Shown here: in pieces, positions 1-64,000 of the stretch
Layout: every line of letters begins with the position of its first letter
Position numbering within the stretch: position 1 is the stretch's first letter
NCBI RefSeq assembly: GCF_039545795.1
Contig: NZ_CP154260.1
Location: 4,903,001 to 4,967,000 of the forward strand
From: Chitinophaga niabensis
Lineage (GTDB): Bacteria; Bacteroidota; Bacteroidia; Chitinophagales; Chitinophagaceae
Direction: 5' to 3'
DNA: 64,000 nt
The notes under the pieces: model-generated
The model's database searches: none
The model's input: the letters and a program-made list of their open reading frames with translations, nothing else
Told to the model about the DNA's origin: nothing
Made by a program: the position numbers and the translations under genes

Positions 1-77
1 TCTTTCTTGAGCCATTTTGCAAGTGTTACTTCGCTGATTGATTCTCCTACCGTGGGAACTTTAATTTCGATTATCAT
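1..77 (-). CDS. sucB: 2-oxoglutarate dehydrogenase E2 (dihydrolipoyl succinyltransferase), N-terminus only
   Basis: Only the first 25 codons are in the window; the gene runs off the left edge. The ATG is at 77-75 and the translation starts MIIEIKVPTVGESISEVTL, the characteristic beginning of the lipoyl domain of 2-oxoacid dehydrogenase E2 proteins (VPxxGESxxE). The gene lies 72 nt downstream of the E1 gene on the same strand, the usual sucA-sucB order, so it should supply the succinyl-transferring core of the same TCA-cycle complex in the cytoplasm. E2 of another 2-oxoacid dehydrogenase would look alike at this length; the neighbour decides the call. Confidence 0.85.
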   Translation of the reverse strand, partial: MIIEIKVPTVGESISEVTLAKWLKK

Positions 78-149
78 GTGTTAAACCCTCCATTCCGCTT
101 ATGCGTAAAGTTTTGTTTTGCGAATTTACTAGTGAATTACAAACCAGCG

Positions 150-2912
150 TTATTTTTTTTGCTTAACCTTAAAAGCAGCCTCTACGATATCCTGCTGCTC
201 TTTAGCATGCACTTTACTGTAACCAGTTGCTGTAGCAGCACTGGCCGGACGGCTGATTACATCATATTTGATCTGGCTCAGGTTCATTTGCAGGAAGCTG
301 GCAGCACCCATATTCAGGGGCTCTTCCTGTACCCATGACCATGCGGCACCTTTATATTTCTTCTGGATAGCTTCCAGTTGCCCTACCGGCAATGGATATA
401 GCTGTTCCAGCCGTACAATGGCCACATCTTTCCGGTCTTCCTTCATTTGCTTCTCGCTCAGGTCGAAATAAACCTTACCGCTGCAGAACAATACTTTCTT
501 CACACCGGCTGCATCCGTAATAAACGGATCGTCCAGCACTTCTTTGAACCCGCCCTGCGTAAATTCCGCAATGGGGCTGTAACTCCTTACGTGACGGAGG
601 TTAGCTTTGGGTGAGAAGTTGATCATGGGTTTGCGGAAAGGCAATGCCAGCTGGCGGCGTAAAGCATGGAAGAAGCTGGAAGCCGTTGTACAGTTGGTGA
701 TGAATATATTCTGTTCAGCACACTGTTGCAGGAAACGTTCTAGGCGGGCGCTGGAGTGCTCCGGCCCCTGCCCTTCATAACCATGCGGCAGCAACAGCAC
801 CAGGCCGCTTTGCTTTTGCCATTTGGTTTCTGCAGATGTGATGAACTGATCTATCAATGTTTGTGCGCCATTCATGAAATCCCCGAACTGTGCTTCCCAG
901 ATGGTCAGCGCGTAAGGGTTGGCAATGGAATAACCGTATTCAAAACCCAGCACGGCAAATTCGCTGAGCAGGGAGTTGTAAATGCGGAACTTGCCCTGCT
1001 CATCGCTCAGTTTGCTGAGGCGGCTGTATTCTTCGTCTGTTTCTTCGTTACGCAGTACGGCATGACGGTGAGAGAAGGTGCCCCTCTTCACATCCTGACC
1101 GCTCAAACGCACGTCCCTGCCTTCTGTGAGGATACTGCCATAAGCCAGTAATTCACCAGAAGACCAGTCCAGCAGCCCCTGTTCGCTGTAAAGTTTTTGT
1201 TTATCCTGCAACAGTTTCTCCACTTTACGTAATGGTTTGAATCCTTTAGGAATAACCATTATACCCTGGAAAAGTTTTTCCAGCTGCTCTTTGGAGATAG
1301 CCGTATCCGGAGATTTATCGAAATCCGCCGGTGTGGATTTACGCAGTTCTTTCCACCATTTTTCCGGGGTCTGGTAAGTATATGGAAGCGGATGTTGTTT
1401 TACATCATCCAAACGTTCCTGCAGGTCTGCCCAGAAAGCTTTTTCCATTTCCTGTGCCAGGGAAGCATCCACATCTCCCTTAGCAATCAGCTGCTGGGAA
1501 TATACTTCCCGGGGATTAGGGTGTTTATCTATCTCTGTGTACAATTTAGGTTGGGTGAATTTAGGATCGTCTCCCTCGTTGTGACCGTGTTTGCGGTAGC
1601 AAACCATATCAATATAGATATCGGAGTTGAACTCCTGGCGGTAACGGGTAGCGATCTCCGCAATTTTCACGGCGGCTTCCACATCATCCCCGTTCACATG
1701 GAACACCGGGGCCTGTACAATAGAAGCTACACTGGTACAATAATCTGCAGACCTTGCATCTTCAAAATCAGTAGTGAAACCAATCTGGTTGTTGATCACA
1801 AAGTGCATGGTACCACCGGTATAATAACCCCTGAGCTTACTCATCTGGGCTACTTCATATACTACGCCCTGGCCTGCAATAGCCGCGTCTCCGTGGATCA
1901 GGATGGGGAGTATCTGGTCGTAATCGCTGTTATAGATCACATCTGCCTTGCTGCGGGCAAAACCTACCACAACAGGGTCTACCACTTCCAGGTGGGAAGG
2001 GTTGGGCGTGAGCTGTACATTCACCTCTTTACCGGCAGGGGTTTGAATGGTAGAACGGAAGCCCAGGTGGTATTTCACGTCACCACTGCCCATGGTGGTA
2101 TCCGGGATGGCAGTTCCTTCAAATTCAGAGAAGATCTGCTCATATGTTTTACCCAGGATATTGGCCAGTACGTTCAAACGGCCGCGGTGTGCCATACCTA
2201 TCACCACTTCCTGCACATTATATTCAGCAGCAGTATTGATCATGGCATCCAGTGCGGGGATGGTGGTTTCGCCACCTTCCAGGGAGAAACGTTTCTGCCC
2301 GATATATTTGGTATGGAGGAATTTTTCGAACATCACACCCTGGTTCAGTTTAAGCAGGATGCGTTTTTTCTGATCAACAGTGAGTGGCTGGCGAATGGTT
2401 GTTTCCATCTCTTTCTGCAGCCATTCTACCTTTGCGGCATCATTGATATAAGTGAATTCCAGGCCTATTGCTGCTGCATACACAGATTTAAGGTGTTGCA
2501 AGATCTTATCCAGGCTGGTTTTGCCGAGGCCGATCACCTGGCCGGCAAAAAATTCTGTTTTAAGGTCTGCGTCTGTCAGGCCGAAAAAATGGAGGTCGAG
2601 GTTAGGTTGACGGTCCTTCCGGGGACGAATGGGATTGGTATTGGCCACTAAATGGCCTTTTTTGCGATAGGCCTGAATGAGGCGATATACGCCCAGTTCC
2701 TTAACAAGCTGTTCGCTACTCACCGGCAGAGTTGCCGTGCCACCAGCAGCAGGGGCTGCCGCTTTACCGTTAGTATTGCTCACCGCAAAGTCAAATCCTT
2801 CAAAAAACCGGATCCATTCCGGATCTACACTGGCCGGATCTGTACTATACTCTTTGTACAGCGATTCGATATACGCCGGGTGCGAGTTGGTGACAAACGA
2901 AAAGTCCTTCAT
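150..2912 (-). CDS. sucA: 2-oxoglutarate dehydrogenase E1 component
   Basis: Thiamine-diphosphate-dependent decarboxylase of the 2-oxoglutarate dehydrogenase complex (TCA cycle, cytoplasm). The 920 aa match the usual 900-940 aa. The N-terminal segment has the family signature NSHPAYIESLYKEYSTDP and WIRFFEGF. The central ThDP/Mg region carries IHGDAAIAGQG and FVINNQIGFTT, followed by the conserved CYRKHGHNEGDDP. The transketolase-like pyrimidine-binding half includes LTIWEAQFGDF and LLPHGYEGQGPEHSSAR, and a C-terminal domain follows. The ATG at 2912 gives the expected N-terminus MKDFSFV. It is followed by sucB, so the two are probably co-transcribed. A long antisense frame inside it is not a gene. 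Confidence 0.97.
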   Translation of the reverse strand: MKDFSFVTNSHPAYIESLYKEYSTDPASVDPEWIRFFEGFDFAVSNTNGKAAAPAAGGTATLPVSSEQLVKELGVYRLIQAYRKKGHLVANTNPIRPRKDRQPNLDLHFFGLTDADLKTEFFAGQVIGLGKTSLDKILQHLKSVYAAAIGLEFTYINDAAKVEWLQKEMETTIRQPLTVDQKKRILLKLNQGVMFEKFLHTKYIGQKRFSLEGGETTIPALDAMINTAAEYNVQEVVIGMAHRGRLNVLANILGKTYEQIFSEFEGTAIPDTTMGSGDVKYHLGFRSTIQTPAGKEVNVQLTPNPSHLEVVDPVVVGFARSKADVIYNSDYDQILPILIHGDAAIAGQGVVYEVAQMSKLRGYYTGGTMHFVINNQIGFTTDFEDARSADYCTSVASIVQAPVFHVNGDDVEAAVKIAEIATRYRQEFNSDIYIDMVCYRKHGHNEGDDPKFTQPKLYTEIDKHPNPREVYSQQLIAKGDVDASLAQEMEKAFWADLQERLDDVKQHPLPYTYQTPEKWWKELRKSTPADFDKSPDTAISKEQLEKLFQGIMVIPKGFKPLRKVEKLLQDKQKLYSEQGLLDWSSGELLAYGSILTEGRDVRLSGQDVKRGTFSHRHAVLRNEETDEEYSRLSKLSDEQGKFRIYNSLLSEFAVLGFEYGYSIANPYALTIWEAQFGDFMNGAQTLIDQFITSAETKWQKQSGLVLLLPHGYEGQGPEHSSARLERFLQQCAEQNIFITNCTTASSFFHALRRQLALPFRKPMINFSPKANLRHVRSYSPIAEFTQGGFKEVLDDPFITDAAGVKKVLFCSGKVYFDLSEKQMKEDRKDVAIVRLEQLYPLPVGQLEAIQKKYKGAAWSWVQEEPLNMGAASFLQMNLSQIKYDVISRPASAATATGYSKVHAKEQQDIVEAAFKVKQKK

Positions 2913-3142
2913 TTACAACGAAATTTAAGCTTGGTCTTTGATTCTTTAACACATTCCGTAGTTATCTAACAAATAAAACGGGATATGGGATTGCAAATAT
3001 CGCTAAAGATTTGGGATTTTATGGTATTTCCACAGCGGTTTTATGAGGATTTCAAGGCTTAATATGTATATATTTTGTTATCTTTGAGCCGGCTCTTCGG
3101 AAGGTTATTTCTCCGGCTTCGGAGGAAAAGCCTTCTTTTTAT

Positions 3143-3173
3143 TTTGTTTGTAATAAGTAAAAACATACCTTTG
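3143..3173 (+). promoter_or_regulatory. Bacteroidota housekeeping promoter of rpsT
   Basis: TTTG at 3143-3146 is followed by exactly 19 nt and TACCTTTG at 3166-3173, an exact match to the known Bacteroidota promoter consensus TTTG-N19-TANNTTTG. Transcription would start near 3180, about 20 nt before the rpsT ATG. A second -7-like TATCTTTG at 3079-3086 has no matching -33 box. Confidence 0.8.
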
Positions 3174-3198
3174 CCCTCCGAAACTTGAAAATTACACA

Positions 3199-3453
3199 AT
3201 GGCAAACCATAAAGCAACGAAAAAAGACGTACGTCAAAGCAGCAAGCGAAATGAGCGGAACCGTTACTACGGTAAAACTACCCGTAATGCCATACGGGAC
3301 CTGAAAAAGCTGACTGATAAGGCGGCTGCTTCAGAGAACTTACCTGAAGTTATCTCCATGATCGACAAACTCGCTAAGCGCAACATTATCCATAAGAACA
3401 AGGCTGCGAACCTGAAGAGCAAACTCTCTTCCAAGGTGAACACCCTGGCTTAA
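3199..3453 (+). CDS. rpsT: 30S ribosomal protein S20
   Basis: Binds 16S rRNA early in 30S subunit assembly. The product is 84 aa, typical for S20, very basic, and starts MANHKATKKDVRQSSKRNE. The helical body contains TTRNAIRDLKKLT, and the conserved C-terminal part includes KNIIHKNKAANLKSKL-type residues (RNIIHKNKAANLKSKLSSKV here is the S20 helix that ends the protein). The gene is monocistronic, with a consensus promoter just upstream and a strong intrinsic terminator 24 nt after the stop. A GC-rich inverted segment (AGCCGG near 3087 and CCGGCT near 3113) lies before the promoter and could end upstream transcription. Confidence 0.97.
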   Translation: MANHKATKKDVRQSSKRNERNRYYGKTTRNAIRDLKKLTDKAAASENLPEVISMIDKLAKRNIIHKNKAANLKSKLSSKVNTLA

Positions 3454-3476
3454 GCTGCGCTGCGTAAACATACTTC

Positions 3477-3509
3477 AGCTCTTCCCTGGTAAAGGGAAGA
3501 GCTTTTTTT
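3477..3509 (+). terminator. Intrinsic terminator after rpsT
   Basis: Perfect 11-bp stem (3477-3487 with 3493-3503, AGCTCTTCCCT and its complement), 5-nt loop and a run of seven T. It follows the rpsT stop by 24 nt. Confidence 0.92.
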
Positions 3510-3660
3510 ATTTGTGTTAACCAATAGCTGATTACAGCCCTTTACCCTGAGCTAGGCCTCAACTCCTCTTACATTCCTTTATAAAAATCACTGATTTACA
3601 ACCTTTTATCCGCAGATGATCTGTCTGTCAAGCCCCTTCTATGGCTATTTTGAGATAGGA

Positions 3661-3747
3661 TAAGCCGTATATAAGTCGTATATAACCCGTATATAAGCCG
3701 TAGATAAGCCGTCCCTAATAGATACGGCTTATCTACGACTTATCTAC
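3661..3747. repeat. 11-bp tandem repeats running into a 24-bp inverted repeat
   Basis: Five head-to-tail 11-mers, TAAGCCGTATA (3661), TAAGTCGTATA (3672), TAACCCGTATA (3683), TAAGCCGTAGA (3694) and TAAGCCGTCCC (3705), are followed after an 11-nt loop by the inverted copy at 3724-3747. Arm 3689-3712 pairs with 3724-3747 with two mismatches. The 388-nt gap between rpsT and the M14 peptidase otherwise holds only the rpsT terminator and nothing coding that I can see. Confidence 0.8.
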
Positions 3748-3841
3748 AAGTAAAGGAGGGCTTATTATGTCTTTATCCAGGGGTAGCTTTAAAATTTCCC
3801 ACGAAGAAGGCAGGGATTTTCAGCCCTAACCCTGTATTTTT

Positions 3842-5578
3842 ATGCCCATGAGGAATTTCTCCATTACGCTGCTGCTATCCTGCCTGACCATCTCCGTTTC
3901 AGCCCAGGATTTCACCACCAAATATGAACGTACCAACACAAAAGAGACCGTTACTTACCACGAATGCATTGCTTACTACAAAGCCCTCGTAAAACGCTAT
4001 CCCCAGCTTAAAATGCTGGAAGTAGGGAAAACCGATGCAGGTTACCCCCTGCACCTGGTTGTTCTCTCCCAGGACAAAGACTTCAACTTCGAAAGCCTCC
4101 ATAGAAAAAATAAACGTATCATCCTGATAAACAATGGTATACATCCCGGCGAACCAGATGGTATTGATGCCAGTATGATGCTCCTGCGGGACATTGTACA
4201 GGGAAAGAAGAAATTACCGGCGAATGTGGTACTGGCAGTGATCCCGCTGTATAACATAGGCGGCTCCCTGAACCGGAGTGCTTTTTACCGGGTAGACCAG
4301 AATGGCCCCGAGGAGTTCGGTTCCCGAGGCAATGCCCAGAACCTTGATCTGAACCGGGATTTTATCAAAGCTGATTCCCGGAATGCCCGGGCCTTCCAGC
4401 AGATCTACCAGATGACAGACCCGGATGTGTTTGTAGACAACCACGTGAGCAATGGCGCTGATTATCAACACATCATGACATTACTCACTACCCAGCACGG
4501 TAAACTGGGTGGCGTGATGGGCGAATTCATCCACAAAACCTTTGAACCCGGCCTGTACCGTTTGATGAAGGAAAAGGGTTACGATCTTCTCCCTTACGTC
4601 AACCACTTTGGAGATACGCCGGATAGTGGCTGGGTAGCTTATGCAGATGGCCCAAGATATTCCAGCGGTTATTCTACCCTCTTCCACAGTTTCGGCTTTG
4701 TACCGGAAACCCATATGCTGAAGCCTTACAAACAACGGGTAGAGGCAACATATGCACTTATGGAATGCTTCATCCGGTTCACCAGCGAAAACAGTGAAGA
4801 GATCAGCAGGCTGCGTAAACAAACAAAAGAAGCTGTAAAAACACAGGAAAGGTTCCCGCTCAGCTGGGCAGCTGATATGACCCGGTTTGAGTATTATACC
4901 TTCAAAGGGTTTAAAGCTGGAAGAAAACCCAGTGAGATCTCCGGATTACCCCGGCTCTATTATGATCGCAATCAACCTTACGAGAAACAGATTAAAATAT
5001 TCAACACCTTCACAGGTGGTGATTACGTGAATAAACCGGAAGCTTACATTATTCCGCAGGGCTGGTGGGCAGTGATAGAACTACTGCAGAATAATAAAGT
5101 GAAAATGCAGCAGCTGGCGAATGATACCACCATTGAAGTAGAGGCTTATAAGATCGAAGATTACAAAACACCTCAACGCCCTTATGAAAAACACTACATT
5201 CATAATAGTGTGAAAGTGAGTACCAGCAAGCAAAAGCTCAAATTCCTGAAAGGGGATTATTATGTTCCTATGAATCAGACTGCTAACAGGTACCTCATAG
5301 AAACACTGGAACCAACAGGTGGTGACTCCTTCTTTGCATGGAATTTCTTTGATGCCATACTTGGGCAGAAAGAAGGTTATTCAACGTATGTGTTTGAAGA
5401 TACAGCAGCTGAGTTCCTCAAGCAGCACCCTGAAGTGAAGAAAGAATTGGAGAAGAAAAGAGCGGAGGACAGCACATTTGCACAAAGCGCATCTGCACAG
5501 CTGAATTTTGTATACCGCAATTCTCCCTGGAACGAACCCGGGTTTATGCGTTATCCTGTGTATCGTATTGTTAAGTAA
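3842..5578 (+). CDS. Exported M14-family zinc carboxypeptidase
   Basis: Predicted to remove C-terminal residues from peptides outside the cytoplasm. Residues 1-21 form a signal peptide ending SVSAQ. The M14 zinc motif HPGEPDG gives H101 and E104 as ligands, with the third ligand H201 in VDNHVSNG. N171-R172 in DLNRDF matches the residues that hold the substrate carboxylate, and FVPETHML is a candidate for the catalytic glutamate. The length (578 aa) exceeds a bare peptidase domain by about 200 aa of C-terminal extension with no family I recognise. An ATG six nt later (3848) is an equally good start. It is followed 13 nt later by another exported protein, probably the same transcript. Substrate unknown. 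Confidence 0.88.
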   Translation: MPMRNFSITLLLSCLTISVSAQDFTTKYERTNTKETVTYHECIAYYKALVKRYPQLKMLEVGKTDAGYPLHLVVLSQDKDFNFESLHRKNKRIILINNGIHPGEPDGIDASMMLLRDIVQGKKKLPANVVLAVIPLYNIGGSLNRSAFYRVDQNGPEEFGSRGNAQNLDLNRDFIKADSRNARAFQQIYQMTDPDVFVDNHVSNGADYQHIMTLLTTQHGKLGGVMGEFIHKTFEPGLYRLMKEKGYDLLPYVNHFGDTPDSGWVAYADGPRYSSGYSTLFHSFGFVPETHMLKPYKQRVEATYALMECFIRFTSENSEEISRLRKQTKEAVKTQERFPLSWAADMTRFEYYTFKGFKAGRKPSEISGLPRLYYDRNQPYEKQIKIFNTFTGGDYVNKPEAYIIPQGWWAVIELLQNNKVKMQQLANDTTIEVEAYKIEDYKTPQRPYEKHYIHNSVKVSTSKQKLKFLKGDYYVPMNQTANRYLIETLEPTGGDSFFAWNFFDAILGQKEGYSTYVFEDTAAEFLKQHPEVKKELEKKRAEDSTFAQSASAQLNFVYRNSPWNEPGFMRYPVYRIVK

Positions 5579-5591
5579 TAAATCCCTCTAT

Positions 5592-6458
5592 ATGAAACCC
5601 TTATCCTTACTCCTTTTGTTTATGAGCAATGCCGCTCTGGCACAGGTACCAGCATTGCAATATAAAACCGGTGCCAAACACCGTTATCAGTTGCTCACTT
5701 CTTTCAGCTATAACGGGCAGCCACAACCTTCTTCACTGGCGGTTTGTGAAGTAACTACCGGCAAGGATGAGAAAGGGGTTCCTTTCGAAGAAGTGAAATG
5801 GATCAGCCTAAAAAGCATCAAAGGAACAGATACTACGGATGAATCAGCTACTGCATTGGCTGTGAAACCCTACACCCTTTCGCTGGACAGCCGCGGCAAC
5901 CTTGCTCTGCCCAAGATAAATGTAGCAGGCATGACCGGCCCCATCACTGATTTTCACACCTTCTATGTAGCTGTAGGTCCACAACTTGGATTGCAGCAGT
6001 TGAAAAAAGCAGGGGATAAAGTGGTGAAACCAGATCTGGTGAAAGGTGATTTTTCCAATGGCACCACCATTCTTACAGGGCATGATTGTTTGCAGGTTAT
6101 TTCCAGTCTTTCTGCCATCAACAAACAACAAGCCGTTATTACAACACAATTCCTCCCTCCTGCCAGCCCCTGTCTTGATCTCCTGTTACCAGAGATGAAA
6201 GAGCCAGTGATCAAAGACACGCTGAATAATTTTCAGATGGTGCGCCCGGGCGCGGCGGGGTTATATAATGTACAGTATGGCCGTGAGTTCTTTACCATCA
6301 ACACTTTCATCCGTACCACAGATGGCAGGATTGAAAAGGCCCACATGCACAACCTCCTGAACCTGAAAGTAAAACTGAACTGCGACAGTACTTACAAACA
6401 ATGCCAGCGCGAGGTACCTTTTAAAATTGAGCGGGAGTTAACATTGGAATTATTATAA
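5592..6458 (+). CDS. Exported protein of unknown function
   Basis: A 288-aa product with a clear signal peptide, MKPLSLLLLFMSNAALAQ. I chose the ATG at 5592 because longer in-frame versions start inside the preceding peptidase gene and would bury the signal peptide. The mature part is beta-rich, and its 'YKTGAKHRYQLLTSFSYNG' opening resembles bacterial DUF3108/TapB-like lipocalin-type folds, but I cannot assign a family with confidence. It sits 13 nt after the M14 carboxypeptidase and is probably co-transcribed, which suggests a role in the cell envelope or periplasm. Function not recognised. Confidence 0.75.
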   Translation: MKPLSLLLLFMSNAALAQVPALQYKTGAKHRYQLLTSFSYNGQPQPSSLAVCEVTTGKDEKGVPFEEVKWISLKSIKGTDTTDESATALAVKPYTLSLDSRGNLALPKINVAGMTGPITDFHTFYVAVGPQLGLQQLKKAGDKVVKPDLVKGDFSNGTTILTGHDCLQVISSLSAINKQQAVITTQFLPPASPCLDLLLPEMKEPVIKDTLNNFQMVRPGAAGLYNVQYGREFFTINTFIRTTDGRIEKAHMHNLLNLKVKLNCDSTYKQCQREVPFKIERELTLELL

Positions 6459-6499
6459 TATATTTACTGCATTTCCCTGATCCTTTGAAATAACCTTTG

Positions 6500-6742
6500 A
6501 TGATCCCTATTACTATTGTTATCATTGCAGTGCATATCATCTTTGCCATCCGGCTGATGTTCTTTAACCGGCAGGAAGTGAAGAATACAGCAACGGAGCC
6601 TACCTTAACGGAGATCTTCCTTGCAGGTATTGGTATAACGTTGCTTTCGCTGGGGAAAGGCTGGGTCAGTATTGTGACAGCAGCTGCTGTGTGGGCGATA
6701 TCGAAGTTTTATAAAAGTAAAAAGGTAAGTAAAAGTGAGTAA
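6500..6742 (+). CDS. Small membrane protein, unknown
   Basis: An 80-aa product from the ATG at 6500 (a TTG three nt earlier is less likely). Two hydrophobic segments, residues about 2-22 (ITIVIIAVHIIFAIRLMFF) and 40-66, separated by a short polar stretch, with a lysine-rich tail KFYKSKKVSKSE. This predicts a two-pass inner-membrane protein with both ends on the same side. Its last codons overlap the start of the next gene by 8 nt, implying translational coupling. No family recognised. Confidence 0.65.
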   Translation: MIPITIVIIAVHIIFAIRLMFFNRQEVKNTATEPTLTEIFLAGIGITLLSLGKGWVSIVTAAAVWAISKFYKSKKVSKSE

Positions 6743-7121
6743 TCGTTTCTTTCAATATATATCCAGGATCTTTGGCGGTGGAACAGTTCCTAAATCAGGG
6801 CCTTCGTTCGAAGAGCTGCTGCAAAAGGAGATCCTGCAGGATAAAACTTTCTTCATTACCGGATTCAGATCCTTTGAGGTCTACTTTAATGTAGAGTTCA
6901 ATGATGCGAACTATGCACTGGCCCAGTCATTGATTGAGCAAGGGCAGAGCACTTTCGACAAAGCTGCATTCACCTATGATCATACATTGGAAACCCTGTC
7001 TGTAGCGCGGTTTAAAGCACAGGATAACAAGGAATACATTGCATTGTTCTATGACCCGGTAGACTACTTTTCTAACCCGGAGTTACTGAAGATCTATGAT
7101 CTGGCATCTGTAAAAAGATAG
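6735..7121 (+). CDS. Hypothetical cytoplasmic protein
   Basis: A 128-aa product starting at GTG 6735; no in-frame ATG is available near the N-terminus, and the start overlaps the stop of the small membrane gene by 8 nt. There is no signal peptide or membrane segment. The middle (KTFFITGFRSFEVYFNVEF, then a helix and FTYDHTLETLSVARF) has an alternating alpha/beta look and resembles SseB-like small proteins only vaguely. Its 3' end overlaps the convergent XRE-cupin gene by 28 nt. Function not recognised. Confidence 0.6.
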   Translation: MSNRFFQYISRIFGGGTVPKSGPSFEELLQKEILQDKTFFITGFRSFEVYFNVEFNDANYALAQSLIEQGQSTFDKAAFTYDHTLETLSVARFKAQDNKEYIALFYDPVDYFSNPELLKIYDLASVKR

Positions 7122-7705
7122 AATACCAGCAGGGAAACCGTTTGCCTGGATTTATTAACCGGTACATGCGCAATGTTGCCATCGAAGAATAATGCATCTC
7201 CTTCTGTCATTTCAAAAGATGTGTCCTCCAGCATGTAATCAACCTTCCCCTTTAACACATAAATAAATTCATACGCAGAAGTAGTTACCAGCGGGCGACT
7301 GGCACCTGGCTTCAATTGCAGGATGGAGATCTGAAAAGCCCCGCCGGTTTCCATACTATGCTCCAGGATGGAGAAATATTCAAACCCTTTAGCCCCTTCT
7401 TCCTTCTCATACGCAGTGAACTGATCCTTGGGAAGAAAATAATACCCCGGAAATTTATTGTCCGGATTCAATTGCGAAAAAAACACTTCCGGTGAAATAC
7501 CCAGTTTCTGGATAATGGTGAAAAGTGTGGGAATAGTAGGGATCATCCTGCCATTTTCAATCTTGGAAAGCATGGCAGAGCCGATACCGGTAATGGCAGA
7601 AAGGTCTAACAGCTTCATGTCCTTTTCCTTTCTGTATTTCCTTATGATGCCACCGATCTTAAAATAAACCAATTGTTCCTTTTCCAGGGATCCGTCCTGT
7701 GTCAT
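7094..7705 (-). CDS. XRE-family transcriptional regulator with C-terminal cupin domain
   Basis: A 203-aa two-domain DNA-binding protein. Residues about 17-75 form a lambda-repressor-type helix-turn-helix (IGGIIRKYRKEKDMKLLDLS, then GIGSAMLSKIENG, the recognition-helix region). Residues about 105-195 form a cupin_2 barrel (GGAFQISILQLKPG, YEFIYVLKGKVDYML, EGDALFFDGNIAHVPVN). Such regulators sense a small ligand in the cupin and control nearby metabolic genes; the ligand here is unknown. A -7-like TATTTTTG (minus strand, 7718-7711) lies just upstream of the ATG, so the transcript may have almost no leader. It is transcribed away from, but sits next to, the end of the dialkylresorcinol block. 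Confidence 0.9.
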   Translation of the reverse strand: MTQDGSLEKEQLVYFKIGGIIRKYRKEKDMKLLDLSAITGIGSAMLSKIENGRMIPTIPTLFTIIQKLGISPEVFFSQLNPDNKFPGYYFLPKDQFTAYEKEEGAKGFEYFSILEHSMETGGAFQISILQLKPGASRPLVTTSAYEFIYVLKGKVDYMLEDTSFEMTEGDALFFDGNIAHVPVNKSRQTVSLLVFYLFTDARS

Positions 7706-7809
7706 GCCCTCAAAAATACATTGTCTTCACTTTCCTGGAAAGAAATATTTTTTCGTTTTAGTAACAATCAGGAGTAACGGGTAAAGTGATTGCTATTATT
7801 GCAATGCGT

Positions 7810-8832
7810 TCACTTACTCAGCAACAGGAAAGTATGCTGATCTCCGTAGAAATGATTATAGATAAGTACCTTCTTCAAACCCTGCTCCTTTATCACACGC
7901 GTAGCGATCCACAGCGCAAAGGCAGCAGCCGTATCATATTCTCCGCATAAGGTTTTAAAAGGAAGGGAATTCGTAGCAGGAAAATATTGCACTACCAGGT
8001 TGTGATAATAGTGATCGTGATTGGTATCGCCGTTCTGGCCGGTGATCAGCAGATCAATATCTGAAGGTTGAAGATTGTGTTGCGAGAGGAAGGTTTCCAG
8101 TGCAGCATGTAATTTTTCCTCCGTAGGTTTATACAACATCTTCATGCCTTCAATGCAGGCCTGTGGATCGTTTCCGGGTTGATTGCCCAACAGGAAGAAA
8201 GCAGATCCCTCTCCGGCAATGGTGCCTGGGGTATTGCTGGTCAGCAGTTCTGCGGGTTGCGTGAGTGCTTCTTTCCAGTAACCAATGCGGCCTTTGATAT
8301 AAAAATGCTCATCGGATATTTCTTCGAAAGCACCCACCAGCACTACATCTGTATTGCCTTCGTTGAGTTGCATCATGCTATCCAGCAGGGCGTGTTCAAA
8401 GGAAAAACCACGGTGAACGAAGGTGTTGTTGTATTGCATATACTTCTGCTGCAGGGCAATGAGGCCGTTCACAGAATTATAGGTGGATTGAATGAAGGGC
8501 GTAGGGTTGAGCGCAGTTTCTGCGTACTCTGTGATGTTCTTGAGGAAACGTTCGGTATCCTGCAAACTGCCTTTACCGGTGCCGGTAATAATAGCGCCGG
8601 GCATATTCACACCGCCGTTGCGTAAACATTGCAATGCTGCTACCAGTCCCATTTTGAGCACGCGGCTCATGCGGCGTAAACTATTGGGAGGAATGAAACC
8701 GCTGTAATCCGGTTCCTGTATACGCAACAGGTTCTTATCCGCCAGCACGGGCAGCTGTGGAATAAAAGGGCCGGAAAAGCTCTCCTGGGGAGAGATAGCG
8801 GCGCTGGCCTGTATGTAGTATTTACCCTTCAT
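7810..8832 (-). CDS. Ketosynthase-like chain-length-factor protein lacking the active cysteine
   Basis: A 340-aa thiolase-fold protein related to beta-ketoacyl synthases, seen in IITGTGKGSLQDTERFL, TPFIQSTYNSVNGLIALQ and DVVLVGAFEEISDEH. The position where ketosynthases have the nucleophile cysteine reads TFVHRGFSFEHALL (about residues 138-150) with no Cys, and the two catalytic histidines are not obvious. It overlaps the end of the intact ketosynthase gene by 11 nt. The arrangement matches the heterodimeric KS/chain-length-factor pairs of type II polyketide, aryl polyene and flexirubin systems, in which the partner is non-catalytic and sets chain length. That role is inference from context. 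Confidence 0.82.
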   Translation of the reverse strand: MKGKYYIQASAAISPQESFSGPFIPQLPVLADKNLLRIQEPDYSGFIPPNSLRRMSRVLKMGLVAALQCLRNGGVNMPGAIITGTGKGSLQDTERFLKNITEYAETALNPTPFIQSTYNSVNGLIALQQKYMQYNNTFVHRGFSFEHALLDSMMQLNEGNTDVVLVGAFEEISDEHFYIKGRIGYWKEALTQPAELLTSNTPGTIAGEGSAFFLLGNQPGNDPQACIEGMKMLYKPTEEKLHAALETFLSQHNLQPSDIDLLITGQNGDTNHDHYYHNLVVQYFPATNSLPFKTLCGEYDTAAAFALWIATRVIKEQGLKKVLIYNHFYGDQHTFLLLSK

Positions 8833-10036
8833 ATTTACTGATCACGAGTGATGCATTATTCCCACCGAAACCAAAAGAGTTGGAGATCACATTGTTCACG
8901 GGATAGTTTTCCAGCAATTGTGTTTCAGGTGTAATGTTCAGTTCTTCCATCTTCTGGGAGAAATGAAGATTCGGAAAGATCAACGCTTCCCTGATGGCGA
9001 GTACGCCAAAAATAGCTTCTATAGCGCCTGCGGCGGCTAAGGTATGTCCGGTGAATGCTTTGGTGGAACTGAATTTAGGCACCTGTGTACCAAATAAACG
9101 CTCCAGGGCAATCCCTTCTGAGATATCATTGTTTAAAGTAGCGGTGCCGTGTACATTCACATACTGCACATCTGCCGTACTTCTGCCACTCATCTTCAAC
9201 GCATTCTTCATGGCTTCATATGCGCCATCTCCTTCCGGAGAAGGAGCTGTGGGATGAAAAGCTTCGTTGGTATTATTCCAGCCACTCAGTTCTGCCAGCA
9301 CCTGTGCCTTACGTTCTTTCACCAGCGATTCACTTTCCAGTACAAGGTAAGCGGCGCCCTCTCCCAGGTTCAGCCCATTACGCTGCTGATCAAAGGGGCG
9401 GCAGAATTGCTTATCGATGTTCTTGAGGGAATTAAAACCGTTCATGGTGAAACGGGTGAGTGCTTCCGTGCCACCACAGATGGCACGTTGCACCAGGCCC
9501 TGCTGAATGAGGCGTGCGCCGTACATCAGGGCATTGGCAGAAGAAGAACAGGCTGTGCTGATAGTGGTTACATATTCATCGATACCAACAGCATCTGCGA
9601 TGCGTTGTGTGCAATCGGCACAGTCCAGCGTATCTATGTATTTGAGGAAGTCTCCTTCTTTGTTGGGGTCCAGGATATCGAAATATACTTTCTCCGTATC
9701 ACACATGCCGCCCACCGTGGAGGCATTGATGAAGGCTGTGGGTAATTCCCGTGCATCCTTTATACCGGCAGATTGCAGGGCTTCCTGTATGGCCACCAGG
9801 CCTAAGAGGGTAGTACGGGTGTAACCGGGAGTATCCTGCACACCGGCCATAGCGGCCAGTGTTGGCGTATCTGCCCTTACTTCTCCAACAGGCAGTACAT
9901 CCTTATGAATGGTATCGATATGACGGGTGTATCCCAATCCGCTCTTCTGCTCACGCAGATGATGGAGATTTTCCTGCACATTGTTACCAATGGCAGAGAT
10001 TATACCTACACCGGTTATAAACACACGTTCTGCCAT
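8822..10036 (-). CDS. Beta-ketoacyl-ACP synthase (KAS II type)
   Basis: Condenses acyl chains with malonyl-ACP. The 404 aa have the full catalytic set: C163 in ISTACSSSANAL, H296 in YVNVHGTATLNN and H331 in KAFTGHTLAAAGAIE, plus the C-terminal NSFGFGGNNAS motif. It begins 7 nt after the acyl carrier protein stop and overlaps the cysteine-less partner, so ACP-KS-CLF are translated as a unit. This set sits within the dar block and probably builds or modifies the fatty acyl chain used for the resorcinol. A role in primary fatty acid synthesis is less likely given these neighbours. Confidence 0.93.
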   Translation of the reverse strand: MAERVFITGVGIISAIGNNVQENLHHLREQKSGLGYTRHIDTIHKDVLPVGEVRADTPTLAAMAGVQDTPGYTRTTLLGLVAIQEALQSAGIKDARELPTAFINASTVGGMCDTEKVYFDILDPNKEGDFLKYIDTLDCADCTQRIADAVGIDEYVTTISTACSSSANALMYGARLIQQGLVQRAICGGTEALTRFTMNGFNSLKNIDKQFCRPFDQQRNGLNLGEGAAYLVLESESLVKERKAQVLAELSGWNNTNEAFHPTAPSPEGDGAYEAMKNALKMSGRSTADVQYVNVHGTATLNNDISEGIALERLFGTQVPKFSSTKAFTGHTLAAAGAIEAIFGVLAIREALIFPNLHFSQKMEELNITPETQLLENYPVNNVISNSFGFGGNNASLVISKYEG

Positions 10037-10043
10037 GCCTTCG

Positions 10044-10301
10044 TTAAGCTGGTTGTTTGCTCTGGATAAACTCAGCCATGCTTTGTACAGACTGCAAAAT
10101 TTTGCGCCCTTCGCGGGGATCTTCTACTTTGATCTTGTATTGCCTTTCCAGCAACACCATCAATTCCAGTGAATCGATACTGTCCAATCCCAATCCTTCG
10201 CCGAACAATGCAGCATTGTCGTCAATATCTTCAGGGCGGGTGTCCTGCAGGTTCAGAGCTTCAATGATCTGCTGTTTCAATTTCAGTTTTAACGCTTCCA
10301 T
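10044..10301 (-). CDS. Acyl carrier protein
   Basis: An 85-aa acidic four-helix carrier protein. The phosphopantetheine site is S41 in GLGLDSIDSLEL. I set the start at the ATG 10301 (MEALKLKLKQQ); a longer frame begins inside the permease gene and adds 38 residues that no ACP has. It is encoded between an ABC-2 permease and the ketosynthase pair and most likely carries the chain made by these enzymes. It is a dedicated secondary-metabolite ACP by context rather than the housekeeping one, because no fab genes adjoin. Confidence 0.93.
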   Translation of the reverse strand: MEALKLKLKQQIIEALNLQDTRPEDIDDNAALFGEGLGLDSIDSLELMVLLERQYKIKVEDPREGRKILQSVQSMAEFIQSKQPA

Positions 10302-10387
10302 AATGTTGTAGGTTTCACGCTCGTGGCGCCTCTCCAAGGGAGTAAAATTAATTGTTTTACCTGTGTTAAGAAAATGTTTATTCTCTG

Positions 10388-11680
10388 TTAATTGATCCTT
10401 CTCTGTTCCACCCATGCCGCAATTCCCAGCATCACCAGGCCACAGGCCAGTAAACGGGTAATGTCCTGCAAGATGAACTTTATATCTCCATTCCTTAAAT
10501 AAACATCATTTATCGCATCCAGGCCCCAGCTCAAAGGAGATAACCTTCCTATGGTCTGGATCTTCTCCGGCATGATCTCCAGTGGTATCCAGATGCCGCC
10601 GATGGCGCTCAGGATCACAATGGAAATAGCACCAAAGTTCAGTGCCTGGTTGGGTGTTTTAAATATCGTACCGATCAGAATGCCATATGCCGTAGCTGTA
10701 ATGCTGATACTTAAAGCTGTTATGAATCCTGCCCAATGGTCCACTCCCAGTTGCAATGCCGGGAGGCCCAGCAGTGGCATACCGTAAATGCCCACGGCAA
10801 TCATCAGGTAGAATTGTATTACGCAGATGCCCACAAAGAACAGGAGTTTGCCGGAGAGGATAGAAAGATAATTACCGGGAATGAGTTTCATCCTCACCAG
10901 GCTGCCGTCTTCCCTTTCGCGGATCATGTTACCTGCAATGGGGATCACAATGAAGAACATGGCGAAGATGCTCCATGCCGGTACATTGTGCTGCACGGAA
11001 TTGGAGATCACATCTATCTCCTGGTTTTTGCCCAGGTTGGTTTCCTGCAAGCCTACTGCTTTAAGTTTGATGGCAGGGAAGGTATCTGTTGCCGTACTGT
11101 CCTTACTCCTCAATTGCATCTGGATGCGTTCCAGCAGCAGGTCTGTTTGTACCTGCGTGAGAAAATTATCCAGGGCCTGGCGGATAGCGCTTTTGAATGC
11201 TTTCTTGGCTGCGGGGTCGAAGTAAAGTTGTACTGCCAGTGAATCTGAGGCGATGGCCTTTACCGGCAGCTGTGCCGGAATGCCCATTCTTTTGGAGATA
11301 TCGTTCACTATCTTATTGGCATTGCTGACAATCTCTGCCGTGCTGCCTTTGGGGATAACGATGCTGATCTTATAATGCCCTTCTCCTATTAATGTTTTAG
11401 CTGTTGCTTCACTTACAGGCTGGTTATTTAATGAATCTATCACATTAAATTGCCCGCTGCTACCCAAGCCTTCCCTGATGTAACGCCCCAGCCTGCCATG
11501 ATCGTTATCCACGGTGAGGATATCGAACTTCACTTCCTGGTAATCTTTAAATGGCGCATCCTGTATAAGGGCCATTACCGTGATGAGGATCAGGGGCATT
11601 GCAAAGAGCAATGCCAGTCCCGCTTTATCCCTCAGGAGCAGCAGCCATTCTTTTCGTATTGTTGCAATGAGCCTTAACAT
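10388..11680 (-). CDS. ABC-2 type transporter permease
   Basis: A 430-aa membrane subunit. The N-terminal transmembrane helix (LLLLRDKAGLALLFAMPLILITVM) is followed by an extracytoplasmic loop of about 200 aa. Five further helices follow, starting at AWSIFAMFFIVIPIAGNMIREREDGSLVR, which carries the signature coupling region of ABC-2 permeases, and ending ITRLLACGLVMLGIAAWV. It starts 6 nt after its ATPase. This topology is typical of exporters of lipids, drugs and polyketides. By context it probably exports the dialkylresorcinol or an intermediate, which is inference. Confidence 0.92.
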   Translation of the reverse strand: MLRLIATIRKEWLLLLRDKAGLALLFAMPLILITVMALIQDAPFKDYQEVKFDILTVDNDHGRLGRYIREGLGSSGQFNVIDSLNNQPVSEATAKTLIGEGHYKISIVIPKGSTAEIVSNANKIVNDISKRMGIPAQLPVKAIASDSLAVQLYFDPAAKKAFKSAIRQALDNFLTQVQTDLLLERIQMQLRSKDSTATDTFPAIKLKAVGLQETNLGKNQEIDVISNSVQHNVPAWSIFAMFFIVIPIAGNMIREREDGSLVRMKLIPGNYLSILSGKLLFFVGICVIQFYLMIAVGIYGMPLLGLPALQLGVDHWAGFITALSISITATAYGILIGTIFKTPNQALNFGAISIVILSAIGGIWIPLEIMPEKIQTIGRLSPLSWGLDAINDVYLRNGDIKFILQDITRLLACGLVMLGIAAWVEQRRIN

Positions 11681-11686
11681 GTTTTT

Positions 11687-12433
11687 TTAATCTCTAACTG
11701 CGTGCCCTGTATAATGTAAAAACACATCTTCGAGGTTCCTGCATTCCGGATGCTGTTTGATCAGGTCTATCGGATTACCCTGTACCACCAGCTTTCCTTC
11801 ATCAATAATTGCTACGTCTTCGCAGATCTGCTGTGCTTCGTCCAGTAAATGAGAAGTATATACTACGCTATTCCCTTTCTGATTATATTCTTTTAAGAAT
11901 TGGAGGATCATGCTGCGTGATTGCACATCCACACCCGCTGTAGGTTCATCCAGGATGAGCAGGCGGGGTTCGTGTAAGATAGCCGCAATGATATTCGTGC
12001 GCCTTTTCATACCGCCTGAAAACTTGCCTACTTCTTTATTCGCTGCTTTTTCCAGCCCGAATATTTCCAGGTGATGATCTACTTTTTGCTTCAGGGCTTT
12101 GCCTTTAAAACCGTAGAGGTTGCCGAAGTAGCAGAGGTTCTCTTTTGCTGTAAGCTGCGGGAACAATGCTATCTGCTGCGGCACAATGCCAATGAGGCGT
12201 TTGATGGCTTCACGGCGGGATGCATCCTGTGTGATATCAAAGATCTTCACAGTGCCGCTGCCTGCTTTTACCAGTCCGCATAAAATAGAGATAGTAGTGG
12301 TTTTACCGGCACCGTTGGGGCCCAGCAAACCTACGATCTTTCCTTCCGGGAAGGAGAAGCTCAGCCCTTCCAGGCTGGGCGTTAATGCTCCTGCGTAAGT
12401 TTTATGCAGATCCTTTACGGCTATGCTCATCAT
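11687..12433 (-). CDS. ABC transporter ATP-binding protein
   Basis: A 248-aa ATPase partner of the adjacent ABC-2 permease. Walker A GLLGPNGAGKTTTI, Q-loop IVPQQIALFPQLTAKENL, signature GKFSGGMKRR, Walker B LLILDEPTAGVD and the switch histidine in YTSHLLDEAQ are all intact. The start ATG at 12433 overlaps the stop of the BtrH-like gene as ATGA, so translation is coupled. The family (CcmA/NatA-like) drives export across the inner membrane. Confidence 0.94.
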   Translation of the reverse strand: MMSIAVKDLHKTYAGALTPSLEGLSFSFPEGKIVGLLGPNGAGKTTTISILCGLVKAGSGTVKIFDITQDASRREAIKRLIGIVPQQIALFPQLTAKENLCYFGNLYGFKGKALKQKVDHHLEIFGLEKAANKEVGKFSGGMKRRTNIIAAILHEPRLLILDEPTAGVDVQSRSMILQFLKEYNQKGNSVVYTSHLLDEAQQICEDVAIIDEGKLVVQGNPIDLIKQHPECRNLEDVFLHYTGHAVRD

Positions 12434-13428
12434 ATCTTCACTTTTGATAAACGGCGGAAGATCTTTTCTTCCTCGTCTGCAATATGCAGCAGCATATCTC
12501 CCAGTTCATTATATGGACTGTTATCCACCACACGGGCTTTACACACGCGGCCGGCAGCAAATGCAAAGTTGCGCCAGAGGTCACCTACCAGTGTAAGGTC
12601 TTTTCCGATAGTGATCAGTTCTTCATTCTTCAATAAAGTACCGGCTTCCTGTAAGAAAGCGGCATACATGAAACGGAAGCCTGCACCGCCGGTACCAATT
12701 TCTTCCTGCATGCGGATGATATTGCCGAGGTACAATGCTGCGCGTCTTTCTCCCTGTTTTTCAGGATATTGTTTTACACGTTTGGCGAGATAGCGGATGC
12801 CTTTTATGCCGAATTGCGGCATGGGCACCTTCAACATAAAATAACAGGCCTGTTTGATGCCTGCTTTAATGGGCCCTGTGAAATCAACGTTCTGGGGAAC
12901 GCTTACGGGATAGTACATTTTGCCTTTAGGTTCCGGGAACCCTTTTGCAAAACGGGCCTGTGCAAGGCTACCGGGGTCTATTTTCGTAACAGTGTCCATT
13001 ACAGGGTCGCTCACCAGGTAATCACTTCCTTCTTTACCGAACACCACCAGGTTGTGTGCATTGAAGTGGAACCTGTAGGATGCGGGGAAGTAAGGCAGAT
13101 AGTACACGCTGGATTGCATGCCTACCGGAATTCCTTTCCCGATCACTTCATCCAGCGCCGTTTGTGCTTTTTCCGGCGTGCTGAATTTACGGGATTCCAT
13201 TTTCACGCCGAGGCGTTTGCAAACCCTGGAAAAAATAGCGCCGGGCCAGATGCGGTAAGTGGTGCCGGGTACCCCGTTCACTTTCACAAAAGGAAGATGG
13301 CCGAAGAAAATGCCTGCGCCTATGCCGAATGCCATGGGCTCGCTGATCTTCAAACCATAATGGCGGAACAAGTTAGAAACTACGCCGCTTTCGCAATGAG
13401 CTGTTTGTACGTGATTGAACGCTGTCAT
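12430..13428 (-). CDS. BtrH N-terminal domain protein (candidate acyl transferase)
   Basis: A 332-aa protein of the butirosin-biosynthesis BtrH type (BtrH_N with a DUF4872-like C-terminus). BtrH enzymes have a papain-like fold and move an acyl group from an acyl carrier protein to an acceptor. The sequence supports a cysteine-protease-like triad: C12 in AHCESGVVSNL, H125 in HFNAHNLVVFG and D141 in YLVSDPVMD. In this block, with ACP and ketosynthases, it could transfer the finished chain or acylate the resorcinol, as BtrH-like proteins occur in flexirubin-type clusters. The exact donor and acceptor cannot be read from sequence. It overlaps the ATPase gene by 4 nt and follows the unknown gene by 9 nt. 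Confidence 0.85.
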   Translation of the reverse strand: MTAFNHVQTAHCESGVVSNLFRHYGLKISEPMAFGIGAGIFFGHLPFVKVNGVPGTTYRIWPGAIFSRVCKRLGVKMESRKFSTPEKAQTALDEVIGKGIPVGMQSSVYYLPYFPASYRFHFNAHNLVVFGKEGSDYLVSDPVMDTVTKIDPGSLAQARFAKGFPEPKGKMYYPVSVPQNVDFTGPIKAGIKQACYFMLKVPMPQFGIKGIRYLAKRVKQYPEKQGERRAALYLGNIIRMQEEIGTGGAGFRFMYAAFLQEAGTLLKNEELITIGKDLTLVGDLWRNFAFAAGRVCKARVVDNSPYNELGDMLLHIADEEEKIFRRLSKVKI

Positions 13429-13437
13429 GAAAGTTTT

Positions 13438-13863
13438 TTATTGGGGTCGTTGGAATGGCAACAATTCACCCTTTTGTAATACCTCTGCAGGAATGGAAAA
13501 GATGGCTGCATATTTTGCGATCATGGCGGCACTCAGCTTTTTAAATACGGCAGGTTTCATATGCCGTTTTACCTGCCAGCCGAACTTACCGGCTTTACTG
13601 GCCAGCAAAGGCAGATCCAGCAAAGTTCTTTCCATATAGTATGCAATAGGACTTTTCTGCCCGGCCAATACCTGCTCCCTGGTTTCATTCACACGGTGCT
13701 CTACTTCTTCCCAGGCCTGCCCCAGTGCTACATTTTCCGGTTCCCAGCCTACGCTGGTCACAGGTTCTTTGTATTCACCGGATTGATCTACTGCATAAAA
13801 AAGTTGTTTAAAGGTGCCTTTGTGCAGGTTGTCGCCATCCTGCGGAACTTCTTCTTTTTTCAT
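13438..13863 (-). CDS. Hypothetical protein of the dar block
   Basis: A 141-aa soluble protein with no signal peptide or obvious motif. The N-terminus is MKKEEVPQDGDNLHKGTFKQ, followed by a tryptophan and glutamate-rich segment (SVGWEPENVALGQAWEEVEHRV) and a basic C-terminal half (GKFGWQVKRHMKPAVFKKL). I do not recognise a family. It lies 9 nt before the BtrH-like gene and begins the lower part of the block, after a strong intercistronic hairpin. Conserved placement next to BtrH would suggest a chaperone or accessory role, but that is untested. Confidence 0.75.
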   Translation of the reverse strand: MKKEEVPQDGDNLHKGTFKQLFYAVDQSGEYKEPVTSVGWEPENVALGQAWEEVEHRVNETREQVLAGQKSPIAYYMERTLLDLPLLASKAGKFGWQVKRHMKPAVFKKLSAAMIAKYAAIFSIPAEVLQKGELLPFQRPQ

Positions 13864-13889
13864 TGTTGCAGTTTTGAAGGATATTACTG

Positions 13890-13930
13890 AAATGCAGCAG
13901 GAGCCCTTAATTCCGGCCCCTGCTGCATTT
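13890..13930 (-). terminator. Intercistronic hairpin after darB
   Basis: Arm 13890-13905 pairs with 13915-13930 (AAATGCAGCAGG is the outer part) with a single mismatch and a 9-nt loop. On the minus strand it follows the darB stop by about 25 nt and is not followed by a good T run. It may therefore act as an mRNA stabiliser or partial terminator that sets a different level for darA-darB than for the genes below. Confidence 0.7.
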
Positions 13931-13954
13931 TATATTGTGCTCGTAATGAATTTC

Positions 13955-15091
13955 CTATACTACGGTAATGTGTGCGTATGCATAAGAGAACCTTGCGCTC
14001 TCCGGCACCATCATCACAATCTTATCACCTTTCTTCAACAGGTCCTGGTTGAGCAGTTCTTCCAGCATAAAATAAGGAGAAGCAGTACCAACATTTCCTA
14101 CGCGGGTGAGGTTGGTGAACCATTTTTCCTGTGGAATGTGTACACCCAGCCTTGCAATCTCTTCATCTATCTTAAAGCGGAAATATTCAGAAGAAAGGTG
14201 CGGCAGGAAATAAGTGAGTTCATCAATATTGATGTTGTATTTCTCCACCAGGTCCTTCCACATCTGTGAACCGGAAGGAACAATGTTTTTGCCGAGCAGG
14301 CGGGTATCCTGTTTGAAGGAAAATACGCTGTTGGCAGCCCACTCTTCAGGGGTCATATCTGTCCATCCTTTCGTAGAACCGTCACCGTTTTTAATGGCAC
14401 CGGCATACATGCAGGTGTCCAGTTCGTTGGCATATGATGCGATCTCTACCCAATCCACGCGGAGCGAGAGGCCTTCTTCGTTAGGTTTATCCTGGAAGAG
14501 GGCCGCGCTGGCGCCATCGGAGAGCATCCATCTTAAAAAGTCTTTTTCGAAAGCGATGATCGGGTTCTCAGCAAGGCTTTTCAGGTTTTCGGTTTCCGGT
14601 TCAAATTTCTGTGACAGCATCCAGCTGGAGAATTTTTCGGAGCCGGTACTTACGGCATTGCTGGTGTTTCCGCATTTAATAGACATGAACGCATACTTGA
14701 AAGCCTGCATACCTGCAGCACAGGCGCCGGTTGCGGCGATCAGCTCTACGGGCTGGCATTTCAGTATACCATGTACCATTGCGGCATGGTTGGGCAACAA
14801 TTGATCGGGAGAGGTAGTACCGCAAGCTAACAGCTGCAGCTTGCTGATCGGATACTTTTCATCAAACAGGTTCCGTACTGCTTCAGCAGTCATCTCTGCA
14901 TTGGAATGGGTAGTTTTTCCTTGTTTATCCAATGCATAGTAGCGTGTTTTGATCTTGTTGTTTCCCAAGATCATCGTCCTGGCCCGGGACGGCTTTCCGT
15001 CCACCATTCCGAGGATGCTTTCCATTTCATCATTCCCTACTGGCTCGTTCGGCAAAAATTTGGAGAGCCTCGTAATATATACTTCTTTCAT
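13955..15091 (-). CDS. darB: Beta-ketoacyl-ACP synthase III family, DarB-type
   Basis: A 378-aa KASIII-fold enzyme with the complete triad: C124 in AATGACAAGMQAF, H298 in YFLPHLSSEYF and N333 in RVGNVGTASPYF. In the characterised dialkylresorcinol pathway DarB makes the beta-ketoacyl intermediate that DarA condenses and cyclises. The gene directly follows the DarA-like gene on the same strand (88 nt gap), which is what makes the DarB call stronger than a generic FabH. Housekeeping FabH proteins are about 330 aa; the longer product fits the DarB branch. Assignment rests on family resemblance and context. Confidence 0.85.
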   Translation of the reverse strand: MKEVYITRLSKFLPNEPVGNDEMESILGMVDGKPSRARTMILGNNKIKTRYYALDKQGKTTHSNAEMTAEAVRNLFDEKYPISKLQLLACGTTSPDQLLPNHAAMVHGILKCQPVELIAATGACAAGMQAFKYAFMSIKCGNTSNAVSTGSEKFSSWMLSQKFEPETENLKSLAENPIIAFEKDFLRWMLSDGASAALFQDKPNEEGLSLRVDWVEIASYANELDTCMYAGAIKNGDGSTKGWTDMTPEEWAANSVFSFKQDTRLLGKNIVPSGSQMWKDLVEKYNINIDELTYFLPHLSSEYFRFKIDEEIARLGVHIPQEKWFTNLTRVGNVGTASPYFMLEELLNQDLLKKGDKIVMMVPESARFSYAYAHITVV

Positions 15092-15179
15092 GTCAGGATT
15101 TAAAAAAGTTTAAGCGGGCGTAAAGATAAAATTTTGAATGGATAATCGAATATCACACAACATTACAAATCTATGAAGT

Positions 15180-16106
15180 TCATGCTTCCCGGAGACCCAC
15201 TCCTTTATAATATGTAACATCCTCTGCCAGTTGCTTCTTTTGCAGTAACAGTTTTAACCAGGAGGCAATGGTTGTAAAAGGAGACAATACAGGAATGGCC
15301 ACCAGCAAGATGGTCCTGTACATGGAAACGCGCCCCTGCCTTCCTGCGTCACCCGGGCCGCCTTTTTCGCTGATATAATTTGCCCAGAACCGGAAAGGTT
15401 TTACCCCTCTGAATTCCAGTACCACCAGGCTTGGTTTTAACTCAACGCTTTCCAGCGCCAGTAATTGTGTATGCAGCTGGTCATAATTATGCTGCTCCAG
15501 CGCCTGCAGGATGGGACCTGCAAACTTACCGGACTCCGTAATCTCTTTTTCCTGTACACCTGCGGGCGGAAATAAAAAGAAAGCCTCTTTTTTCCCTTTG
15601 GTGGCCCAGCGGATGATGGTGATCAGGGATACCAGGTTGGGGTTTTTATCCACCAGCACGATATTCCCTACCAGTTTGGCTGCTGCCTGCTGCAGGTACC
15701 GTTTGGTTTTCTCCTGTGCATTGATCCACATATTCCGGCAACCGAGCAGGGTGATCACGGGTTTGCCTTTCAGCAAACGTTTACCTTCCTCACTTTGCAA
15801 AAATGCTGCCACCGGTTGGGATGGTGATAAGAACCATGGCTGATATGCCAGGATCACCAGATCAAAATGCGCATTCGGGTCCACTTTCAGTGGCATAATA
15901 TGACGCGGTTTTGCCAGCACTGTTTCAGGCATGGCATCAAAGAACTCCTGTTTGGACCAGGGAAAGGGAAATGGCTGAATAGGTACCAGTTCCTCGAACA
16001 CAATATCTGCCTTGCCCTGCAAAGGTGCTGTCACATGATCAATAATTCTCCGCAGCTGACCGGTTTGGGTGAAATACACCACTAATATCTTAGGTTTTTG
16101 CGTCAT
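15180..16106 (-). CDS. darA: Dialkylresorcinol condensing enzyme, DarA-type
   Basis: A 308-aa protein with a flavodoxin-like first half: KILVVYFTQTGQLRRIIDHV is the phosphate-loop region, then FDLVILAYQPWFLSPSQPV and VITLLGCRNMWINAQEKT. The C-terminal half is specific to the DarA group and ends with a hydrophobic amphipathic stretch (ILLVAIPVLSPFTTIASWLKLLL) that may bind the membrane. DarA condenses two beta-ketoacyl units to a 2,5-dialkylcyclohexane-1,3-dione, which is aromatised to the dialkylresorcinol of flexirubin-type pigments. I used the ATG at 16106; the longer version would need a TTG. It is the first gene of the minus-strand block. Confidence 0.83.
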   Translation of the reverse strand: MTQKPKILVVYFTQTGQLRRIIDHVTAPLQGKADIVFEELVPIQPFPFPWSKQEFFDAMPETVLAKPRHIMPLKVDPNAHFDLVILAYQPWFLSPSQPVAAFLQSEEGKRLLKGKPVITLLGCRNMWINAQEKTKRYLQQAAAKLVGNIVLVDKNPNLVSLITIIRWATKGKKEAFFLFPPAGVQEKEITESGKFAGPILQALEQHNYDQLHTQLLALESVELKPSLVVLEFRGVKPFRFWANYISEKGGPGDAGRQGRVSMYRTILLVAIPVLSPFTTIASWLKLLLQKKQLAEDVTYYKGVGLREA

Positions 16107-16167
16107 AAGTTGGTTCGGAAAGTCTATATAAAAAGCGTGCAAACATACAAAAGATTTCCAATTTGTC

Positions 16168-16881
16168 TTACTGCTTCTTCACGGAGCCGGAACCGATCTT
16201 ATTCACCGTTACGGTAGGATTTCCTTTATAATTAACATCTCCGGAACCTACAATATTGGCTTTCAGGGTACGGCTGGCATGGAGGTCCACATCCCCGCTG
16301 CCGGCAATGTCCAGATCAGCTGTTTCCGTTTTCAGGTCTTCCAGGTGTGCATCTCCGCTTCCGGCCAGGTTTAATTTCAGATCGCGGGTGTCTCCCTTTA
16401 TTTTTAAGTTACCAGATCCGGCAAGGTCGATATTCAATTCCGGCGCAGTGAAACTGGCGTTCAGGTTACCGCTGCCGGAAAGGCTCAGGTGTACCGGAAC
16501 GGGTGTTTCGAAATGGCTCTCAATTTCCAGGTCCCCGGAACCGGAAAGGCTGGCGGCCTCCAGTTGGGCTGTTGTGAGGAAAACCTTCACCTGTTTACGG
16601 GTATTTACACGCACATTTCTTTTGAAACGCACTTCCAGGCGGCCGTTTTCTTCTATCAGCTCTATAAGGGGGAGGATATTGTCTTCCGCCTCTATGGTAG
16701 CATGAGAAGCATTGCCTTTGGTAATATATACATCCATGGAACCGGATGCCTCTACAACAGAGAATTTACTAAGATCATGTTCTTCTTTACTAACGTTGCC
16801 GCTGCCACGCACTTCATCGCAAGACACAAAAGCGGGTGCCAAAAGAAGCATTAATGCAAAATATTTCAAATTCGTAAGCAT
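16168..16881 (-). CDS. Head-GIN domain (DUF2807) lipoprotein
   Basis: A 237-aa lipoprotein: the signal peptide ends LAPAFVSC with lipid-anchored C21. The mature part is one DUF2807 'putative auto-transporter adhesin, head GIN' domain, which forms a right-handed beta solenoid. At least seven glycine turns of the form (A/S/V)GSG(D/N) recur about every 18-22 residues (for example LSGSGDLEIE, LAGSGNLKIK, IAGSGDVDL, VGSGDVNYKG). Widespread in Bacteroidota; the function is unproven and envelope-located. It is divergent from guaA. Confidence 0.9.
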   Translation of the reverse strand: MLTNLKYFALMLLLAPAFVSCDEVRGSGNVSKEEHDLSKFSVVEASGSMDVYITKGNASHATIEAEDNILPLIELIEENGRLEVRFKRNVRVNTRKQVKVFLTTAQLEAASLSGSGDLEIESHFETPVPVHLSLSGSGNLNASFTAPELNIDLAGSGNLKIKGDTRDLKLNLAGSGDAHLEDLKTETADLDIAGSGDVDLHASRTLKANIVGSGDVNYKGNPTVTVNKIGSGSVKKQ

Positions 16882-17010
16882 AACCTGGGTTTAAGGGTTT
16901 GGGACTAGATGCCGAAATTTACAAAGAATTCCGCGTTCCGCATGCATTTCACATCATTGTCCCCAATTCGGGAAAAGCAAAATCCGAAATTCCACTATCT
17001 TTGCCGCACC

Positions 17011-18549
17011 ATGACAGAAAAGATCTTGATCCTCGATTTCGGTTCCCAGTACACTCAATTGATTGCAAGAAGCATAAGGGAACTGAATGTTTATTGTGAA
17101 ATACAACCATGTACGAAGCCCATTACCTGGGAAGACAGTATTAAAGGCATCATTCTCTCCGGTTCACCATTTTCCGTGAACGACCCGCAGGCCCCCGTAG
17201 TGGACATTGCCGCCATGGGTGAAAAAGTACCGGTTTTAGGCGTTTGCTATGGCGCACAGCTGATGGCCAAAGTATTTGGCGGAGAAGTAGCTAAAAGCAG
17301 TACCCGTGAATATGGCCGTGCCTTTATGGAGCACAATGACAAAGAGGAACCATTATTATATGACATTTCTTCCAAGAGCCAGGTTTGGATGAGCCATGCG
17401 GACACTATTAAACGTCTCCCGGAAGCCTTCACGCCTATTGCTCATACAGAAAATATACCCGTAGCGGCTTTTAAGAGTTTCACACTCGCCAAACACCCGC
17501 TTTTCGGTTTACAGTTCCACCCGGAAGTAACCCACTCCCTGGAAGGCAAACAGATCTACCGCAACTTCCTGATCCATATCTGCGGTATTAAGCAGGACTG
17601 GACGCCGGCAGCTTTTGTACAGGAAACCGTAGCCCGCATCAAAGAACAGGTGGGCGATAAAAAAGTGGTGATGGCCCTGAGCGGCGGCGTAGATTCAACC
17701 GTAGCAGCAGAACTCATTCACAAAGCCATTGGCAGCAACCTGTATTGCGTATTTGTAGATAATGGTCTTTTACGCAAAGACGAGTATGCAACCGTGCTGG
17801 ACTCCTATAAACATATGGGACTCAATGTGAAAGGGGTAAATGCCAAAGACCTGTTCTATGGCCAGCTGAGTGGTGTAAAAGATCCTGAAGAAAAACGCAA
17901 GATCATTGGCCGCCTCTTTATTGAGGTATTCCAGCAGGAATCCAATGAATTAAAAGATATCGCCTTCCTGGGGCAGGGCACCATTTATCCGGACGTGATC
18001 GAATCCGTTTCCGTGAATGGCCCTTCTGCCACCATTAAATCACACCACAATGTGGGCGGCCTGCCGGAGAAAATGAAGATGGGTCTTGTTGAGCCCCTGC
18101 GTTTTCTTTTCAAAGATGAGGTACGCCGCGTGGGCAAAGAGATCGGCATCAGCGATATTTTCCTGGCCCGCCATCCTTTCCCCGGTCCCGGACTGGCTAT
18201 CCGCATCCTGGGAGATATCACGCCTGAAAAAGTGGATATGCTGCAGGAAGCAGACGCCATTTATATTGAAAACCTGAAAGAATCCGGCCTGTACAACCAG
18301 GTTTGGCAGGCAGGTACCATCCTGTTACCGGTTCAGAGTGTGGGCGTTATGGGAGATGAAAGAACCTACGAGTTCTGTGTTGCCCTCCGCGCGGTAACTT
18401 CTACAGATGGTATGACGGCAGACTGGGCTCACCTTCCTTACGAGTTCCTCGCCAAAGTTTCCAACGACATTATTAATAAGGTGAAAGGAATTAACCGGGT
18501 GGTGTACGACATCAGCTCCAAACCTCCGGCAACAATAGAATGGGAATAG
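17011..18549 (+). CDS. guaA: GMP synthase (glutamine-hydrolysing)
   Basis: Converts XMP to GMP with glutamine and ATP. The 512 aa from ATG 17011 ([16 protein letters not shown]) match the family; an upstream TTG extension is rejected. The glutamine amidotransferase domain has the nucleophile C79 in GVCYGAQLM and the HPE pair in [10 protein letters not shown]. The ATP pyrophosphatase loop is [14 protein letters not shown]. The C-terminal dimerisation domain ends [11 protein letters not shown], the canonical GuaA tail. A -7-like TATCTTTG at 16996-17003, only 8 nt before the ATG, points to a very short leader. A lipoprotein gene follows 39 nt later. Confidence 0.98.
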
Positions 18550-18588
18550 GATTGAATTAAGGAACGATTTTTGCAATTTTGGCACGAT

Positions 18589-19911
18589 ATGAACCGATCG
18601 AGAACAATCACCAGACTTGTAATAGCAGTATCATGTTTGATACTCATGCAAGCCTGTAGCGTCTTCCGGAAGGCTCCGGCAAAAACTGACGGTCCGCCGC
18701 CAGTATTGAACAAGCCTAAAACGGAAGAAAAGAAACCAGAAGAAAAACAACCGGAAGTAAAGGCGCCATTTAATGTACCCGCGTTTGCAAAAGAAGTAAA
18801 ACGCGCCAGTTACAATGTGGCCATTTTTGCCCCGATGTACCTGGATTCTGTTTTTGCCACCAGCCTGGACATCCCCGGCCGCACCATGCCAAGGTATGTG
18901 CTGCCCGGACTGGAATTCTACGAAGGTGCGCAACTGGCATTGGACTCCCTGAGCAGGCAAGGCTTGCGTTTGAACGTACAGGTGTTTGATAACAAAGCCC
19001 GCCAGGCAGATGTTGCAGCCCTGATCCGCAACCGCCAGCTGGATGCAGTAGATCTGATCATCGGCGCAGTGAGTACGCCGGAGCTGAAACAACTGAGCGA
19101 TTTTGCCAAACAAAAAGAGATCAACCTCGTTTCCGCTACTTACCCTAATGCCGCCGGCATCTCAGATAATCCTTTCCTGCTGATCGGCAGCAGCACCCTC
19201 AAGTCTCATGTGGAAGCCATTCATGATTACACACAGAAAGGATTTGCCAATAAGAACATCCTTATTGTAAGAAGAGGTACTGCTTTTGAAGCTGATATTG
19301 CCAACCAGATCAAACATGCTTACGAGAAGATGAACTATGATAAGAAGGCAAGGATAAGGGAAGTGGTTTGGAGTGAAACCACCACCGATCTGCAACTCAC
19401 GCAATACCTGCTGACGGACCGTCCTAATCTTCTGATCGTAACAGCATTGGATGAATTGGGTGCAAAAACCATCCTCCGTAAACTGGCCACGCAAAAAGCC
19501 ACTTACCCGATGCATATCTTCGGGATGCCTACCTGGGATGTGATGAAGTTCAAGGAGCCTGAATTTTCAGGTATCACCATGTATTATTCTTCTCCTTATT
19601 ACAACGACAAAACAGATATCTATAGTAAGTATGTAATAGACCACTTCAAGAATGTTTACAAATCCCGCCCGTCAGACATGGCTTTCAAAGGTTTTGAACT
19701 GACGTACTACTTTGTAAAACTACTCGCGCAGGATGGTGTTTATTTCAACAAGGATATTAATAAACCAGGCAACCGGATGTTCACTTCCTACAATTTTCAA
19801 CCCGTGTATCTGAAAGAAGGAGATGTAGTACCGGCTTACTTCGAGAATAAAAATATTTACATTATCCAAAAGGGAGACAGTGCTGACTTCAAGATGAATT
19901 CAGCCCTGTAA
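18589..19911 (+). CDS. Periplasmic-binding-protein-like (LivJ/LppC fold) lipoprotein
   Basis: A 440-aa lipoprotein: the signal peptide ends LILMQAC with C23, followed by a Pro/Lys/Glu-rich linker (about residues 30-65). The rest is a type I periplasmic binding fold: VAIFAPMYLDSVF, LEFYEGAQLALDSL, QVFDNKARQADVAALI, LIIGAVSTPELKQL, SHVEAIHDYTQKG and HIFGMPTWDVMKF, the usual alternating strands and helices of branched-chain amino-acid receptors and LppC. No permease or ATPase adjoins, so an envelope sensing or peptidoglycan-linked role is as likely as transport. It lies 39 nt after guaA and ends in a strong terminator, so the two may form an operon. Confidence 0.85.
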   Translation: MNRSRTITRLVIAVSCLILMQACSVFRKAPAKTDGPPPVLNKPKTEEKKPEEKQPEVKAPFNVPAFAKEVKRASYNVAIFAPMYLDSVFATSLDIPGRTMPRYVLPGLEFYEGAQLALDSLSRQGLRLNVQVFDNKARQADVAALIRNRQLDAVDLIIGAVSTPELKQLSDFAKQKEINLVSATYPNAAGISDNPFLLIGSSTLKSHVEAIHDYTQKGFANKNILIVRRGTAFEADIANQIKHAYEKMNYDKKARIREVVWSETTTDLQLTQYLLTDRPNLLIVTALDELGAKTILRKLATQKATYPMHIFGMPTWDVMKFKEPEFSGITMYYSSPYYNDKTDIYSKYVIDHFKNVYKSRPSDMAFKGFELTYYFVKLLAQDGVYFNKDINKPGNRMFTSYNFQPVYLKEGDVVPAYFENKNIYIIQKGDSADFKMNSAL

Positions 19912-19930
19912 GATGTATTGCTGTATTTAT

Positions 19931-19966
19931 AAAAGGGACGACCAACTGGTTGTCCCTTTTGTTTTT
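19931..19966 (+). terminator. Intrinsic terminator
   Basis: Stem AAAAGGGACGACC (19931-19943) with GGTTGTCCCTTTT (19948-19960), one G-T pair, 4-nt loop, then GTTTTT. It lies 20 nt after the binding-protein stop and separates it from the DNA repair cassette. Confidence 0.9.
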
Positions 19967-19984
19967 ATGTTATATTTATAAAGC

Positions 19985-20980
19985 ATGCTCACTTTTACAG
20001 ACAAAGGCATCTACTGTGCTGCGGGCGATTTTTATATCGATCCATGGAAACCTGTTCCCAAGGCGGTGATCACGCATGCCCATTCAGATCATGCCCGCTG
20101 GGGGAATCAGCATTATCTCTGTACAAAAGACAGTGTTCCTTTTCTGCAATTACGCCTCGGCAAAGAGATCAGTGTGCAGGGTCTGGCTTATGGAGAAGAG
20201 ATCTATATCAACGGCGTAACCGTATCCTTTCATCCTGCGGGTCATATGATCGGTTCTGCACAAGTGAAGGTGACGTATAAGGGACAGACCTGGGTGGCCA
20301 GCGGAGATTATAAAGTAGAAAATGACGGGATCTCCGGTGCATTTGAACCGCAAAAATGCCATGTGTTCATTACAGAATCTACATTTGGATTACCAATATA
20401 TCACTGGAAACCGCAATCATCTATTTTCAGCGATATCCGTAACTGGATGAATGAAAATGAGCAGGCGGGGAAGAACAGTGTACTGGTGGCTTACAGCCTG
20501 GGCAAAGCACAACGGTTACTGTATAATATGCAACAGCACGTTTCCCGTTTTTTAGTGCATGGTGCTATTTTCAATGCACATGAAGTATGCCTCCAGAATG
20601 GATGGCCACTTCCCCAGGCAGAACTGATCACACCGGAAACACCCAAAGAAAGTTATAAAGGCAGCCTGATCATTGCGCCGCCTTCAGCAGCAGACTCGGC
20701 CTGGATGAAACGTTTCAACCCTTATTCACTGGGTGTTTGCAGCGGCTGGATGCAGGTAAGGGGAAATGCACGAAGAAGTAATGTAGATGCAGGTTTTCCC
20801 ATATCAGATCATGCGGACTGGCGGGGATTACTAGATACGATCAAACAGACCGGTGCAGAAAAAATATTTGTAACACATGGTTTCACCAGTGTACTGGCAC
20901 GTTACCTGCAGGAAAATGGTTTATCGGCCGAAGAAGTAAAAACGGCCTATGGTAGTGAAGAAGAAGAAACAACAGCCTGA
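19985..20980 (+). CDS. Ligase-associated DNA exonuclease (metallo-beta-lactamase fold)
   Basis: A 331-aa nuclease of the DNA-ligase-associated group related to mRNA 3'-end processing (CPSF/SNM1-like) enzymes. The metal motif HAHSDH (H31, H33, D35, H36) is present, with further ligands likely at PAGHMIGSAQV and in SDHADWRGL. VASGDYKVENDG is the conserved beta-CASP entry. The stop overlaps the ligase start by one base (TGATG), so translation is coupled. Together with the ligase, the helicase at 24.9 kb and PdeM at 27.3 kb it forms the known four-gene repair module; the enzyme probably trims DNA ends. Confidence 0.93.
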   Translation: MLTFTDKGIYCAAGDFYIDPWKPVPKAVITHAHSDHARWGNQHYLCTKDSVPFLQLRLGKEISVQGLAYGEEIYINGVTVSFHPAGHMIGSAQVKVTYKGQTWVASGDYKVENDGISGAFEPQKCHVFITESTFGLPIYHWKPQSSIFSDIRNWMNENEQAGKNSVLVAYSLGKAQRLLYNMQQHVSRFLVHGAIFNAHEVCLQNGWPLPQAELITPETPKESYKGSLIIAPPSAADSAWMKRFNPYSLGVCSGWMQVRGNARRSNVDAGFPISDHADWRGLLDTIKQTGAEKIFVTHGFTSVLARYLQENGLSAEEVKTAYGSEEEETTA

Positions 20981-22566
20981 TGCAGCAATTCTCACAACTC
21001 ATATCCACCCTGGCGCAAAGCACTAAAACCAACGAAAAGCTGGAGGCACTCAGTCGTTATTTTGCTACGGCAGATGAAAAAGATAAACCCTGGGTGCTTG
21101 CACTGTTCAGTGGCAGAAGACCCAAGCGGGTAGTGAATTCTGCGCAGATGCGGCAATGGAGTATGGAGCTTACCGGTTTACCTGAATGGTTGTTTAATGA
21201 ATGTTACCATACCGTAGGTGACCTCGCAGAAACAATCGCATTATTATTACCACCACCTGAAACAAAAGCCGGCTCCTATCCCCTGCATCACTGGCTGGAT
21301 GGATTGCTGCGGCTGGATAAAGCCAGTGAAGAAGAAAAAGCCGGCTTTGTACGCAATGCCTGGGACCAGATGGAATACCGGGAAAGATTTGTATTCAATA
21401 AACTGATCACCGGCGGATTCAGGATAGGTGTTTCCCAAAGCACGATTGTGAATGCCCTGGCAAAAACATACAACATTGTACCCGCCACCGTTTCTCATCT
21501 TATCAGTGGAAACTGGGACCCGCAGCAGATTACCATGGCTGCCTTGCTGAATGAAGAAACCAGTACCATAGATGACTCCAAACCTTATCCTTTTTTCCTT
21601 GCTTATGCATTGGAAGGAGGCCCTGAAACATTGGGCGATCCCGAAGAATGGCAGGCGGAATGGAAATGGGATGGCATCCGCGGGCAGGTGATCAAAAGAA
21701 ACGGACAGCTCTTTATCTGGAGCCGCGGGGAAGAACTCATTACAGATAAATTCCCGGAGATCACGGCGCTATTGGATTTCCTGCCGGATGGTTGCGCTAT
21801 TGACGGGGAGATATTAGCATACGATCTCTCAACGGACCGTCCTTTACCCTTCCAGGCATTACAGACGCGCATCGGCAGAAAGAACCTCACCAAAAAACAA
21901 TTACAGGAAGCCCCCGTGATCTTTCACAGCTACGATCTGCTGGAGTTTGACAAACAGGATCTGCGCCTTTTACCATTGCTGGACCGCAGGGCGTTGTTGG
22001 AAAAGTTAGTGAACACCGTGAACCAGCCTGCCCTGAAACTCTCTCCTGCGATTGCTTTCAGCGCATGGGATGAGTTGATCTCTTTACGAGAACAATCCAG
22101 GAACAATGGCAGTGAAGGGCTGATGCTGAAAAAACTTAGCTCTGTGTATCAAACCGGCCGCAGGCGTGGCGACTGGTGGAAATGGAAGATAGATCCCTAC
22201 ACCGTGGATGCCGTGATGATCTACGCGCAAAAGGGCCATGGCAGACGTTCTAACCTTTATACAGATTATACTTTTGCTGTGAAGAATGGTGATCAGCTGG
22301 TGCCTTTTGCCAAAGCTTATTCCGGATTAACAGATAAGGAAATTGCTGAAGTGGACAATTGGGTGAAGCGCAATTCACTGGAAAAGTTTGGGCCGGTGCG
22401 TACCGTGAAACCGGAACTGGTGTTTGAAATTGCCTTTGAGGGCATAGGGCTTTCCAGCAGGCATAAATCCGGGATCGCCGTTCGTTTCCCCAGGATCCAC
22501 AGATGGCGGAAAGACAAGCCAGTGGAGGAGATCAATACTTTAGACGATCTTAAAAAACTGGTCTGA
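20980..22566 (+). CDS. ATP-dependent DNA ligase
   Basis: Seals nicks in DNA using ATP. 528 aa. The N-terminal DNA-binding domain is about residues 1-200. The adenylation motif EWKWDGIRGQV has nucleophile K229, followed by WSRGEELITDKFPE (motif III region), DGEILAYDL, SEGLMLKKLSSVYQTG (motif IV) and DWWKWKIDPYTVDAVM (motif V). An OB-fold follows, with GIAVRFPRIHRWRKDKP as motif VI. Not a LigD fusion: no polymerase or phosphoesterase domain. Replicative NAD ligase would lie elsewhere. It is the anchor of the ligase-associated damage-response module. Confidence 0.96.
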   Translation: MQQFSQLISTLAQSTKTNEKLEALSRYFATADEKDKPWVLALFSGRRPKRVVNSAQMRQWSMELTGLPEWLFNECYHTVGDLAETIALLLPPPETKAGSYPLHHWLDGLLRLDKASEEEKAGFVRNAWDQMEYRERFVFNKLITGGFRIGVSQSTIVNALAKTYNIVPATVSHLISGNWDPQQITMAALLNEETSTIDDSKPYPFFLAYALEGGPETLGDPEEWQAEWKWDGIRGQVIKRNGQLFIWSRGEELITDKFPEITALLDFLPDGCAIDGEILAYDLSTDRPLPFQALQTRIGRKNLTKKQLQEAPVIFHSYDLLEFDKQDLRLLPLLDRRALLEKLVNTVNQPALKLSPAIAFSAWDELISLREQSRNNGSEGLMLKKLSSVYQTGRRRGDWWKWKIDPYTVDAVMIYAQKGHGRRSNLYTDYTFAVKNGDQLVPFAKAYSGLTDKEIAEVDNWVKRNSLEKFGPVRTVKPELVFEIAFEGIGLSSRHKSGIAVRFPRIHRWRKDKPVEEINTLDDLKKLV

Positions 22567-22700
22567 ACCATACCCCTTTAGTCTACAGATTATGTGTTGA
22601 TATAACCCCCTACATTTGCATTACAGAACCAACGTTAAGAATACGCAATTGTTTTATTTCGCAGGAAAAAACCAACCACCTGCCGTTAACTATTTCACGA

Positions 22701-23516
22701 ATGGATGCGCTGAATGCATTGTTATTAGTAGGCTTAGGATTCTTCATTGGTACCTTTGGAACACTCATTGGTGCTGGTGGCGGATTCATCCTGATGCCGC
22801 TGCTGTTGTTAATGTACCCTGATATGTCTCCGGATGTATTGACGAGTATTTCCCTGGCCGTAGTATTTCTGAATGCTTCTTCCGGCTCCATTGCCTATGC
22901 CCGTAAGAAACGCATTGATTACCGCTCTGCGCTGATATTTGCGCTGGCCACCTTACCCGGTGCTATTATCGGGGCATTCACCACTACTTTATTATCCCGT
23001 CACGTTTTCAATATTATTTTAGGCGCATTGCTGATAGTGGTAGCCGGCTTCCTGATGCTGAAACCCCAACAGGGTGCTTATGCAGGAAGAGCTAACAAAG
23101 GCCGTTGCGTGGACCGTTGCGTAACAGAACGCAGTGGTGAAGAACACCGTTTCTCTTTTAATATCTGGACGGGCATTGGTATTAGCTTTCTCGTTGGTTT
23201 TATCAGTAGTTTATTAGGTATCGGTGGCGGTATTATTCACGTGCCGGCACTGATCAGCCTGCTGAATTTCCCGATACATGTAGCCACAGCCACTTCTCAC
23301 CTGATACTGGCCATCATGGCGCTGGCGGGTACTATCGTACATATGATCCAGGGGAGTTTCTGGGAAGGCTGGCAAACTGCTTTATCTATTGGCGTTGGTG
23401 TAGTGATTGGTGCGCAACTGGGAGCGGGGCTTTCTTCCCGCGTAAAACCCAAAGGCATCATCCTTGCGCTGGCCGGGGCTTTGCTGATCGTTGGCGTGCG
23501 GTTGATCCTCACTTAA
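22701..23516 (+). CDS. TauE/SafE-family sulfite/organosulfonate exporter
   Basis: A 271-aa polytopic membrane protein, eight predicted helices in two related halves. Each half begins with the family's glycine-rich loop: GTFGTLIGAGGGFILMPLLL (about residues 18-37) and GFISSLLGIGGGIIHVPAL. TauE/SafE proteins export small sulfur-containing anions; the substrate cannot be told here. A -7-like TACATTTG lies at 22611-22618. The gene sits between the ligase and the helicase of the repair module, from which it appears functionally separate, and overlaps the convergent purine permease by 4 nt. Confidence 0.92.
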   Translation: MDALNALLLVGLGFFIGTFGTLIGAGGGFILMPLLLLMYPDMSPDVLTSISLAVVFLNASSGSIAYARKKRIDYRSALIFALATLPGAIIGAFTTTLLSRHVFNIILGALLIVVAGFLMLKPQQGAYAGRANKGRCVDRCVTERSGEEHRFSFNIWTGIGISFLVGFISSLLGIGGGIIHVPALISLLNFPIHVATATSHLILAIMALAGTIVHMIQGSFWEGWQTALSIGVGVVIGAQLGAGLSSRVKPKGIILALAGALLIVGVRLILT

Positions 23517-24826
23517 TGTAATAAGAAACTCAGTACAAACAATATTGCCAACACATACATCACCGGGCTGATCTCCCGGTATCTTCCTGTAAATACTTTC
23601 AGCAATACATAAGAAAGCATGCCGAATACAATGCCTTCCGCAATACTGTAAGTATATGGCATCATCACGATTGCAAGAAAAGCAGGGATCGCTTCCGTAG
23701 CATCTTCAAAATCGATCTTCACTACTGCACTCATCATCAACATCCCTACAATGATCAAAGCTGGTGCGGTAGCGGCCGGAGGGATCATGGCAAATAATGG
23801 TGCAAAGAATAGCGAGAGCAGGAACATGCCCGCTACCGTAACAGCCGTTAAACCTGTTCTGCCACCGGAGGCAATGCCACTGGCGCTTTCCACGTAGGCT
23901 GTTACCACACTGGTACCCAATAATGCACCAGCAGTAGTGCCAACTGCATCTGCAAATAAAGCCTGTTTGGCTCTTGGGATACGGCCCTGGCTGTCCAGCA
24001 ATCCTGCTTTACTGCATAAGCCAATGAGGGTGCCTACTGTGTCGAAGAGGTTTACCATTAATAGTGTGAATAAGATCACTACCATATCCATGGTAAATAT
24101 TTTGCTGAACTCCAGTTTGAATGCTATTGGGGCTAATGATGGTGGTAAGCTTATTATGGGGCCTATTGTAGTTACGCCTAATAATATGCCTGCCAGCGTG
24201 GCTACCAATATCCCGATCAGTAAAGCAGCATTCACTTTGCGGTACATCAGCACAGCGCTTACGATCAAACCCGTTAATGCAATCAAAGGCCCTGCGCTGG
24301 TGATATCCCCTATCTTCAGGATCACACCATCCAGTTTATCATTTCCTATATGCCGCATGCCGGTTTCAATAATCCCGGCATTCGCCATTCCTATCAATGC
24401 GATCAATAGCCCGATGCCTACTGAAATAGCGTGTTTGAGATTTTCAGGAATGCTGTTAATGATCGCTTCGCGGATATGAAAGAGGGAGAGGAAAATAAAA
24501 ATAATGCCTTCCAGGAAAACAGCCGTTAAAGCAAATTGCCAGCTATATCCCATGCCCAGCACAATGGTATACGCAAAAAAAGCGTTCAGTCCCATACCCG
24601 GTGCCAAACCAATGGGCAGTTTGGCATACAATCCCATCACCAGTGTACCGATAGCTGCAGCCAGCGCTGTAGCAGTGATCAGGGCATTAAAATCCATCCC
24701 TGTTTTGGAGAGGATCATGGGATTCACCGCCAGGATATAAGCCATTGTGGAAAAAGTAGTAAGGCCTGCCAGCAGTTCTTTCTTAACAGTAGTACCGTTT
24801 TCGTGTAAACGAAAGATATCGCGCAT
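23513..24826 (-). CDS. NCS2-family nucleobase permease (guanine/hypoxanthine type)
   Basis: A 437-aa inner-membrane transporter of the AzgA/PbuG branch of NCS2. The N-terminus is cytosolic (KKELLAGLTTFSTMAYILAVNP), and the conserved APGMGLNAFFAY follows. DTVGTLIGLCSKAGLLD and SGIASGGRTGLTAVTVAG are the substrate and transport signatures of purine permeases. About 12-14 helices. On the minus strand a -7 element TACCTTTG (24838-24831) precedes the ATG closely. Purine uptake is the expected role; proximity to guaA (7 kb away) is not close enough to infer joint control. Confidence 0.93.
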   Translation of the reverse strand: MRDIFRLHENGTTVKKELLAGLTTFSTMAYILAVNPMILSKTGMDFNALITATALAAAIGTLVMGLYAKLPIGLAPGMGLNAFFAYTIVLGMGYSWQFALTAVFLEGIIFIFLSLFHIREAIINSIPENLKHAISVGIGLLIALIGMANAGIIETGMRHIGNDKLDGVILKIGDITSAGPLIALTGLIVSAVLMYRKVNAALLIGILVATLAGILLGVTTIGPIISLPPSLAPIAFKLEFSKIFTMDMVVILFTLLMVNLFDTVGTLIGLCSKAGLLDSQGRIPRAKQALFADAVGTTAGALLGTSVVTAYVESASGIASGGRTGLTAVTVAGMFLLSLFFAPLFAMIPPAATAPALIIVGMLMMSAVVKIDFEDATEAIPAFLAIVMMPYTYSIAEGIVFGMLSYVLLKVFTGRYREISPVMYVLAILFVLSFLLH

Positions 24827-24872
24827 AAAGCAAAGGTAGGGTTTGACTTAAATTTTCCTAATTTCGAAAAGC

Positions 24873-27320
24873 ATGAAAAACACACCCGGCTGGAAAGCGA
24901 TAGAACAGTGGCTGGCGGCAAAAGAATTAAAGCCGTTCACCTTCCAGGAAGAAGCTTGGGAACATTACCTGCAGGGCTATTCCGGCCTTGTAAATGCCCC
25001 TACGGGCTTCGGTAAAACGTTTTCTTTATTCCTGGGGGCAGTGATCAGGTGGATCAATGAGGAGCCGGAATACCGCACTAAAAAGCACAATGGCTTACAA
25101 TTACTCTGGGTCACTCCCTTACGCGCACTCGCCAAAGATATTGGCCGCGCCATGGAAGAAGCGCTCCATGAATTGCACATTCCCTGGAAAGTGGGCATCC
25201 GCAGTGGAGATACCACACTCAGTGTACGGGAACAGCAGAAACGCCAGATGCCGGAAATACTGATCATCACGCCGGAATCCATTCACATTTTAATGTCGCA
25301 GAAGGAATATCCACTGCGCTTTGCCGGTTTGCATACCGTGGTGGTGGACGAGTGGCATGAACTGCTGGGCAGCAAAAGAGGGGTGATGGTGGAATTAGCG
25401 CTGAGCCGCCTCCGCGGCATGAACAAGGGATTGCAGACCTGGGGGATCTCTGCCACCATCGGCAACCTGGAAGAAGCACTGGATGTATTGATGGGCAACA
25501 CATCTCAGCAAACAGCGATTGTGCGGGCCGATGTACACAAAGCCATTGATGTGCAATGCATCCTCCCGGATGAAATTGAGAAATACCCCTGGGCAGGGCA
25601 CCTGGGCATCAGACTATTACACAAAGCTTTGCCGGTGATCATGGAAAGCAATACCACCCTGCTCTTCACCAATACCCGTTCCCAATCTGAAATATGGTAT
25701 CAGCAGATCCTCAAAGCCTGTCCGGAGTTAGCAGGGGCCATTGCTTTACACCATGGTTCCATTGATGCGGAATTGCGGATATGGGTGGAAGAAGCTTTGC
25801 ATACCGGCACTTTGAAACTGGTGGTCTGCACTTCCAGTCTTGACCTGGGTGTGGATTTTCGCCCGGTGGACACTGTGATACAAGTGGGCAGCCCCAAAGG
25901 GGTTGCGCGTTTTTTACAACGTGCAGGCAGAAGTGGTCACCGCCCTGATGCTGTGAGCAAGATATGGTTCCTGCCTACCCATTCGCTGGAATTAGTAGAA
26001 GCCGCAGCCCTCAAAGATGCCATGAAGGCTAATATGATAGAAAGCCGCATGCCGGTGATCCTGGCATATGATGTACTCCTGCAATACCTGATGACCCTCG
26101 GCGTGTCTGATGGTTTTGAGGCCAACGAAATATGGCAGGAAGTAAAAGGCACCTTCTGTTTCCGTGACCTCACTGCCGATGAATGGCAGTGGATCATTTC
26201 CTTCCTTACCACGGGCGGGGAAGCATTGCAGAGCTATGATGAATTCCACAAACTGCATAAAGTAGGCAACAGCTATCATTGCGTAAGCCGGCAACAGGCC
26301 ATGCGCCACCGTTTGCATATTGGTACCATTGTGAGTGATGCCATGCTCAAAGTGCGTTTTCTCACAGGTGGCTACATTGGTGTAATAGAAGAATATTTTA
26401 TCTCCCGCTTAACCGCAGGAGACAGCTTCAGCCTCAGTGGGCAGAACCTGGAATTTGTGATGATCAAGGATATGACGGTGCTGGTACGCAAATCGAAATC
26501 GAAGAAAAGTATCGTACCCAGTTGGAATGGCGGGCGCATGCCCCTTTCCGCCAACCTGGGTAAAATGCTGCGGCGCAAATTCCATGAAGCCATGGCAGGT
26601 ACAGCACGGGAAGAGGAGATTCTTACCCTGCAACCTTTATTCGATCTGCAGCAATTACTCTCCCATATTCCTAAGGAAGATGAACTGCTCATGGAGCAGA
26701 TCGAAACACAGGATGGCTATCACCTTTTCGTCTACCCTTTTGAAGGAAGATTGGTACATGAAGTAATGGCCACGCTCCTCGCATGGCGCATCAGCCAAAA
26801 ACATCCCATTACTTTTTCCATCGCCATGAATGATTATGGTTTTGAATTACTTTCAGACCAGCCCATTCCCGTAGACGATACAAACGCCCAGGAATATTTC
26901 GCCCTGGATAATCTGACCCTCGACCTGCAACGCAGTGTGAATGCCACAGAAATGGCAAGGCGCAAATTCCGTGATATTGCCGTGATAGCAGGACTGATAT
27001 TCCAGGGATTCCCCGGAAAGGCCAAAGCCAACCGTCACCTGCAATCTTCTGCTTCCCTGCTGTTCAATGTGTTTAACGATTACGATTCCCAGAATATCCT
27101 GCTGCGGCAGGCATTCAATGAAGCCTTCTTTTACCAGATGGAAGAAGCACGGCTGCGCGAATCGATGGACAGGATCTATCATAACAAGATTGTGATCACT
27201 TTCCCGCAACGCCTTACCCCTTTCTGCTTCCCGATCAAAGTGGACAGCCTGCGGGAACAATTAACCAGCGAAAAACTGGAAGACCGCATCAAAAAAATGA
27301 CTTTATTTACGTACGAATGA
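24873..27320 (+). CDS. Ligase-associated DEXH-box DNA helicase (Lhr-like)
   Basis: An 815-aa superfamily 2 helicase. Walker A NAPTGFGKTFSLF (K48), motif Ia TPLRALAKDI, motif II VVVDEWHELLGSKRG (DEWH 159-162), motif III GISATIGNLEEAL, motif V TSSLDLGVDFRPVD and motif VI QRAGRSGHRPD are all intact, followed by the Lhr-type winged-helix and C-terminal region. It overlaps pdeM by 4 nt (ATGA). In the known module this helicase works with the ligase, the beta-lactamase-fold nuclease and PdeM; here it is separated from the first two by about 2.3 kb containing two transporters. Confidence 0.94.
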   Translation: MKNTPGWKAIEQWLAAKELKPFTFQEEAWEHYLQGYSGLVNAPTGFGKTFSLFLGAVIRWINEEPEYRTKKHNGLQLLWVTPLRALAKDIGRAMEEALHELHIPWKVGIRSGDTTLSVREQQKRQMPEILIITPESIHILMSQKEYPLRFAGLHTVVVDEWHELLGSKRGVMVELALSRLRGMNKGLQTWGISATIGNLEEALDVLMGNTSQQTAIVRADVHKAIDVQCILPDEIEKYPWAGHLGIRLLHKALPVIMESNTTLLFTNTRSQSEIWYQQILKACPELAGAIALHHGSIDAELRIWVEEALHTGTLKLVVCTSSLDLGVDFRPVDTVIQVGSPKGVARFLQRAGRSGHRPDAVSKIWFLPTHSLELVEAAALKDAMKANMIESRMPVILAYDVLLQYLMTLGVSDGFEANEIWQEVKGTFCFRDLTADEWQWIISFLTTGGEALQSYDEFHKLHKVGNSYHCVSRQQAMRHRLHIGTIVSDAMLKVRFLTGGYIGVIEEYFISRLTAGDSFSLSGQNLEFVMIKDMTVLVRKSKSKKSIVPSWNGGRMPLSANLGKMLRRKFHEAMAGTAREEEILTLQPLFDLQQLLSHIPKEDELLMEQIETQDGYHLFVYPFEGRLVHEVMATLLAWRISQKHPITFSIAMNDYGFELLSDQPIPVDDTNAQEYFALDNLTLDLQRSVNATEMARRKFRDIAVIAGLIFQGFPGKAKANRHLQSSASLLFNVFNDYDSQNILLRQAFNEAFFYQMEEARLRESMDRIYHNKIVITFPQRLTPFCFPIKVDSLREQLTSEKLEDRIKKMTLFTYE

Positions 27321-27979
27321 GCTTAGAGGATACCGCATTTGAGTTTAAGGGCCAGCATTGGCGGCTCTCAGCCGGAAGGGCTATTTACTGGGAAGAAGAG
27401 AACGCATTGATTGTGGCAGACCTGCATGTGGGAAAGTCTGCCCACTTCCGGAAAGCAGGGATTGCCGTGCCTGCGAACATTGTGCAGGAAGACCTATACC
27501 GTTTGCAGCAACTGATCACCAAATACCATCCGGAAAAAGTACTGATCGTGGGAGATATGTTCCACAGCTCCGCCAATAACGAAGTGCAATACTTTAAGAT
27601 CTGGCGGCGGCAGTTTGCACATATTGCCTTTGAACTGATTGAAGGGAATCACGACATCCTGGAACCATCCTTATACGAAGACCTCCAGATCAATCTTCAC
27701 CAGGTACTCTCCCTCCGTAATTTCTATTTTGTGCATGACCGGGAGGATAAACCTTCCGTGCTGGAAGGCCATTACCTCATTTCCGGGCATATCCATCCGG
27801 GGATCAGGATGATAGGAGCCGGAAGGCAGAGTTTACGGCTGCCCTGTTTTTATTTTGGGATGGAAGGGGCTGTTCTGCCGGCATTCAGCGGATTTACCGG
27901 TTTGTATTCCCTGCACCCGGAACCGGAATCCGCAGTGTTTGTAATTGCGGAAAAGAAGATATTCCGGATATTTCAGTAA
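27317..27979 (+). CDS. pdeM: Ligase-associated DNA damage response endonuclease PdeM
   Basis: A 220-aa calcineurin-like metallophosphoesterase. All metal motifs are present: D35 and H37 in IVADLHVGKSAHF, then VLIVGDMFHSS, IEGNHDILE and ISGHIHPGIRM. PdeM proteins of this group are Mn-dependent DNA endo- and phosphodiesterases found with the Lhr-like helicase. Translation is coupled to the helicase by the ATGA overlap. This is the last gene of the repair module. Confidence 0.93.
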   Translation: MSLEDTAFEFKGQHWRLSAGRAIYWEEENALIVADLHVGKSAHFRKAGIAVPANIVQEDLYRLQQLITKYHPEKVLIVGDMFHSSANNEVQYFKIWRRQFAHIAFELIEGNHDILEPSLYEDLQINLHQVLSLRNFYFVHDREDKPSVLEGHYLISGHIHPGIRMIGAGRQSLRLPCFYFGMEGAVLPAFSGFTGLYSLHPEPESAVFVIAEKKIFRIFQ

Positions 27980-28031
27980 ATTAGAACACATACGCTCTAA
28001 CCCGATTTTACAACATCATCAAAAAACCGAC

Positions 28032-29255
28032 ATGAAAAAAGCATTATTCCTTCTATTCCTCCTACCCCTGTTTGCTATAGCCCAGGACAAGGGTATACAC
28101 TTTGAACATGGATTATCCTGGAAAGAAATACAGGCTAAAGCCAAAGCTGAAAACAAATATATCTTCATTGATTGCTTCACTACCTGGTGCGGCCCCTGCA
28201 AGTATATGACCGCCAACATTTTTCCACAGCAGGAAGTAGGTGATTTCTTCAATAGTAAATTCATCAACGTAAAATTACAGATGGATGTAACGGAAGGGGA
28301 TAATGAAGAAGTGAAAAAATGGTATGAAGATGCCAAGGCTATTGGAGAGCAATATAGCGTTAGGGCCTATCCTACTTTCCTCTTCTTTGCGCCGGATGGC
28401 AAAGTGGTACACCGCATGGTAGGTGGTGGCGAAGCAGAAGCTTTCATTGCCCGCAGTAAAGAAGCGCTGGATCCCACAAAACAATATTATGTGCAACTGG
28501 CCAAATATGAACAAGGCAATAAAGACGAGGCCTTCCTCCGCAGTTTTGCTTTGACTGCATTAAATGCCTATGATTCAAAAACAGCACAGGCAGTATCCAA
28601 AGAATACTTTGATACACAGAAAGATCTTTTCACGAAAGACAACCTGGAGATGCTGGCTAAGTTCACCCGTACCAGCAAGGACAAAGGGTTTGCTATTTTC
28701 CTGAATGAGTCTGCCAAGGCCAATAAAATATTGGGTAAGGGCAAAGCGGAAGGAATTGTAGGTAGCATTGTCAGCAATGAAGAAATATATCCCAAGGTCT
28801 TTAAGAAAGATGCCGGAGCTCCGGACTGGGCTGTACTGCAATCTGAGCTGACTGCTAAATATCCTAAGCTGGCGGATGAGCTGATAGCTAAAAGCAAAGT
28901 GATCTATTATGCCAATAAAAAAGATGCTGAGAATTCTGTGAACAGCATTGTAGCTTATATGAAGAAATATAGCGACAAGGCCAGTCCAATGGATCTGAAC
29001 CAGTTTGCCTGGACGATCTTTGAAAGCTGCAAGGATATGAAGTGTGTGGAAGAGGCGCTGGAATGGAGTAAACGTTCTTTTGCTGAAAACCAGGATCCGA
29101 ATTTCATGGATACTTATGCGAACCTGCTTTACAAGCTGGGCCGTAAAGATGAAGCGATTGCCGTGCAGGAGAAAGCGGTGAGCCTCGCGAAGGATAAGAA
29201 GCCTTTGGAAGAGACGCTTAATAAGATGAAGAAGGGGGAGAAGACCTGGAATTAG
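28032..29255 (+). CDS. Exported thioredoxin-family protein with helical C-terminal half
   Basis: A 407-aa periplasmic thiol-disulfide protein. Signal peptide MKKALFLLFLLPLFAIAQ; the ATG at 28032 is chosen because longer versions hide it. The thioredoxin domain (about residues 25-155) has the redox site TTWCGPCKYM (C53, C56), a cis-proline in VRAYPTFLFF, and an extended insertion as in DUF255/thioredoxin_7 proteins. Residues about 170-407 are helical with TPR-like features near the end (MDTYANLLYKLGRKDEAI). It probably reduces or forms disulfides in exported proteins. It ends in a strong terminator. Confidence 0.9.
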   Translation: MKKALFLLFLLPLFAIAQDKGIHFEHGLSWKEIQAKAKAENKYIFIDCFTTWCGPCKYMTANIFPQQEVGDFFNSKFINVKLQMDVTEGDNEEVKKWYEDAKAIGEQYSVRAYPTFLFFAPDGKVVHRMVGGGEAEAFIARSKEALDPTKQYYVQLAKYEQGNKDEAFLRSFALTALNAYDSKTAQAVSKEYFDTQKDLFTKDNLEMLAKFTRTSKDKGFAIFLNESAKANKILGKGKAEGIVGSIVSNEEIYPKVFKKDAGAPDWAVLQSELTAKYPKLADELIAKSKVIYYANKKDAENSVNSIVAYMKKYSDKASPMDLNQFAWTIFESCKDMKCVEEALEWSKRSFAENQDPNFMDTYANLLYKLGRKDEAIAVQEKAVSLAKDKKPLEETLNKMKKGEKTWN

Positions 29256-29277
29256 TTTTCTTTCTTTGAGAATAGTT

Positions 29278-29307
29278 AAAAGGATGGCTTCGGCCGTCCT
29301 TTTTTTA
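29278..29307 (+). terminator. Intrinsic terminator after the thioredoxin gene
   Basis: Stem AAAAGGATGGC (29278-29288), tetraloop TTCG, GCCGTCCTTTT (29293-29303) with one T-G pair, then further T residues. Confidence 0.93.
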
Positions 29308-29331
29308 TGGGATCCTGTTCATCCTACATAG

Positions 29332-29361
29332 AAAAAGTGTCAGGAGAAAACTCCCGACACT
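29332..29361 (-). terminator. Intrinsic terminator for the S24 repressor gene
   Basis: Arms 29336-29346 and 29351-29361 pair (AGTGTC, one A-C mismatch, GGAG) around an AAAA loop. On the minus strand the hairpin is followed by TTTTT (29336-29332). It lies about 215 nt beyond the repressor stop, with the tandem repeats in between, so those repeats would be transcribed as a 3' untranslated region. Confidence 0.85.
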
Positions 29362-29393
29362 TTAATGGTTAACTGGGGGCAAACAATGCATTC

Positions 29394-29581
29394 TTTAGTT
29401 CCCTTGCATATGACATTGGTATCAACCTATGTCAAAATCTTTAGTCCCTTGTATATGATGCTATGATATCTTATGGCAGGACTTTTAGTTCTCCTGCATA
29501 CGATACTGTGATATCTTATGTCAGAACCCTTTTTAGTTCCCTTGCATACGATACGATGCTATCCTATGGCAAGATCTTTAG
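29394..29581. repeat. Four imperfect ~45-bp tandem repeats at the 3' end of the S24 repressor gene
   Basis: TTTAGT(T)C blocks begin units at 29394, 29440, 29484, 29532 and a truncated one at 29577, giving unit lengths 46, 44, 48 and 45. Each unit continues CCTTGCATA(T/C)GA, then a GATATCTTATGTCA-like segment. The last start coincides with the repressor's stop codon (29580-29578), so on the minus strand every unit begins with the gene's own end, AACTAAA. This 322-nt gap holds only these repeats and two terminators. Confidence 0.85.
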
Positions 29582-30336
29582 TTCTTCATCTGTTTCTTGA
29601 GCATGCTCACCTGATCCTGCAGCTGGCTGACCATGCCTGCGAGGTGGTTTACACTCAGGCGGTGCTGCTGGCCCATTTTCTGGATCACGGCATCTGCCTG
29701 CCAGATCTCGAGTACTTCTTCCATGTTTACGGGGTATGGATCGTACTGCGGGTTATCTGAAACGAGCGTTACTTTACTTTTGGAGCGGTTGCTTTTCACC
29801 ACGCGCTTGTACACAATGCCTTCGCGGTTGGTGACTACGATATACGCTTCGTTATTGCGGATATCTTCCCAGCCATCCACTTTGTGGCAGACTACTACAG
29901 AGCCTGATGGTGTCGGTAACATGGAGTCTCCGGCTATTTCGAAAGCCCTGTAACTTCCGGCACCTAACATGGGTAAGGTGAAGGTGTTCAGTTCTTCGAT
30001 GAATTCGTCATCATTAAAACCTGCCAGGTAACCGGCAGCGGCTTTAACGGGAACGAAAACAACATTCTGCCGGTCTTTGCTACCTCCCATCTTTTGCTGG
30101 CGGCGTCTTTCCAGGAAGCTTTCCTTCGAGGAACTCAGATCGCGGCGTAACAGATCATCGATGGATACACGGAACATGTCTGAAACCTGCTCCAGTACTT
30201 CGGTACGTGGTTCTGCCCGTTCTTCTTCATATGCTCCCAACAGGGAACGTTTAATGGAAAGACGGTCGGCGAACTCCTGCTGCGTCCAGCCTTTTTGCTT
30301 GCGCAGATATTTAAGATTACGACAAACAGTAGACAT
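29578..30336 (-). CDS. S24-family (LexA/CI-like) transcriptional repressor
   Basis: A 252-aa regulator. Residues 5-62 form an XRE helix-turn-helix (NLKYLRKQKGWTQQEFADRL, then IKRSLLGAYEEERAEP). Residues about 92-215 form an S24 peptidase domain with S138 in EIAGDSMLPTP and K177 in GIVYKRVVKSN. An Ala-Gly pair at 101-102 (VKAAAGYLAGF) lies 36 residues before S138, close to the spacing of LexA cleavage sites, so damage-induced self-cleavage is plausible. A short C-terminal coiled coil follows (MVSQLQDQVSMLKKQM). Its promoter carries two CTAA-N5-TTAG palindromes that recur before dinB 1.5 kb away, so it probably represses itself and dinB-dnaE. Confidence 0.93.
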   Translation of the reverse strand: MSTVCRNLKYLRKQKGWTQQEFADRLSIKRSLLGAYEEERAEPRTEVLEQVSDMFRVSIDDLLRRDLSSSKESFLERRRQQKMGGSKDRQNVVFVPVKAAAGYLAGFNDDEFIEELNTFTLPMLGAGSYRAFEIAGDSMLPTPSGSVVVCHKVDGWEDIRNNEAYIVVTNREGIVYKRVVKSNRSKSKVTLVSDNPQYDPYPVNMEEVLEIWQADAVIQKMGQQHRLSVNHLAGMVSQLQDQVSMLKKQMKN

Positions 30337-30338
30337 CC

Positions 30339-30351
30339 CTAAATAATTTAG
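30339..30351. promoter_or_regulatory. Operator 1 of the S24 repressor gene
   Basis: CTAAATAATTTAG is a perfect CTAA-N5-TTAG palindrome, 3 nt upstream of the repressor ATG and just downstream of the predicted start site. With its right flank it shares an identical 16-bp block (30339-30354, minus strand ATACTAAATTATTTAG) with the dinB promoter. Confidence 0.75.
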
Positions 30352-30361
30352 TATGGTAATG

Positions 30362-30374
30362 CTAACAAAATTAG
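30362..30374. promoter_or_regulatory. Operator 2 of the S24 repressor gene
   Basis: CTAACAAAATTAG, a second CTAA-N5-TTAG palindrome (extended by one pair to GCTAA...TTAGC). It covers the predicted -7 element of the repressor promoter and is centred 23 bp from operator 1. Confidence 0.72.
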
Positions 30375-30398
30375 CAATTATTTTTTATAATTACCAAA
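30366..30398 (-). promoter_or_regulatory. Promoter of the S24 repressor gene
   Basis: On the minus strand TTTG (30398-30395), 21 nt, then TAATTTTG (30373-30366) fit the Bacteroidota consensus. The -7 box lies inside operator 2, so bound repressor would block it. Confidence 0.7.
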
Positions 30399-30447
30399 TT
30401 ATTCTTGGGTTGTTCACTTATTTTTGTTGCAGACAAACTCAATTATT

Positions 30448-30912
30448 ATGCAAGATACTTTGTTAGGTATTCACTCAGTGGTTAGATGGCTGATCCTGTT
30501 ATTCGGTGTATGGGCTGTTATTCGTGCAGTGATGGGCGTTAGTAGCAAATCTGCCTATACCGCAGCGGATACTAAAGCCGGCCTTTTCTTTATGATCTTT
30601 TTAGATATTCAGTTCCTGCTGGGTATTATCCTGTTCATCGTAAGCCCGCTGATCAAAGCTGCTACGTCAGATATGGGTGCCGCTATGAAAAATGCCGGTC
30701 TCCGTTTCTTTACCGTGGAGCACACCCTGATGGCATTAGTGGCTTTAGCCCTTGTACATATCGGCCGTAGCAAGATCAAAAAATCTGCTTCCGATGCCAA
30801 AAAACATAAAACAGCGCTGATCTTTTTCGGTCTTGCCCTGATCCTGATCCTGGCCCTGATCCCATGGCCCGGACGTGAGGCTGTTGGCAGAGCGTTGGTT
30901 CCTTCCTTCTAA
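30448..30912 (+). CDS. Four-helix membrane protein, unknown
   Basis: A 154-aa inner-membrane protein from ATG 30448; a TTG start 24 nt upstream would add a non-hydrophobic tail. Predicted helices are about residues 10-32 (VVRWLILLFGVWAVIRAVMG), 43-65, 90-110 (FTVEHTLMALVALALVHIG) and 124-143. Histidines H8, H95 and H107 lie at helix ends, and the arrangement resembles cytochrome-b-like or DUF420-type four-helix proteins, but no family is certain. A -7-like TATTTTTG lies at 30419-30426. It diverges from the S24 repressor across 111 nt, so the same operators might also touch its expression. Confidence 0.75.
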   Translation: MQDTLLGIHSVVRWLILLFGVWAVIRAVMGVSSKSAYTAADTKAGLFFMIFLDIQFLLGIILFIVSPLIKAATSDMGAAMKNAGLRFFTVEHTLMALVALALVHIGRSKIKKSASDAKKHKTALIFFGLALILILALIPWPGREAVGRALVPSF

Positions 30913-30927
30913 ATAATTCATTGATAT

Positions 30928-30964
30928 AAAAAAGCCGGGTACGCTGTGAGTACCCGGCTTTTTT
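30928..30964 (+). terminator. Strong intrinsic terminator (bidirectional)
   Basis: Perfect 15-bp stem: 30928-30942 (AAAAAAGCCGGGTAC) with 30950-30964 and a 7-nt loop, A run on one side and T run on the other. It ends the membrane protein gene. Confidence 0.95.
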
Positions 30965-30966
30965 GT

Positions 30967-30996
30967 TTAAAAGAGACCGTCTTACCAGACGGCCTC
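30967..30996 (-). terminator. Intrinsic terminator for the SdpI-like gene
   Basis: Stem 30973-30982 (GAGACCGTCT) with 30987-30996, one A-C mismatch, 4-nt loop. On the minus strand it is followed by TTTT. It lies 55 nt beyond the SdpI-like stop. Confidence 0.75.
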
Positions 30997-31051
30997 GTAA
31001 AAATAGGAGCGGGTGCTTGCCATCAACCCTGCTCTTCTGGTTCATAATGCA

Positions 31052-31726
31052 TTACCCATGTGTAACATAGAAAAGTCGGTATGAATAGATATAAGGCAAT
31101 GCAGCCAAAGCCATGGCGGCAAAAATAAACATGAACACGCCGCTCACCACTGTCAGGAACATCCCGGCTATAACGATCACGATCCCCGCATACAGCCACA
31201 ATTTGCCCGCAAAAGCATGTACTTTCAGCCAGATCTCATCACTTTGCATGGTCCAGGGTGTTCGGACCCCCACAAAGTTATTGGGCTTCAGGTTCCGCAG
31301 TACTAAACCGATCATCGAGATCAGTAATCCCACCCCGATAAATACCCATTTTTCCAGGAATATTCCCCGGCCCACGCTCACCAGGTATATAATAATGGTA
31401 GTGAATACCGCCAGGTAAATATGGATCCTGAAACGGATACGATAGTACGCCTTTATGTGGTTGGCCGTTTCAATAGCCGGCTCTTCCTTTTCGTCCGGTT
31501 TGGGGATATACCGGAACAGAAAATACAGCAGGCCGTTTGTGAAAAAAAGAAAGATCATCAGCAGCAGAAATTCCTGCTTATCCCCTACCCTGTCAGGCAC
31601 GCCGTTCAGATTATAATTGGTGGGAATGATCTCCGGGAGGCTGTTCCAGATAACGCCCAGATAAACCATGGGCACAAATACAAGCAGTAACAGCAGTAGT
31701 TCTTTAACGTAATCCGGATGTTTCAT
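31052..31726 (-). CDS. SdpI/DUF1648-family membrane protein
   Basis: A 224-aa inner-membrane protein. The N-terminal DUF1648 unit is a helix followed by GVIWNSLPEIIPTNYNLNGVPDRVGDK. The C-terminal SdpI domain has the hallmark NNFVGVRTPWTMQSDEIW between helices. Six helices are predicted. In Bacillus subtilis SdpI gives immunity to the SdpC toxin and signals to its regulator; in Bacteroidota the family is widespread and its role is unknown. It diverges from dinB over 128 nt, next to the two dinB operators, so shared control is possible but not shown. Confidence 0.9.
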   Translation of the reverse strand: MKHPDYVKELLLLLLVFVPMVYLGVIWNSLPEIIPTNYNLNGVPDRVGDKQEFLLLMIFLFFTNGLLYFLFRYIPKPDEKEEPAIETANHIKAYYRIRFRIHIYLAVFTTIIIYLVSVGRGIFLEKWVFIGVGLLISMIGLVLRNLKPNNFVGVRTPWTMQSDEIWLKVHAFAGKLWLYAGIVIVIAGMFLTVVSGVFMFIFAAMALAALPYIYSYRLFYVTHG

Positions 31727-31799
31727 ATGAAAAAGGATTAGTTGTACATATATATCTACATTATTCGGGCCAATTAAGTTTAAAAAGGTTTATTTTCTA

Positions 31800-31812
31800 C
31801 TAACTACATTAG
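31800..31812. promoter_or_regulatory. Distal operator of dinB-dnaE
   Basis: CTAACTACATTAG matches CTAA-N5-TTAG and is centred 18 bp upstream of the proximal palindrome. It is in the position where a -33 box would be expected; no TTTG is present there. Confidence 0.68.
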
Positions 31813-31813
31813 C

Positions 31814-31838
31814 AATACTAAATTATTTAGTATTTTTG
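31814..31838 (+). promoter_or_regulatory. Proximal operator and -7 element of dinB-dnaE
   Basis: 31814-31834 is a perfect 21-bp palindrome about T31824, with the core CTAAATTATTTAG at 31818-31830. Its right end merges with TATTTTTG (31831-31838), a full match to the -7 consensus TANNTTTG, 16 nt before the dinB ATG. A repressor on the palindrome would directly occlude RNA polymerase. Confidence 0.78.
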
Positions 31839-31854
31839 GTTCAAATAAGTGTGT

Positions 31855-33081
31855 ATGCTACTAGATGGACAGAGAACCATAGCTCATATCGACATGGATT
31901 GTTTCTTCGTGTCCGTGGAGTGTCTTAAGGATCGCAGTCTGAAAGGAAAACCCGTATTGGTAGGCGGGCGTGGAGACAGAGCTGTAGTAGCCGCCTGTAG
32001 TTATGAAGCCCGTACTTTTGGGATCCATTCCGCCATGCCCATGAAAATGGCCCTCCGCCTATGCCCTCATGCTATCATCCGCGGCGGGGATATGGAAGAA
32101 TACAGCAATTTCTCCCGTCATGTTACCGATATTATTGCAGGTAATGCCCCATTATATGAGAAATCGTCCATTGATGAATTTTACCTGGATATCAGCGGCA
32201 TGGATAAATATTTTGGTTCGCTGAAATGGGCAAGTGAATTGCGGCAAAAGATCATGCGCGAAACCAAACTGCCTATTTCATTGGGGCTTGCTTCCAACAA
32301 AATGGTGTCGAAAGTCGCCACAAATGAAGCCAAACCAAGTGGTCAGTTATCCATCCCTTTCGGGCAGGAAAAAATATTCCTGGCACCGATGCCTATTGAC
32401 AAGATACCCATGGTAGGAAAAGAAACCGCGGCACAATTAAGGCGCCGCGGAGTGGAAACAGTGAAAACACTCAGTGAGATCCCCATTGGTTTACTGGAAG
32501 CCTGGTTGGGTAAAAACGGTATTTCCCTTTGGAACAAAGCCAACGGTATTGATGAAACTCCGGTGGTCCCTTTCCACGAACAAAAATCTATTTCTACGGA
32601 AAGTACTTTCTCTACGGATACTATCGATATGGATTTTATTCATAGTGAACTGGTGCGCATGACGGAAAAAGTGGCATTTGAACTCCGCCAGCAGAACAGG
32701 TTAGCAGGTTGTGTGACAGTTAAGATCCGGTACTCGGATTTTGAAACCGTTACCAAACAAATGAGTATTGCCTATACCGCCAGCGATCATGTATTGCTGG
32801 AAAAAGTAAAAGAACTCTTCTCTAAACTGTACGACCGCCGTTTGCTGATCCGGCTGATAGGCGTGCGTTTCAGCCATATGGTGTCCGGTAATTACCAGAT
32901 CAGTCTTTTTGAAGACACGCATGAAATGATCTCTTTATACCAGGCGATCGATAGTATCAAAAGTCAGTATGGCTGGCAATTGCTGATGCGTGGCAGTAGC
33001 AGTGGCGGCAGGTTTGAAGAGGAGCTACAGCCTTATCAGAAGAAAGAAACATTCACCATGAAACGCCGTTACCCCAAATAG
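31855..33081 (+). CDS. dinB: DNA polymerase IV (Y family)
   Basis: A 408-aa translesion polymerase. Catalytic acidic residues are intact: HIDMDCFFVSVE (first Asp D13) and SSIDEFYLDISG, so it is an active polymerase and not the catalytically dead ImuB type. The finger/palm segment includes SYEARTFGIHSAMP and GLASNKMVSKVATNEAKP, followed by the helix-hairpin-helix region (IPMVGKETAAQLRRRGV) and little finger. The C-terminus lacks an obvious beta-clamp pentapeptide beyond QISLFE (about residue 348). I chose ATG 31855; a GTG two codons earlier is possible. It is 3 nt before dnaE, so one operon, under two palindromic operators. Confidence 0.96.
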   Translation: MLLDGQRTIAHIDMDCFFVSVECLKDRSLKGKPVLVGGRGDRAVVAACSYEARTFGIHSAMPMKMALRLCPHAIIRGGDMEEYSNFSRHVTDIIAGNAPLYEKSSIDEFYLDISGMDKYFGSLKWASELRQKIMRETKLPISLGLASNKMVSKVATNEAKPSGQLSIPFGQEKIFLAPMPIDKIPMVGKETAAQLRRRGVETVKTLSEIPIGLLEAWLGKNGISLWNKANGIDETPVVPFHEQKSISTESTFSTDTIDMDFIHSELVRMTEKVAFELRQQNRLAGCVTVKIRYSDFETVTKQMSIAYTASDHVLLEKVKELFSKLYDRRLLIRLIGVRFSHMVSGNYQISLFEDTHEMISLYQAIDSIKSQYGWQLLMRGSSSGGRFEEELQPYQKKETFTMKRRYPK

Positions 33082-33084
33082 CTT

Positions 33085-36051
33085 ATGTACCTGAATTGCA
33101 AAACCTGGTTCAGCCTTCGCTATGGCACGATCAGAACAGATGAATTAGCGGCATTGGCACAGCAGTGCGGGATCACTTCCCTGGCACTCACCAATATCAA
33201 TGCCACTACAGATGCCTGGATGTTCATACAGGAATGTATGCAGCGGGACATTAAACCTATCCTTGGGCTGGAATGCAGGAACGGCGCCGCCTTCCGTTAT
33301 GTGATCCTGGCCCGTAACATGGAGGGCTGGCTGGAGATCAATCGTTTCTTATCACATCATCTGCAAACAGAAACACCCTTTCCCGAGAATGCACCTTTTC
33401 TCCCGCATACATTTGTGATCTATGCATGGGGAAGCCGTCCGCTGCAGGATCTTGCTGAACACGAATTGATGGGCGTACGGCCAAGGGAAGTGAACAAACT
33501 CTTCCGTTTTGACACCAAAAAATGGGCACATAAACTCGTGGTATTACAACCACTCACTTTCCAGGACAAGGAAGCACAACAACTGCACCGGGTATTAAGG
33601 GCGGTAGACAATAATCTGTTGATCAGTCAGCTTCCTGCGGAAGAAGTAGCAGGCCTGGATGAATGTTTTATTTCACCGTATCAGTTACTGGAACATTTTA
33701 GGGAATTGCCGGACATTGTAAAGAACACGCTAACGATCATGGAAGCCTGTGAGATCCGCTTCCGGTTCGGCAATCATTTAAATAAACAACGTTTTACAGA
33801 CAGCCGGGAAGGAGACCGGGAATTATTACGAAGTGAAGCCATGCGGGGTATGATCTACCGTTACGGCCCGGATAATAAAGAAGCGAAGGAAAGAGTGGAA
33901 AAGGAATTGCAGATCATTGACCAGCAGGATTTCAACGCTTATTTCCTCATTACCTGGGACATTGTGCGTTATGCCAGGAACAGGGGCTTTTTTCATGTAG
34001 GGCGTGGAAGTGGCGCCAATTCCGTGATCGCGTATTGCATGGAGATCACGAATGTGGATCCCATTGAACTGGATCTTTATTTCGAACGTTTCCTTAATCC
34101 GCATCGTACCTCTCCTCCTGATTTTGATATTGATTTTTCCTGGCGGGACAGGGACGAAGTGATCCAATATGTTTTTGATAAATACACAACAGCACACGCT
34201 GCCTTGTTAGGCACGGTTACTACATTCCAAACAAACGCTATCGTAAGGGAATTGGGCAAGGTATACGGATTGCCTAAAAAAGAATTGGACAAAATCCTTG
34301 AGAACCCTTACCAGGTGAAACTTGGGGAAGACGGCGTGCATCAGCGTATTATCCAATACGGCAGGAAGCTGGACCGTTTTCCCAATCACCTCAGTATTCA
34401 CGCAGGCGGTATCCTGATCAGTGATGCTCCCATTCATCAATATTGCGCAACGCATATGCCGCCAAAAGGATTCAGTACGGCGCAACTGGATATGCATATG
34501 GCAGAAGCCATCGGCTTATTCAAATTTGATCTCCTGAGCCAGCGAGGGCTGGGGCATATCAGGGATACCATGGACCTTATCCGTGAAAACAAAGGTCAGG
34601 AGGTTGATATCAATGATGTAAAAACCTTCATGGAAAATGAAGATGTAAAAAATGCCTTGAGAACGGTTAACACTATCGGTTGCTTTTACATAGAATCTCC
34701 TGCCATGCGACAGCTGCTGCTGAAACTGAAATGTGATGATTACATTACCCTGGTGGCAGCGAGTTCTATTATCCGGCCCGGCGTTGCACAGGCTGGTATG
34801 ATGCGGCAATATGTACTGAACTTCCATGCGCCGGATAAGGTGAAATACCTTCACCCTATTATGAAATCCCTGCTGGGAGAAACATATGGCGTAATGGTGT
34901 ACCAGGAGGATGTGATCAAAGTAGCACATCATTTTGCAGATATGGACCTTGCTGATGCAGATATTTTAAGAAGAGCGATGGCAGGTAAATACCGGGGACA
35001 GAATAATTTCGAGAAGATCAAAAAACTGTTCTTTGATAACTGCGCCAGGATAGGACATCCTGAAGAGATAAGCCAGGAGGTATGGCGGCAGATAGCCAGC
35101 TTCGCGAACTTCTCTTTTTCAAAAGCACACTCCGCCAGTTTTGCAGTAGAGAGTTACCAGAGCTTATACCTGAAAACATTTTTCCCTGCGGAATTCATGG
35201 TAGCGGTGATCAATAATTTCGGCGGGTTCTATAACAGAGAATTGTACTTCCGGGAATTGCAGAAAACAGGTGTGGCCTTATTTCCTCCCTGCATCAATAA
35301 CAGTGATTATGCTACCAATATCAAAGGCCGGCAGGTATTTGTGGGTTTCATTCATGTAGAAAGACTGGAGCAGGCATGGATGGAACGAGTACTCCTGGAC
35401 CGTAAGCACAACGGGCTTTACAGCAGTCTTGAGCATTTTGTGGAAAGAACCGATCCCGGTGCGGAGCAACTGGAGATCCTTATCCGTATCGGGGCATTTA
35501 ACTTTACCGGCTACACTAAAAAAGAACTGCTCTGGAAGAGTGCTGTTTTATTGAGAACAGCGCCACCGGATGAAAACAAACCCCGGCTCTTTGCAGAACC
35601 TTCCCGCAGCTGGGATCTTCCCATGCTCTCCTATCGCCAGCATGAAGATGCTTTTGATGAAATAGAATTACTGGGATTTCCATTGTGTTCCCCATTCGAC
35701 ATACTGGAACATGACCATCGCAGATATATGCCTGCCAGGGATTTTTCGCAGAACCTTGGAAGGCATGTGCATACGATCGGTTACCTGGTATGTTTAAAAC
35801 ATGTATACACCAGTAAAAACGAACCCATGTGTTTTGGTACTTTCCTGGACAAGGAAGGTGACTTCATGGACACCGTACATTTTCCGGACAGCCTGCGGCA
35901 ATATCCATTTATGAAAAGTGGTTTCTATATTATGGAAGGCAGGGTAATGGAGGAATTTGGGGTGTATACCTTAGATGTACATGTGATGCGGAAGATCGGG
36001 TACTTTGAGGATAAAACTCCTGGTGCCGCCGTACAGATGATGGCGAGGTAG
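33085..36051 (+). CDS. DNA polymerase III alpha-like subunit (DnaE2-type, error-prone)
   Basis: A 988-aa C-family polymerase, shorter than replicative DnaE (about 1160-1200 aa). The PHP domain at the N-terminus has lost the metal histidines: where DnaE reads HxHSxxS this one reads LNCKTWFSLRYG (residues 3-14), so no proofreading activity is expected there. The polymerase site is intact: VGRGSGANSVIAYCMEITNVD, SPPDFDIDFSWRDRDEV (Asp near 347-349) and AIGLFKFDLLSQRGLGH. A C-terminal OB fold is present (IGYLVCLKHVYTSKN, then FGTFLDKEGDFMD). Pairing with a Y-family polymerase in a repressor-controlled operon parallels ImuB-DnaE2 mutagenesis cassettes. Confidence 0.93.
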   Translation: MYLNCKTWFSLRYGTIRTDELAALAQQCGITSLALTNINATTDAWMFIQECMQRDIKPILGLECRNGAAFRYVILARNMEGWLEINRFLSHHLQTETPFPENAPFLPHTFVIYAWGSRPLQDLAEHELMGVRPREVNKLFRFDTKKWAHKLVVLQPLTFQDKEAQQLHRVLRAVDNNLLISQLPAEEVAGLDECFISPYQLLEHFRELPDIVKNTLTIMEACEIRFRFGNHLNKQRFTDSREGDRELLRSEAMRGMIYRYGPDNKEAKERVEKELQIIDQQDFNAYFLITWDIVRYARNRGFFHVGRGSGANSVIAYCMEITNVDPIELDLYFERFLNPHRTSPPDFDIDFSWRDRDEVIQYVFDKYTTAHAALLGTVTTFQTNAIVRELGKVYGLPKKELDKILENPYQVKLGEDGVHQRIIQYGRKLDRFPNHLSIHAGGILISDAPIHQYCATHMPPKGFSTAQLDMHMAEAIGLFKFDLLSQRGLGHIRDTMDLIRENKGQEVDINDVKTFMENEDVKNALRTVNTIGCFYIESPAMRQLLLKLKCDDYITLVAASSIIRPGVAQAGMMRQYVLNFHAPDKVKYLHPIMKSLLGETYGVMVYQEDVIKVAHHFADMDLADADILRRAMAGKYRGQNNFEKIKKLFFDNCARIGHPEEISQEVWRQIASFANFSFSKAHSASFAVESYQSLYLKTFFPAEFMVAVINNFGGFYNRELYFRELQKTGVALFPPCINNSDYATNIKGRQVFVGFIHVERLEQAWMERVLLDRKHNGLYSSLEHFVERTDPGAEQLEILIRIGAFNFTGYTKKELLWKSAVLLRTAPPDENKPRLFAEPSRSWDLPMLSYRQHEDAFDEIELLGFPLCSPFDILEHDHRRYMPARDFSQNLGRHVHTIGYLVCLKHVYTSKNEPMCFGTFLDKEGDFMDTVHFPDSLRQYPFMKSGFYIMEGRVMEEFGVYTLDVHVMRKIGYFEDKTPGAAVQMMAR

Positions 36052-36077
36052 GCTTTTCTCCATCATATATACATCAA

Positions 36078-36116
36078 AACAGGCTGTACCCTTTTATGGA
36101 TACAGCCTGTTCTTTT
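36078..36116. terminator. Bidirectional intrinsic terminator
   Basis: Stem 36078-36088 (AACAGGCTGTA) with 36101-36111 and a 12-nt loop, then CTTTTTG. It ends dnaE on the plus strand and, with TTTTG on the other side, aspartate kinase on the minus strand. Confidence 0.9.
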
Positions 36117-36132
36117 TGTTTCTTTTATTCTA

Positions 36133-37455
36133 TTAATCGAGATTGAATAATCCTTTGTTCAGTAAGCGTAAGGTTTGTTCCTTATACTGTCCACCTACGA
36201 GGATAGAGATGTTATGCCTGCTGCCACCATAGGAGATCATGCGCAAAGGCACTTCTTCCAGTGATTCAAATAACTTCTTGATGATGGAAGGCGTAGCGGC
36301 TACTTCATTTCCTACGATAGAAACAATCGCCTGGTGGTGATCCAGTTCCACAGAGCCAAAGGGCTGCAGTTCTTTCAGGATCTGCTCCAGGTGTTTTTTA
36401 TCATCGATGGTGATAGAAACAGCTACTTCGGAAGTAGTGATCATATCGATGGGTGTGCGGTATTTTTCAAACACTTCAAAGATCTTACGGAGGAAACCGT
36501 AGGCCAGCAGCATACGGCTGCTCTTGATCTTGATAGCGATGATACCATCTTTTGCAGCGATAGCTTTTGCACCGTTACCATCCGGCATTTCCGTGATGAT
36601 GGTACCTTTTGCTTCCGGCTGCATGGTGTTGAGCAATTTAACAGGGATGTTAAAATGCTGTGCAGGCCAGATAGATGCAGGGTGCAGGATCTTGGCGCCG
36701 AAATAAGCCAGCTCAGCTGCTTCATCGAAAGACAGCTGATCGATGGGGAAAGTTTTCTTTACAACACGGGGATCGTTATTATGCATACCATCAATGTCCG
36801 TCCAGATCTGAATTTCAGAAGCCTGGATAGCGGCACCTATCAGGGATGCAGAGTAATCACTGCCACCTCTCTTGAGGTTATCAATTTCACCGCGTGCATT
36901 GCGGCAGATGTATCCTTGCGTGATGAAGAGCGTATGACCTTTTTCCTGATCAACCAAAGCACTGAGGCGGACTTTCATGCGTGGGATCTCAGGTTCTTCA
37001 AACTCATCGATACTCATGAATTCCAGTGCGGGGAGCAAAACTGCTTTGATACCGGCATCTTCCAGGTAAGCGCAGAAGAGTTTGGTAGAGAGCAGTTCAC
37101 CCTGTGCCAGGATATCTTTATTCAAGGCTTCGTTGAAAGAGATGCGGAGGATGATGTTGAGGAACTCAAAATGTTCGTCTACGATGGCTTTAGCCTTTTG
37201 GCGGCCGGCATCACTTTTCACCAATTCATCACAGAAAGTACGGTAGTGTGCTTCCAGCTTGTCTATCTGCTGTTTAGCCACGTCCTTCTTTCCTTCTGCG
37301 AGCGATTGACTGATCTCAACGAGGGAATTGGTTGTGCCAGATAAGGCGGATAATACCACAATCTTGGCATCGTTATCCGCTGTTATCAACTTCGCTACGG
37401 CATGCATACGCTCTGGTTTTCCAACCGAGGTTCCGCCAAATTTCAAGACTTTCAT
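36133..37455 (-). CDS. lysC: Aspartate kinase
   Basis: Phosphorylates aspartate, the first step to lysine, threonine, methionine and diaminopimelate. The 440 aa start MKVLKFGGTSVGKPERM (kinase nucleotide loop), with FITQGYICRNARGEIDNLKRGGSDYSAS and EIQIWTDIDGMHNNDPRVV in the amino-acid kinase domain. Two C-terminal ACT domains (about 300-440: IIAIKIKSSRMLLAYGFL and HQAIVSIVGNEVA) suggest feedback control. This is the monofunctional form with no homoserine dehydrogenase. It lies 22 nt downstream of the Ldh-family gene on the same strand and ends at a shared terminator. Confidence 0.96.
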   Translation of the reverse strand: MKVLKFGGTSVGKPERMHAVAKLITADNDAKIVVLSALSGTTNSLVEISQSLAEGKKDVAKQQIDKLEAHYRTFCDELVKSDAGRQKAKAIVDEHFEFLNIILRISFNEALNKDILAQGELLSTKLFCAYLEDAGIKAVLLPALEFMSIDEFEEPEIPRMKVRLSALVDQEKGHTLFITQGYICRNARGEIDNLKRGGSDYSASLIGAAIQASEIQIWTDIDGMHNNDPRVVKKTFPIDQLSFDEAAELAYFGAKILHPASIWPAQHFNIPVKLLNTMQPEAKGTIITEMPDGNGAKAIAAKDGIIAIKIKSSRMLLAYGFLRKIFEVFEKYRTPIDMITTSEVAVSITIDDKKHLEQILKELQPFGSVELDHHQAIVSIVGNEVAATPSIIKKLFESLEEVPLRMISYGGSRHNISILVGGQYKEQTLRLLNKGLFNLD

Positions 37456-37477
37456 TAATTGTTACGGTATATGTTGC

Positions 37478-38554
37478 TTAAAAATCGATTTTAAATCTCA
37501 TGGCTATTTCGGAGAGGTCCCTTACTACAGGGTCCAATAAAGGAACACCAGTTACTCTCCTGTCTGCTTCCATTTCCCTTTCCGGATCGCCGGGGATCAG
37601 TACTTTTTCTTCTCCTTCCACCGTTTCGGCACTTCTGAACCTGCCGATCCATTTATCCATATGGTCTTTAAATTCGTCTGCCGGCCTGAAAGCGTCTACC
37701 CGCATGGCTCCGAAGAAATGTCCCAGTCCTTTTCCCACCGGATCGGGCGGCAAAGGTAAGAAACTAACGAATGGCGGCGCCCATGGACCATAATTTGCGC
37801 CCGAAAGTACGGCAGAAAAAATATCTACCACAGATCCGAGGCAATATCCTTTGTGGCTTCCATGTTCCCGGTCGCCTCCCAAAGGCAGCAAAGCCCCGCC
37901 ACTCTTGAGTTCGTTGGGATTTGTGCTGGGAGCACCGTGTTTATCCTGGATCCAGCCCAGTGGGGCTTCCTGTTCTTTTCTTTGTAATATTTCCAGTTTG
38001 CCGTTAGCAGCCGTAGTGGTGGCAAAATCCGCCACAAAAGCCGGTTGCTGATTAGCCGGGATGGCTACGGCAATGGGATTGGTGCCCAGCATACGTTCCG
38101 TGGCAAAAGTGGGCGCTACGAGGGGGCTGGCATTGGTCATTGCCATTCCGATCATATCCTGCTGCAGGGCCATCATAGCATGATAACCTGCAATACCGAA
38201 GTGATTGGAATTACGGACACTTACCCAGCCGGTACCGGCAATTTTAGCTTTATCGATGGCCACCTGCATGGCAAAAGGGGCCACTACCAGGCCAAGGCCG
38301 CTATCACCATCCACCACAGCAGTGCTGGGGGTTTCGTGAACGATCTTAATATCCGGTTTGGCGTTGATACGGCCGGCTTCCCAGAGACGGATATAACCGG
38401 AAAGGCGTGCCACGCCATGAGAGTCTATTCCCCTGAGATCCGCAGAAAGCAATACCGTGGAGGCCAGTTCTGCATGTTCGGGGGAACAGCCCATTTTTAT
38501 AAAAACGTCCCGGGTAAAAGCGTGGAGATGTTCGTAGGGAAAAACCTGTTCCAT
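37478..38554 (-). CDS. Ldh-family (malate/L-lactate/ureidoglycolate-type) NAD(P)-dependent oxidoreductase
   Basis: A 358-aa member of the YlbC/AllD/ComC family, unrelated to classical malate dehydrogenase. The family signature LLSADLRGIDSHGVARLSGYI holds the catalytic His in DSHG. VDGDSGLGLVVAPFAM, SVRNSNHFGIAGYHAMMAL (NSNHFG) and LGTNPIAVAIPA are the conserved cofactor and substrate segments. Substrates in the family include malate, sulfolactate, ureidoglycolate and delta1-piperideine-2-carboxylate; none can be chosen here. The start overlaps the DUF3467 stop by one base, and aspartate kinase follows 22 nt later, so a three-gene operon is likely. Confidence 0.93.
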   Translation of the reverse strand: MEQVFPYEHLHAFTRDVFIKMGCSPEHAELASTVLLSADLRGIDSHGVARLSGYIRLWEAGRINAKPDIKIVHETPSTAVVDGDSGLGLVVAPFAMQVAIDKAKIAGTGWVSVRNSNHFGIAGYHAMMALQQDMIGMAMTNASPLVAPTFATERMLGTNPIAVAIPANQQPAFVADFATTTAANGKLEILQRKEQEAPLGWIQDKHGAPSTNPNELKSGGALLPLGGDREHGSHKGYCLGSVVDIFSAVLSGANYGPWAPPFVSFLPLPPDPVGKGLGHFFGAMRVDAFRPADEFKDHMDKWIGRFRSAETVEGEEKVLIPGDPEREMEADRRVTGVPLLDPVVRDLSEIAMRFKIDF

Positions 38555-38868
38555 TATGCTTGCGCTGTTGGCCCTCCGAAATTCATGGGAATAGATGAAA
38601 CCGGTTCCTGGTCCTGAATGGTACCATGCTGCGATTCATATTTCTTAACGTTATCCGCCAGTGCCTTCATCAGCCTTTTGGCATGCTGGGGCGTGAGGAT
38701 GATCCTTGATTTTACTTTTGCTTTGGGTAAACCAGGCATCACATTAATAAAATCTACCACAAACTCAGACGGGGAGTGGGTAATAATAGCCAGATTAGCA
38801 TAAGTTCCGTCTGCAATTTCTTCGGTCAGCTCTATGTTCAACTGCTGCTGCTCTTCCTGATTTTCCAT
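38554..38868 (-). CDS. DUF3467 domain protein
   Basis: A 104-aa cytoplasmic protein that fills the DUF3467 family: LNIELTEEIADGTYANLAII, PSEFVVDFINVMPGLPKAKV and SRIILTPQHAKRLMKALADNV. The family is common in Bacteroidota and other bacteria; function unknown. I chose ATG 38868 (MENQEEQQQ); a TTG 24 nt upstream is less likely. On the minus strand TACTTTTG (38897-38890) fits the -7 consensus. The last base of its stop is the first of the Ldh-family ATG. Confidence 0.9.
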   Translation of the reverse strand: MENQEEQQQLNIELTEEIADGTYANLAIITHSPSEFVVDFINVMPGLPKAKVKSRIILTPQHAKRLMKALADNVKKYESQHGTIQDQEPVSSIPMNFGGPTAQA

Positions 38869-38894
38869 TATTTGTGCTTTAATGTGGTACAAAA

Positions 38895-38932
38895 GTAAAA
38901 AACAGCCCCCGCATTTGGAGACTGTTTTTTAC
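38895..38932 (-). terminator. Intrinsic terminator for the SusC/SusD operon
   Basis: Perfect 11-bp arms, 38895-38905 (GTAAAAAACAG) and 38922-38932, extended inward by further C-G pairs. On the minus strand a TTTTTT run closes it, 48 nt after the SusD stop. It also abuts the -7 box of the DUF3467 gene. Confidence 0.88.
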
Positions 38933-38979
38933 AAGTTGCTACTTTTTGATTATCGGGACACTATTTGGGGTTTTCAAGA

Positions 38980-40458
38980 TCATTGTTTATCCCACCAGAC
39001 ACGGGTATCGTGGGTATCTGCACCCTGGCGGGCAACAGCTTCTTTATAGGCTGGCTCGTTCAGGGTGGCTTCATTTACCGGGTATGCATATCTGCGGGGG
39101 ATCTGTTTACTTGAATTCACCGCATAAATAGTTGGTTTCAATGCAGGGAAACCACTTCTTCTCCATTCTGCCCATCCTTCCCAGCCATTGGGATACAGCG
39201 CTATCCATTTCTGGGTACCCAGCTTGCGGGGAGTTTCCCCTCCTGCCCAGGATGTTTTTGGATTAGCAATATAGGCATCATAAGCCGCCTGGGTGAAAAC
39301 GCCCCATTGTTCCCAGGATGCCTTGATAGCATCGTTGTACAATTGTCCTGCGTTTTCGGCCGTCCAGCCTAATGTTGCTGCTTCTGCGCGGGATAATAAT
39401 ACCTGTGCAGCCGTGATCACATAATCCGGAGATGTTTGGCCTGTAATATTCTTGCCTACTTTAGAATATACAGGGTTAAGGGCAGACCATTCAATCAGCA
39501 ACTGGCGGGTAAGACCATACGGCACCGGTTTAATGACACCACCGGCAATTGCATCCGCAAATGCGTTTACACGGGGATCATTATAAGCGCCCAGGGTATC
39601 TGCCAGTGTATTGGAGATGGCATAGTCAGAACGGCCGTCATACATCTGGAACCAGGGGTTTTTAAAAGAACTGCCGGGCCATTTCATGATCACGTTTTTG
39701 CTGTTGGCATCTATGAGCCCTGCAGGATCTGCCAATGCTGCGGCAAATTCGGTTTTAGGAAGGTTGCCCATATCCGTATTCCTTTTGGAGAGGCGGAGTG
39801 CCATTATCAAACGGAAAGTGTTGGCAAAACGTTTCCATTGTGCCGCATCGCCGCCAAACAGGATATCTCCTTTAACAGCAGCACCATTGTCGAACTGCGC
39901 CATTGCCTCTTTTAGTTCCTTAAAGAGATCTGTATAGATATCTTTCTGGGTATCGTACTTAGGTGTTGGTGTTTCAGATAATGCTTCCGTGTAAGGTATA
40001 TCTCCCCACTGATCTGTGAGCAGTGCAAAGTAATACACCCTCAGGATCCGGGCAATGGCTATCTGGTTATTATTAGAACCACCGGAAGTAACTGTTGCCA
40101 ATCCTTTTTTATCAGCGTCTGTATTATACTTAATGATATTGGTGAGATCTTCCAGCGGGCCTGCATAAAATTGGGACCAGCCTCTTGCAGTAACTGAATA
40201 CTGTGATTCATCCGGATACTGTGTTTGCGAAGTATACTGTGCATACATAGCGCCTTCATTTAAGAAGCGCACGTCAAATGCATAAGTAACCGTCATACTT
40301 CTGCCGCTGCCAAAGTAGGCGAGTGAGTTTGTTAAGAGTGCGGATGTAACAGGCCCGGTAGCAGAGTTCGGGGAAACGTTCAGGTCTCCAAAATCCTTGC
40401 AGGCCGGTGCGCTGATCAATGTGGCGCTCAGTATTCCTATATAGAGTAATTTTTTCAT
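38980..40458 (-). CDS. SusD/RagB-family outer-membrane nutrient-binding lipoprotein
   Basis: A 492-aa surface lipoprotein: signal peptide ending LISAPAC with C20, then KDFGDLNVSPNSATGPV, the N-terminal start shared by SusD-like proteins of the SusD_2 type. The helical TPR core includes ARILRVYYFALLTDQWGDIPY and AQWKRFANTFRLIMALRLSK. The C-terminus has WEGWAEWRRSGFPAL and RRYAYPVNEATLNEPAY, which are family hallmarks. It binds a glycan or peptide and passes it to the SusC channel, whose gene ends 11 nt upstream. No glycoside hydrolase, peptidase or regulator adjoins, so the substrate is open. Confidence 0.95.
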   Translation of the reverse strand: MKKLLYIGILSATLISAPACKDFGDLNVSPNSATGPVTSALLTNSLAYFGSGRSMTVTYAFDVRFLNEGAMYAQYTSQTQYPDESQYSVTARGWSQFYAGPLEDLTNIIKYNTDADKKGLATVTSGGSNNNQIAIARILRVYYFALLTDQWGDIPYTEALSETPTPKYDTQKDIYTDLFKELKEAMAQFDNGAAVKGDILFGGDAAQWKRFANTFRLIMALRLSKRNTDMGNLPKTEFAAALADPAGLIDANSKNVIMKWPGSSFKNPWFQMYDGRSDYAISNTLADTLGAYNDPRVNAFADAIAGGVIKPVPYGLTRQLLIEWSALNPVYSKVGKNITGQTSPDYVITAAQVLLSRAEAATLGWTAENAGQLYNDAIKASWEQWGVFTQAAYDAYIANPKTSWAGGETPRKLGTQKWIALYPNGWEGWAEWRRSGFPALKPTIYAVNSSKQIPRRYAYPVNEATLNEPAYKEAVARQGADTHDTRVWWDKQ

Positions 40459-40469
40459 TGTCGTAAATT

Positions 40470-43400
40470 TTAGAATCCTAACCTGAGATTAATACCAATG
40501 GAACGTACACCCGGCATCTGACCATTTTCACCGAAGCGGCCAGAGAGTTCGGATGGATCGAATCCTTTTTCATCTGCGTAGATCATTAATACATTCCTGG
40601 CTACTACTGAAATATTAGCGCGTGTGAAGATCTTGCGGGCCATATTAGCTACAGGGAAATTATAACCCAATGATACTTCCCGCAGTTTGATGAAGGATGC
40701 ATCGTAGATAGACATCTCAGCCATGTTGGAATTGGTACGGAACTGATGCCAGTATAATTGTGCATCTACATACATCTTCACCGGTTTTCCATCTTTATCT
40801 ACACCGGATACATTTACACCACCACCATCTGCAACGGGATCCCGTACAGGATTACCTTTATCATTGTTAACGGCAGTTTTAGCCATCAGGCCGGAGAAAG
40901 AACCCCAGAAATCAGACAGGGAGAAGTATTTACCCCCTTTCTGAAAATCGACCACTGCACTCAGTGTAATGTCTTTGTAAGTGAAAGTATTGAACCATCC
41001 GCCTGTGAATTCAGGTAATACAGAACCGAAATAGAGATTCGGTGCCATTTCGAATGTACCATCCGCTTTTAAGATGGGTACACCTGCTTCATTGCGTTTG
41101 ATACCGTTACCACGTAATTGTCCCCATTCCTGGTTATCTACAGAATGTACTACCTGTACTGCGCTAAATGCAGGTGCAGCACCTCCTCTATCTGTATTAG
41201 GCAAGGTATAGGTACTGAGGTTCGGAGCCAGTTTTACAACTTTGGAAGTACCTTTTGAAAAGTTCACAATCGTTTCCCAGCTGAAGTTCTTGCTGGCAAC
41301 AGGTGTACCATTCAACTGTATTTCCACACCACTTCTTACAACGCTGCCGGCATTGATGGTTTTGGATAAAAATCCACTGGCGTTTGAAATATTCACATCC
41401 AGGATCTCATTCCTTTTATCCTCGTGATAATAGGTGAAACTGGCGCCCACGCGGCTATTAAAGAATCTCAGGTCAAGGCCCAGTTCTCCGGAAGAAGAAA
41501 GAGAAGGCAGGATACCATCATTGGGTTGGATATTCGGCGTGGTCATCACAGAGTTGCCCGGGCCGAATGGGTTCTGGCCTAAAGTATATAACAGGTCCAG
41601 GCCATAAGGATCAAGGTCAGATCCTATCTGTGCCCAGCTGGCTCTTACTTTACCAAATGTAAGTGCAGGGAAACTTTCTTTCAGGAATTCACTGAATACA
41701 ATACTGGCACCCACGGAAGGATACCAATAGGAGTTATTATCCTTGGGTAATGCAGAGCTGATGTCGTTCCGGATAGAGAAGTCTACAAAGAACGTTTCCT
41801 TCCAGCCCAGTGTACCTCTTCCGTAAGCACTTCTTACTGTTTTCCTGGTGCGGGTATTTGAGTAACTGATAGGATCGACAGAATTGCTCAGTGCAAAGAG
41901 GTTGGGTACAGTTAAACCCTGGTTCGTATTTGCGGCAATAAAGGAAGTGGTATTCTTTCTTACGTTTCCACCGATGTTCAGATCTACAGAGAGATCATTA
42001 AAGAATTTATTATTGTAGGTGGCCAATACTTCATAGTTATCCTCACGGGCAAAAGTTTGCCTGGTGGAATAACTTTGTTTTACGCCTGTTTGGTTAGCGC
42101 TTACTTCCAGGATGTAGGGTATTTTATTCTCGAAACTGGTATTCAGTTCATTCCTTCTCAGGAACCCTGCTATCCTGAAGTGATCGTTGAGTTTATAGGT
42201 AAGGTTGATATCTCCGATCAGGCGGTTCCTGTTTGCCTGGTTATCCACGTTATCAAAATAGCTGAATGGATTGTACCAGTAGTTAGGCCCGTAGAAAGCT
42301 TTGGGGTTGGATGCGGAGTAGGATTCGGGGTTGTTATGGTTCCAGCTTCCCAATGCACCTTGCGGAGAACGGAGATCTCTAAGTTCTTTCATTTTCTTCA
42401 TATCCAGATCCCGGTGAAACCACTGGTTGAATGACCCGGTAGAGTTATTGGAATATCCATCCACAAACTCCCCTTTCAACTTTTCAGTGGTGTAGAAAAT
42501 GTTGGATGCGATGGTGAAATGTTTGCCGAGGTTAAATGAGTTCTGCGTGGAGATACTGTTCTTATCTATGCTGGTTCCGGGCATTACACCAGAACGTTGC
42601 AGATTAGTGAACGATACTCTTACGGTGTAGTTATCGCCACCCTGGCTGAACTGCACATTGTTATTGAGTGAAAGGCCGGTCCTGTAGAAATCTTTGACGT
42701 TATTTTTCTGGGGGGTCAGGGATGCTGTTTTACCAAAGTTTGCACCGGGATACCAGGCGTACCATGGAATATATTCCTGGCCTGTCATTTCTGGACCCCA
42801 GCTGGCATCATCGGAATAGTCGTGATAATACTTTCCGTCCAGCGCTTTCCATTCTTCCGGCTGGCCGGCTGCCCATTTGTATTGCGTGAGTTCGGAGTTA
42901 CCTCCGCCAGAATACCTGTTCTGATAATCAGGGATGAGATACACGCGATCGAATGTGGTGGTTTGATTTATTTCCAGGCCAATGCCGGATTGCAGTTTCC
43001 CTTTTTTGGAGGTAACTATCACCACACCTGCGTCTGCACGTTGGCCGTACAAAGCTGTAGCGGTGGGGCCTTTGAGGACGGAAACACTTTCCACGTCATC
43101 CATATTGATGTCGTCCGGACTGATAGGTGTACCATCCAATACGAACAATGGATTTTTATCCACCAGAGAGCCGGCGCCTCTTAAACGGATCACGGCACCT
43201 TCGCCGATCTTTGCTCCGGACTGGCCCTGGATCTGCACACCGGCGATCTTACCAGCCAAAGCAGTGCTGATGTTGGTTTCCCTTGTTTGTGTGAGTTTGT
43301 CTGCATTGATCTGTTGCACGGAATAGGAAACAGATTTCTGCGAGCGTTTGATACCGAGTGCTGTCACTACTACTTCCTGGAGGCTTTTGTTGTCTGTGAT

Positions 43401-43682
43401 CAATGTAACAGAGAGATCGGAGTTGCTGCCTACAGGTACTTCTTTGAGTGCGTAACCTACGCTTCTGAAGATCAGTACTACGTTGTTACCCGAAACATTC
43501 AGTTTAAAATTTCCGTTTTGGTCAGAGGTGGTTCCCGTTGTGGTTCCCTTAATCTGGATGGTGGCAAATGAGATCGGTGCGCCGTCGTCACCTGCCACTT
43601 TCCCTGTCACCTGGCGTTGTTGTGCAAACGCCAGGCTGACTGTCACCATCGGTATGGTGCATAGAAGTAACGCTTTTTTCAT
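40470..43682 (-). CDS. SusC/RagA-family TonB-linked outer-membrane transporter
   Basis: A 1070-aa TonB-dependent channel. A signal peptide (to about residue 20, LAFAQ) is followed by a carboxypeptidase-regulatory-like beta sandwich (VTGKVAGDDGAPISFATIQIKG). The plug domain then has ALGIKRSQKSVSYSVQQI, RETNISTALAGKIAGVQIQ, VIRLRGAGSL and DDVESVSVLKGPTATALYG. A long beta barrel ends in SIGINLRLGF with a terminal aromatic. It forms the import channel under the SusD lid encoded next. No extended N-terminal sigma-signalling domain. The promoter should lie in the 700-nt gap upstream; I could not identify it. Confidence 0.97.
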   Translation of the reverse strand: MKKALLLCTIPMVTVSLAFAQQRQVTGKVAGDDGAPISFATIQIKGTTTGTTSDQNGNFKLNVSGNNVVLIFRSVGYALKEVPVGSNSDLSVTLITDNKSLQEVVVTALGIKRSQKSVSYSVQQINADKLTQTRETNISTALAGKIAGVQIQGQSGAKIGEGAVIRLRGAGSLVDKNPLFVLDGTPISPDDINMDDVESVSVLKGPTATALYGQRADAGVVIVTSKKGKLQSGIGLEINQTTTFDRVYLIPDYQNRYSGGGNSELTQYKWAAGQPEEWKALDGKYYHDYSDDASWGPEMTGQEYIPWYAWYPGANFGKTASLTPQKNNVKDFYRTGLSLNNNVQFSQGGDNYTVRVSFTNLQRSGVMPGTSIDKNSISTQNSFNLGKHFTIASNIFYTTEKLKGEFVDGYSNNSTGSFNQWFHRDLDMKKMKELRDLRSPQGALGSWNHNNPESYSASNPKAFYGPNYWYNPFSYFDNVDNQANRNRLIGDINLTYKLNDHFRIAGFLRRNELNTSFENKIPYILEVSANQTGVKQSYSTRQTFAREDNYEVLATYNNKFFNDLSVDLNIGGNVRKNTTSFIAANTNQGLTVPNLFALSNSVDPISYSNTRTRKTVRSAYGRGTLGWKETFFVDFSIRNDISSALPKDNNSYWYPSVGASIVFSEFLKESFPALTFGKVRASWAQIGSDLDPYGLDLLYTLGQNPFGPGNSVMTTPNIQPNDGILPSLSSSGELGLDLRFFNSRVGASFTYYHEDKRNEILDVNISNASGFLSKTINAGSVVRSGVEIQLNGTPVASKNFSWETIVNFSKGTSKVVKLAPNLSTYTLPNTDRGGAAPAFSAVQVVHSVDNQEWGQLRGNGIKRNEAGVPILKADGTFEMAPNLYFGSVLPEFTGGWFNTFTYKDITLSAVVDFQKGGKYFSLSDFWGSFSGLMAKTAVNNDKGNPVRDPVADGGGVNVSGVDKDGKPVKMYVDAQLYWHQFRTNSNMAEMSIYDASFIKLREVSLGYNFPVANMARKIFTRANISVVARNVLMIYADEKGFDPSELSGRFGENGQMPGVRSIGINLRLGF

Positions 43683-44379
43683 AAAAAAAGATTCAGATTT
43701 TGGATGAATTGAACTTGTTGTTCTTAGTAAATGGCTTTGTTGTCTGTTAGTTTTTTAATCAGGTCATATGGTATGCTATTTTTTTGGCAGTGTTTAGTGG
43801 TTGACAGCATCGTTAGGTAAGTGGCAATAGTATTCCAGCATAAAAACGGATTGTTTTTATGTAGGTTCCGGGTTATTTAAATGCAACGATAGGTTAAAAG
43901 AATGGCTGTTCTTTTTTATCTGATTGAAAACAAGCTTAAGGTTAAGAGGTCGATGCTTTGAGCATGAATAGATCGATTTAGATTTTAGAAGTTTAGTTTA
44001 GAGCGTTGATTTTGTCGTTTGGCATTTCAAATAGGGGTGAAGATGGTATTTTACCACTTTCGTACTTTGGATGAATTTATTTATACTGCTTTTGGATGAC
44101 TCTTGTAAGTTAGTATTTTTTTCAACTCACAAAATTTTCTGGTTAACCTTTTGTTAAAACTATCACAAGATAAGTTTATACTCCATTGTTTTTCAAGCAG
44201 ATAGCATCTGAAAAATTCATAAAAAAAATTCTTCGCATACTTCTTTGCTTAATCTTATCTAGTGAAAATGCCTAAAAATTTGCTGCTGTTTCGGTGTTTG
44301 TTGCGAATGCGAAACGTGCAGATATGATTATTAAAATGTGGGATTTTCGTTGATCCAAGGCGTTAAAATATTATTAGTG
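43683..44379. other. 697-nt intergenic region without a recognisable gene
   Basis: AT-rich stretch between the start of the SusC gene and the end of the helix-hairpin-helix barrel gene, both on the minus strand. I find no supported reading frame, no TANNTTTG on the minus strand at a sensible distance, no strong hairpin and no repeat beyond short TTTAG runs around 43975-44000. It probably holds the susC promoter and leader; a small RNA cannot be excluded by eye. Confidence 0.6.
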
Positions 44380-46323
44380 CTATAATTGGTACTGCAGCAT
44401 AACGGCAGTGTTCACTTCTTTTGTGACAGTTCTTACCCAGTGGCACCAGATCTTATGGAACTGGATGGCCAGGCGGGTGGAATATCCTTTTCCTGAGAAT
44501 CGGGATAAAGCGTTATCGCCGGGAAATTGCTGGCCGCTGAGGTAGAGGCCTTCTGTTTCGGCGGTATCGAACCAGGTATATCCTGCTATGAGGCGCCAGT
44601 GTTTCCATTTGGCCTGGCATTGGTGGTGGGCCAGGAAGGAGGTGGTTGCCGGGTTTGCCGGATGTGACAGGTTTAGTTCTTCGTTTACAAAAGGTATTCG
44701 GTTTAGAGAGTTTTCGGTATTTGATTGTGGGATATTTCTCACTTTACTTACTTGTACTTTCGATCTCCAAATGACTTCGTCTGTTATTTTCATGCTCCAT
44801 TGAGCGCGGAGTTGTTGACGCTGCATTAGTGGTTTATCATCATACCGGAATTGCGCATTCAATTCCGTGGTTTTATCGGGGCGCCAGGTCATGGACATTA
44901 AAACATCATATCCTTCTGAGGGGTTGTTTATCCTGTATTTCAGCCAGGGGAAACGGAATACATCTGCATATGCAGAGAGTTCCCATTTTGCTCCCCATCG
45001 CAATGATACAGCTGTGTAAAGGCCTGACTCATTTCCGGGCATTGCATTTTCACCAAATGTATTCCCGTAGAGTGTTTCATAGGCTGTACTTTCTTTGCGG
45101 TATAGTATTCCCATATCCACATTGTGTGCGAGGGTGATCATGGCACCTTGCAGGATAGCCATTTTGCCCTGTTTGCTGATGGCGGTTTCTCCAAAGAAGT
45201 GGAGGTTGCGCCAGTTGAAAGCATGATCTATGCTGGTGTTCAGCCACTGGCTTCCTGTTGCTGTATATAGCTGGTAGGCTTTATCTCCTTTGCTTAAGGG
45301 TTTAGAAAACTGATGCGCGATAACGTTCCATGCTACATGCCCTTTTGCTGCAGACCACTTGAGCACTGTACCTGCGGAGCTTTGTGTAATGTTTCCCTTT
45401 AATGCAGCTTCAGCATCGGTGCGGTGGTAACCTGTGCTAATCAGGGTGCCCGCTGAGTCTGGGATCTCTCCTATCCTTGCATCCAGCTTCCTGCCGGAAA
45501 GAAATGCGGTGAAAGTAAAAGGCCCGGTTTGATAAGTGATGCCTGCTCCCCTGTAGAAAAAGAATTCACCGGCGGAGGCATAGGGCCTTAATACATCTCC
45601 CTCCCTTTTTGTGTGCATCACGGCACTGCTTTTTCCGAATGCAAGCCCATGCCATTGTATGAGCCCCTGTCCCATGTTCACAGTGTAATCTCCCAGCGCT
45701 AATGCTTTTATTCGCCCTATATTTCTAAAGAACAGATGGATGCCGTAATGATCAAATCCGCTCTTTTGTTTTCCTGCAAATAATTCTTCTCCGGCATCCT
45801 TTTCCATAACGATGCCCCAGCTGGCGTAACGGGAGAACTGGTACCTGTAGCGTAACATCATTTTATCAGGACTACCATTATATTTCCCTTCACTTTGAAA
45901 GGGATGTGTGTATCTCAGCAGCAGGGAATGTTTGCCGCGTTGCACATAATCCTTCCAGGTGTAGTAGGGCTCTAAGCCATTCCCCGCCTGTACATAAGGC
46001 AACAATGTTCTGATCAGCGGCACATTAAAACCCGGTACTGCCTGCAATTCATAAATGCTGATCAAAGGACCCAGTGTGCGGCGATACAACAGGAATTGTT
46101 CTATCTGTAAGGCATGCAACAGGCCTAGTGATTCCAGTGCTGCGGCATCCGCCGTGTTCAGGTTTAGTTTTCTGCATGCGTATGATTGCAGTTGCTGGGT
46201 TTGTTCATCATTTTCCGGCAGGGTTTGTTCCTGTTGCTCTGAAAGCTGCATGGGTTCTTCTTCCTGTGCATATACACTGTTGCATATTAACAACAACAAA
46301 CACCATGTTACTCTGCTTCCCAT
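44380..46323 (-). CDS. Outer-membrane beta-barrel protein with N-terminal helix-hairpin-helix domain
   Basis: A 647-aa exported protein. Signal peptide MGSRVTWCLLLLICNSVYAQ, an acidic Gln/Glu-rich linker (about 21-47), then a ComEA-like helix-hairpin-helix unit at about 52-112: KLNLNTADAAALESLGLL and ISIYELQAVPGFNVPLIRTL. The remaining 530 aa are alternating amphipathic strands rich in Trp, Tyr and Arg, as in an outer-membrane barrel (ALALGDYTVNMGQGLIQWHG, for example). The combination is common in Bacteroidota but uncharacterised; DNA binding at the envelope is one speculation. It overlaps the upstream gene by 16 nt, implying joint function. Confidence 0.83.
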   Translation of the reverse strand: MGSRVTWCLLLLICNSVYAQEEEPMQLSEQQEQTLPENDEQTQQLQSYACRKLNLNTADAAALESLGLLHALQIEQFLLYRRTLGPLISIYELQAVPGFNVPLIRTLLPYVQAGNGLEPYYTWKDYVQRGKHSLLLRYTHPFQSEGKYNGSPDKMMLRYRYQFSRYASWGIVMEKDAGEELFAGKQKSGFDHYGIHLFFRNIGRIKALALGDYTVNMGQGLIQWHGLAFGKSSAVMHTKREGDVLRPYASAGEFFFYRGAGITYQTGPFTFTAFLSGRKLDARIGEIPDSAGTLISTGYHRTDAEAALKGNITQSSAGTVLKWSAAKGHVAWNVIAHQFSKPLSKGDKAYQLYTATGSQWLNTSIDHAFNWRNLHFFGETAISKQGKMAILQGAMITLAHNVDMGILYRKESTAYETLYGNTFGENAMPGNESGLYTAVSLRWGAKWELSAYADVFRFPWLKYRINNPSEGYDVLMSMTWRPDKTTELNAQFRYDDKPLMQRQQLRAQWSMKITDEVIWRSKVQVSKVRNIPQSNTENSLNRIPFVNEELNLSHPANPATTSFLAHHQCQAKWKHWRLIAGYTWFDTAETEGLYLSGQQFPGDNALSRFSGKGYSTRLAIQFHKIWCHWVRTVTKEVNTAVMLQYQL

Positions 46324-47060
46324 ATTACAGTGATGCCTGGTGTGAAACCTAATAACTGATGGCGGCTACCAGTAACACTGATGCGCATATTCCTTAACAC
46401 AAAACCTAAGCCGGCAAACTGGTACACAGGCTGTGTGGCAAAACCTCCCAATAACCAGAATCTCTGCAAGGGACGGTATACACCATCAACCAGGGTGCTG
46501 AGGGGTTTACCTTCTTCCTTTCTGCATTCTGCTTCTATCAGGAGTTGTGAAGAAGGTGCATATCCCATGCCCAATGTATATAACTTCAGTCCTTTGCCGG
46601 CAGGATTGAAAACATTTACACCTATGCCAACCTGTTCTGCTATCTGCCAGAGTACACCACATTCTGCTATCATTCCTGCTTCGTTAAATTGTGGTGCGCG
46701 TTGCATGTTGTAGTTCAGATGAATGCCCGCCTTGAGTTTTTTCCCCAATGGCAGCGCATATCCCAGGCCGAACATTTGTTCTTTGTATAAGCTAAACCCA
46801 AACTGTTTAATGCGTATGCCCATTGTTCCTGCTGCTACAGGTAATGCGCCATTCAATGCATACCCGCTCATTTCTTTCAACATAAAACGGCGTTCTGCAT
46901 ATATGCCTGCTGTATATTTTTTTATACCGGCTAAGGCTGCGGGGTTTCTATCGGCAGCAAATACTTCGGTAAACTTAAGGCTGTAAACTCCAATAGACGG
47001 GAGCCGCGGAGGTTGCGCCAATAATAACAGCGCACAAAGGCTACAAATAATTCCTAACAT
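46308..47060 (-). CDS. Probable outer-membrane barrel partner protein
   Basis: A 250-aa exported protein from ATG 47060 (MLGIICSLCALLLLAQ signal peptide; a TTG start 48 nt upstream is rejected). The mature part looks like a small porin-like barrel of the PorV/PorQ or PorP type: FTEVFAADRNPAALAGIK is the short plug-like start seen in that group, followed by strands such as FGLGYALPLGKKLKAGIHLNYN and VGIGVNVFNPAGKGL. Its end overlaps the HhH-barrel gene by 16 nt. Family membership is by pattern only; function unknown. Confidence 0.75.
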   Translation of the reverse strand: MLGIICSLCALLLLAQPPRLPSIGVYSLKFTEVFAADRNPAALAGIKKYTAGIYAERRFMLKEMSGYALNGALPVAAGTMGIRIKQFGFSLYKEQMFGLGYALPLGKKLKAGIHLNYNMQRAPQFNEAGMIAECGVLWQIAEQVGIGVNVFNPAGKGLKLYTLGMGYAPSSQLLIEAECRKEEGKPLSTLVDGVYRPLQRFWLLGGFATQPVYQFAGLGFVLRNMRISVTGSRHQLLGFTPGITVIWEAE

Positions 47061-47131
47061 GTAGATCGCATTTTGGTGAACAAACAACGGGGATAAAATT
47101 AATGGCAATTACGATCTGCTCCAAAATAAAT

Positions 47132-47171
47132 ATCTCCGAATTCCGGAGGTTATACCACGAAATTCGGAGAT
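47132..47171 (-). terminator. Probable terminator after deoxynucleoside kinase
   Basis: Perfect 11-bp arms ATCTCCGAATT (47132-47142) and 47161-47171, 18-nt loop, followed on the minus strand by ATTTATTTT. It lies 19 nt after the kinase stop. Confidence 0.72.
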
Positions 47172-47189
47172 TAATAGCTTCCTGAAAAA

Positions 47190-47822
47190 CTAAAACAAAC
47201 CGTACAACTCTGAGTCTACACGGGAGATGATCTCACCCAGGTGCTCATCGTTTTCAGGGAATTTATTCTTGTCAACATCAATGATCAGCAAAGGACCATC
47301 TTTGTATTTTTCAATCCATGTATTGTAGAACTCGTTTAGGCGTTTGAGATAGTCCAAACGAATATTTTCTTCATACTCCCTTCCCCTTTTCTGGATCTGC
47401 GCCACGAGTGTTGGAACGGATGCCTGCAGGTAAATGAGTAAGTCCGGAGGTTTTACCATGGACTTCAGGGTTTCGAAGAAATTGAAGTAGTTATCAAAGT
47501 CCCGCTTGGTCATCAGGCCCATTTCGTATAGGTTGGGCGCGAAAATGTGCGCATCCTCATAGATGGTACGGTCCTGGATAACGGTATCTTTTCCATGTTG
47601 AATATCTACCAGTTGCTTGAGCCTGCTATGTAGGAAGTAGACCTGCAGATTGAAAGACCAGCGTGGCATATCATCATAAAAGTCGCTCAGGTAAGGGTTG
47701 TGCTCAACATCTTCATATTGGGGAATCCACCTATAGTGCTTAGACAGCATTTCGGTTAAGGTGGTTTTTCCGGCGCCGATATTTCCGGCAATCGCTATGT
47801 GCTTGATCTTATTTTTTGCCAT
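47190..47822 (-). CDS. Deoxynucleoside kinase
   Basis: Salvages deoxynucleosides by 5'-phosphorylation in the cytoplasm. The 210 aa have P-loop IAGNIGAGKTTLTEML (residues 11-26), the substrate segment QYEDVEHNPYLSDFY, the IQDRTIYEDAHIF motif (the DRS-like site) and the arginine-rich lid KRGREYEENI. This is the dGK/dAK-like branch rather than thymidine kinase; purine deoxynucleoside preference is inferred. It lies 37 nt downstream of trpS on the same strand. Confidence 0.94.
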   Translation of the reverse strand: MAKNKIKHIAIAGNIGAGKTTLTEMLSKHYRWIPQYEDVEHNPYLSDFYDDMPRWSFNLQVYFLHSRLKQLVDIQHGKDTVIQDRTIYEDAHIFAPNLYEMGLMTKRDFDNYFNFFETLKSMVKPPDLLIYLQASVPTLVAQIQKRGREYEENIRLDYLKRLNEFYNTWIEKYKDGPLLIIDVDKNKFPENDEHLGEIISRVDSELYGLF

Positions 47823-47859
47823 GCATGGGGGAATATTGTAAGTAACAAGATAAAATAAA

Positions 47860-48864
47860 TCAATAAAAGTTAATACCCATTAATTTACGTGCTTCCTGCA
47901 AAGTTTGTGCCGCTGATGCCCTGGCCTTTTCAGCCCCGTAGCGCATAATGCGGGTCAAATAGGCAGTATCCTGCTGAATGGCTTCGGCTTTTTCACGGAT
48001 CGGGGCTATAAAGGTCACCATATCCTCTGCCAGTTGCTTTTTCATATCGCCGTAGCGGATGGTGCAGTTGTTAAAGGTATCTTCGAAGTGTTTGATGGTA
48101 TCCGGCGTAGAAACCAGGCCCATCATAGTAAAGAGGTTCGCGATATAGTCAGGTTTGGCGGAATTGGGTTCCTGGGGACCGCTGTCTGTTTTGGCTCTTT
48201 TTATTTTATACCGGATATCGTCATCGCTGTCGTTCAGGAAGATAGTGGAGTTCTGGTTCTCGCTTTTGCTCATTTTCCCTACCCCGTCCAGGCTGTTGAT
48301 CTTGATCAGATCATCGCCATAATTGAAGGGCACAGGTTCCGGGAAGAGGTAACCATAGCGGTTATTAAACCTTTGGGCAAAGTTGCGGCTCATTTCCAGG
48401 TGCTGCTCCTGGTCTTTCCCCACGGGTACTTTCAGGCCTCTGTGAACGAGGATATCAGCCGTCATCAATACGGGATAGGTTAACAGGCCGGCATTCACGT
48501 TATCCGGGTTCTGCCTTACTTTATCCTTGAAAGTGGGTACTTTTTCCAGTTCTCCTTTATAGGCCATCATATTCAGGAGCAGGTAGAGTTCTGCTATTTC
48601 GGGAATATCGCTTTGTACATAGAGGGTCACCTTCTCGGGATCCAGACCGGAGGCGATGTTTTCAGCCAGTACCCGGTATACGTTGCCGCGCAGTTCTTTT
48701 GGATCAGGGTGTGTTGTAAGCGCGTGCCAGTCTGCCACAAAGAAGTAACAGTTAAACTCTTCCTGCATCCGGATATAATTACGGATGGCGCCAAAATAAT
48801 TCCCTAAGTGCAAAATACCTGTGGAGCGGATGCCGCTGACAACGATTTCTTTTTCTGTTCCCAT
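47860..48864 (-). CDS. trpS: Tryptophanyl-tRNA synthetase
   Basis: A class I synthetase that charges tRNA-Trp. The 334 aa from ATG 48864 (MGTEKEIVVSGIRSTG) match the family; a TTG four codons upstream is less likely. The HIGH-type motif is STGILHLGNYFGA, the tryptophan pocket includes FFVADWHALTTHP, and the signature loop is GVGKMSKSENQNST. DKVRQNPDNVNAGLLTYPVLMTAD (two conserved segments together) and VPVGKDQEQHLEMSRN complete the Rossmann core. It heads a two-gene minus-strand unit with the deoxynucleoside kinase and diverges from gatC. Confidence 0.97.
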   Translation of the reverse strand: MGTEKEIVVSGIRSTGILHLGNYFGAIRNYIRMQEEFNCYFFVADWHALTTHPDPKELRGNVYRVLAENIASGLDPEKVTLYVQSDIPEIAELYLLLNMMAYKGELEKVPTFKDKVRQNPDNVNAGLLTYPVLMTADILVHRGLKVPVGKDQEQHLEMSRNFAQRFNNRYGYLFPEPVPFNYGDDLIKINSLDGVGKMSKSENQNSTIFLNDSDDDIRYKIKRAKTDSGPQEPNSAKPDYIANLFTMMGLVSTPDTIKHFEDTFNNCTIRYGDMKKQLAEDMVTFIAPIREKAEAIQQDTAYLTRIMRYGAEKARASAAQTLQEARKLMGINFY

Positions 48865-48987
48865 ATCGGGGCGCAATTTAAGAAATTTAAGATTGACGAT
48901 GACGGAATTGCATATTTTTGCGAATTGCTACATATTATCCTATATTTTAACACTATTTATTAGCTTTAATTCATTAATATTGAACTC

Positions 48988-49278
48988 ATGGAAGTGAATG
49001 ATGCACTGATTCAGCAATTAGCCACCCTGGCAAGGCTGGAATTCAATGCCGGAGAGCGTGAAGAGATCCGGCACGACTTACAGCGAATGATCACATTCGT
49101 TGAAAAGTTAAGTGAGCTGGATACCGCCAACGTGAAACCTATGTTGTTTATGACGGCAGACACCAATATCCTCCGGGAGGATACTGTTCTGCCGAATATC
49201 AGCCGGGAAGAGGGTTTACAGAACGCCCCAGCCCATACGGCAGAGTATTTCAGCGTCCCTAAAGTAATCAAGAAATAA
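48988..49278 (+). CDS. gatC: Aspartyl/glutamyl-tRNA amidotransferase subunit C
   Basis: Small subunit that stabilises the GatA amidase in the GatCAB complex, which converts Glu-tRNA-Gln and Asp-tRNA-Asn to the correct amides. The 96 aa are typical: [40 protein letters not shown] and [20 protein letters not shown], ending YFSVPKVI. gatA and gatB are not in the window. A -7 element TATTTTTG lies at 48913-48920. It stops 2 nt before the ABC ATPase gene, so the two are co-transcribed. Confidence 0.95.
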
Positions 49279-49280
49279 AT

Positions 49281-49991
49281 ATGTCCCAGACTGTTATCCT
49301 ACTCGATCAGATCCGTAAAAGCTATTTCATTGGCAAGAACGAGTTGCCTGTATTGAAGGGTGTTTCCCTGAATATCAACAGGAATGAATATGTAGCACTG
49401 ATGGGGCCCTCCGGTTCCGGAAAGTCTACCCTCATGAATATTCTCGGTTGCCTGGATACTCCTACCAGCGGCAAGTATGTACTGAGCGGGCATGATGTGA
49501 GCAGTATGGAAGACAATGAACTGGCACGTATCCGTAATCAGGAGATCGGTTTCGTATTTCAGCAATTTAACCTGATGCCTCGTTTGTCTGCCCTCGAAAA
49601 TGTGGCGGTGCCGCTGATCTATGGCGGTGTCGGCAAAAAGGAAAGGGAAGATAAGGCCAGGGCGATGCTGGAGAAAGTGGGATTGGGAGACCGTTATAAA
49701 CATAAACCCAATGAGCTGTCCGGTGGACAGTGCCAGCGGGTGGCTATAGCCAGGGCACTGGTAAATGATCCTTCTATCATTCTGGCGGATGAGCCAACAG
49801 GTAACCTGGATACCAAAACTTCCATTGAGATCATGGATATTTTCAGTACGATCCATGCTTCCGGGAATACGGTGATATTGGTTACGCATGAGGAAGATAT
49901 TGCTGCACATGCGAAACGGATCATCCGCCTGCGGGATGGGGTGATCGAGTCTGATAAGATGAATGCAGTGAAGGAAGTAGTGGCGCATTAA
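49281..49991 (+). CDS. LolD/MacB-type ABC transporter ATP-binding protein
   Basis: A 236-aa ATPase of the group that powers lipoprotein release or MacB/FtsX-like mechanotransmission. Walker [19 protein letters not shown], the group-specific [14 protein letters not shown]-loop [19 protein letters not shown], signature [17 protein letters not shown], Walker [13 protein letters not shown] and the switch histidine in VTHEEDIA are intact. The permease partner is not encoded alongside. It follows gatC by 2 nt. Four related ~59-bp units begin directly after its stop, and each repeats its last codons. Confidence 0.94.
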
Positions 49992-50240
49992 GAAGAAGGA
50001 CTGCATCAGAAAAGATAAAAAAGCAATGCCGGATTGAAATGAGGTTTTAAAGTATTAAAGGGAGAAGGACAGAATCAGAAAGAAAACAATGCCGGACTGA
50101 AATGAGGTTTTAGCGCATTAAAGAGAAGGACAGAATCAGAAAGAAAGCAATCTCGGACTGAAATGGCCTTGGCGCATTAAAGAGAAGGACAGAATCAGAA
50201 AGAAAGCAATCTCGGACTGAAATGGCCTTGGCGCATTAAA
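49992..50240 (+). repeat. 59-61-bp tandem repeats starting at the stop codon of the ABC ATPase gene
   Basis: Units start at 49992 (degenerate), 50062, 50123 and 50182. The last two (59 bp each) are identical; the second is 61 bp and closely related. Each begins GAGAAGGACAGAATCAGAAAG and ends GCGCATTAA(A), the same bases as the gene's final Ala-His-stop at 49983-49991. There are no unique spacers, so this is not a CRISPR array. The rest of the 319-nt gap before the next start holds no gene. Confidence 0.92.
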
Positions 50241-50310
50241 AGAGCATAACTCAAAAATCATATTGAAAGGTAATGGCCGGTGGCTGTTACCTTTTTTTTA
50301 TCTTCGCTAT

Positions 50311-50871
50311 ATGGCAATGAAGATCTACACCAAAACAGGTGACAAGGGCAAAACCTCGCTCATTGGGGGTACGAAGGTTTCTAAAAGTCACCTTCGCATT
50401 GAAACATATGGCACGGTAGATGAACTGAACTCCTGGCTGGGTTTGGTGAACGACCATATGACGGAGCCGGCCATCATCACATTCAACAAATATATACAGG
50501 ACCGCCTGTTCACCATAGGCGCTTCACTGGCTACTGACCCTGATAAGGGTACCAAAATGAAGATCCCCGACCTTCATGAGGCCGATGTTAAACTACTGGA
50601 AGATAAGATGGACGAAATGGATACCGTGTTACCGGAGATGAAGTTCTTTATCATACCTGGAGGGCATGTAGCCGTATCCCATTGTCATATTGCCCGCTGC
50701 GTTTGCCGCAGGGCGGAAAGGTTGTGTGTGGAGATGCAGGAGCAGGATACTTTTGTAGAACCGCTGGTGTTACAATATATTAACCGCCTGAGTGATTACC
50801 TGTTTGTGCTTGCCCGTTATGTGGGTCATCAATTACAGGTAGAAGAAATTCCCTGGAAGCCAAGGGTATAA
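50311..50871 (+). CDS. Cob(I)alamin adenosyltransferase, PduO type
   Basis: Transfers adenosyl from ATP to cob(I)alamin to make coenzyme B12. 186 aa from ATG 50311 (MAMKIYTKTGDKGKTS; the ATG two codons later is also possible, the TTG-like upstream extension is not). The N-terminal ATP loop is KTGDKGKTSLIGGTKVSKS, then RIETYGTVDELNSWLG. The B12/ATP region is RCVCRRAERLC, and LNRLSDYLFVLAR-type residues appear as INRLSDYLFVLARYVG. All are diagnostic for the PduO/MMAB family. It stands alone, converging on the TapB-like gene with 2 nt between stops. Confidence 0.95.
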   Translation: MAMKIYTKTGDKGKTSLIGGTKVSKSHLRIETYGTVDELNSWLGLVNDHMTEPAIITFNKYIQDRLFTIGASLATDPDKGTKMKIPDLHEADVKLLEDKMDEMDTVLPEMKFFIIPGGHVAVSHCHIARCVCRRAERLCVEMQEQDTFVEPLVLQYINRLSDYLFVLARYVGHQLQVEEIPWKPRV

Positions 50872-50873
50872 AC

Positions 50874-51572
50874 TTACTTCTCCAGTTTAGTGATCTGCGT
50901 ACTGCCCATCAACTTCCCGTTCTTATTATAACTTATGGTTTTAACCATTCCAAAGCCAGGTGCGAACCATTCTGTAGCCTTTAATTCCATAGGTACGCCC
51001 GCTCCCATTACAGATACTTTGGATTCAATGTTGTAGCTGATCTTAAAGCAATCCCAGGTACCGGCTGTTGTGGTAATGGATTCCTTTGCTTCTACTTTCC
51101 GCTGTGTTATTTTAAAATCCATGACCATGGGCATCCCGTTCACTTCTGATTCCATATGGAAAGCCCCATCAGCGAGGAACTTCCCTACTGTTAATGTTGT
51201 GGGATACATAAGATAGGAGTCTGAAGACTTCATCTTAGCACTCATATTCCCTGCGGAAGCCCCGGGAATATTCATCTTCATGTCCACCCCGATAGTAATA
51301 CCATTACATTTGAATGTACCCGCGGACTGAGAGATCTCTTTCCCATTCTTGTCTAAAAAGGAAGTAGTGAAGGTAGACACCAAATCGCTTCCCTTTTTTT
51401 CAACCTCCGCAATCTTGTAAAGCTGTTTACCCATCAACTCCTCTTTGTCGTTGTAGATACTCATTTCCACAACGGCGTTGTTCGTCATGTAGTAAAAATT
51501 CTTACAATCCTGTGCGGTGGCAGTTATAACTGCAAACAATAACAACGTGGTGGTTATCCAGAGACATTTCAT
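50874..51572 (-). CDS. Exported TapB/DUF3108-like protein
   Basis: A 232-aa exported protein with signal peptide MKCLWITTTLLLFAVITATAQ. The mature part starts DCKNFYYMTNNAVVEMSIYN, which resembles the TapB (DUF3108-like) family: a beta-rich, lipocalin-like fold. Repeated antiparallel segments follow (LYKIAEVEKKGSDLVSTF, MVMDFKITQRKVEAKESI), then TTTAGTWDCFKISYNIESK and ATEWFAPGFGMVKTISYNK, the best-conserved part. Function is not established. It faces the adenosyltransferase gene and diverges from tyrS. Confidence 0.82.
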   Translation of the reverse strand: MKCLWITTTLLLFAVITATAQDCKNFYYMTNNAVVEMSIYNDKEELMGKQLYKIAEVEKKGSDLVSTFTTSFLDKNGKEISQSAGTFKCNGITIGVDMKMNIPGASAGNMSAKMKSSDSYLMYPTTLTVGKFLADGAFHMESEVNGMPMVMDFKITQRKVEAKESITTTAGTWDCFKISYNIESKVSVMGAGVPMELKATEWFAPGFGMVKTISYNKNGKLMGSTQITKLEK

Positions 51573-51653
51573 ACTTTCCTAATATACGATTATTTCCAAG
51601 ATAAAGCATGTCCCTAGAAAATTGTAGGTTTGCACAAAATTTTATCATCTTTC

Positions 51654-52937
51654 ATGAATCTTATCAAGGAATTAAGCTGGCGGGGCATGGTGCAGGATAT
51701 CAAGCCTGGAACTGAGGAGCAACTGCAAAAGGAAATGACCACGGGGTATATTGGTTTTGACCCTACGGCAGACTCTCTGCACGTGGGCAGCCTGGTGCCG
51801 ATCATGCTGCTGGTACATCTTCAGAAAGCCGGGCATAAACCCCTGGCGCTGGTTGGCGGGGCTACCGGTATGGTGGGAGATCCCTCTTTTAAGGCGGAGG
51901 AAAGAAAGATGCTGGACGAAGAAACCCTGCTGCTGAATCAGAAAGGGATCAAAGCTCAATTGGAAAAGTTCCTGGATTTTGACCCTTCCAAGCCAAATGC
52001 GGCTGAAATGGTGAATAACTACGACTGGTTCAAGGGGATCAGTTTCCTGAACTTCATCCGGGATGTGGGTAAACATATCACGGTGAACTATATGATGGCG
52101 AAGGATTCTGTGAAGAAAAGGCTGGAAGGCGATAGTGGGATGTCTTTTACGGAGTTCTCTTACCAGATGATACAAGGCTATGATTTCCATCATCTCTATA
52201 CGGCTAAGAACTGCAAATTGCAAATGGGTGGTTCTGACCAGTGGGGGAATATTGTTACAGGCACTGAGTTGATCAGGCGGATCGGAGGTGGTGAGGCGTA
52301 TGCTTTTACGTGCCCTCTTGTCAAGAAAGCGGATGGAACCAAGTTCGGTAAGTCTGAAAAGGGGAATATCTGGCTGGATCCGAAGAAAACGAGTCCTTAT
52401 GAATTCTATCAGTTCTGGCTGAATGCGAGTGATGATGATGCGGAGAGTTATATTAAAACCTTTACTTTCCTGGATGAGCCAACTGTTAATTCGCTTATTG
52501 CGGAGCATAGGCTTGATCCGGGGAAACGGGCTTTGCAGAAGGTATTGGCGCAGCATGTGACTTCCTTTATCCATGGTGTTGAGGAATATGAATTTGCGGT
52601 GAAGACTTCGCAGATATTGTTTGGCAATGCGTCTGTGGAGGTGTTGAAATCATTGTCTGAAGATCAGTTGCTGAAGGTGATGGCGGGGGTTCCTACGTTT
52701 GAGGTGCCGATGGCGGAATTTGCTGCGGGGAAGGATGTGGTGAGTTTTCTGGCGGATGCGAAGGTGTTTCCGAGTAAGGGAGAGGCGCGGAAGACGATAC
52801 AGGGTGGTGGAGTGAGTATGAATGGGAGTAAGATCACGGGGATTGACCTGGTGATCAATGATGAGGCGTTGATCATTGGGAAGAATATTCTCTTTCAGAA
52901 AGGGAAGAAAAATTATATACTGGTGAAGGTGGTGTGA
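51654..52937 (+). CDS. tyrS: Tyrosyl-tRNA synthetase
   Basis: A class I synthetase for tRNA-Tyr. The 427 aa from ATG 51654 ([13 protein letters not shown]) match the bacterial enzyme. [18 protein letters not shown] holds the HIGH-type [17 protein letters not shown] and [14 protein letters not shown] bind tyrosine. [14 protein letters not shown] is the KMSKS-type loop. The C-terminal S4 RNA-binding domain is about residues 355-425 ([21 protein letters not shown]). A -7-like TAGGTTTG lies at 51625-51632. The 3' third is noticeably richer in G on the coding strand than the start. Confidence 0.97.
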
Positions 52938-52961
52938 GTTGCTTTCTTAATCATATTGAAG

Positions 52962-52989
52962 GGCTGTCCTGAGAGGGATGGCCTTTTTT
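52962..52989 (+). terminator. Intrinsic terminator after tyrS
   Basis: GGCTGTCCT (52962-52970) pairs with AGGGATGGCC (52974-52983) with three wobble pairs, followed by TTTTTT. Confidence 0.8.
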
Positions 52990-53007
52990 AGTTCCCGCTC
53001 CGCTCCC

Positions 53008-53102
53008 AATAAGCATAAAAAAAATTCGACCGAAAAAACTAGCCCAATGGTTATAAAAGGCAATGGGGAACAGTTTTCGGACGAATTTTTTTTATGCTTA
53101 TT
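53008..53102. repeat. 29-bp inverted repeat element
   Basis: Left arm 53008-53036 and right arm 53074-53102 are complementary over 29 bp with one mismatch; both include AATAAGCAT, a run of eight A (or T) and TTCG-CCGAAAA. The 37-nt loop contains short CCCA/TGGG blocks. The 306-nt gap from tyrS to the peroxidase holds only this, the tyrS terminator and a G-rich tract (53106-53160). It is too short for a transposase; a MITE-like or palindromic intergenic element is the likeliest identity. Confidence 0.85.
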
Positions 53103-53243
53103 TCCGCTGGTGGGCTTTTGGGTGGGAGTTGGGGGGATGGGTATAGGATGAGAGAAGAGGTACCCTATCTTGAGCCTATGTCAAGCCTATCTAAAATATT
53201 AAATTGTGCTTTGATAAGCAAATAAATAATGCTACTTTTCTGC

Positions 53244-54413
53244 ATGCGTTCGCTGGTTCGGATATCTTTTGTTGTGTTGCTATTTGCTTGCCAGGATAGG
53301 GCTAAACCTCCTGCTGCAAAAAGGGAGCCATTAGGCCTGGGGAGTATTGACGCATTGCCGGCTAATTATAGATCTCCGGCTGATAACCCTTCTTCGGTGG
53401 AAAAGATTGAATTAGGGAGGTTGTTGTTTTATGATCCTGTGCTATCCGGAGGAAGGGATGTGTCTTGTGCTACCTGCCATCATCCTGATTTTGGGTACGC
53501 GGAAAACCTTGATCTGTCTATTGGGGTAAATGGGAAGGGGTTGGGAGAGCATCGGAAATTTAATTTTAAGAATGATATTCCTTTTACTAAGCGGAATTCA
53601 CAATCTCTTCTCAATATAGCTTTTAACGGCATAGGGCCGGATGGGCATTATACGCCGGAGGATGCTCCTATGTTCTGGGATCTTCGGGCTAAAGGACTGG
53701 AGGATCAGGCAACTTTTCCCGTGAAAGCACTGGAAGAAATGCGGGGACATGGATTTGCTGAAGAGAATATTGCGGATGAAGTGGTGAAAAGAGTGGCAGC
53801 CATTGCGGAATATAAGCGCTTATTTGAAAAGGCGTTCCCTGAAAATGATTCTATAAACCTGCTTAATATCTCCAAAGCATTGGGCGCTTTTCAAAGATCC
53901 CTTATTGCCAATAACTCCCGGTTTGATCAATATATGCGTGGAGACAGGTCCGCATTATCTGATCAGGAAGTGGAAGGCATGAACCTGTTCCTCAAGGCAG
54001 GCTGCGCAAGGTGCCATAGCGGGCCTATGCTGTCGGACTTCAAACCTCATGTGCTGGGCGTTGCTGATAATGAGAAATTACCCTTTTCTGATTCCGGTTA
54101 TCAAAGTACCTATGCATTCAGGACGCCTTCTCTCCGGAACCTTCAGCTTACAAGACCCTATATGCACAATGGAAAGATAGCCACTCTCAAGGATGTGTTA
54201 TTCCTTTATGAAGATCTGCATGGGAAACCATTGCAGAACCAGCATGTAGCAAGAACACAATTAGACCCGCTGGCGCAGGAAATGAAAGTTGAATTTAAGG
54301 ATATCAATGCCATTGTTGAGTTCCTCAATACCCTGAATGATGGTAATTATGATAAAAAAATGCCAGCATCCGTTCCCAGTGGTTTACCGGTTGGCGGGTT
54401 AATCCAATTTTAG
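53244..54413 (+). CDS. Di-haem cytochrome c peroxidase (MauG/CcpA family) lipoprotein
   Basis: A 389-aa envelope protein with two c-type haem sites: DVSCATCHHPDFGYAE (C75, C78, H79) and AGCARCHSGPM (C254, C257, H258). The conserved NSQSLLNIAF, FWDLRAKGLEDQATFPV and FRTPSLRNLQLTRPYMHNGK are typical of bacterial di-haem peroxidases. The signal peptide of the ATG 53244 form (MRSLVRISFVVLLFAC) ends in a lipobox with C16; ATG 53229 would add MLLFC in front and is possible. It reduces peroxide with electrons from a small donor, or oxidises another substrate in the MauG manner. The hydrolase 43 nt downstream may be linked. Confidence 0.93.
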   Translation: MRSLVRISFVVLLFACQDRAKPPAAKREPLGLGSIDALPANYRSPADNPSSVEKIELGRLLFYDPVLSGGRDVSCATCHHPDFGYAENLDLSIGVNGKGLGEHRKFNFKNDIPFTKRNSQSLLNIAFNGIGPDGHYTPEDAPMFWDLRAKGLEDQATFPVKALEEMRGHGFAEENIADEVVKRVAAIAEYKRLFEKAFPENDSINLLNISKALGAFQRSLIANNSRFDQYMRGDRSALSDQEVEGMNLFLKAGCARCHSGPMLSDFKPHVLGVADNEKLPFSDSGYQSTYAFRTPSLRNLQLTRPYMHNGKIATLKDVLFLYEDLHGKPLQNQHVARTQLDPLAQEMKVEFKDINAIVEFLNTLNDGNYDKKMPASVPSGLPVGGLIQF

Positions 54414-54456
54414 GTTCTGCTTAACATTTGGCTGGGTACATTTGAAAAAAAAAGCC

Positions 54457-55455
54457 ATGCGGTCCCTTGCCCTATTCTTTCTCCTGTGCATTTCTGTTTC
54501 CTGTAAGAAAAAAGATTTCTTAGCAGGGTTCGATAAGCGCGCCTTGTTTGCAGCTCCTTCTGCTGTTGAAACAGATGCCGTTCTGAATGAATGGCAATCG
54601 AGGAACCTTACGCCTACGGGTTACGCCGTAGTGCAGGAAACACCATTATCAGACGGTAAGTATACATTCAAGATAGTATCCTTTACTGTAGCAGGTATTA
54701 AAGAATATGGCGCACTCATCATTCCTAAAACAAATACGCCTGTTCCTGTAAGAGTGATGATCAGCGGCTTCAGCATTGATCATGCTGTGACTTCGCGGAT
54801 CATTGCAATAGGAGATAACTCCGATCAACCTTTTATATTGGCTATTCCTGCATTACGTGGCCAAAAGCTGGCGCTTACTGTCAATGGCACAGCGTATTCT
54901 TCTCCCCTTTCTGAAGGAAAACATTGCGATGCGTTTGACGGCGCAACAGATGATGTGATCGCCTTTCTGAACCTCATACAGGCAACGGAAAACAAAGCTG
55001 ATATTAACCGCACATCGGTAAGAGGCGGCAGCCGTGGCGGAACGGTTGCACTATTGGCAGGCATCAGGGACAAAAGGGTCAAAGCCGTGGTGAACGTTGT
55101 TGGCCCCACTGATCTGATGGCCTTAACTGCCGTGAGTGAAAACGATGCAACCTATCAATGTCAATTCCTGGATGCCTTAGTGCATCAGCAGGCCAGCATG
55201 GCTTCCACCAGGCTTAAGATGATTGCCAGCTCTCCACTTTACTTTGCTGATAAATTGCCTGCCACGCAAATTCACATGGGCATAAAAGACAAAAATGTAC
55301 CCATTGCACAAGGACATGCATTACAGGAGGAAATTAACCAGTCAGGATCGGGCGCTGCTTTTACCTTCTTTTCTTATGACAGGGGGCATGCTGATATGGC
55401 AGACAACAATCCTGAACTGGAAAACAGGATCAAACAATTCCTAGATCAGTTCTGA
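54457..55455 (+). CDS. Alpha/beta-hydrolase (prolyl-oligopeptidase-like) lipoprotein
   Basis: A 332-aa lipoprotein: signal peptide MRSLALFFLLCISVSC (C16). The hydrolase fold has nucleophile S192 in VRGGSRGGTVALLAG, D278 in MGIKDKNVPI and H311 in YDRGHADMAD, a complete triad in the right order. It resembles S9-like acyl peptidases and dienelactone hydrolases; the substrate is unknown. ATG 54457 is chosen because the alternative is a TTG within the poly-A tract. A -7 element TACATTTG lies at 54437-54444, so it may have its own promoter despite being 43 nt after the peroxidase gene. Confidence 0.85.
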   Translation: MRSLALFFLLCISVSCKKKDFLAGFDKRALFAAPSAVETDAVLNEWQSRNLTPTGYAVVQETPLSDGKYTFKIVSFTVAGIKEYGALIIPKTNTPVPVRVMISGFSIDHAVTSRIIAIGDNSDQPFILAIPALRGQKLALTVNGTAYSSPLSEGKHCDAFDGATDDVIAFLNLIQATENKADINRTSVRGGSRGGTVALLAGIRDKRVKAVVNVVGPTDLMALTAVSENDATYQCQFLDALVHQQASMASTRLKMIASSPLYFADKLPATQIHMGIKDKNVPIAQGHALQEEINQSGSGAAFTFFSYDRGHADMADNNPELENRIKQFLDQF

Positions 55456-55456
55456 T

Positions 55457-56035
55457 CTAATCTTCCAGGCCTTTTCCGTCAAGGATCTGCCGCAGCACTT
55501 TTTCGATCCTTGACTCGCGGGTTTTGGATTGTTTGGCGGAGGAAAAATGAAGAAGGTATCCTCTTTGCCGGCCCGGTGTCAATGCATAAAAAGCTTTTTT
55601 CAGTGCAGGCATCTCCGCCAGTTTCTTTTCAAACTCTTCGGGCACCTTGTATTCGGAGACTTTTTTAAACTCCACTTTCAAACCAGCTTCTTTTATTTCA
55701 ATGGCTTCAAACACATATTCTTTCAGGATGGGTTCCAGCTTTTTTATTTCTGCAAGGCTGGTAAACCTTACCTGGCGGGCGGATTGAACATTCTCTGTTT
55801 GCTGGATCAATATGCCATGAGGGTCTTTCATCAAAGCGCCTTTGTGAAACAGGAGTGCGCAATAATCTTTGAAGTCGTGGATCAATACGATGTTACTTTT
55901 CTCGAACGTGTAACAGGGAACGCCCCATTTCAACTCTTCATTGAGGTGACAATCCAGCATGATAGACCTCAATTGCTCCAGTTCCTTCTGCCACTTTTTG
56001 GCTTTCTTGAAATAAAAATCAACTTTAGGATTCAT
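55457..56035 (-). CDS. DUF1801 / YdeI (OmdA) domain protein
   Basis: A 192-aa cytoplasmic protein. Residues about 10-115 are DUF1801-like (LRSIMLDCHLNEELKWGVPCYTF, then ALLFHKGALMKDP). The C-terminal 70 aa are the YdeI/OmdA bacteriocin-protection-type domain (KKAFYALTPGRQRGYLLHFS, then SAKQSKTRESRIEKVL). The family is linked in the literature to bacteriocin resistance in Salmonella, but the mechanism is unclear. Last of a four-gene minus-strand unit with ArsR, SRPBCC and DoxX genes (gaps 6, 6 and 18 nt). Confidence 0.9.
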   Translation of the reverse strand: MNPKVDFYFKKAKKWQKELEQLRSIMLDCHLNEELKWGVPCYTFEKSNIVLIHDFKDYCALLFHKGALMKDPHGILIQQTENVQSARQVRFTSLAEIKKLEPILKEYVFEAIEIKEAGLKVEFKKVSEYKVPEEFEKKLAEMPALKKAFYALTPGRQRGYLLHFSSAKQSKTRESRIEKVLRQILDGKGLED

Positions 56036-56053
56036 GCTTATTTGTTTTATAGG

Positions 56054-56422
56054 TTAAACTTTTCTGGTTGCGGGTCTGAAATACCATGATACTATTGTAA
56101 GTACTATCAGCAATGACGGGCCAAACAGATCCATAGCGGGACTTCCCACTGCAATATGTGAAAAAATAGCGCCAGACATTACAAAGAAAAAACCGGCGTA
56201 GGCCCATTCCTTTACCAAGGGGTATTTAGGAACTAAGATGGCTATTACTCCCAATAGTTTCCAGATACCAATGATGGTGAGGAAATAAACAGGGTAACCC
56301 AATCTTCCCATCATGGCTGTTTCTGCTTCATGCCTGAGTAATTGAACAATGCCGGTTGACACCATTCCCAATGCAAGCCAGATAGTGGCAATCCAGTAGA
56401 TGATCTTGTTTCTCTTTGTCAT
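56054..56422 (-). CDS. DoxX-like membrane protein
   Basis: A 122-aa four-helix inner-membrane protein: IIYWIATIWLALGMVSTGIVQLL, then LGYPVYFLTIIGIWKLLGVIAIL, WAYAGFFFVMSGAIFSH and LFGPSLLIVLTIVSWY. The GYPxYF...GxWKLLG pattern is that of DoxX-like family 2 proteins. Function unproven; linked to redox stress or quinone metabolism in related proteins. It sits 6 nt after the SRPBCC gene in the ArsR-controlled operon. Confidence 0.92.
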   Translation of the reverse strand: MTKRNKIIYWIATIWLALGMVSTGIVQLLRHEAETAMMGRLGYPVYFLTIIGIWKLLGVIAILVPKYPLVKEWAYAGFFFVMSGAIFSHIAVGSPAMDLFGPSLLIVLTIVSWYFRPATRKV

Positions 56423-56428
56423 AACGTT

Positions 56429-56899
56429 TTATTTAAGTTTGAGTTTACTGACAACTTTTTCCAATGCATCGTGGGCCATGTTGATACCATATGAAAAAGG
56501 TAACTTCAGGTTTTTATCTCTGTGTTCTACTGATCTGTACACCATTTGCATAGTGAGTTTGCTGGTGTCGTCCGTGAGTTTTTCGAATGCTGAGAATTCG
56601 AGTACTACATCAAAATCAGCGTTGTGCATTTCATGCGTGCGGATGATCTTTTGCTCCGGAATAAACTCATGATAGGCGCCGCTGGCTTCGAACACTACAT
56701 TACCTTCGTATGAGGTCTGAAAATGCCAGCCGCCGTACTTTTGGTTGTCAAGTCTCAGCACTTTGGTGCCCATCCATTGTTCAATAAGCTCGGGTTCAGT
56801 ATATGCTTTGAACAGCAGCTCCAATGGCAGATCAAATTCCCTTGTGATAGTCAGGTCGTGTCTGCCTTTTTCGGCAGTAACTTTTGTTTTACGTTCCAT
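56429..56899 (-). CDS. SRPBCC / AHSA1-domain protein
   Basis: A 156-aa START-like (Bet v 1) fold protein: LTITREFDLPLELLFKAYTE begins the domain, then LIEQWMGTKVLRLD, GGWHFQTSYEGNVVFEASG and YHEFIPEQKIIRTHEM. The C-terminal helix NMAHDALEKVVSKLKLK covers the pocket. Such proteins bind small hydrophobic molecules and are regularly encoded directly after an ArsR regulator, as here (6-nt gap). Confidence 0.93.
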   Translation of the reverse strand: MERKTKVTAEKGRHDLTITREFDLPLELLFKAYTEPELIEQWMGTKVLRLDNQKYGGWHFQTSYEGNVVFEASGAYHEFIPEQKIIRTHEMHNADFDVVLEFSAFEKLTDDTSKLTMQMVYRSVEHRDKNLKLPFSYGINMAHDALEKVVSKLKLK

Positions 56900-56905
56900 A
56901 ATATA

Positions 56906-57229
56906 CTATTTCTTTGGTTTATACTTTTTCATAACGTCTTCCAGTTTATTAAAACGGTCGTCCCAGAGTTTGCGGAACGGTTCTATAAAATCTGCTACCT
57001 CTTTCATTTTTTTTGCATTGATGTGATAATAAATTTCTCTGCCTGTCTGCTCCTGCCTCAGTAGTTCACATTCTGTCAGGATCTGTATATGTTTCGAAAT
57101 CGTTTGCCTGGATGAATTGAAATTCTCTGCTATAGCGCCAGGCGTCATGGCCTGTATAGCGACCAAAGTAATGATGGCCCTACGTGTAGGGTCTGCTATT
57201 GCTTGAAATACGTCTCTTCTGATTCCCAT
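56906..57229 (-). CDS. ArsR-family transcriptional regulator
   Basis: A 107-aa winged-helix repressor from ATG 57229 ([20 protein letters not shown], the standard ArsR opening); the longer TTG form is rejected. The recognition helix is in [19 protein letters not shown], and the wing is [17 protein letters not shown]. No metal-binding cysteine pair (the single Cys is in TEC), so it belongs to the SRPBCC-associated group rather than the metal sensors. It heads the operon down to 55457. The promoter overlaps a GACTGCA-N8-TGCAGTC palindrome, which is probably its own operator. Confidence 0.93.
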
Positions 57230-57242
57230 TGTGCAGCCGTTT

Positions 57243-57279
57243 GACTGCAAATATATGTGCAGTCATTCAACTGCGCAAA
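57243..57279 (-). promoter_or_regulatory. Promoter and operator of the arsR operon
   Basis: Minus strand: TTTG (57279-57276), 20 nt, TATATTTG (57255-57248), matching the Bacteroidota consensus. A perfect inverted repeat, GACTGCA at 57243-57249 and TGCAGTC at 57258-57264, flanks the -7 box, placing an ArsR dimer over it. Confidence 0.8.
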
Positions 57280-57285
57280 TTTATT

Positions 57286-57567
57286 TTAGGTTTTCAGGAA
57301 ATTTTCCAGGATACGGTTGAATTGTGCGAGCCGTTCCATCATGGGGGCATGACCACACTTTTCGATCATAACTAACTGTGAATCAGGTAACATCCTTAAG
57401 AATTCCTGTGCTACATCCGGTGGGGGGTAACCACCCATGCTGTTGTTTTCATAAAGACCTGAACTGCCGGTAAAGACTAAACGGGCTACTTTTTCGGGAT
57501 ACTGATGGGTGCATAGAATGGCAACATAGCCACCCAGGGAATTTCCGACGAGTATAGGGAATTTAAG
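57286..57567 (-). pseudogene. Alpha/beta-hydrolase remnant (N-terminus lost, internal in-frame deletion)
   Basis: On the minus strand, from 57567 down to a TAA at 57288-57286, one open frame of 93 codons reads LKFPILVGNSLGGYVAI, the nucleophile elbow (GNSLGG). It continues YPEKVARLVFTGSSGLYEN and then jumps to PPPDVAQEFLRMLPDS and IEKCGHAPMMERLAQFN, the conserved catalytic-histidine end. In intact relatives about 100 residues, including the cap, lie between the TGSSGLYENNSMGG-like segment and TPPDVAxEF. There is no ATG, and an in-frame stop lies at 57588-57586. The remnant can hardly fold as an enzyme. It separates the arsR promoter from the DUF4142 gene. Confidence 0.85.
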
Positions 57568-57606
57568 GCATGTGTTTTGAAGTCTTTATCAGAAAAGGAG
57601 GCTATT

Positions 57607-58218
57607 ATGAAAAAGTCACTTTCATTGCTGTTAATACTACTGTTGATCAGTTGTAATAACAGACCTGCAGATAGCGAAAAAAGAGCGAAGCAAGAAAACA
57701 GGGAAAGGATCGATAGCCAGGCTAGTTTGAATGAAGGACCTGTTTCGCTTAGCAGATCAGATGCTGATTTTCTTGTGGAGGCTGCGAGTGGAGGAAATAT
57801 GGAAATTCAATTGGGGCACATGGCGCAGAACAAATCAACCAGTGAACAGGTGAGAGCATTTGGTAGTATGATGGTCAAAGACCATGAAGAAGGTGGAGAA
57901 AAGCTTAAAAGGCTCGCTATAGCTAAAAACGTTGTATTGCCGGATTCTATATCTGCCGCACAGCAAAAGCAAAAAGATAAACTACTGAAAGAACCTAATG
58001 GTGATTTTGACAGGGCTTATATAAACCTCATGGTGGATGATCACAGGAAAGATATCAGGGAATTTCAGAAAGCTGCAAGGGATGCAACCGATAGTGAAGT
58101 GAAGGCTTTTGCGGCGGATCAGTTGGCGATGTTCTATAAACACCTGGACTCTGCTGAGAAGATATTGAAGCGTATGGGACCGAAGAGGATTCCTGTAGGG
58201 GCACCGCCTTATGAGTAA
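57607..58218 (+). CDS. DUF4142 lipoprotein
   Basis: A 203-aa lipoprotein: signal peptide MKKSLSLLLILLLISC with C16. The mature part is the DUF4142 ferritin-like four-helix domain: DADFLVEAASGGNMEIQLGHM, then SEQVRAFGSMMVKDHEEGGEKL and DFDRAYINLMVDDHRKDIREF, with repeated His/Asp/Glu at helix positions (VKDHEEG and VDDHRKD). The start is fixed by ATG 57607 with a strong AAGGAGG 7 nt upstream, unusual for this phylum. The domain is widespread, exported and of unknown function. The gene directly abuts the hydrolase remnant. Confidence 0.9.
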   Translation: MKKSLSLLLILLLISCNNRPADSEKRAKQENRERIDSQASLNEGPVSLSRSDADFLVEAASGGNMEIQLGHMAQNKSTSEQVRAFGSMMVKDHEEGGEKLKRLAIAKNVVLPDSISAAQQKQKDKLLKEPNGDFDRAYINLMVDDHRKDIREFQKAARDATDSEVKAFAADQLAMFYKHLDSAEKILKRMGPKRIPVGAPPYE

Positions 58219-58244
58219 AAAGGAGTAAATTCATCTTTTTGAAG

Positions 58245-59267
58245 ATGAAAAAAATCACCCTATCATTTATAGTCCTTTTAATTGGAACAATGCCCCTGTA
58301 TGGTCAGTCAAAGAATATTGCGTCGGTTGACCAGCTGTTAATTAAGATGTCCTTTTCCGGTGCAGTTCTCATTGCAGACAGTTCAGGGATATTGTTATCG
58401 AAAGGTTATGGCTATGCCGACAGGGCAAACAAAATTAAAAATACTCCCGCCACGAGGTTTAGCATGTCATCGGCATCAAAGGTATTTACGGGTACGGCCA
58501 TTACTTATCTGGCCCAGCAAGGGAAATTGAAATTTACCGATACGCTGGGGCAATACATCAAAGGGTTTCCTTCCGGTATAACCATCCATCAAATGCTCAC
58601 CCATTCTGCGGGTTTGGATGATTTCTTCAACGCCAAAGATTTCAGTTATAATAAAGTAAGGAATTGCATCGACATGCTGACTTTTATGAGATCATTACCA
58701 TCGGTGTATCCGCCAGGAGATAGTTGTATCTATTCAACAGGTGACTGCATTGTATTAGGGGCCATTATTGAAAAGATCACGGGGATGAGTTTCCAGAATT
58801 ATATCAAGACGACATTTATTGATCCCCTGGGCTTAACCAATACCAGTTTTACTCCTTACTGGGCACTGGATGACACGCAGAGAAAATATGCTATCGGCTA
58901 TCGCAAGAATGATGAAGCCATTCCTTATAACTATGATAACGGATCTATTCCCTTATCGGCTGGCGGGGCATGGAGTAGTGTGGAAGATATTTATAAATTT
59001 GACAAAGCGGTATTCTCCGGCAAAGTTGTACATGGAAAGTACCTCTCGCAAATGATGACCAAACATACTTCTGCATGGGAAGGTTCGCACTTTGGTTATA
59101 TCTGGATCATTAATGATAAAAGCATTGGGCATTCGGGGGATAGTTCCGGGTGGCATGCGATGAATAATTATTATCCCAGGCAGGGATATACAATTATCCT
59201 TCTGACGAATTCAGGGGGTGTTGATCTGTATGAACTTGGGGGGAGGGTGGAGGCGTTGTTGTTTTAG
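58245..59267 (+). CDS. Serine hydrolase of the beta-lactamase / class C (PBP4*-like) fold
   Basis: A 340-aa exported protein: signal peptide MKKITLSFIVLLIGTMPLYGQ. Active-site motif SxxK at S76-K79 (MSSASKVFTG), the tyrosine motif YSTGD (in CIYSTGDCIVLG) and a third motif HSGDSSGWH. MLTHSAGLDDFF and GKVVHGKYLSQMM are typical of the beta-lactamase-related group (PF00144). Likely an esterase or D-alanyl peptidase outside the cytoplasm rather than an antibiotic-resistance enzyme, because it lacks the class C YAN/KTG set in full. It begins 26 nt after DUF4142. Confidence 0.9.
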   Translation: MKKITLSFIVLLIGTMPLYGQSKNIASVDQLLIKMSFSGAVLIADSSGILLSKGYGYADRANKIKNTPATRFSMSSASKVFTGTAITYLAQQGKLKFTDTLGQYIKGFPSGITIHQMLTHSAGLDDFFNAKDFSYNKVRNCIDMLTFMRSLPSVYPPGDSCIYSTGDCIVLGAIIEKITGMSFQNYIKTTFIDPLGLTNTSFTPYWALDDTQRKYAIGYRKNDEAIPYNYDNGSIPLSAGGAWSSVEDIYKFDKAVFSGKVVHGKYLSQMMTKHTSAWEGSHFGYIWIINDKSIGHSGDSSGWHAMNNYYPRQGYTIILLTNSGGVDLYELGGRVEALLF

Positions 59268-59288
59268 GAATTATTTTTAGCTTTACCT

Positions 59289-59788
59289 ATGTTCTGGTTT
59301 AAAAAGAAACGATCTCAAGCAGGCAAATATCCTTACAGAGCCTGCAACATCTATATCAGTGAAAAGTACCAACAGATCCTGTTTGTCCCTTTTGGGAGGC
59401 TGATATCGGCCTGCATGTAGAACAGGAAAATATTATCGTGGATACATGGCCCTGCAAATTCCAGGACCTGCAAACAAATATAGAGGAGGCACTTAACCGG
59501 TATCAGCCATTGGTACCTTATGATAAAGACAAGTCCTTTTGGCATACTTTCGATCTCAGCAAGGCAAAAACCCGGCGTTCTTTTGAAACCGACTATATTT
59601 CCATACATCTTTCAACAGATACAACAAAGGAATATGGAAGTCATGAAATAGAGCGGATCAGGGTAAGCGCGGAACCTTCCCCGCAGGACAACACCTATTC
59701 TTTAGCAGGATGCTCACATTTGGTTGAAACACGTATAGCACAGATCACACTGGACATTTATAAAGCCTGTGTGAAAATAAGAAGCTAA
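59289..59788 (+). pseudogene. Frameshifted gene of unknown function
   Basis: A frame from ATG 59289 reads MFWFKKKRSQAGKYPYR and ILFVPF, then ends at TAG 59418-59420. From about 59387 the -1 frame continues without a stop as FWEADIGLHVEQENIIVD, then YQPLVPYDKDKSFWHTF, to TAA at 59788. Joined, the product would be about 166 aa, continuous in character. A single-base loss in the GTCCCTTTTGGG tract (59385-59395) explains it. It is either a real decay or a sequencing error; the GTG at 59438 could still start a 116-aa piece. No family recognised. Confidence 0.72.
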
Positions 59789-59825
59789 GAAAAGAAGGCA
59801 TCCCATCCGGAATGCCCTCTTTCTT
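59789..59825. terminator. Bidirectional intrinsic terminator
   Basis: GGCATCCC (59797-59804) pairs with GGAATGCC, flanked by AAAGA (59791-59795) and TCTTT (59818-59822). It serves the frameshifted gene on the plus strand and the amidohydrolase on the minus strand. Confidence 0.75.
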
Positions 59826-59833
59826 ATAAAAAC

Positions 59834-61135
59834 TTATTTCAAACCATACTTGTACTTGTACCTTTCGTACAACTGTTTATGTTTATCCTCCAAACTCACT
59901 TCTCTTCCCTGGATATAAGCTTTCGTGATCACACTGGATTTCATATCCAATATATCCCCGGTGCTCACTACAATGTTCGCATCCTTCCCTACTTCCAGCG
60001 AACCCGTTTTATCTCCAATGCCTAATATCTTAGCTGCGTTGAGGGTGATAGCGCTGAGGGCTTCCTCTTTGCTCAAACCATAAGCTCCTGCTGTACCTGC
60101 ATTAAAAGGCAGGTTACGTTGCTGCCAGAAACCTTCGTTGCTGATGCAGAACAGGATGCCTGCTTTCTGCAACTGGGCAGCTGTTTTATAGGGCTGGTCC
60201 ACATCATCGTCCTGCATCACAGGGAGGCTGTGCGGCTGGGTGAGGATCACGGGGATGTTGTTTTGTTTGAGCACATCGGTGATCAGCCATGCATCCGTAC
60301 CACCAACGATCACTACATCGAAATTGAATTCTTTGGCGATGTCTGTCGCTACCACCAGTTCCTTCACCAGATCGCAGTGAATGAAGAGTTTCTGCGTGCG
60401 ATCAAATAAGCCTTTTACCGTTTCATATTTCAGGTTCACCGCATCGTGTTTTTGAGCAAGAGAGTAAGCTTTTGCTTCGCGGAAGAAAGCTTTCACGCTG
60501 GCGATCTCTGCCATGGCAGCTTTGATGGCATCATTACCGGGACCGGCAGCAGGCGCACCAAAAGGATTACCACGTGGCATCAGGCGGGGCATGTAGAAGT
60601 GAAAGCCATTATCTGTTTTGTAGGCAGCATCTTCCCAGTTCCATGCATCGAGCTGTACTACGGAAGAACTTCCGCTAAGCAGACCGCCTTGTGGTACTAC
60701 CTGTGCTAAGAGTATGCCATTTGTACGAAGGGTAGCAATGATCTTGGAATCTGTATTATAAGAAACAATAGAGCGAACGGAAGGATTGATCTCTCCTACT
60801 TCTGAGAAGTCGTTGGTAGCGCGTACGCTTTCTACTTCTGTGAGGCCGAGGTTACTTTCCGGGGCTATGAGGCCGGGATAGATGTGCTGACCATTTACAT
60901 CAAAAACTTTCACATCGTCTGCAGGTATCGCTACATCTGCACCGATAGCAGTGATCTTTCCATTGTTAAAACCAATGGTACCGTTATTGATCACCTGGCC
61001 ATTCCCTACGTGGATGGTGGCGTTCTTCAGAAACACCAGGCCCTTCTGCGCAGGAGCAGGGTACACTGTTTCCTGCGCATGCAGGGAAGTGTAACTGGCG
61101 GTAAATCCAAGTATATATAAGAATAATTTTTTCAT
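59834..61135 (-). CDS. Amidohydrolase-fold exported protein lacking the HxH metal motif
   Basis: A 433-aa exported protein, signal peptide MKKLFLYILGFTASYTSLHAQ (ATG 61135; an earlier ATG at 61183 overlaps the upstream gene and hides it). It has the composite beta-sandwich start of amidohydrolases (FLKNATIHVGNGQVINNGTI) and end (NAAKILGIGDKTGSLEVGKDANIVV). Where active members read HVxPGxIDxHxH it reads HIYPGLIAPESNLGL, so the two metal histidines are missing. VIVGGTDAWLITDVLK and PVILTQPHSLP follow. Hence it is probably not a standard metal-dependent hydrolase; it may be a structural partner of the large amidohydrolase encoded 26 nt upstream. Confidence 0.87.
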   Translation of the reverse strand: MKKLFLYILGFTASYTSLHAQETVYPAPAQKGLVFLKNATIHVGNGQVINNGTIGFNNGKITAIGADVAIPADDVKVFDVNGQHIYPGLIAPESNLGLTEVESVRATNDFSEVGEINPSVRSIVSYNTDSKIIATLRTNGILLAQVVPQGGLLSGSSSVVQLDAWNWEDAAYKTDNGFHFYMPRLMPRGNPFGAPAAGPGNDAIKAAMAEIASVKAFFREAKAYSLAQKHDAVNLKYETVKGLFDRTQKLFIHCDLVKELVVATDIAKEFNFDVVIVGGTDAWLITDVLKQNNIPVILTQPHSLPVMQDDDVDQPYKTAAQLQKAGILFCISNEGFWQQRNLPFNAGTAGAYGLSKEEALSAITLNAAKILGIGDKTGSLEVGKDANIVVSTGDILDMKSSVITKAYIQGREVSLEDKHKQLYERYKYKYGLK

Positions 61136-61160
61136 GTTGAATGCGAATTTACTGGTTACA

Positions 61161-64000
61161 TTATTTAGCGTCTTCTGCTTCATGGTTCACATCACGCATG
61201 ATATGATGTTGGTGGCCTGCCTGAAGATCTTCGCAATGCCAGATCTCTTCGCGGCTTGGTGTAGGCCTTGCCATAGGAGCACCTTTCTTTTTCTCACCCA
61301 GCATCTTACCGATCAAGCGGGTACGCTCTGCTGCTATGCGGGCGCGCAGTTCGAGGTCTTTATCGCGATCGAAATACACGATACCGTCTACAATGGTTTT
61401 ATCTGCTTTTGCATAAATGCTGAGGGGATGATCGCTCCAGAGTACCAGGTCGGCATCCTTACCTGTTTTCACACTACCGATGCGGTCTGCCACATGCAAT
61501 AACTGTGCAGGGTTTAAGGTCACCATCTTCAATGCATCTTCTTCAGCCATGGAACCATATTTCACACTCTTCGCAGCTTCCTGGTTCAGGCGGCGGGCCA
61601 TTTCGGCATCGTCTGAGTTGATGGCTACAGTGAGACCAACACGTTGCATGATAGTGGCATTCTGCGGGATGGCATCAACCACTTCCATTTTGTAAGCCCA
61701 CCAGTCTGCAAACGTGGAAGCGCCTGCGCCCTGTGCTTTCATTTTATCTGCCACCTTGTATCCTTCAAGGATGTGGGTGAAGGTGTTTACTTTGAAGTTG
61801 AAGCGGTCTGCTACTTTCAGTAACATATTGATCTCGCTCTGTACATAAGAGTGACAGGTGATGAAACGTTTATTGTTGAGGATCTCCACGAGCGCATCCA
61901 GTTCCAGGTCGCGGCGTTTGCCTGCACCTGCTTTCTCATAATCTTTTGCACGGGTGAAAGCATCTACCAATACCTGTTCAACTCCCATACGGGTTTGCGG
62001 GAAACGTACACGTTGCCTGTCGCCCCAGTTGGATTGTTTCACGTTTTCACCTAAGGCGAACTTGATGAAACCTCCCCAGTTCTGGAACTTCAGCTCTTCT
62101 GCATCTGCACCCCAGCGCAATTTGATCAGCTGGCTTTGACCACCAATGGTGTTAGCAGAGCCATGCAACAGGTGAGAGGAAGTAACACCGCCACTTAACT
62201 GGCGGTAGATATTTACATCGTCCGGATTGATCACATCTGCAATACGTACTTCCGATGTAACGGATTGGGAACCTTCATTTACACCACGTGAAATGGCGAT
62301 GTGGGAGTGTTCATCCAAAATACCGGGTGTGAGGTGTTTACCGGTACCATCTATTACTTTGGCATTGCCGGCAGCAAGCCCTTTTCCTATCTGTGCGATC
62401 TTGCCGTTGCGGACCAGTACATCTGTTCCTTCGAGTTTTCCTTCTTTTTCATTGGTCCATACAGTAGCATTGCGGATCAGCAGATCTTCTGCTTTGGGCA
62501 ATGTTTCATATCCATAACCGGAGAAAGGAAAATATATTTTACCGTATTGCGGTGTTTCTTTCTTTTTAGCAGTGTCTGGTTTTGCAACAAAGGCTTTGGA
62601 GAAGGTGGCAGTCCAGTTGCTGTATTTACCTTTATCATCTACACCAGAACCACTCCATTTGTTATCTGTTCCGATCACACCACTGAGGCGTAATTGTTGC
62701 TTGCTGTCTTTTGTAAGCGGGATGTTCAGTTTTACAAGTTGCCCATCGATATCAATTTTACCGGCGATGGTATCTTTACCCTGGTAAGATAAAGCAGGTG
62801 CAGCTTGTGTTCCTTTAATTTCGATGGGGTAAGTAACACCACCAAACTGTAAAGCGTAAGTGCCCCTGATATCACTCCATCCTTCTTCTTTTATGATGTA
62901 CTTATTCCCTTGTACCCAGTTTTGATACAACACGGTGTTTTCCTGGAATACAGGGCCTGAAGTGATGATGAAGTTGGCCAGTTTACCGGCATCAAGACTT
63001 CCTACTTTATCATAGGCCTTTAAAACGGTGGCGGGTGTTTTAGTTAAAGCTTCGAGGGCTTTTTGTTCAGTGAGACCATATTCAATGGCTTTGCGCACAC
63101 TGGCGATAAATGATTTCACATCCTTCAGTTCCGCCGCGGTTAAACAGAAAGGGATGTTCGCTTTTTCAAAAGCGGCTGGTTCTGTAGGAGCCAGTTCCCA
63201 ATGTTTCATATCTGCGAGGGCTACGAAACGGGCATCGTTCGGATCTTCCACATCCATAGCCTGGGGGAAATTCAGTGGCAGGATGTAAGTAGCTTTCGTG
63301 GCTGCTATTTCAGGGATACGCTGATATTCATTACCTCCGGCTTTGATCACATACTGCACTCCGAATTCATCGCCGATCTTGTCTGCACGCAGGGCATTCC
63401 ATTTATCATTGGCTTCAAAGATCTGTATGAGTGATTGATTATCATTCCAGGATTGCAGGCTGAGGTTCAGTCCTTCTTTAGCAGGTTGTGTTTTATACCA
63501 TTGCGCATCCAGGTATTGCTGGCGGAGCAGGGCAATCATTCCCATTAAGGATCCGGGATAATCCTGTGTGGAGGAACCTTTATCGAAAGAATAATGTGCG
63601 GATGCTTTTTCGCGGATAACCGTCTGGCTTTCTTTTTCAGCAGAGAGGGTTACCAATGCTCCGGTACCACGGGCAATGCCATCAGCCTGATGGGTCAGCA
63701 CGGTACCAAAACCAGCTTCGCGGAGGTTTTTAGCTTTGGGCTCATCTGCGGAGAATAACTGGATGGCATTCACTTCACTTTTAATAGCCTGGTTCCAGCC
63801 CACTGCACCTTTGGTAGCAGTGAACATCTGGGGGGCTGCTCCAAAAGTACGGCCGCCTCTTTGCTGAGCGGGCATTCCATAATCACTATAGATGTCCACA
63901 AAAGAAGGGTAGATGTATTTCCCTTTACAATCAATGACTACGGCATCTTTAGGGATGGCTACGTTCGGGCCGGCTCCTACGATCTTTCCATCGCGGATCA
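61161..64000 (-). CDS. Large two-domain amidohydrolase, N-terminus outside the window
   Basis: At least 945 codons; the frame stays open to the window edge (the segment after 63899 reads DAVVIDCKGKYIYPSFVDI), so the true start lies beyond 64000. Domain 1 (upstream of about 62560) is degenerate: where HxH belongs it reads PSFVDIYSDYGM. Domain 2 is complete, with LTPGILDEHSHIAISRG (HSH), FITCHSYVQSE, VNTFTHILEGYK and VAINSDDAEMAR (Asp), and it ends in the beta-sandwich return GSVKTGKDADLVLWSDHPL. An imidazolonepropionase-like or dipeptidase-like reaction is typical; the substrate is unknown. It is co-directional with the small amidohydrolase. Confidence 0.9.
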   Translation of the reverse strand, partial: IRDGKIVGAGPNVAIPKDAVVIDCKGKYIYPSFVDIYSDYGMPAQQRGGRTFGAAPQMFTATKGAVGWNQAIKSEVNAIQLFSADEPKAKNLREAGFGTVLTHQADGIARGTGALVTLSAEKESQTVIREKASAHYSFDKGSSTQDYPGSLMGMIALLRQQYLDAQWYKTQPAKEGLNLSLQSWNDNQSLIQIFEANDKWNALRADKIGDEFGVQYVIKAGGNEYQRIPEIAATKATYILPLNFPQAMDVEDPNDARFVALADMKHWELAPTEPAAFEKANIPFCLTAAELKDVKSFIASVRKAIEYGLTEQKALEALTKTPATVLKAYDKVGSLDAGKLANFIITSGPVFQENTVLYQNWVQGNKYIIKEEGWSDIRGTYALQFGGVTYPIEIKGTQAAPALSYQGKDTIAGKIDIDGQLVKLNIPLTKDSKQQLRLSGVIGTDNKWSGSGVDDKGKYSNWTATFSKAFVAKPDTAKKKETPQYGKIYFPFSGYGYETLPKAEDLLIRNATVWTNEKEGKLEGTDVLVRNGKIAQIGKGLAAGNAKVIDGTGKHLTPGILDEHSHIAISRGVNEGSQSVTSEVRIADVINPDDVNIYRQLSGGVTSSHLLHGSANTIGGQSQLIKLRWGADAEELKFQNWGGFIKFALGENVKQSNWGDRQRVRFPQTRMGVEQVLVDAFTRAKDYEKAGAGKRRDLELDALVEILNNKRFITCHSYVQSEINMLLKVADRFNFKVNTFTHILEGYKVADKMKAQGAGASTFADWWAYKMEVVDAIPQNATIMQRVGLTVAINSDDAEMARRLNQEAAKSVKYGSMAEEDALKMVTLNPAQLLHVADRIGSVKTGKDADLVLWSDHPLSIYAKADKTIVDGIVYFDRDKDLELRARIAAERTRLIGKMLGEKKKGAPMARPTPSREEIWHCEDLQAGHQHHIMRDVNHEAEDAK

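Follow-up and report, generated by a model that had tools for sequence, protein, structure and literature searches.

The window, by which we mean the whole 64-kb stretch of Chitinophaga DNA that was analysed, carries the gene of an S24-family repressor on the minus strand and, on the plus strand, the genes of two DNA polymerases, dinB and a dnaE-type gene, which presumably belong to one operon (Table 1). The ATG at 31855 is a more likely start for dinB than the GTG at 31849 given in the list of open reading frames (ORFs). Two further genes separate the repressor from dinB, and similar genes are found at the same place in many loci of the genus. An Rfam search of positions 28000-37500 returned no match. 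A scan of 30900-31900 for sigma-70 promoters and terminators gave nothing above shuffled sequence, as expected for a phylum that uses other promoters.

Table 1. Genes, operators and promoter elements at the repressor and dinB-dnaE loci of the window
Feature	Position	Strand	Evidence or remark
Imperfect tandem repeats (about three, 45-48 bp)	29440-29585		At and just past the 3' end of the repressor gene
S24-family repressor, 252 aa (non-canonical LexA)	29578..30336	-	Pfam HTH_3 5.5e-13, Peptidase_S24 2.4e-10
Proximal operator, repressor gene	30339..30351	.	2 bp 5' of the repressor ATG
Distal operator, repressor gene	30362..30374	.	Minus-strand letters CTAATTTTGTTAG include the -7 box
-7 box TAATTTTG (TAnnTTTG)	30366..30373	-	Within the distal repressor operator
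Gene between S24 and dinB	30424-30912	+	Hydrophobic by eye; upstream region common with the S24 operators
Gene between S24 and dinB	31052-31726	-	SdpI/DUF1648 domains
Distal dinB operator	31800..31812	.	Exact motif match
Proximal dinB operator	31818..31830	.	Core of 21-bp palindrome 31814-31834
dinB -7 box TATTTTTG	31831..31838	+	Fused to the proximal operator (TTAG-TAnnTTTG)
dinB, Y-family polymerase	31855..33081	+	Pfam IMS 1.1e-48; NCBIfam PRK02406 DNA polymerase IV above cut-off
dnaE-type polymerase, 988 aa	33085..36051	+	Pfam DNA_pol3_alpha, PHP; NCBIfam polc superfamily above cut-off

The repressor combines a Cro/C1-type helix-turn-helix (HTH), an Ala101-Gly102 pair, Ser138 and Lys177, and a predicted C-terminal helix. 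The four residues that an earlier note had picked out from the sequence as suited to RecA-stimulated cleavage are where it placed them, and A101, G102, S138 and K177 are invariant in all 43 rows of an S24 alignment (the window protein being included twice). No NCBIfam model scores above its cut-off for this protein. We considered canonical LexA as its identity and ruled it out: the LexA DNA-binding domain (LexA_DNA_bind, PF01726) has no match in the window's genome or in 24 other genomes of the genus (25 of 25 without), and the repressor matches HTH_3. Among 40 relatives the domain was matched in two, both from other families (G036 and G048), with one match above the cut-off. In the genome collection, the titled proteins closest to the repressor belong to Chitinophaga barathri (94% identity) and C. 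rhizosphaerae (92%); 63 of the best 80 relatives are titled Chitinophaga or other Chitinophagaceae, and 17 carry a wider or other group name. Many relatives in the genus also encode another S24 protein of about 35-41% identity (e.g. G001:C1:4010343-4011038), and the threshold that reveals it in them gives a single S24 match in the window's genome.

A structure model built from a 7-sequence alignment was poor (pLDDT 65.5) and one from 32 sequences reached 73.0. In a fold search the latter resembled the repressors of phages 186 and lambda and LexA at the level of domains only, as full-length matches had low TM-scores; the TM-score with the C-domain of Mycobacterium tuberculosis LexA was 0.75 (by target length). 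A C-terminal helix is predicted at residues 229-251, at a local pLDDT of about 50-55 and in a monomer model, and a 3-4 hydrophobic repeat can be seen in it by eye. As modelled, this helix could pair repressor dimers, and it may correspond to the extra C-terminal helix that sets the non-canonical LexA group apart from LexA and CI.

An exact scan finds the motif CTAA-N5-TTAG at the four operators of Table 1 and gives no further match in the 64 kb, in agreement with the earlier note, which had located these four sites and noticed no other copy. Shuffled sequence is expected to hold 0.80 sites (sd 0.86) and reached four in 1 of 100 shuffles, so that the count alone is just mildly unusual. The finer architecture reported by that note is also borne out: the 21-bp palindrome, AATACTAAAT T ATTTAGTATT, is exact and its operator is abutted by a -7 box, and a 16-bp block, ATACTAAATTATTTAG, is identical in the two promoters. 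Transcription of the repressor would start near 30361, which would put the proximal operator at about +11 to +23 of the transcript, and TTTG at 30395-30398 may be the -33 element of this promoter. For dinB, a start near 31843 would place the distal operator at about -43 to -31.

In the whole 7.2-Mb genome the motif occurs 41 times, against 94 for a reversed-pattern control, and 14 of the 41 sites form seven close pairs, 18-24 bp apart from start to start. These pairs stand at the S24 repressor gene (23 bp), dinB (18 bp), three umuD genes (21, 22 and 21 bp), a splB-like radical SAM gene (21 bp) and radC/prs (24 bp; prs was named by eye). The other 27 sites are single. One exact site lies upstream of recA, another upstream of a parE-like gene (named by eye) and another just before a umuC-like gene; 15 of the 27 are inside ORFs (at least 60 aa, drawn by script) and 12 outside. 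With no genome-wide enrichment of the single motif and many copies inside ORFs, not every site is an operator. Whether the motif is frequent at random intergenic positions, a question that the earlier note had raised against itself, receives a divided answer: the motif is not enriched genome-wide, but of the 12 single sites outside ORFs few are near likely SOS genes and most have no obvious SOS neighbour. A second, distant dinB paralogue of this genome served as a negative control, and its 4-kb locus contains no site even when one mismatch is allowed; in two relatives the paralogue had one one-mismatch site per 4-kb locus.

Pairing is a general feature of the genus. All 60 genomes examined carry pairs, three to seven each and 264 in total, and in 260 of these the gap is 5-11 bp, that is, 18-24 bp from centre to centre. 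The reversed-pattern control gave nine pairs at gaps of 0-30 bp in the same 60 genomes and none at 5-11 bp. As the single motif is not enriched, the signal sits in the pair. Within the family but outside the genus, pairs occur in 12 of 17 genomes (20 pairs, against one for the control). The rest of the order has 19 pairs in 15 of 131 genomes, against 33 control pairs in 27 genomes, and several of the 19 stand at dinB, S24 or splB-like genes; in the rest of the class, pairs were found in 9 of 194 genomes against 7 for the control. Since perfect pairs fade beyond the family, frequent perfect pairing is mainly a trait of the Chitinophagaceae.

Loci of S24 and dinB genes were also retrieved by protein similarity. 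Each of the 30 genus S24 loci returned, the window's own included, has an exact pair with a spacing of 20-23 bp. Among the best 80 S24 relatives, the pair is exact in 61 (spacing 20-24 bp) and has no more than one mismatch in each site in 11 others; seven have a single exact site and one has none. The 28 closest, grouped as Chitinophaga with one titled Flavihumibacter, all have exact pairs; two rows titled as C. pinensis metagenome-assembled genomes (60-62% identity) were placed outside this group. For dinB, 30 genus loci were returned. An exact pair stands upstream in 29 of them, at 18 bp in 20 and at 19 bp in nine, and the remaining locus has an exact and a one-mismatch site 18 bp apart; in one locus (L145) about 370 bp separate the pair from the start of the dinB match that follows. 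The N5 letters differ among these dinB pairs. The footprint that the earlier note had predicted for dinB promoters of relatives with the S24 gene is therefore kept in the genus. Most umuD, splB and radC rows were picked by the pair pattern itself, so that they inform on spacing and not on the frequency of pairing.

Two side observations concern operators in other genomes. In the dinB promoters of another family (L064-L067 and L098; five loci from four genomes) the operators are 14 bp apart (TTAG-G-CTAA). A gene similar to 2'-5' RNA ligase (PF13563) is found near operators in three genomes, with a single site in one (L012:2018) and pairs in two (L108:2005-2039 and L084:2019-2054), the last with a radical SAM gene after the ligase-like gene.

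The promoter of recA (loci L358-L416) is organised differently. The protein was matched in 40 of 40 genus genomes, and we examined the best 30 loci and two further ones. Exactly one perfect operator is present in 31 of these 32 promoters and a perfect pair in none of the 32. In all 31 a second site lies 29-32 bp upstream and has exactly one mismatch; when the 60 bases upstream were shuffled 300 times, at most two recA rows had such a distal site. The mismatch is almost always in the same place: the distal site reads CTA[T/C/G]-N5-TTAG, at 29-31 bp, with the fourth position alone altered in 30 of 32 (T in 18, C in seven, G in five) and the second position in one more. On a quick recA tree this fourth position changed at least nine times among the 30 rows.

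In other genera we covered 27 recA promoters, the best-scoring among 112 matched genomes. One exact site was found in 24, two in two and none in one. A distal site at 21-24 bp with at most one mismatch is present in 17 of 26, including the two perfect pairs (at most two in shuffles), and with at most two mismatches in 24 of 26 (at most four in shuffles). Here the altered letter is often a C at position two (CCAA-N5-TTAG type), seen in 14 of 24 scorable promoters. Outside the genus, a perfect pair is thus seen more often at S24 genes, with 33 of 52, than at recA genes, with 2 of 27.

The earlier note had presented the locus as a candidate new SOS-type switch. The operator and the class of regulator have been in print since 2021, along with gel shifts and evidence of induction by mitomycin (Sanchez-Osuna et al., 2021; PMC8565304), and the switch in the window is a member of this known system. 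In that study CTAA-N5-TTAG was identified ahead of the dinB/umuC and umuD genes of Bacteroidetes and assigned to an S24 repressor whose HTH is of the phage type, termed non-canonical LexA. The S24 protein of a relative bound the motif in gel shifts and lost binding when either dyad was changed, the regulator bound its own promoter, and mitomycin induction was seen in relatives (PMC8565304). Chitinophagaceae are listed there among the families with large regulons, and two or more copies of the motif in several promoters had already been remarked; dinB-dnaE operons were placed under a sister motif, GGA-N5-TCC, and imuA-imuB-dnaE2 under CTAA-N5-TTAG (PMC8565304). We are highly confident that the window carries the published SOS circuit of Bacteroidetes in its Chitinophaga form. 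The reading of the locus as an autoregulated damage switch is well supported, with an S24 gene that has intact cleavage residues, operators at its own promoter, the same operators at dinB-dnaE and footprints in relatives, and so is the observation that its operator differs from the classical LexA boxes; the claim of novelty is not.

By analogy with these relatives, binding and damage induction would be expected in the window's organism as well. The S24 repressor would sit, through its phage-type HTH, on CTAA-N5-TTAG at its own promoter and at that of dinB-dnaE, with dimers lying over the -7 box and over either the upstream part of the promoter or the leader of the transcript. DNA damage would generate RecA-ssDNA filaments, which would stimulate cleavage at Ala101-Gly102 and release the genes, and autoregulation would reset the switch. 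Pairing of the operators would tighten repression.

There are two main readings of how the pairs act. According to the first, to which we give an even chance, there is no cooperativity and each operator covers a separate part of the promoter (upstream element, -7 box, early transcribed region), which sets the distance between them. The -7 box of Bacteroidetes has the consensus TAnnTTTG (PMC9723704), and the register of the pair to this box is fixed for S24 and dinB across the genus. In all 30 genus S24 promoters the distal operator contains an exact TAnnTTTG at a constant offset, from which the nearly fixed spacer letters of this operator would follow. At dinB the box abuts the proximal operator at the same offset in all 27 genus pairs scored, a count that leaves out L126, L130 and L145 (exact in 18, one mismatch in nine). 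Several umuD and splB-like promoters have a box between the operators, mostly with one mismatch, but several umuD rows, L078, L082 and L105 among them, have none within one mismatch there. Nor does this reading by itself explain the conserved imperfect distal site of recA, upstream of the likely promoter. Given these class-specific registers, promoter geometry probably has at least as large a part in the spacing as contacts between dimers have.

The second reading, that two dimers bind cooperatively in the manner of lambda CI, perhaps through the C-terminal helix, we take to be a serious possibility that falls slightly short of an even chance. The distance of 18-24 bp that prevails in the genus is about two helical turns, and both the phage and LexA repressors returned by the fold search and the hydrophobic repeat of the helix are consistent with it. 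On the other side, the range of spacings exceeds half a helical turn and varies by gene class, which is easier to reconcile with promoter geometry than with a fixed protein contact, and the helix comes from a monomer model at low confidence. That the sites belong to another regulator, with the S24 gene a mere target, is very improbable: binding by the window's own repressor is a prediction here, but the S24 protein of a relative binds the motif in a dyad-dependent manner (PMC8565304), and the S24 promoter itself carries the pair in every genus locus returned. Chance palindromes in A+T-rich intergenic DNA, for which the shuffle result and the lack of enrichment of the single motif might be invoked, are excluded as the origin of the pairs by the genus-wide comparison with the reversed-pattern control and the recurrence of the same gene classes, and the probability we leave them is negligible.

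We read the distal recA site as an operator that may have been kept weak. The SOS response of Chitinophagaceae could then be a graded two-operator code, in which the repressor and error-prone polymerase genes would have two perfect operators at class-specific spacing and selection would hold the second recA site imperfect, so that recA would be available early and the mutagenic genes would open late; we offer this tentatively, as a proposal somewhat more likely to fail than to hold. The largest published induction is that of error-prone polymerases (PMC8565304), which fits a tighter repression of paired promoters. In the same study no apparent induction was seen for recA of S. agarivorans, a species that uses the other motif. 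Against the graded code, imperfect sites of the CCAA type are also found at the S24 gene in 7 of 52 relatives (L185, L189, L191, L192, L196, L212 and L220), and the distal letters at recA may serve otherwise, for instance as a promoter element.

Viral contigs hold at least 120 stretches with the pair pattern, in a scan run without the reversed-pattern control, and by eye most of them look like chance. A relative (E up to 1e-6) of one of the twelve regulon proteins compared is encoded in four of the 120 viral stretches listed. Three contigs deserve mention. In L233, A+T-rich pairs at 726-761 and 6606-6639, 5.9 kb apart, each lie just upstream of an ORF, and this phage may be tied to a host SOS repressor. 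In L239 a pair (4665-4698) stands just before a umuD-umuC-like operon, and L301 has two adjacent pairs (10519-10601).

Our core result matters mainly because a circuit described in 2021 was recovered independently, with raw sequence as the starting point. As far as our literature searches show, the stereotyped pairing and the imperfect partner at recA are unreported and look new: the Results and the first part of the Discussion of PMC8565304 contain no analysis of pair spacing, of the -7 register or of an imperfect second recA site, and a phrase search for the name of the motif returned this paper alone, in a literature collection short of subscription journals. The architecture makes it possible to test how a single repressor that lacks the canonical LexA fold could determine in what order SOS genes open and how tightly they are shut, and the imperfect recA site lends itself to a one-base experiment. 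Since single copies are not enriched genome-wide, annotators of this family should seek pairs of operators.

Several known repressors bear comparison with the one described here. HdiR and UmuDAb are also S24 proteins other than LexA that act on error-prone polymerases; as described, they are set apart by belonging to other clades and by their minimal regulons (PMC8565304). Canonical LexA of the E. coli type follows a similar logic, an autoregulated repressor with a self-cleavage signature set over translesion polymerases, but the window's genome has no match to its DNA-binding domain and uses another operator. The operators of E. coli LexA differ in binding kinetics and timing (PMC5999292).

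Phage repressors of the CI type (lambda, 186) share the HTH_3-type N-terminal domain and the S24 C-terminal domain. Lambda operators stand in adjacent groups, and CI binds adjacent operators cooperatively. Unlike these phage proteins, the window repressor would govern a host-wide regulon. A close phage relative of it was sought in a phage collection and rejected, as the 31 matches were weak, all below 60% identity and none covering 80% of the protein.

The closest counterpart, likened by description, is the non-canonical LexA group of Pontibacter actiniarum WP_025606010.1, which has the same operator, the S24 Ala-Gly and Ser-Lys residues, a phage-type HTH and autoregulation, and with which the regulon described here has dinB, umuDC, recA, splB, radC and topoisomerase IV as common targets (PMC8565304). 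The window repressor displays four features of this group: Peptidase_S24 with its residues, HTH_3 (PF01381), the motif at its own promoter and operators at core SOS genes.
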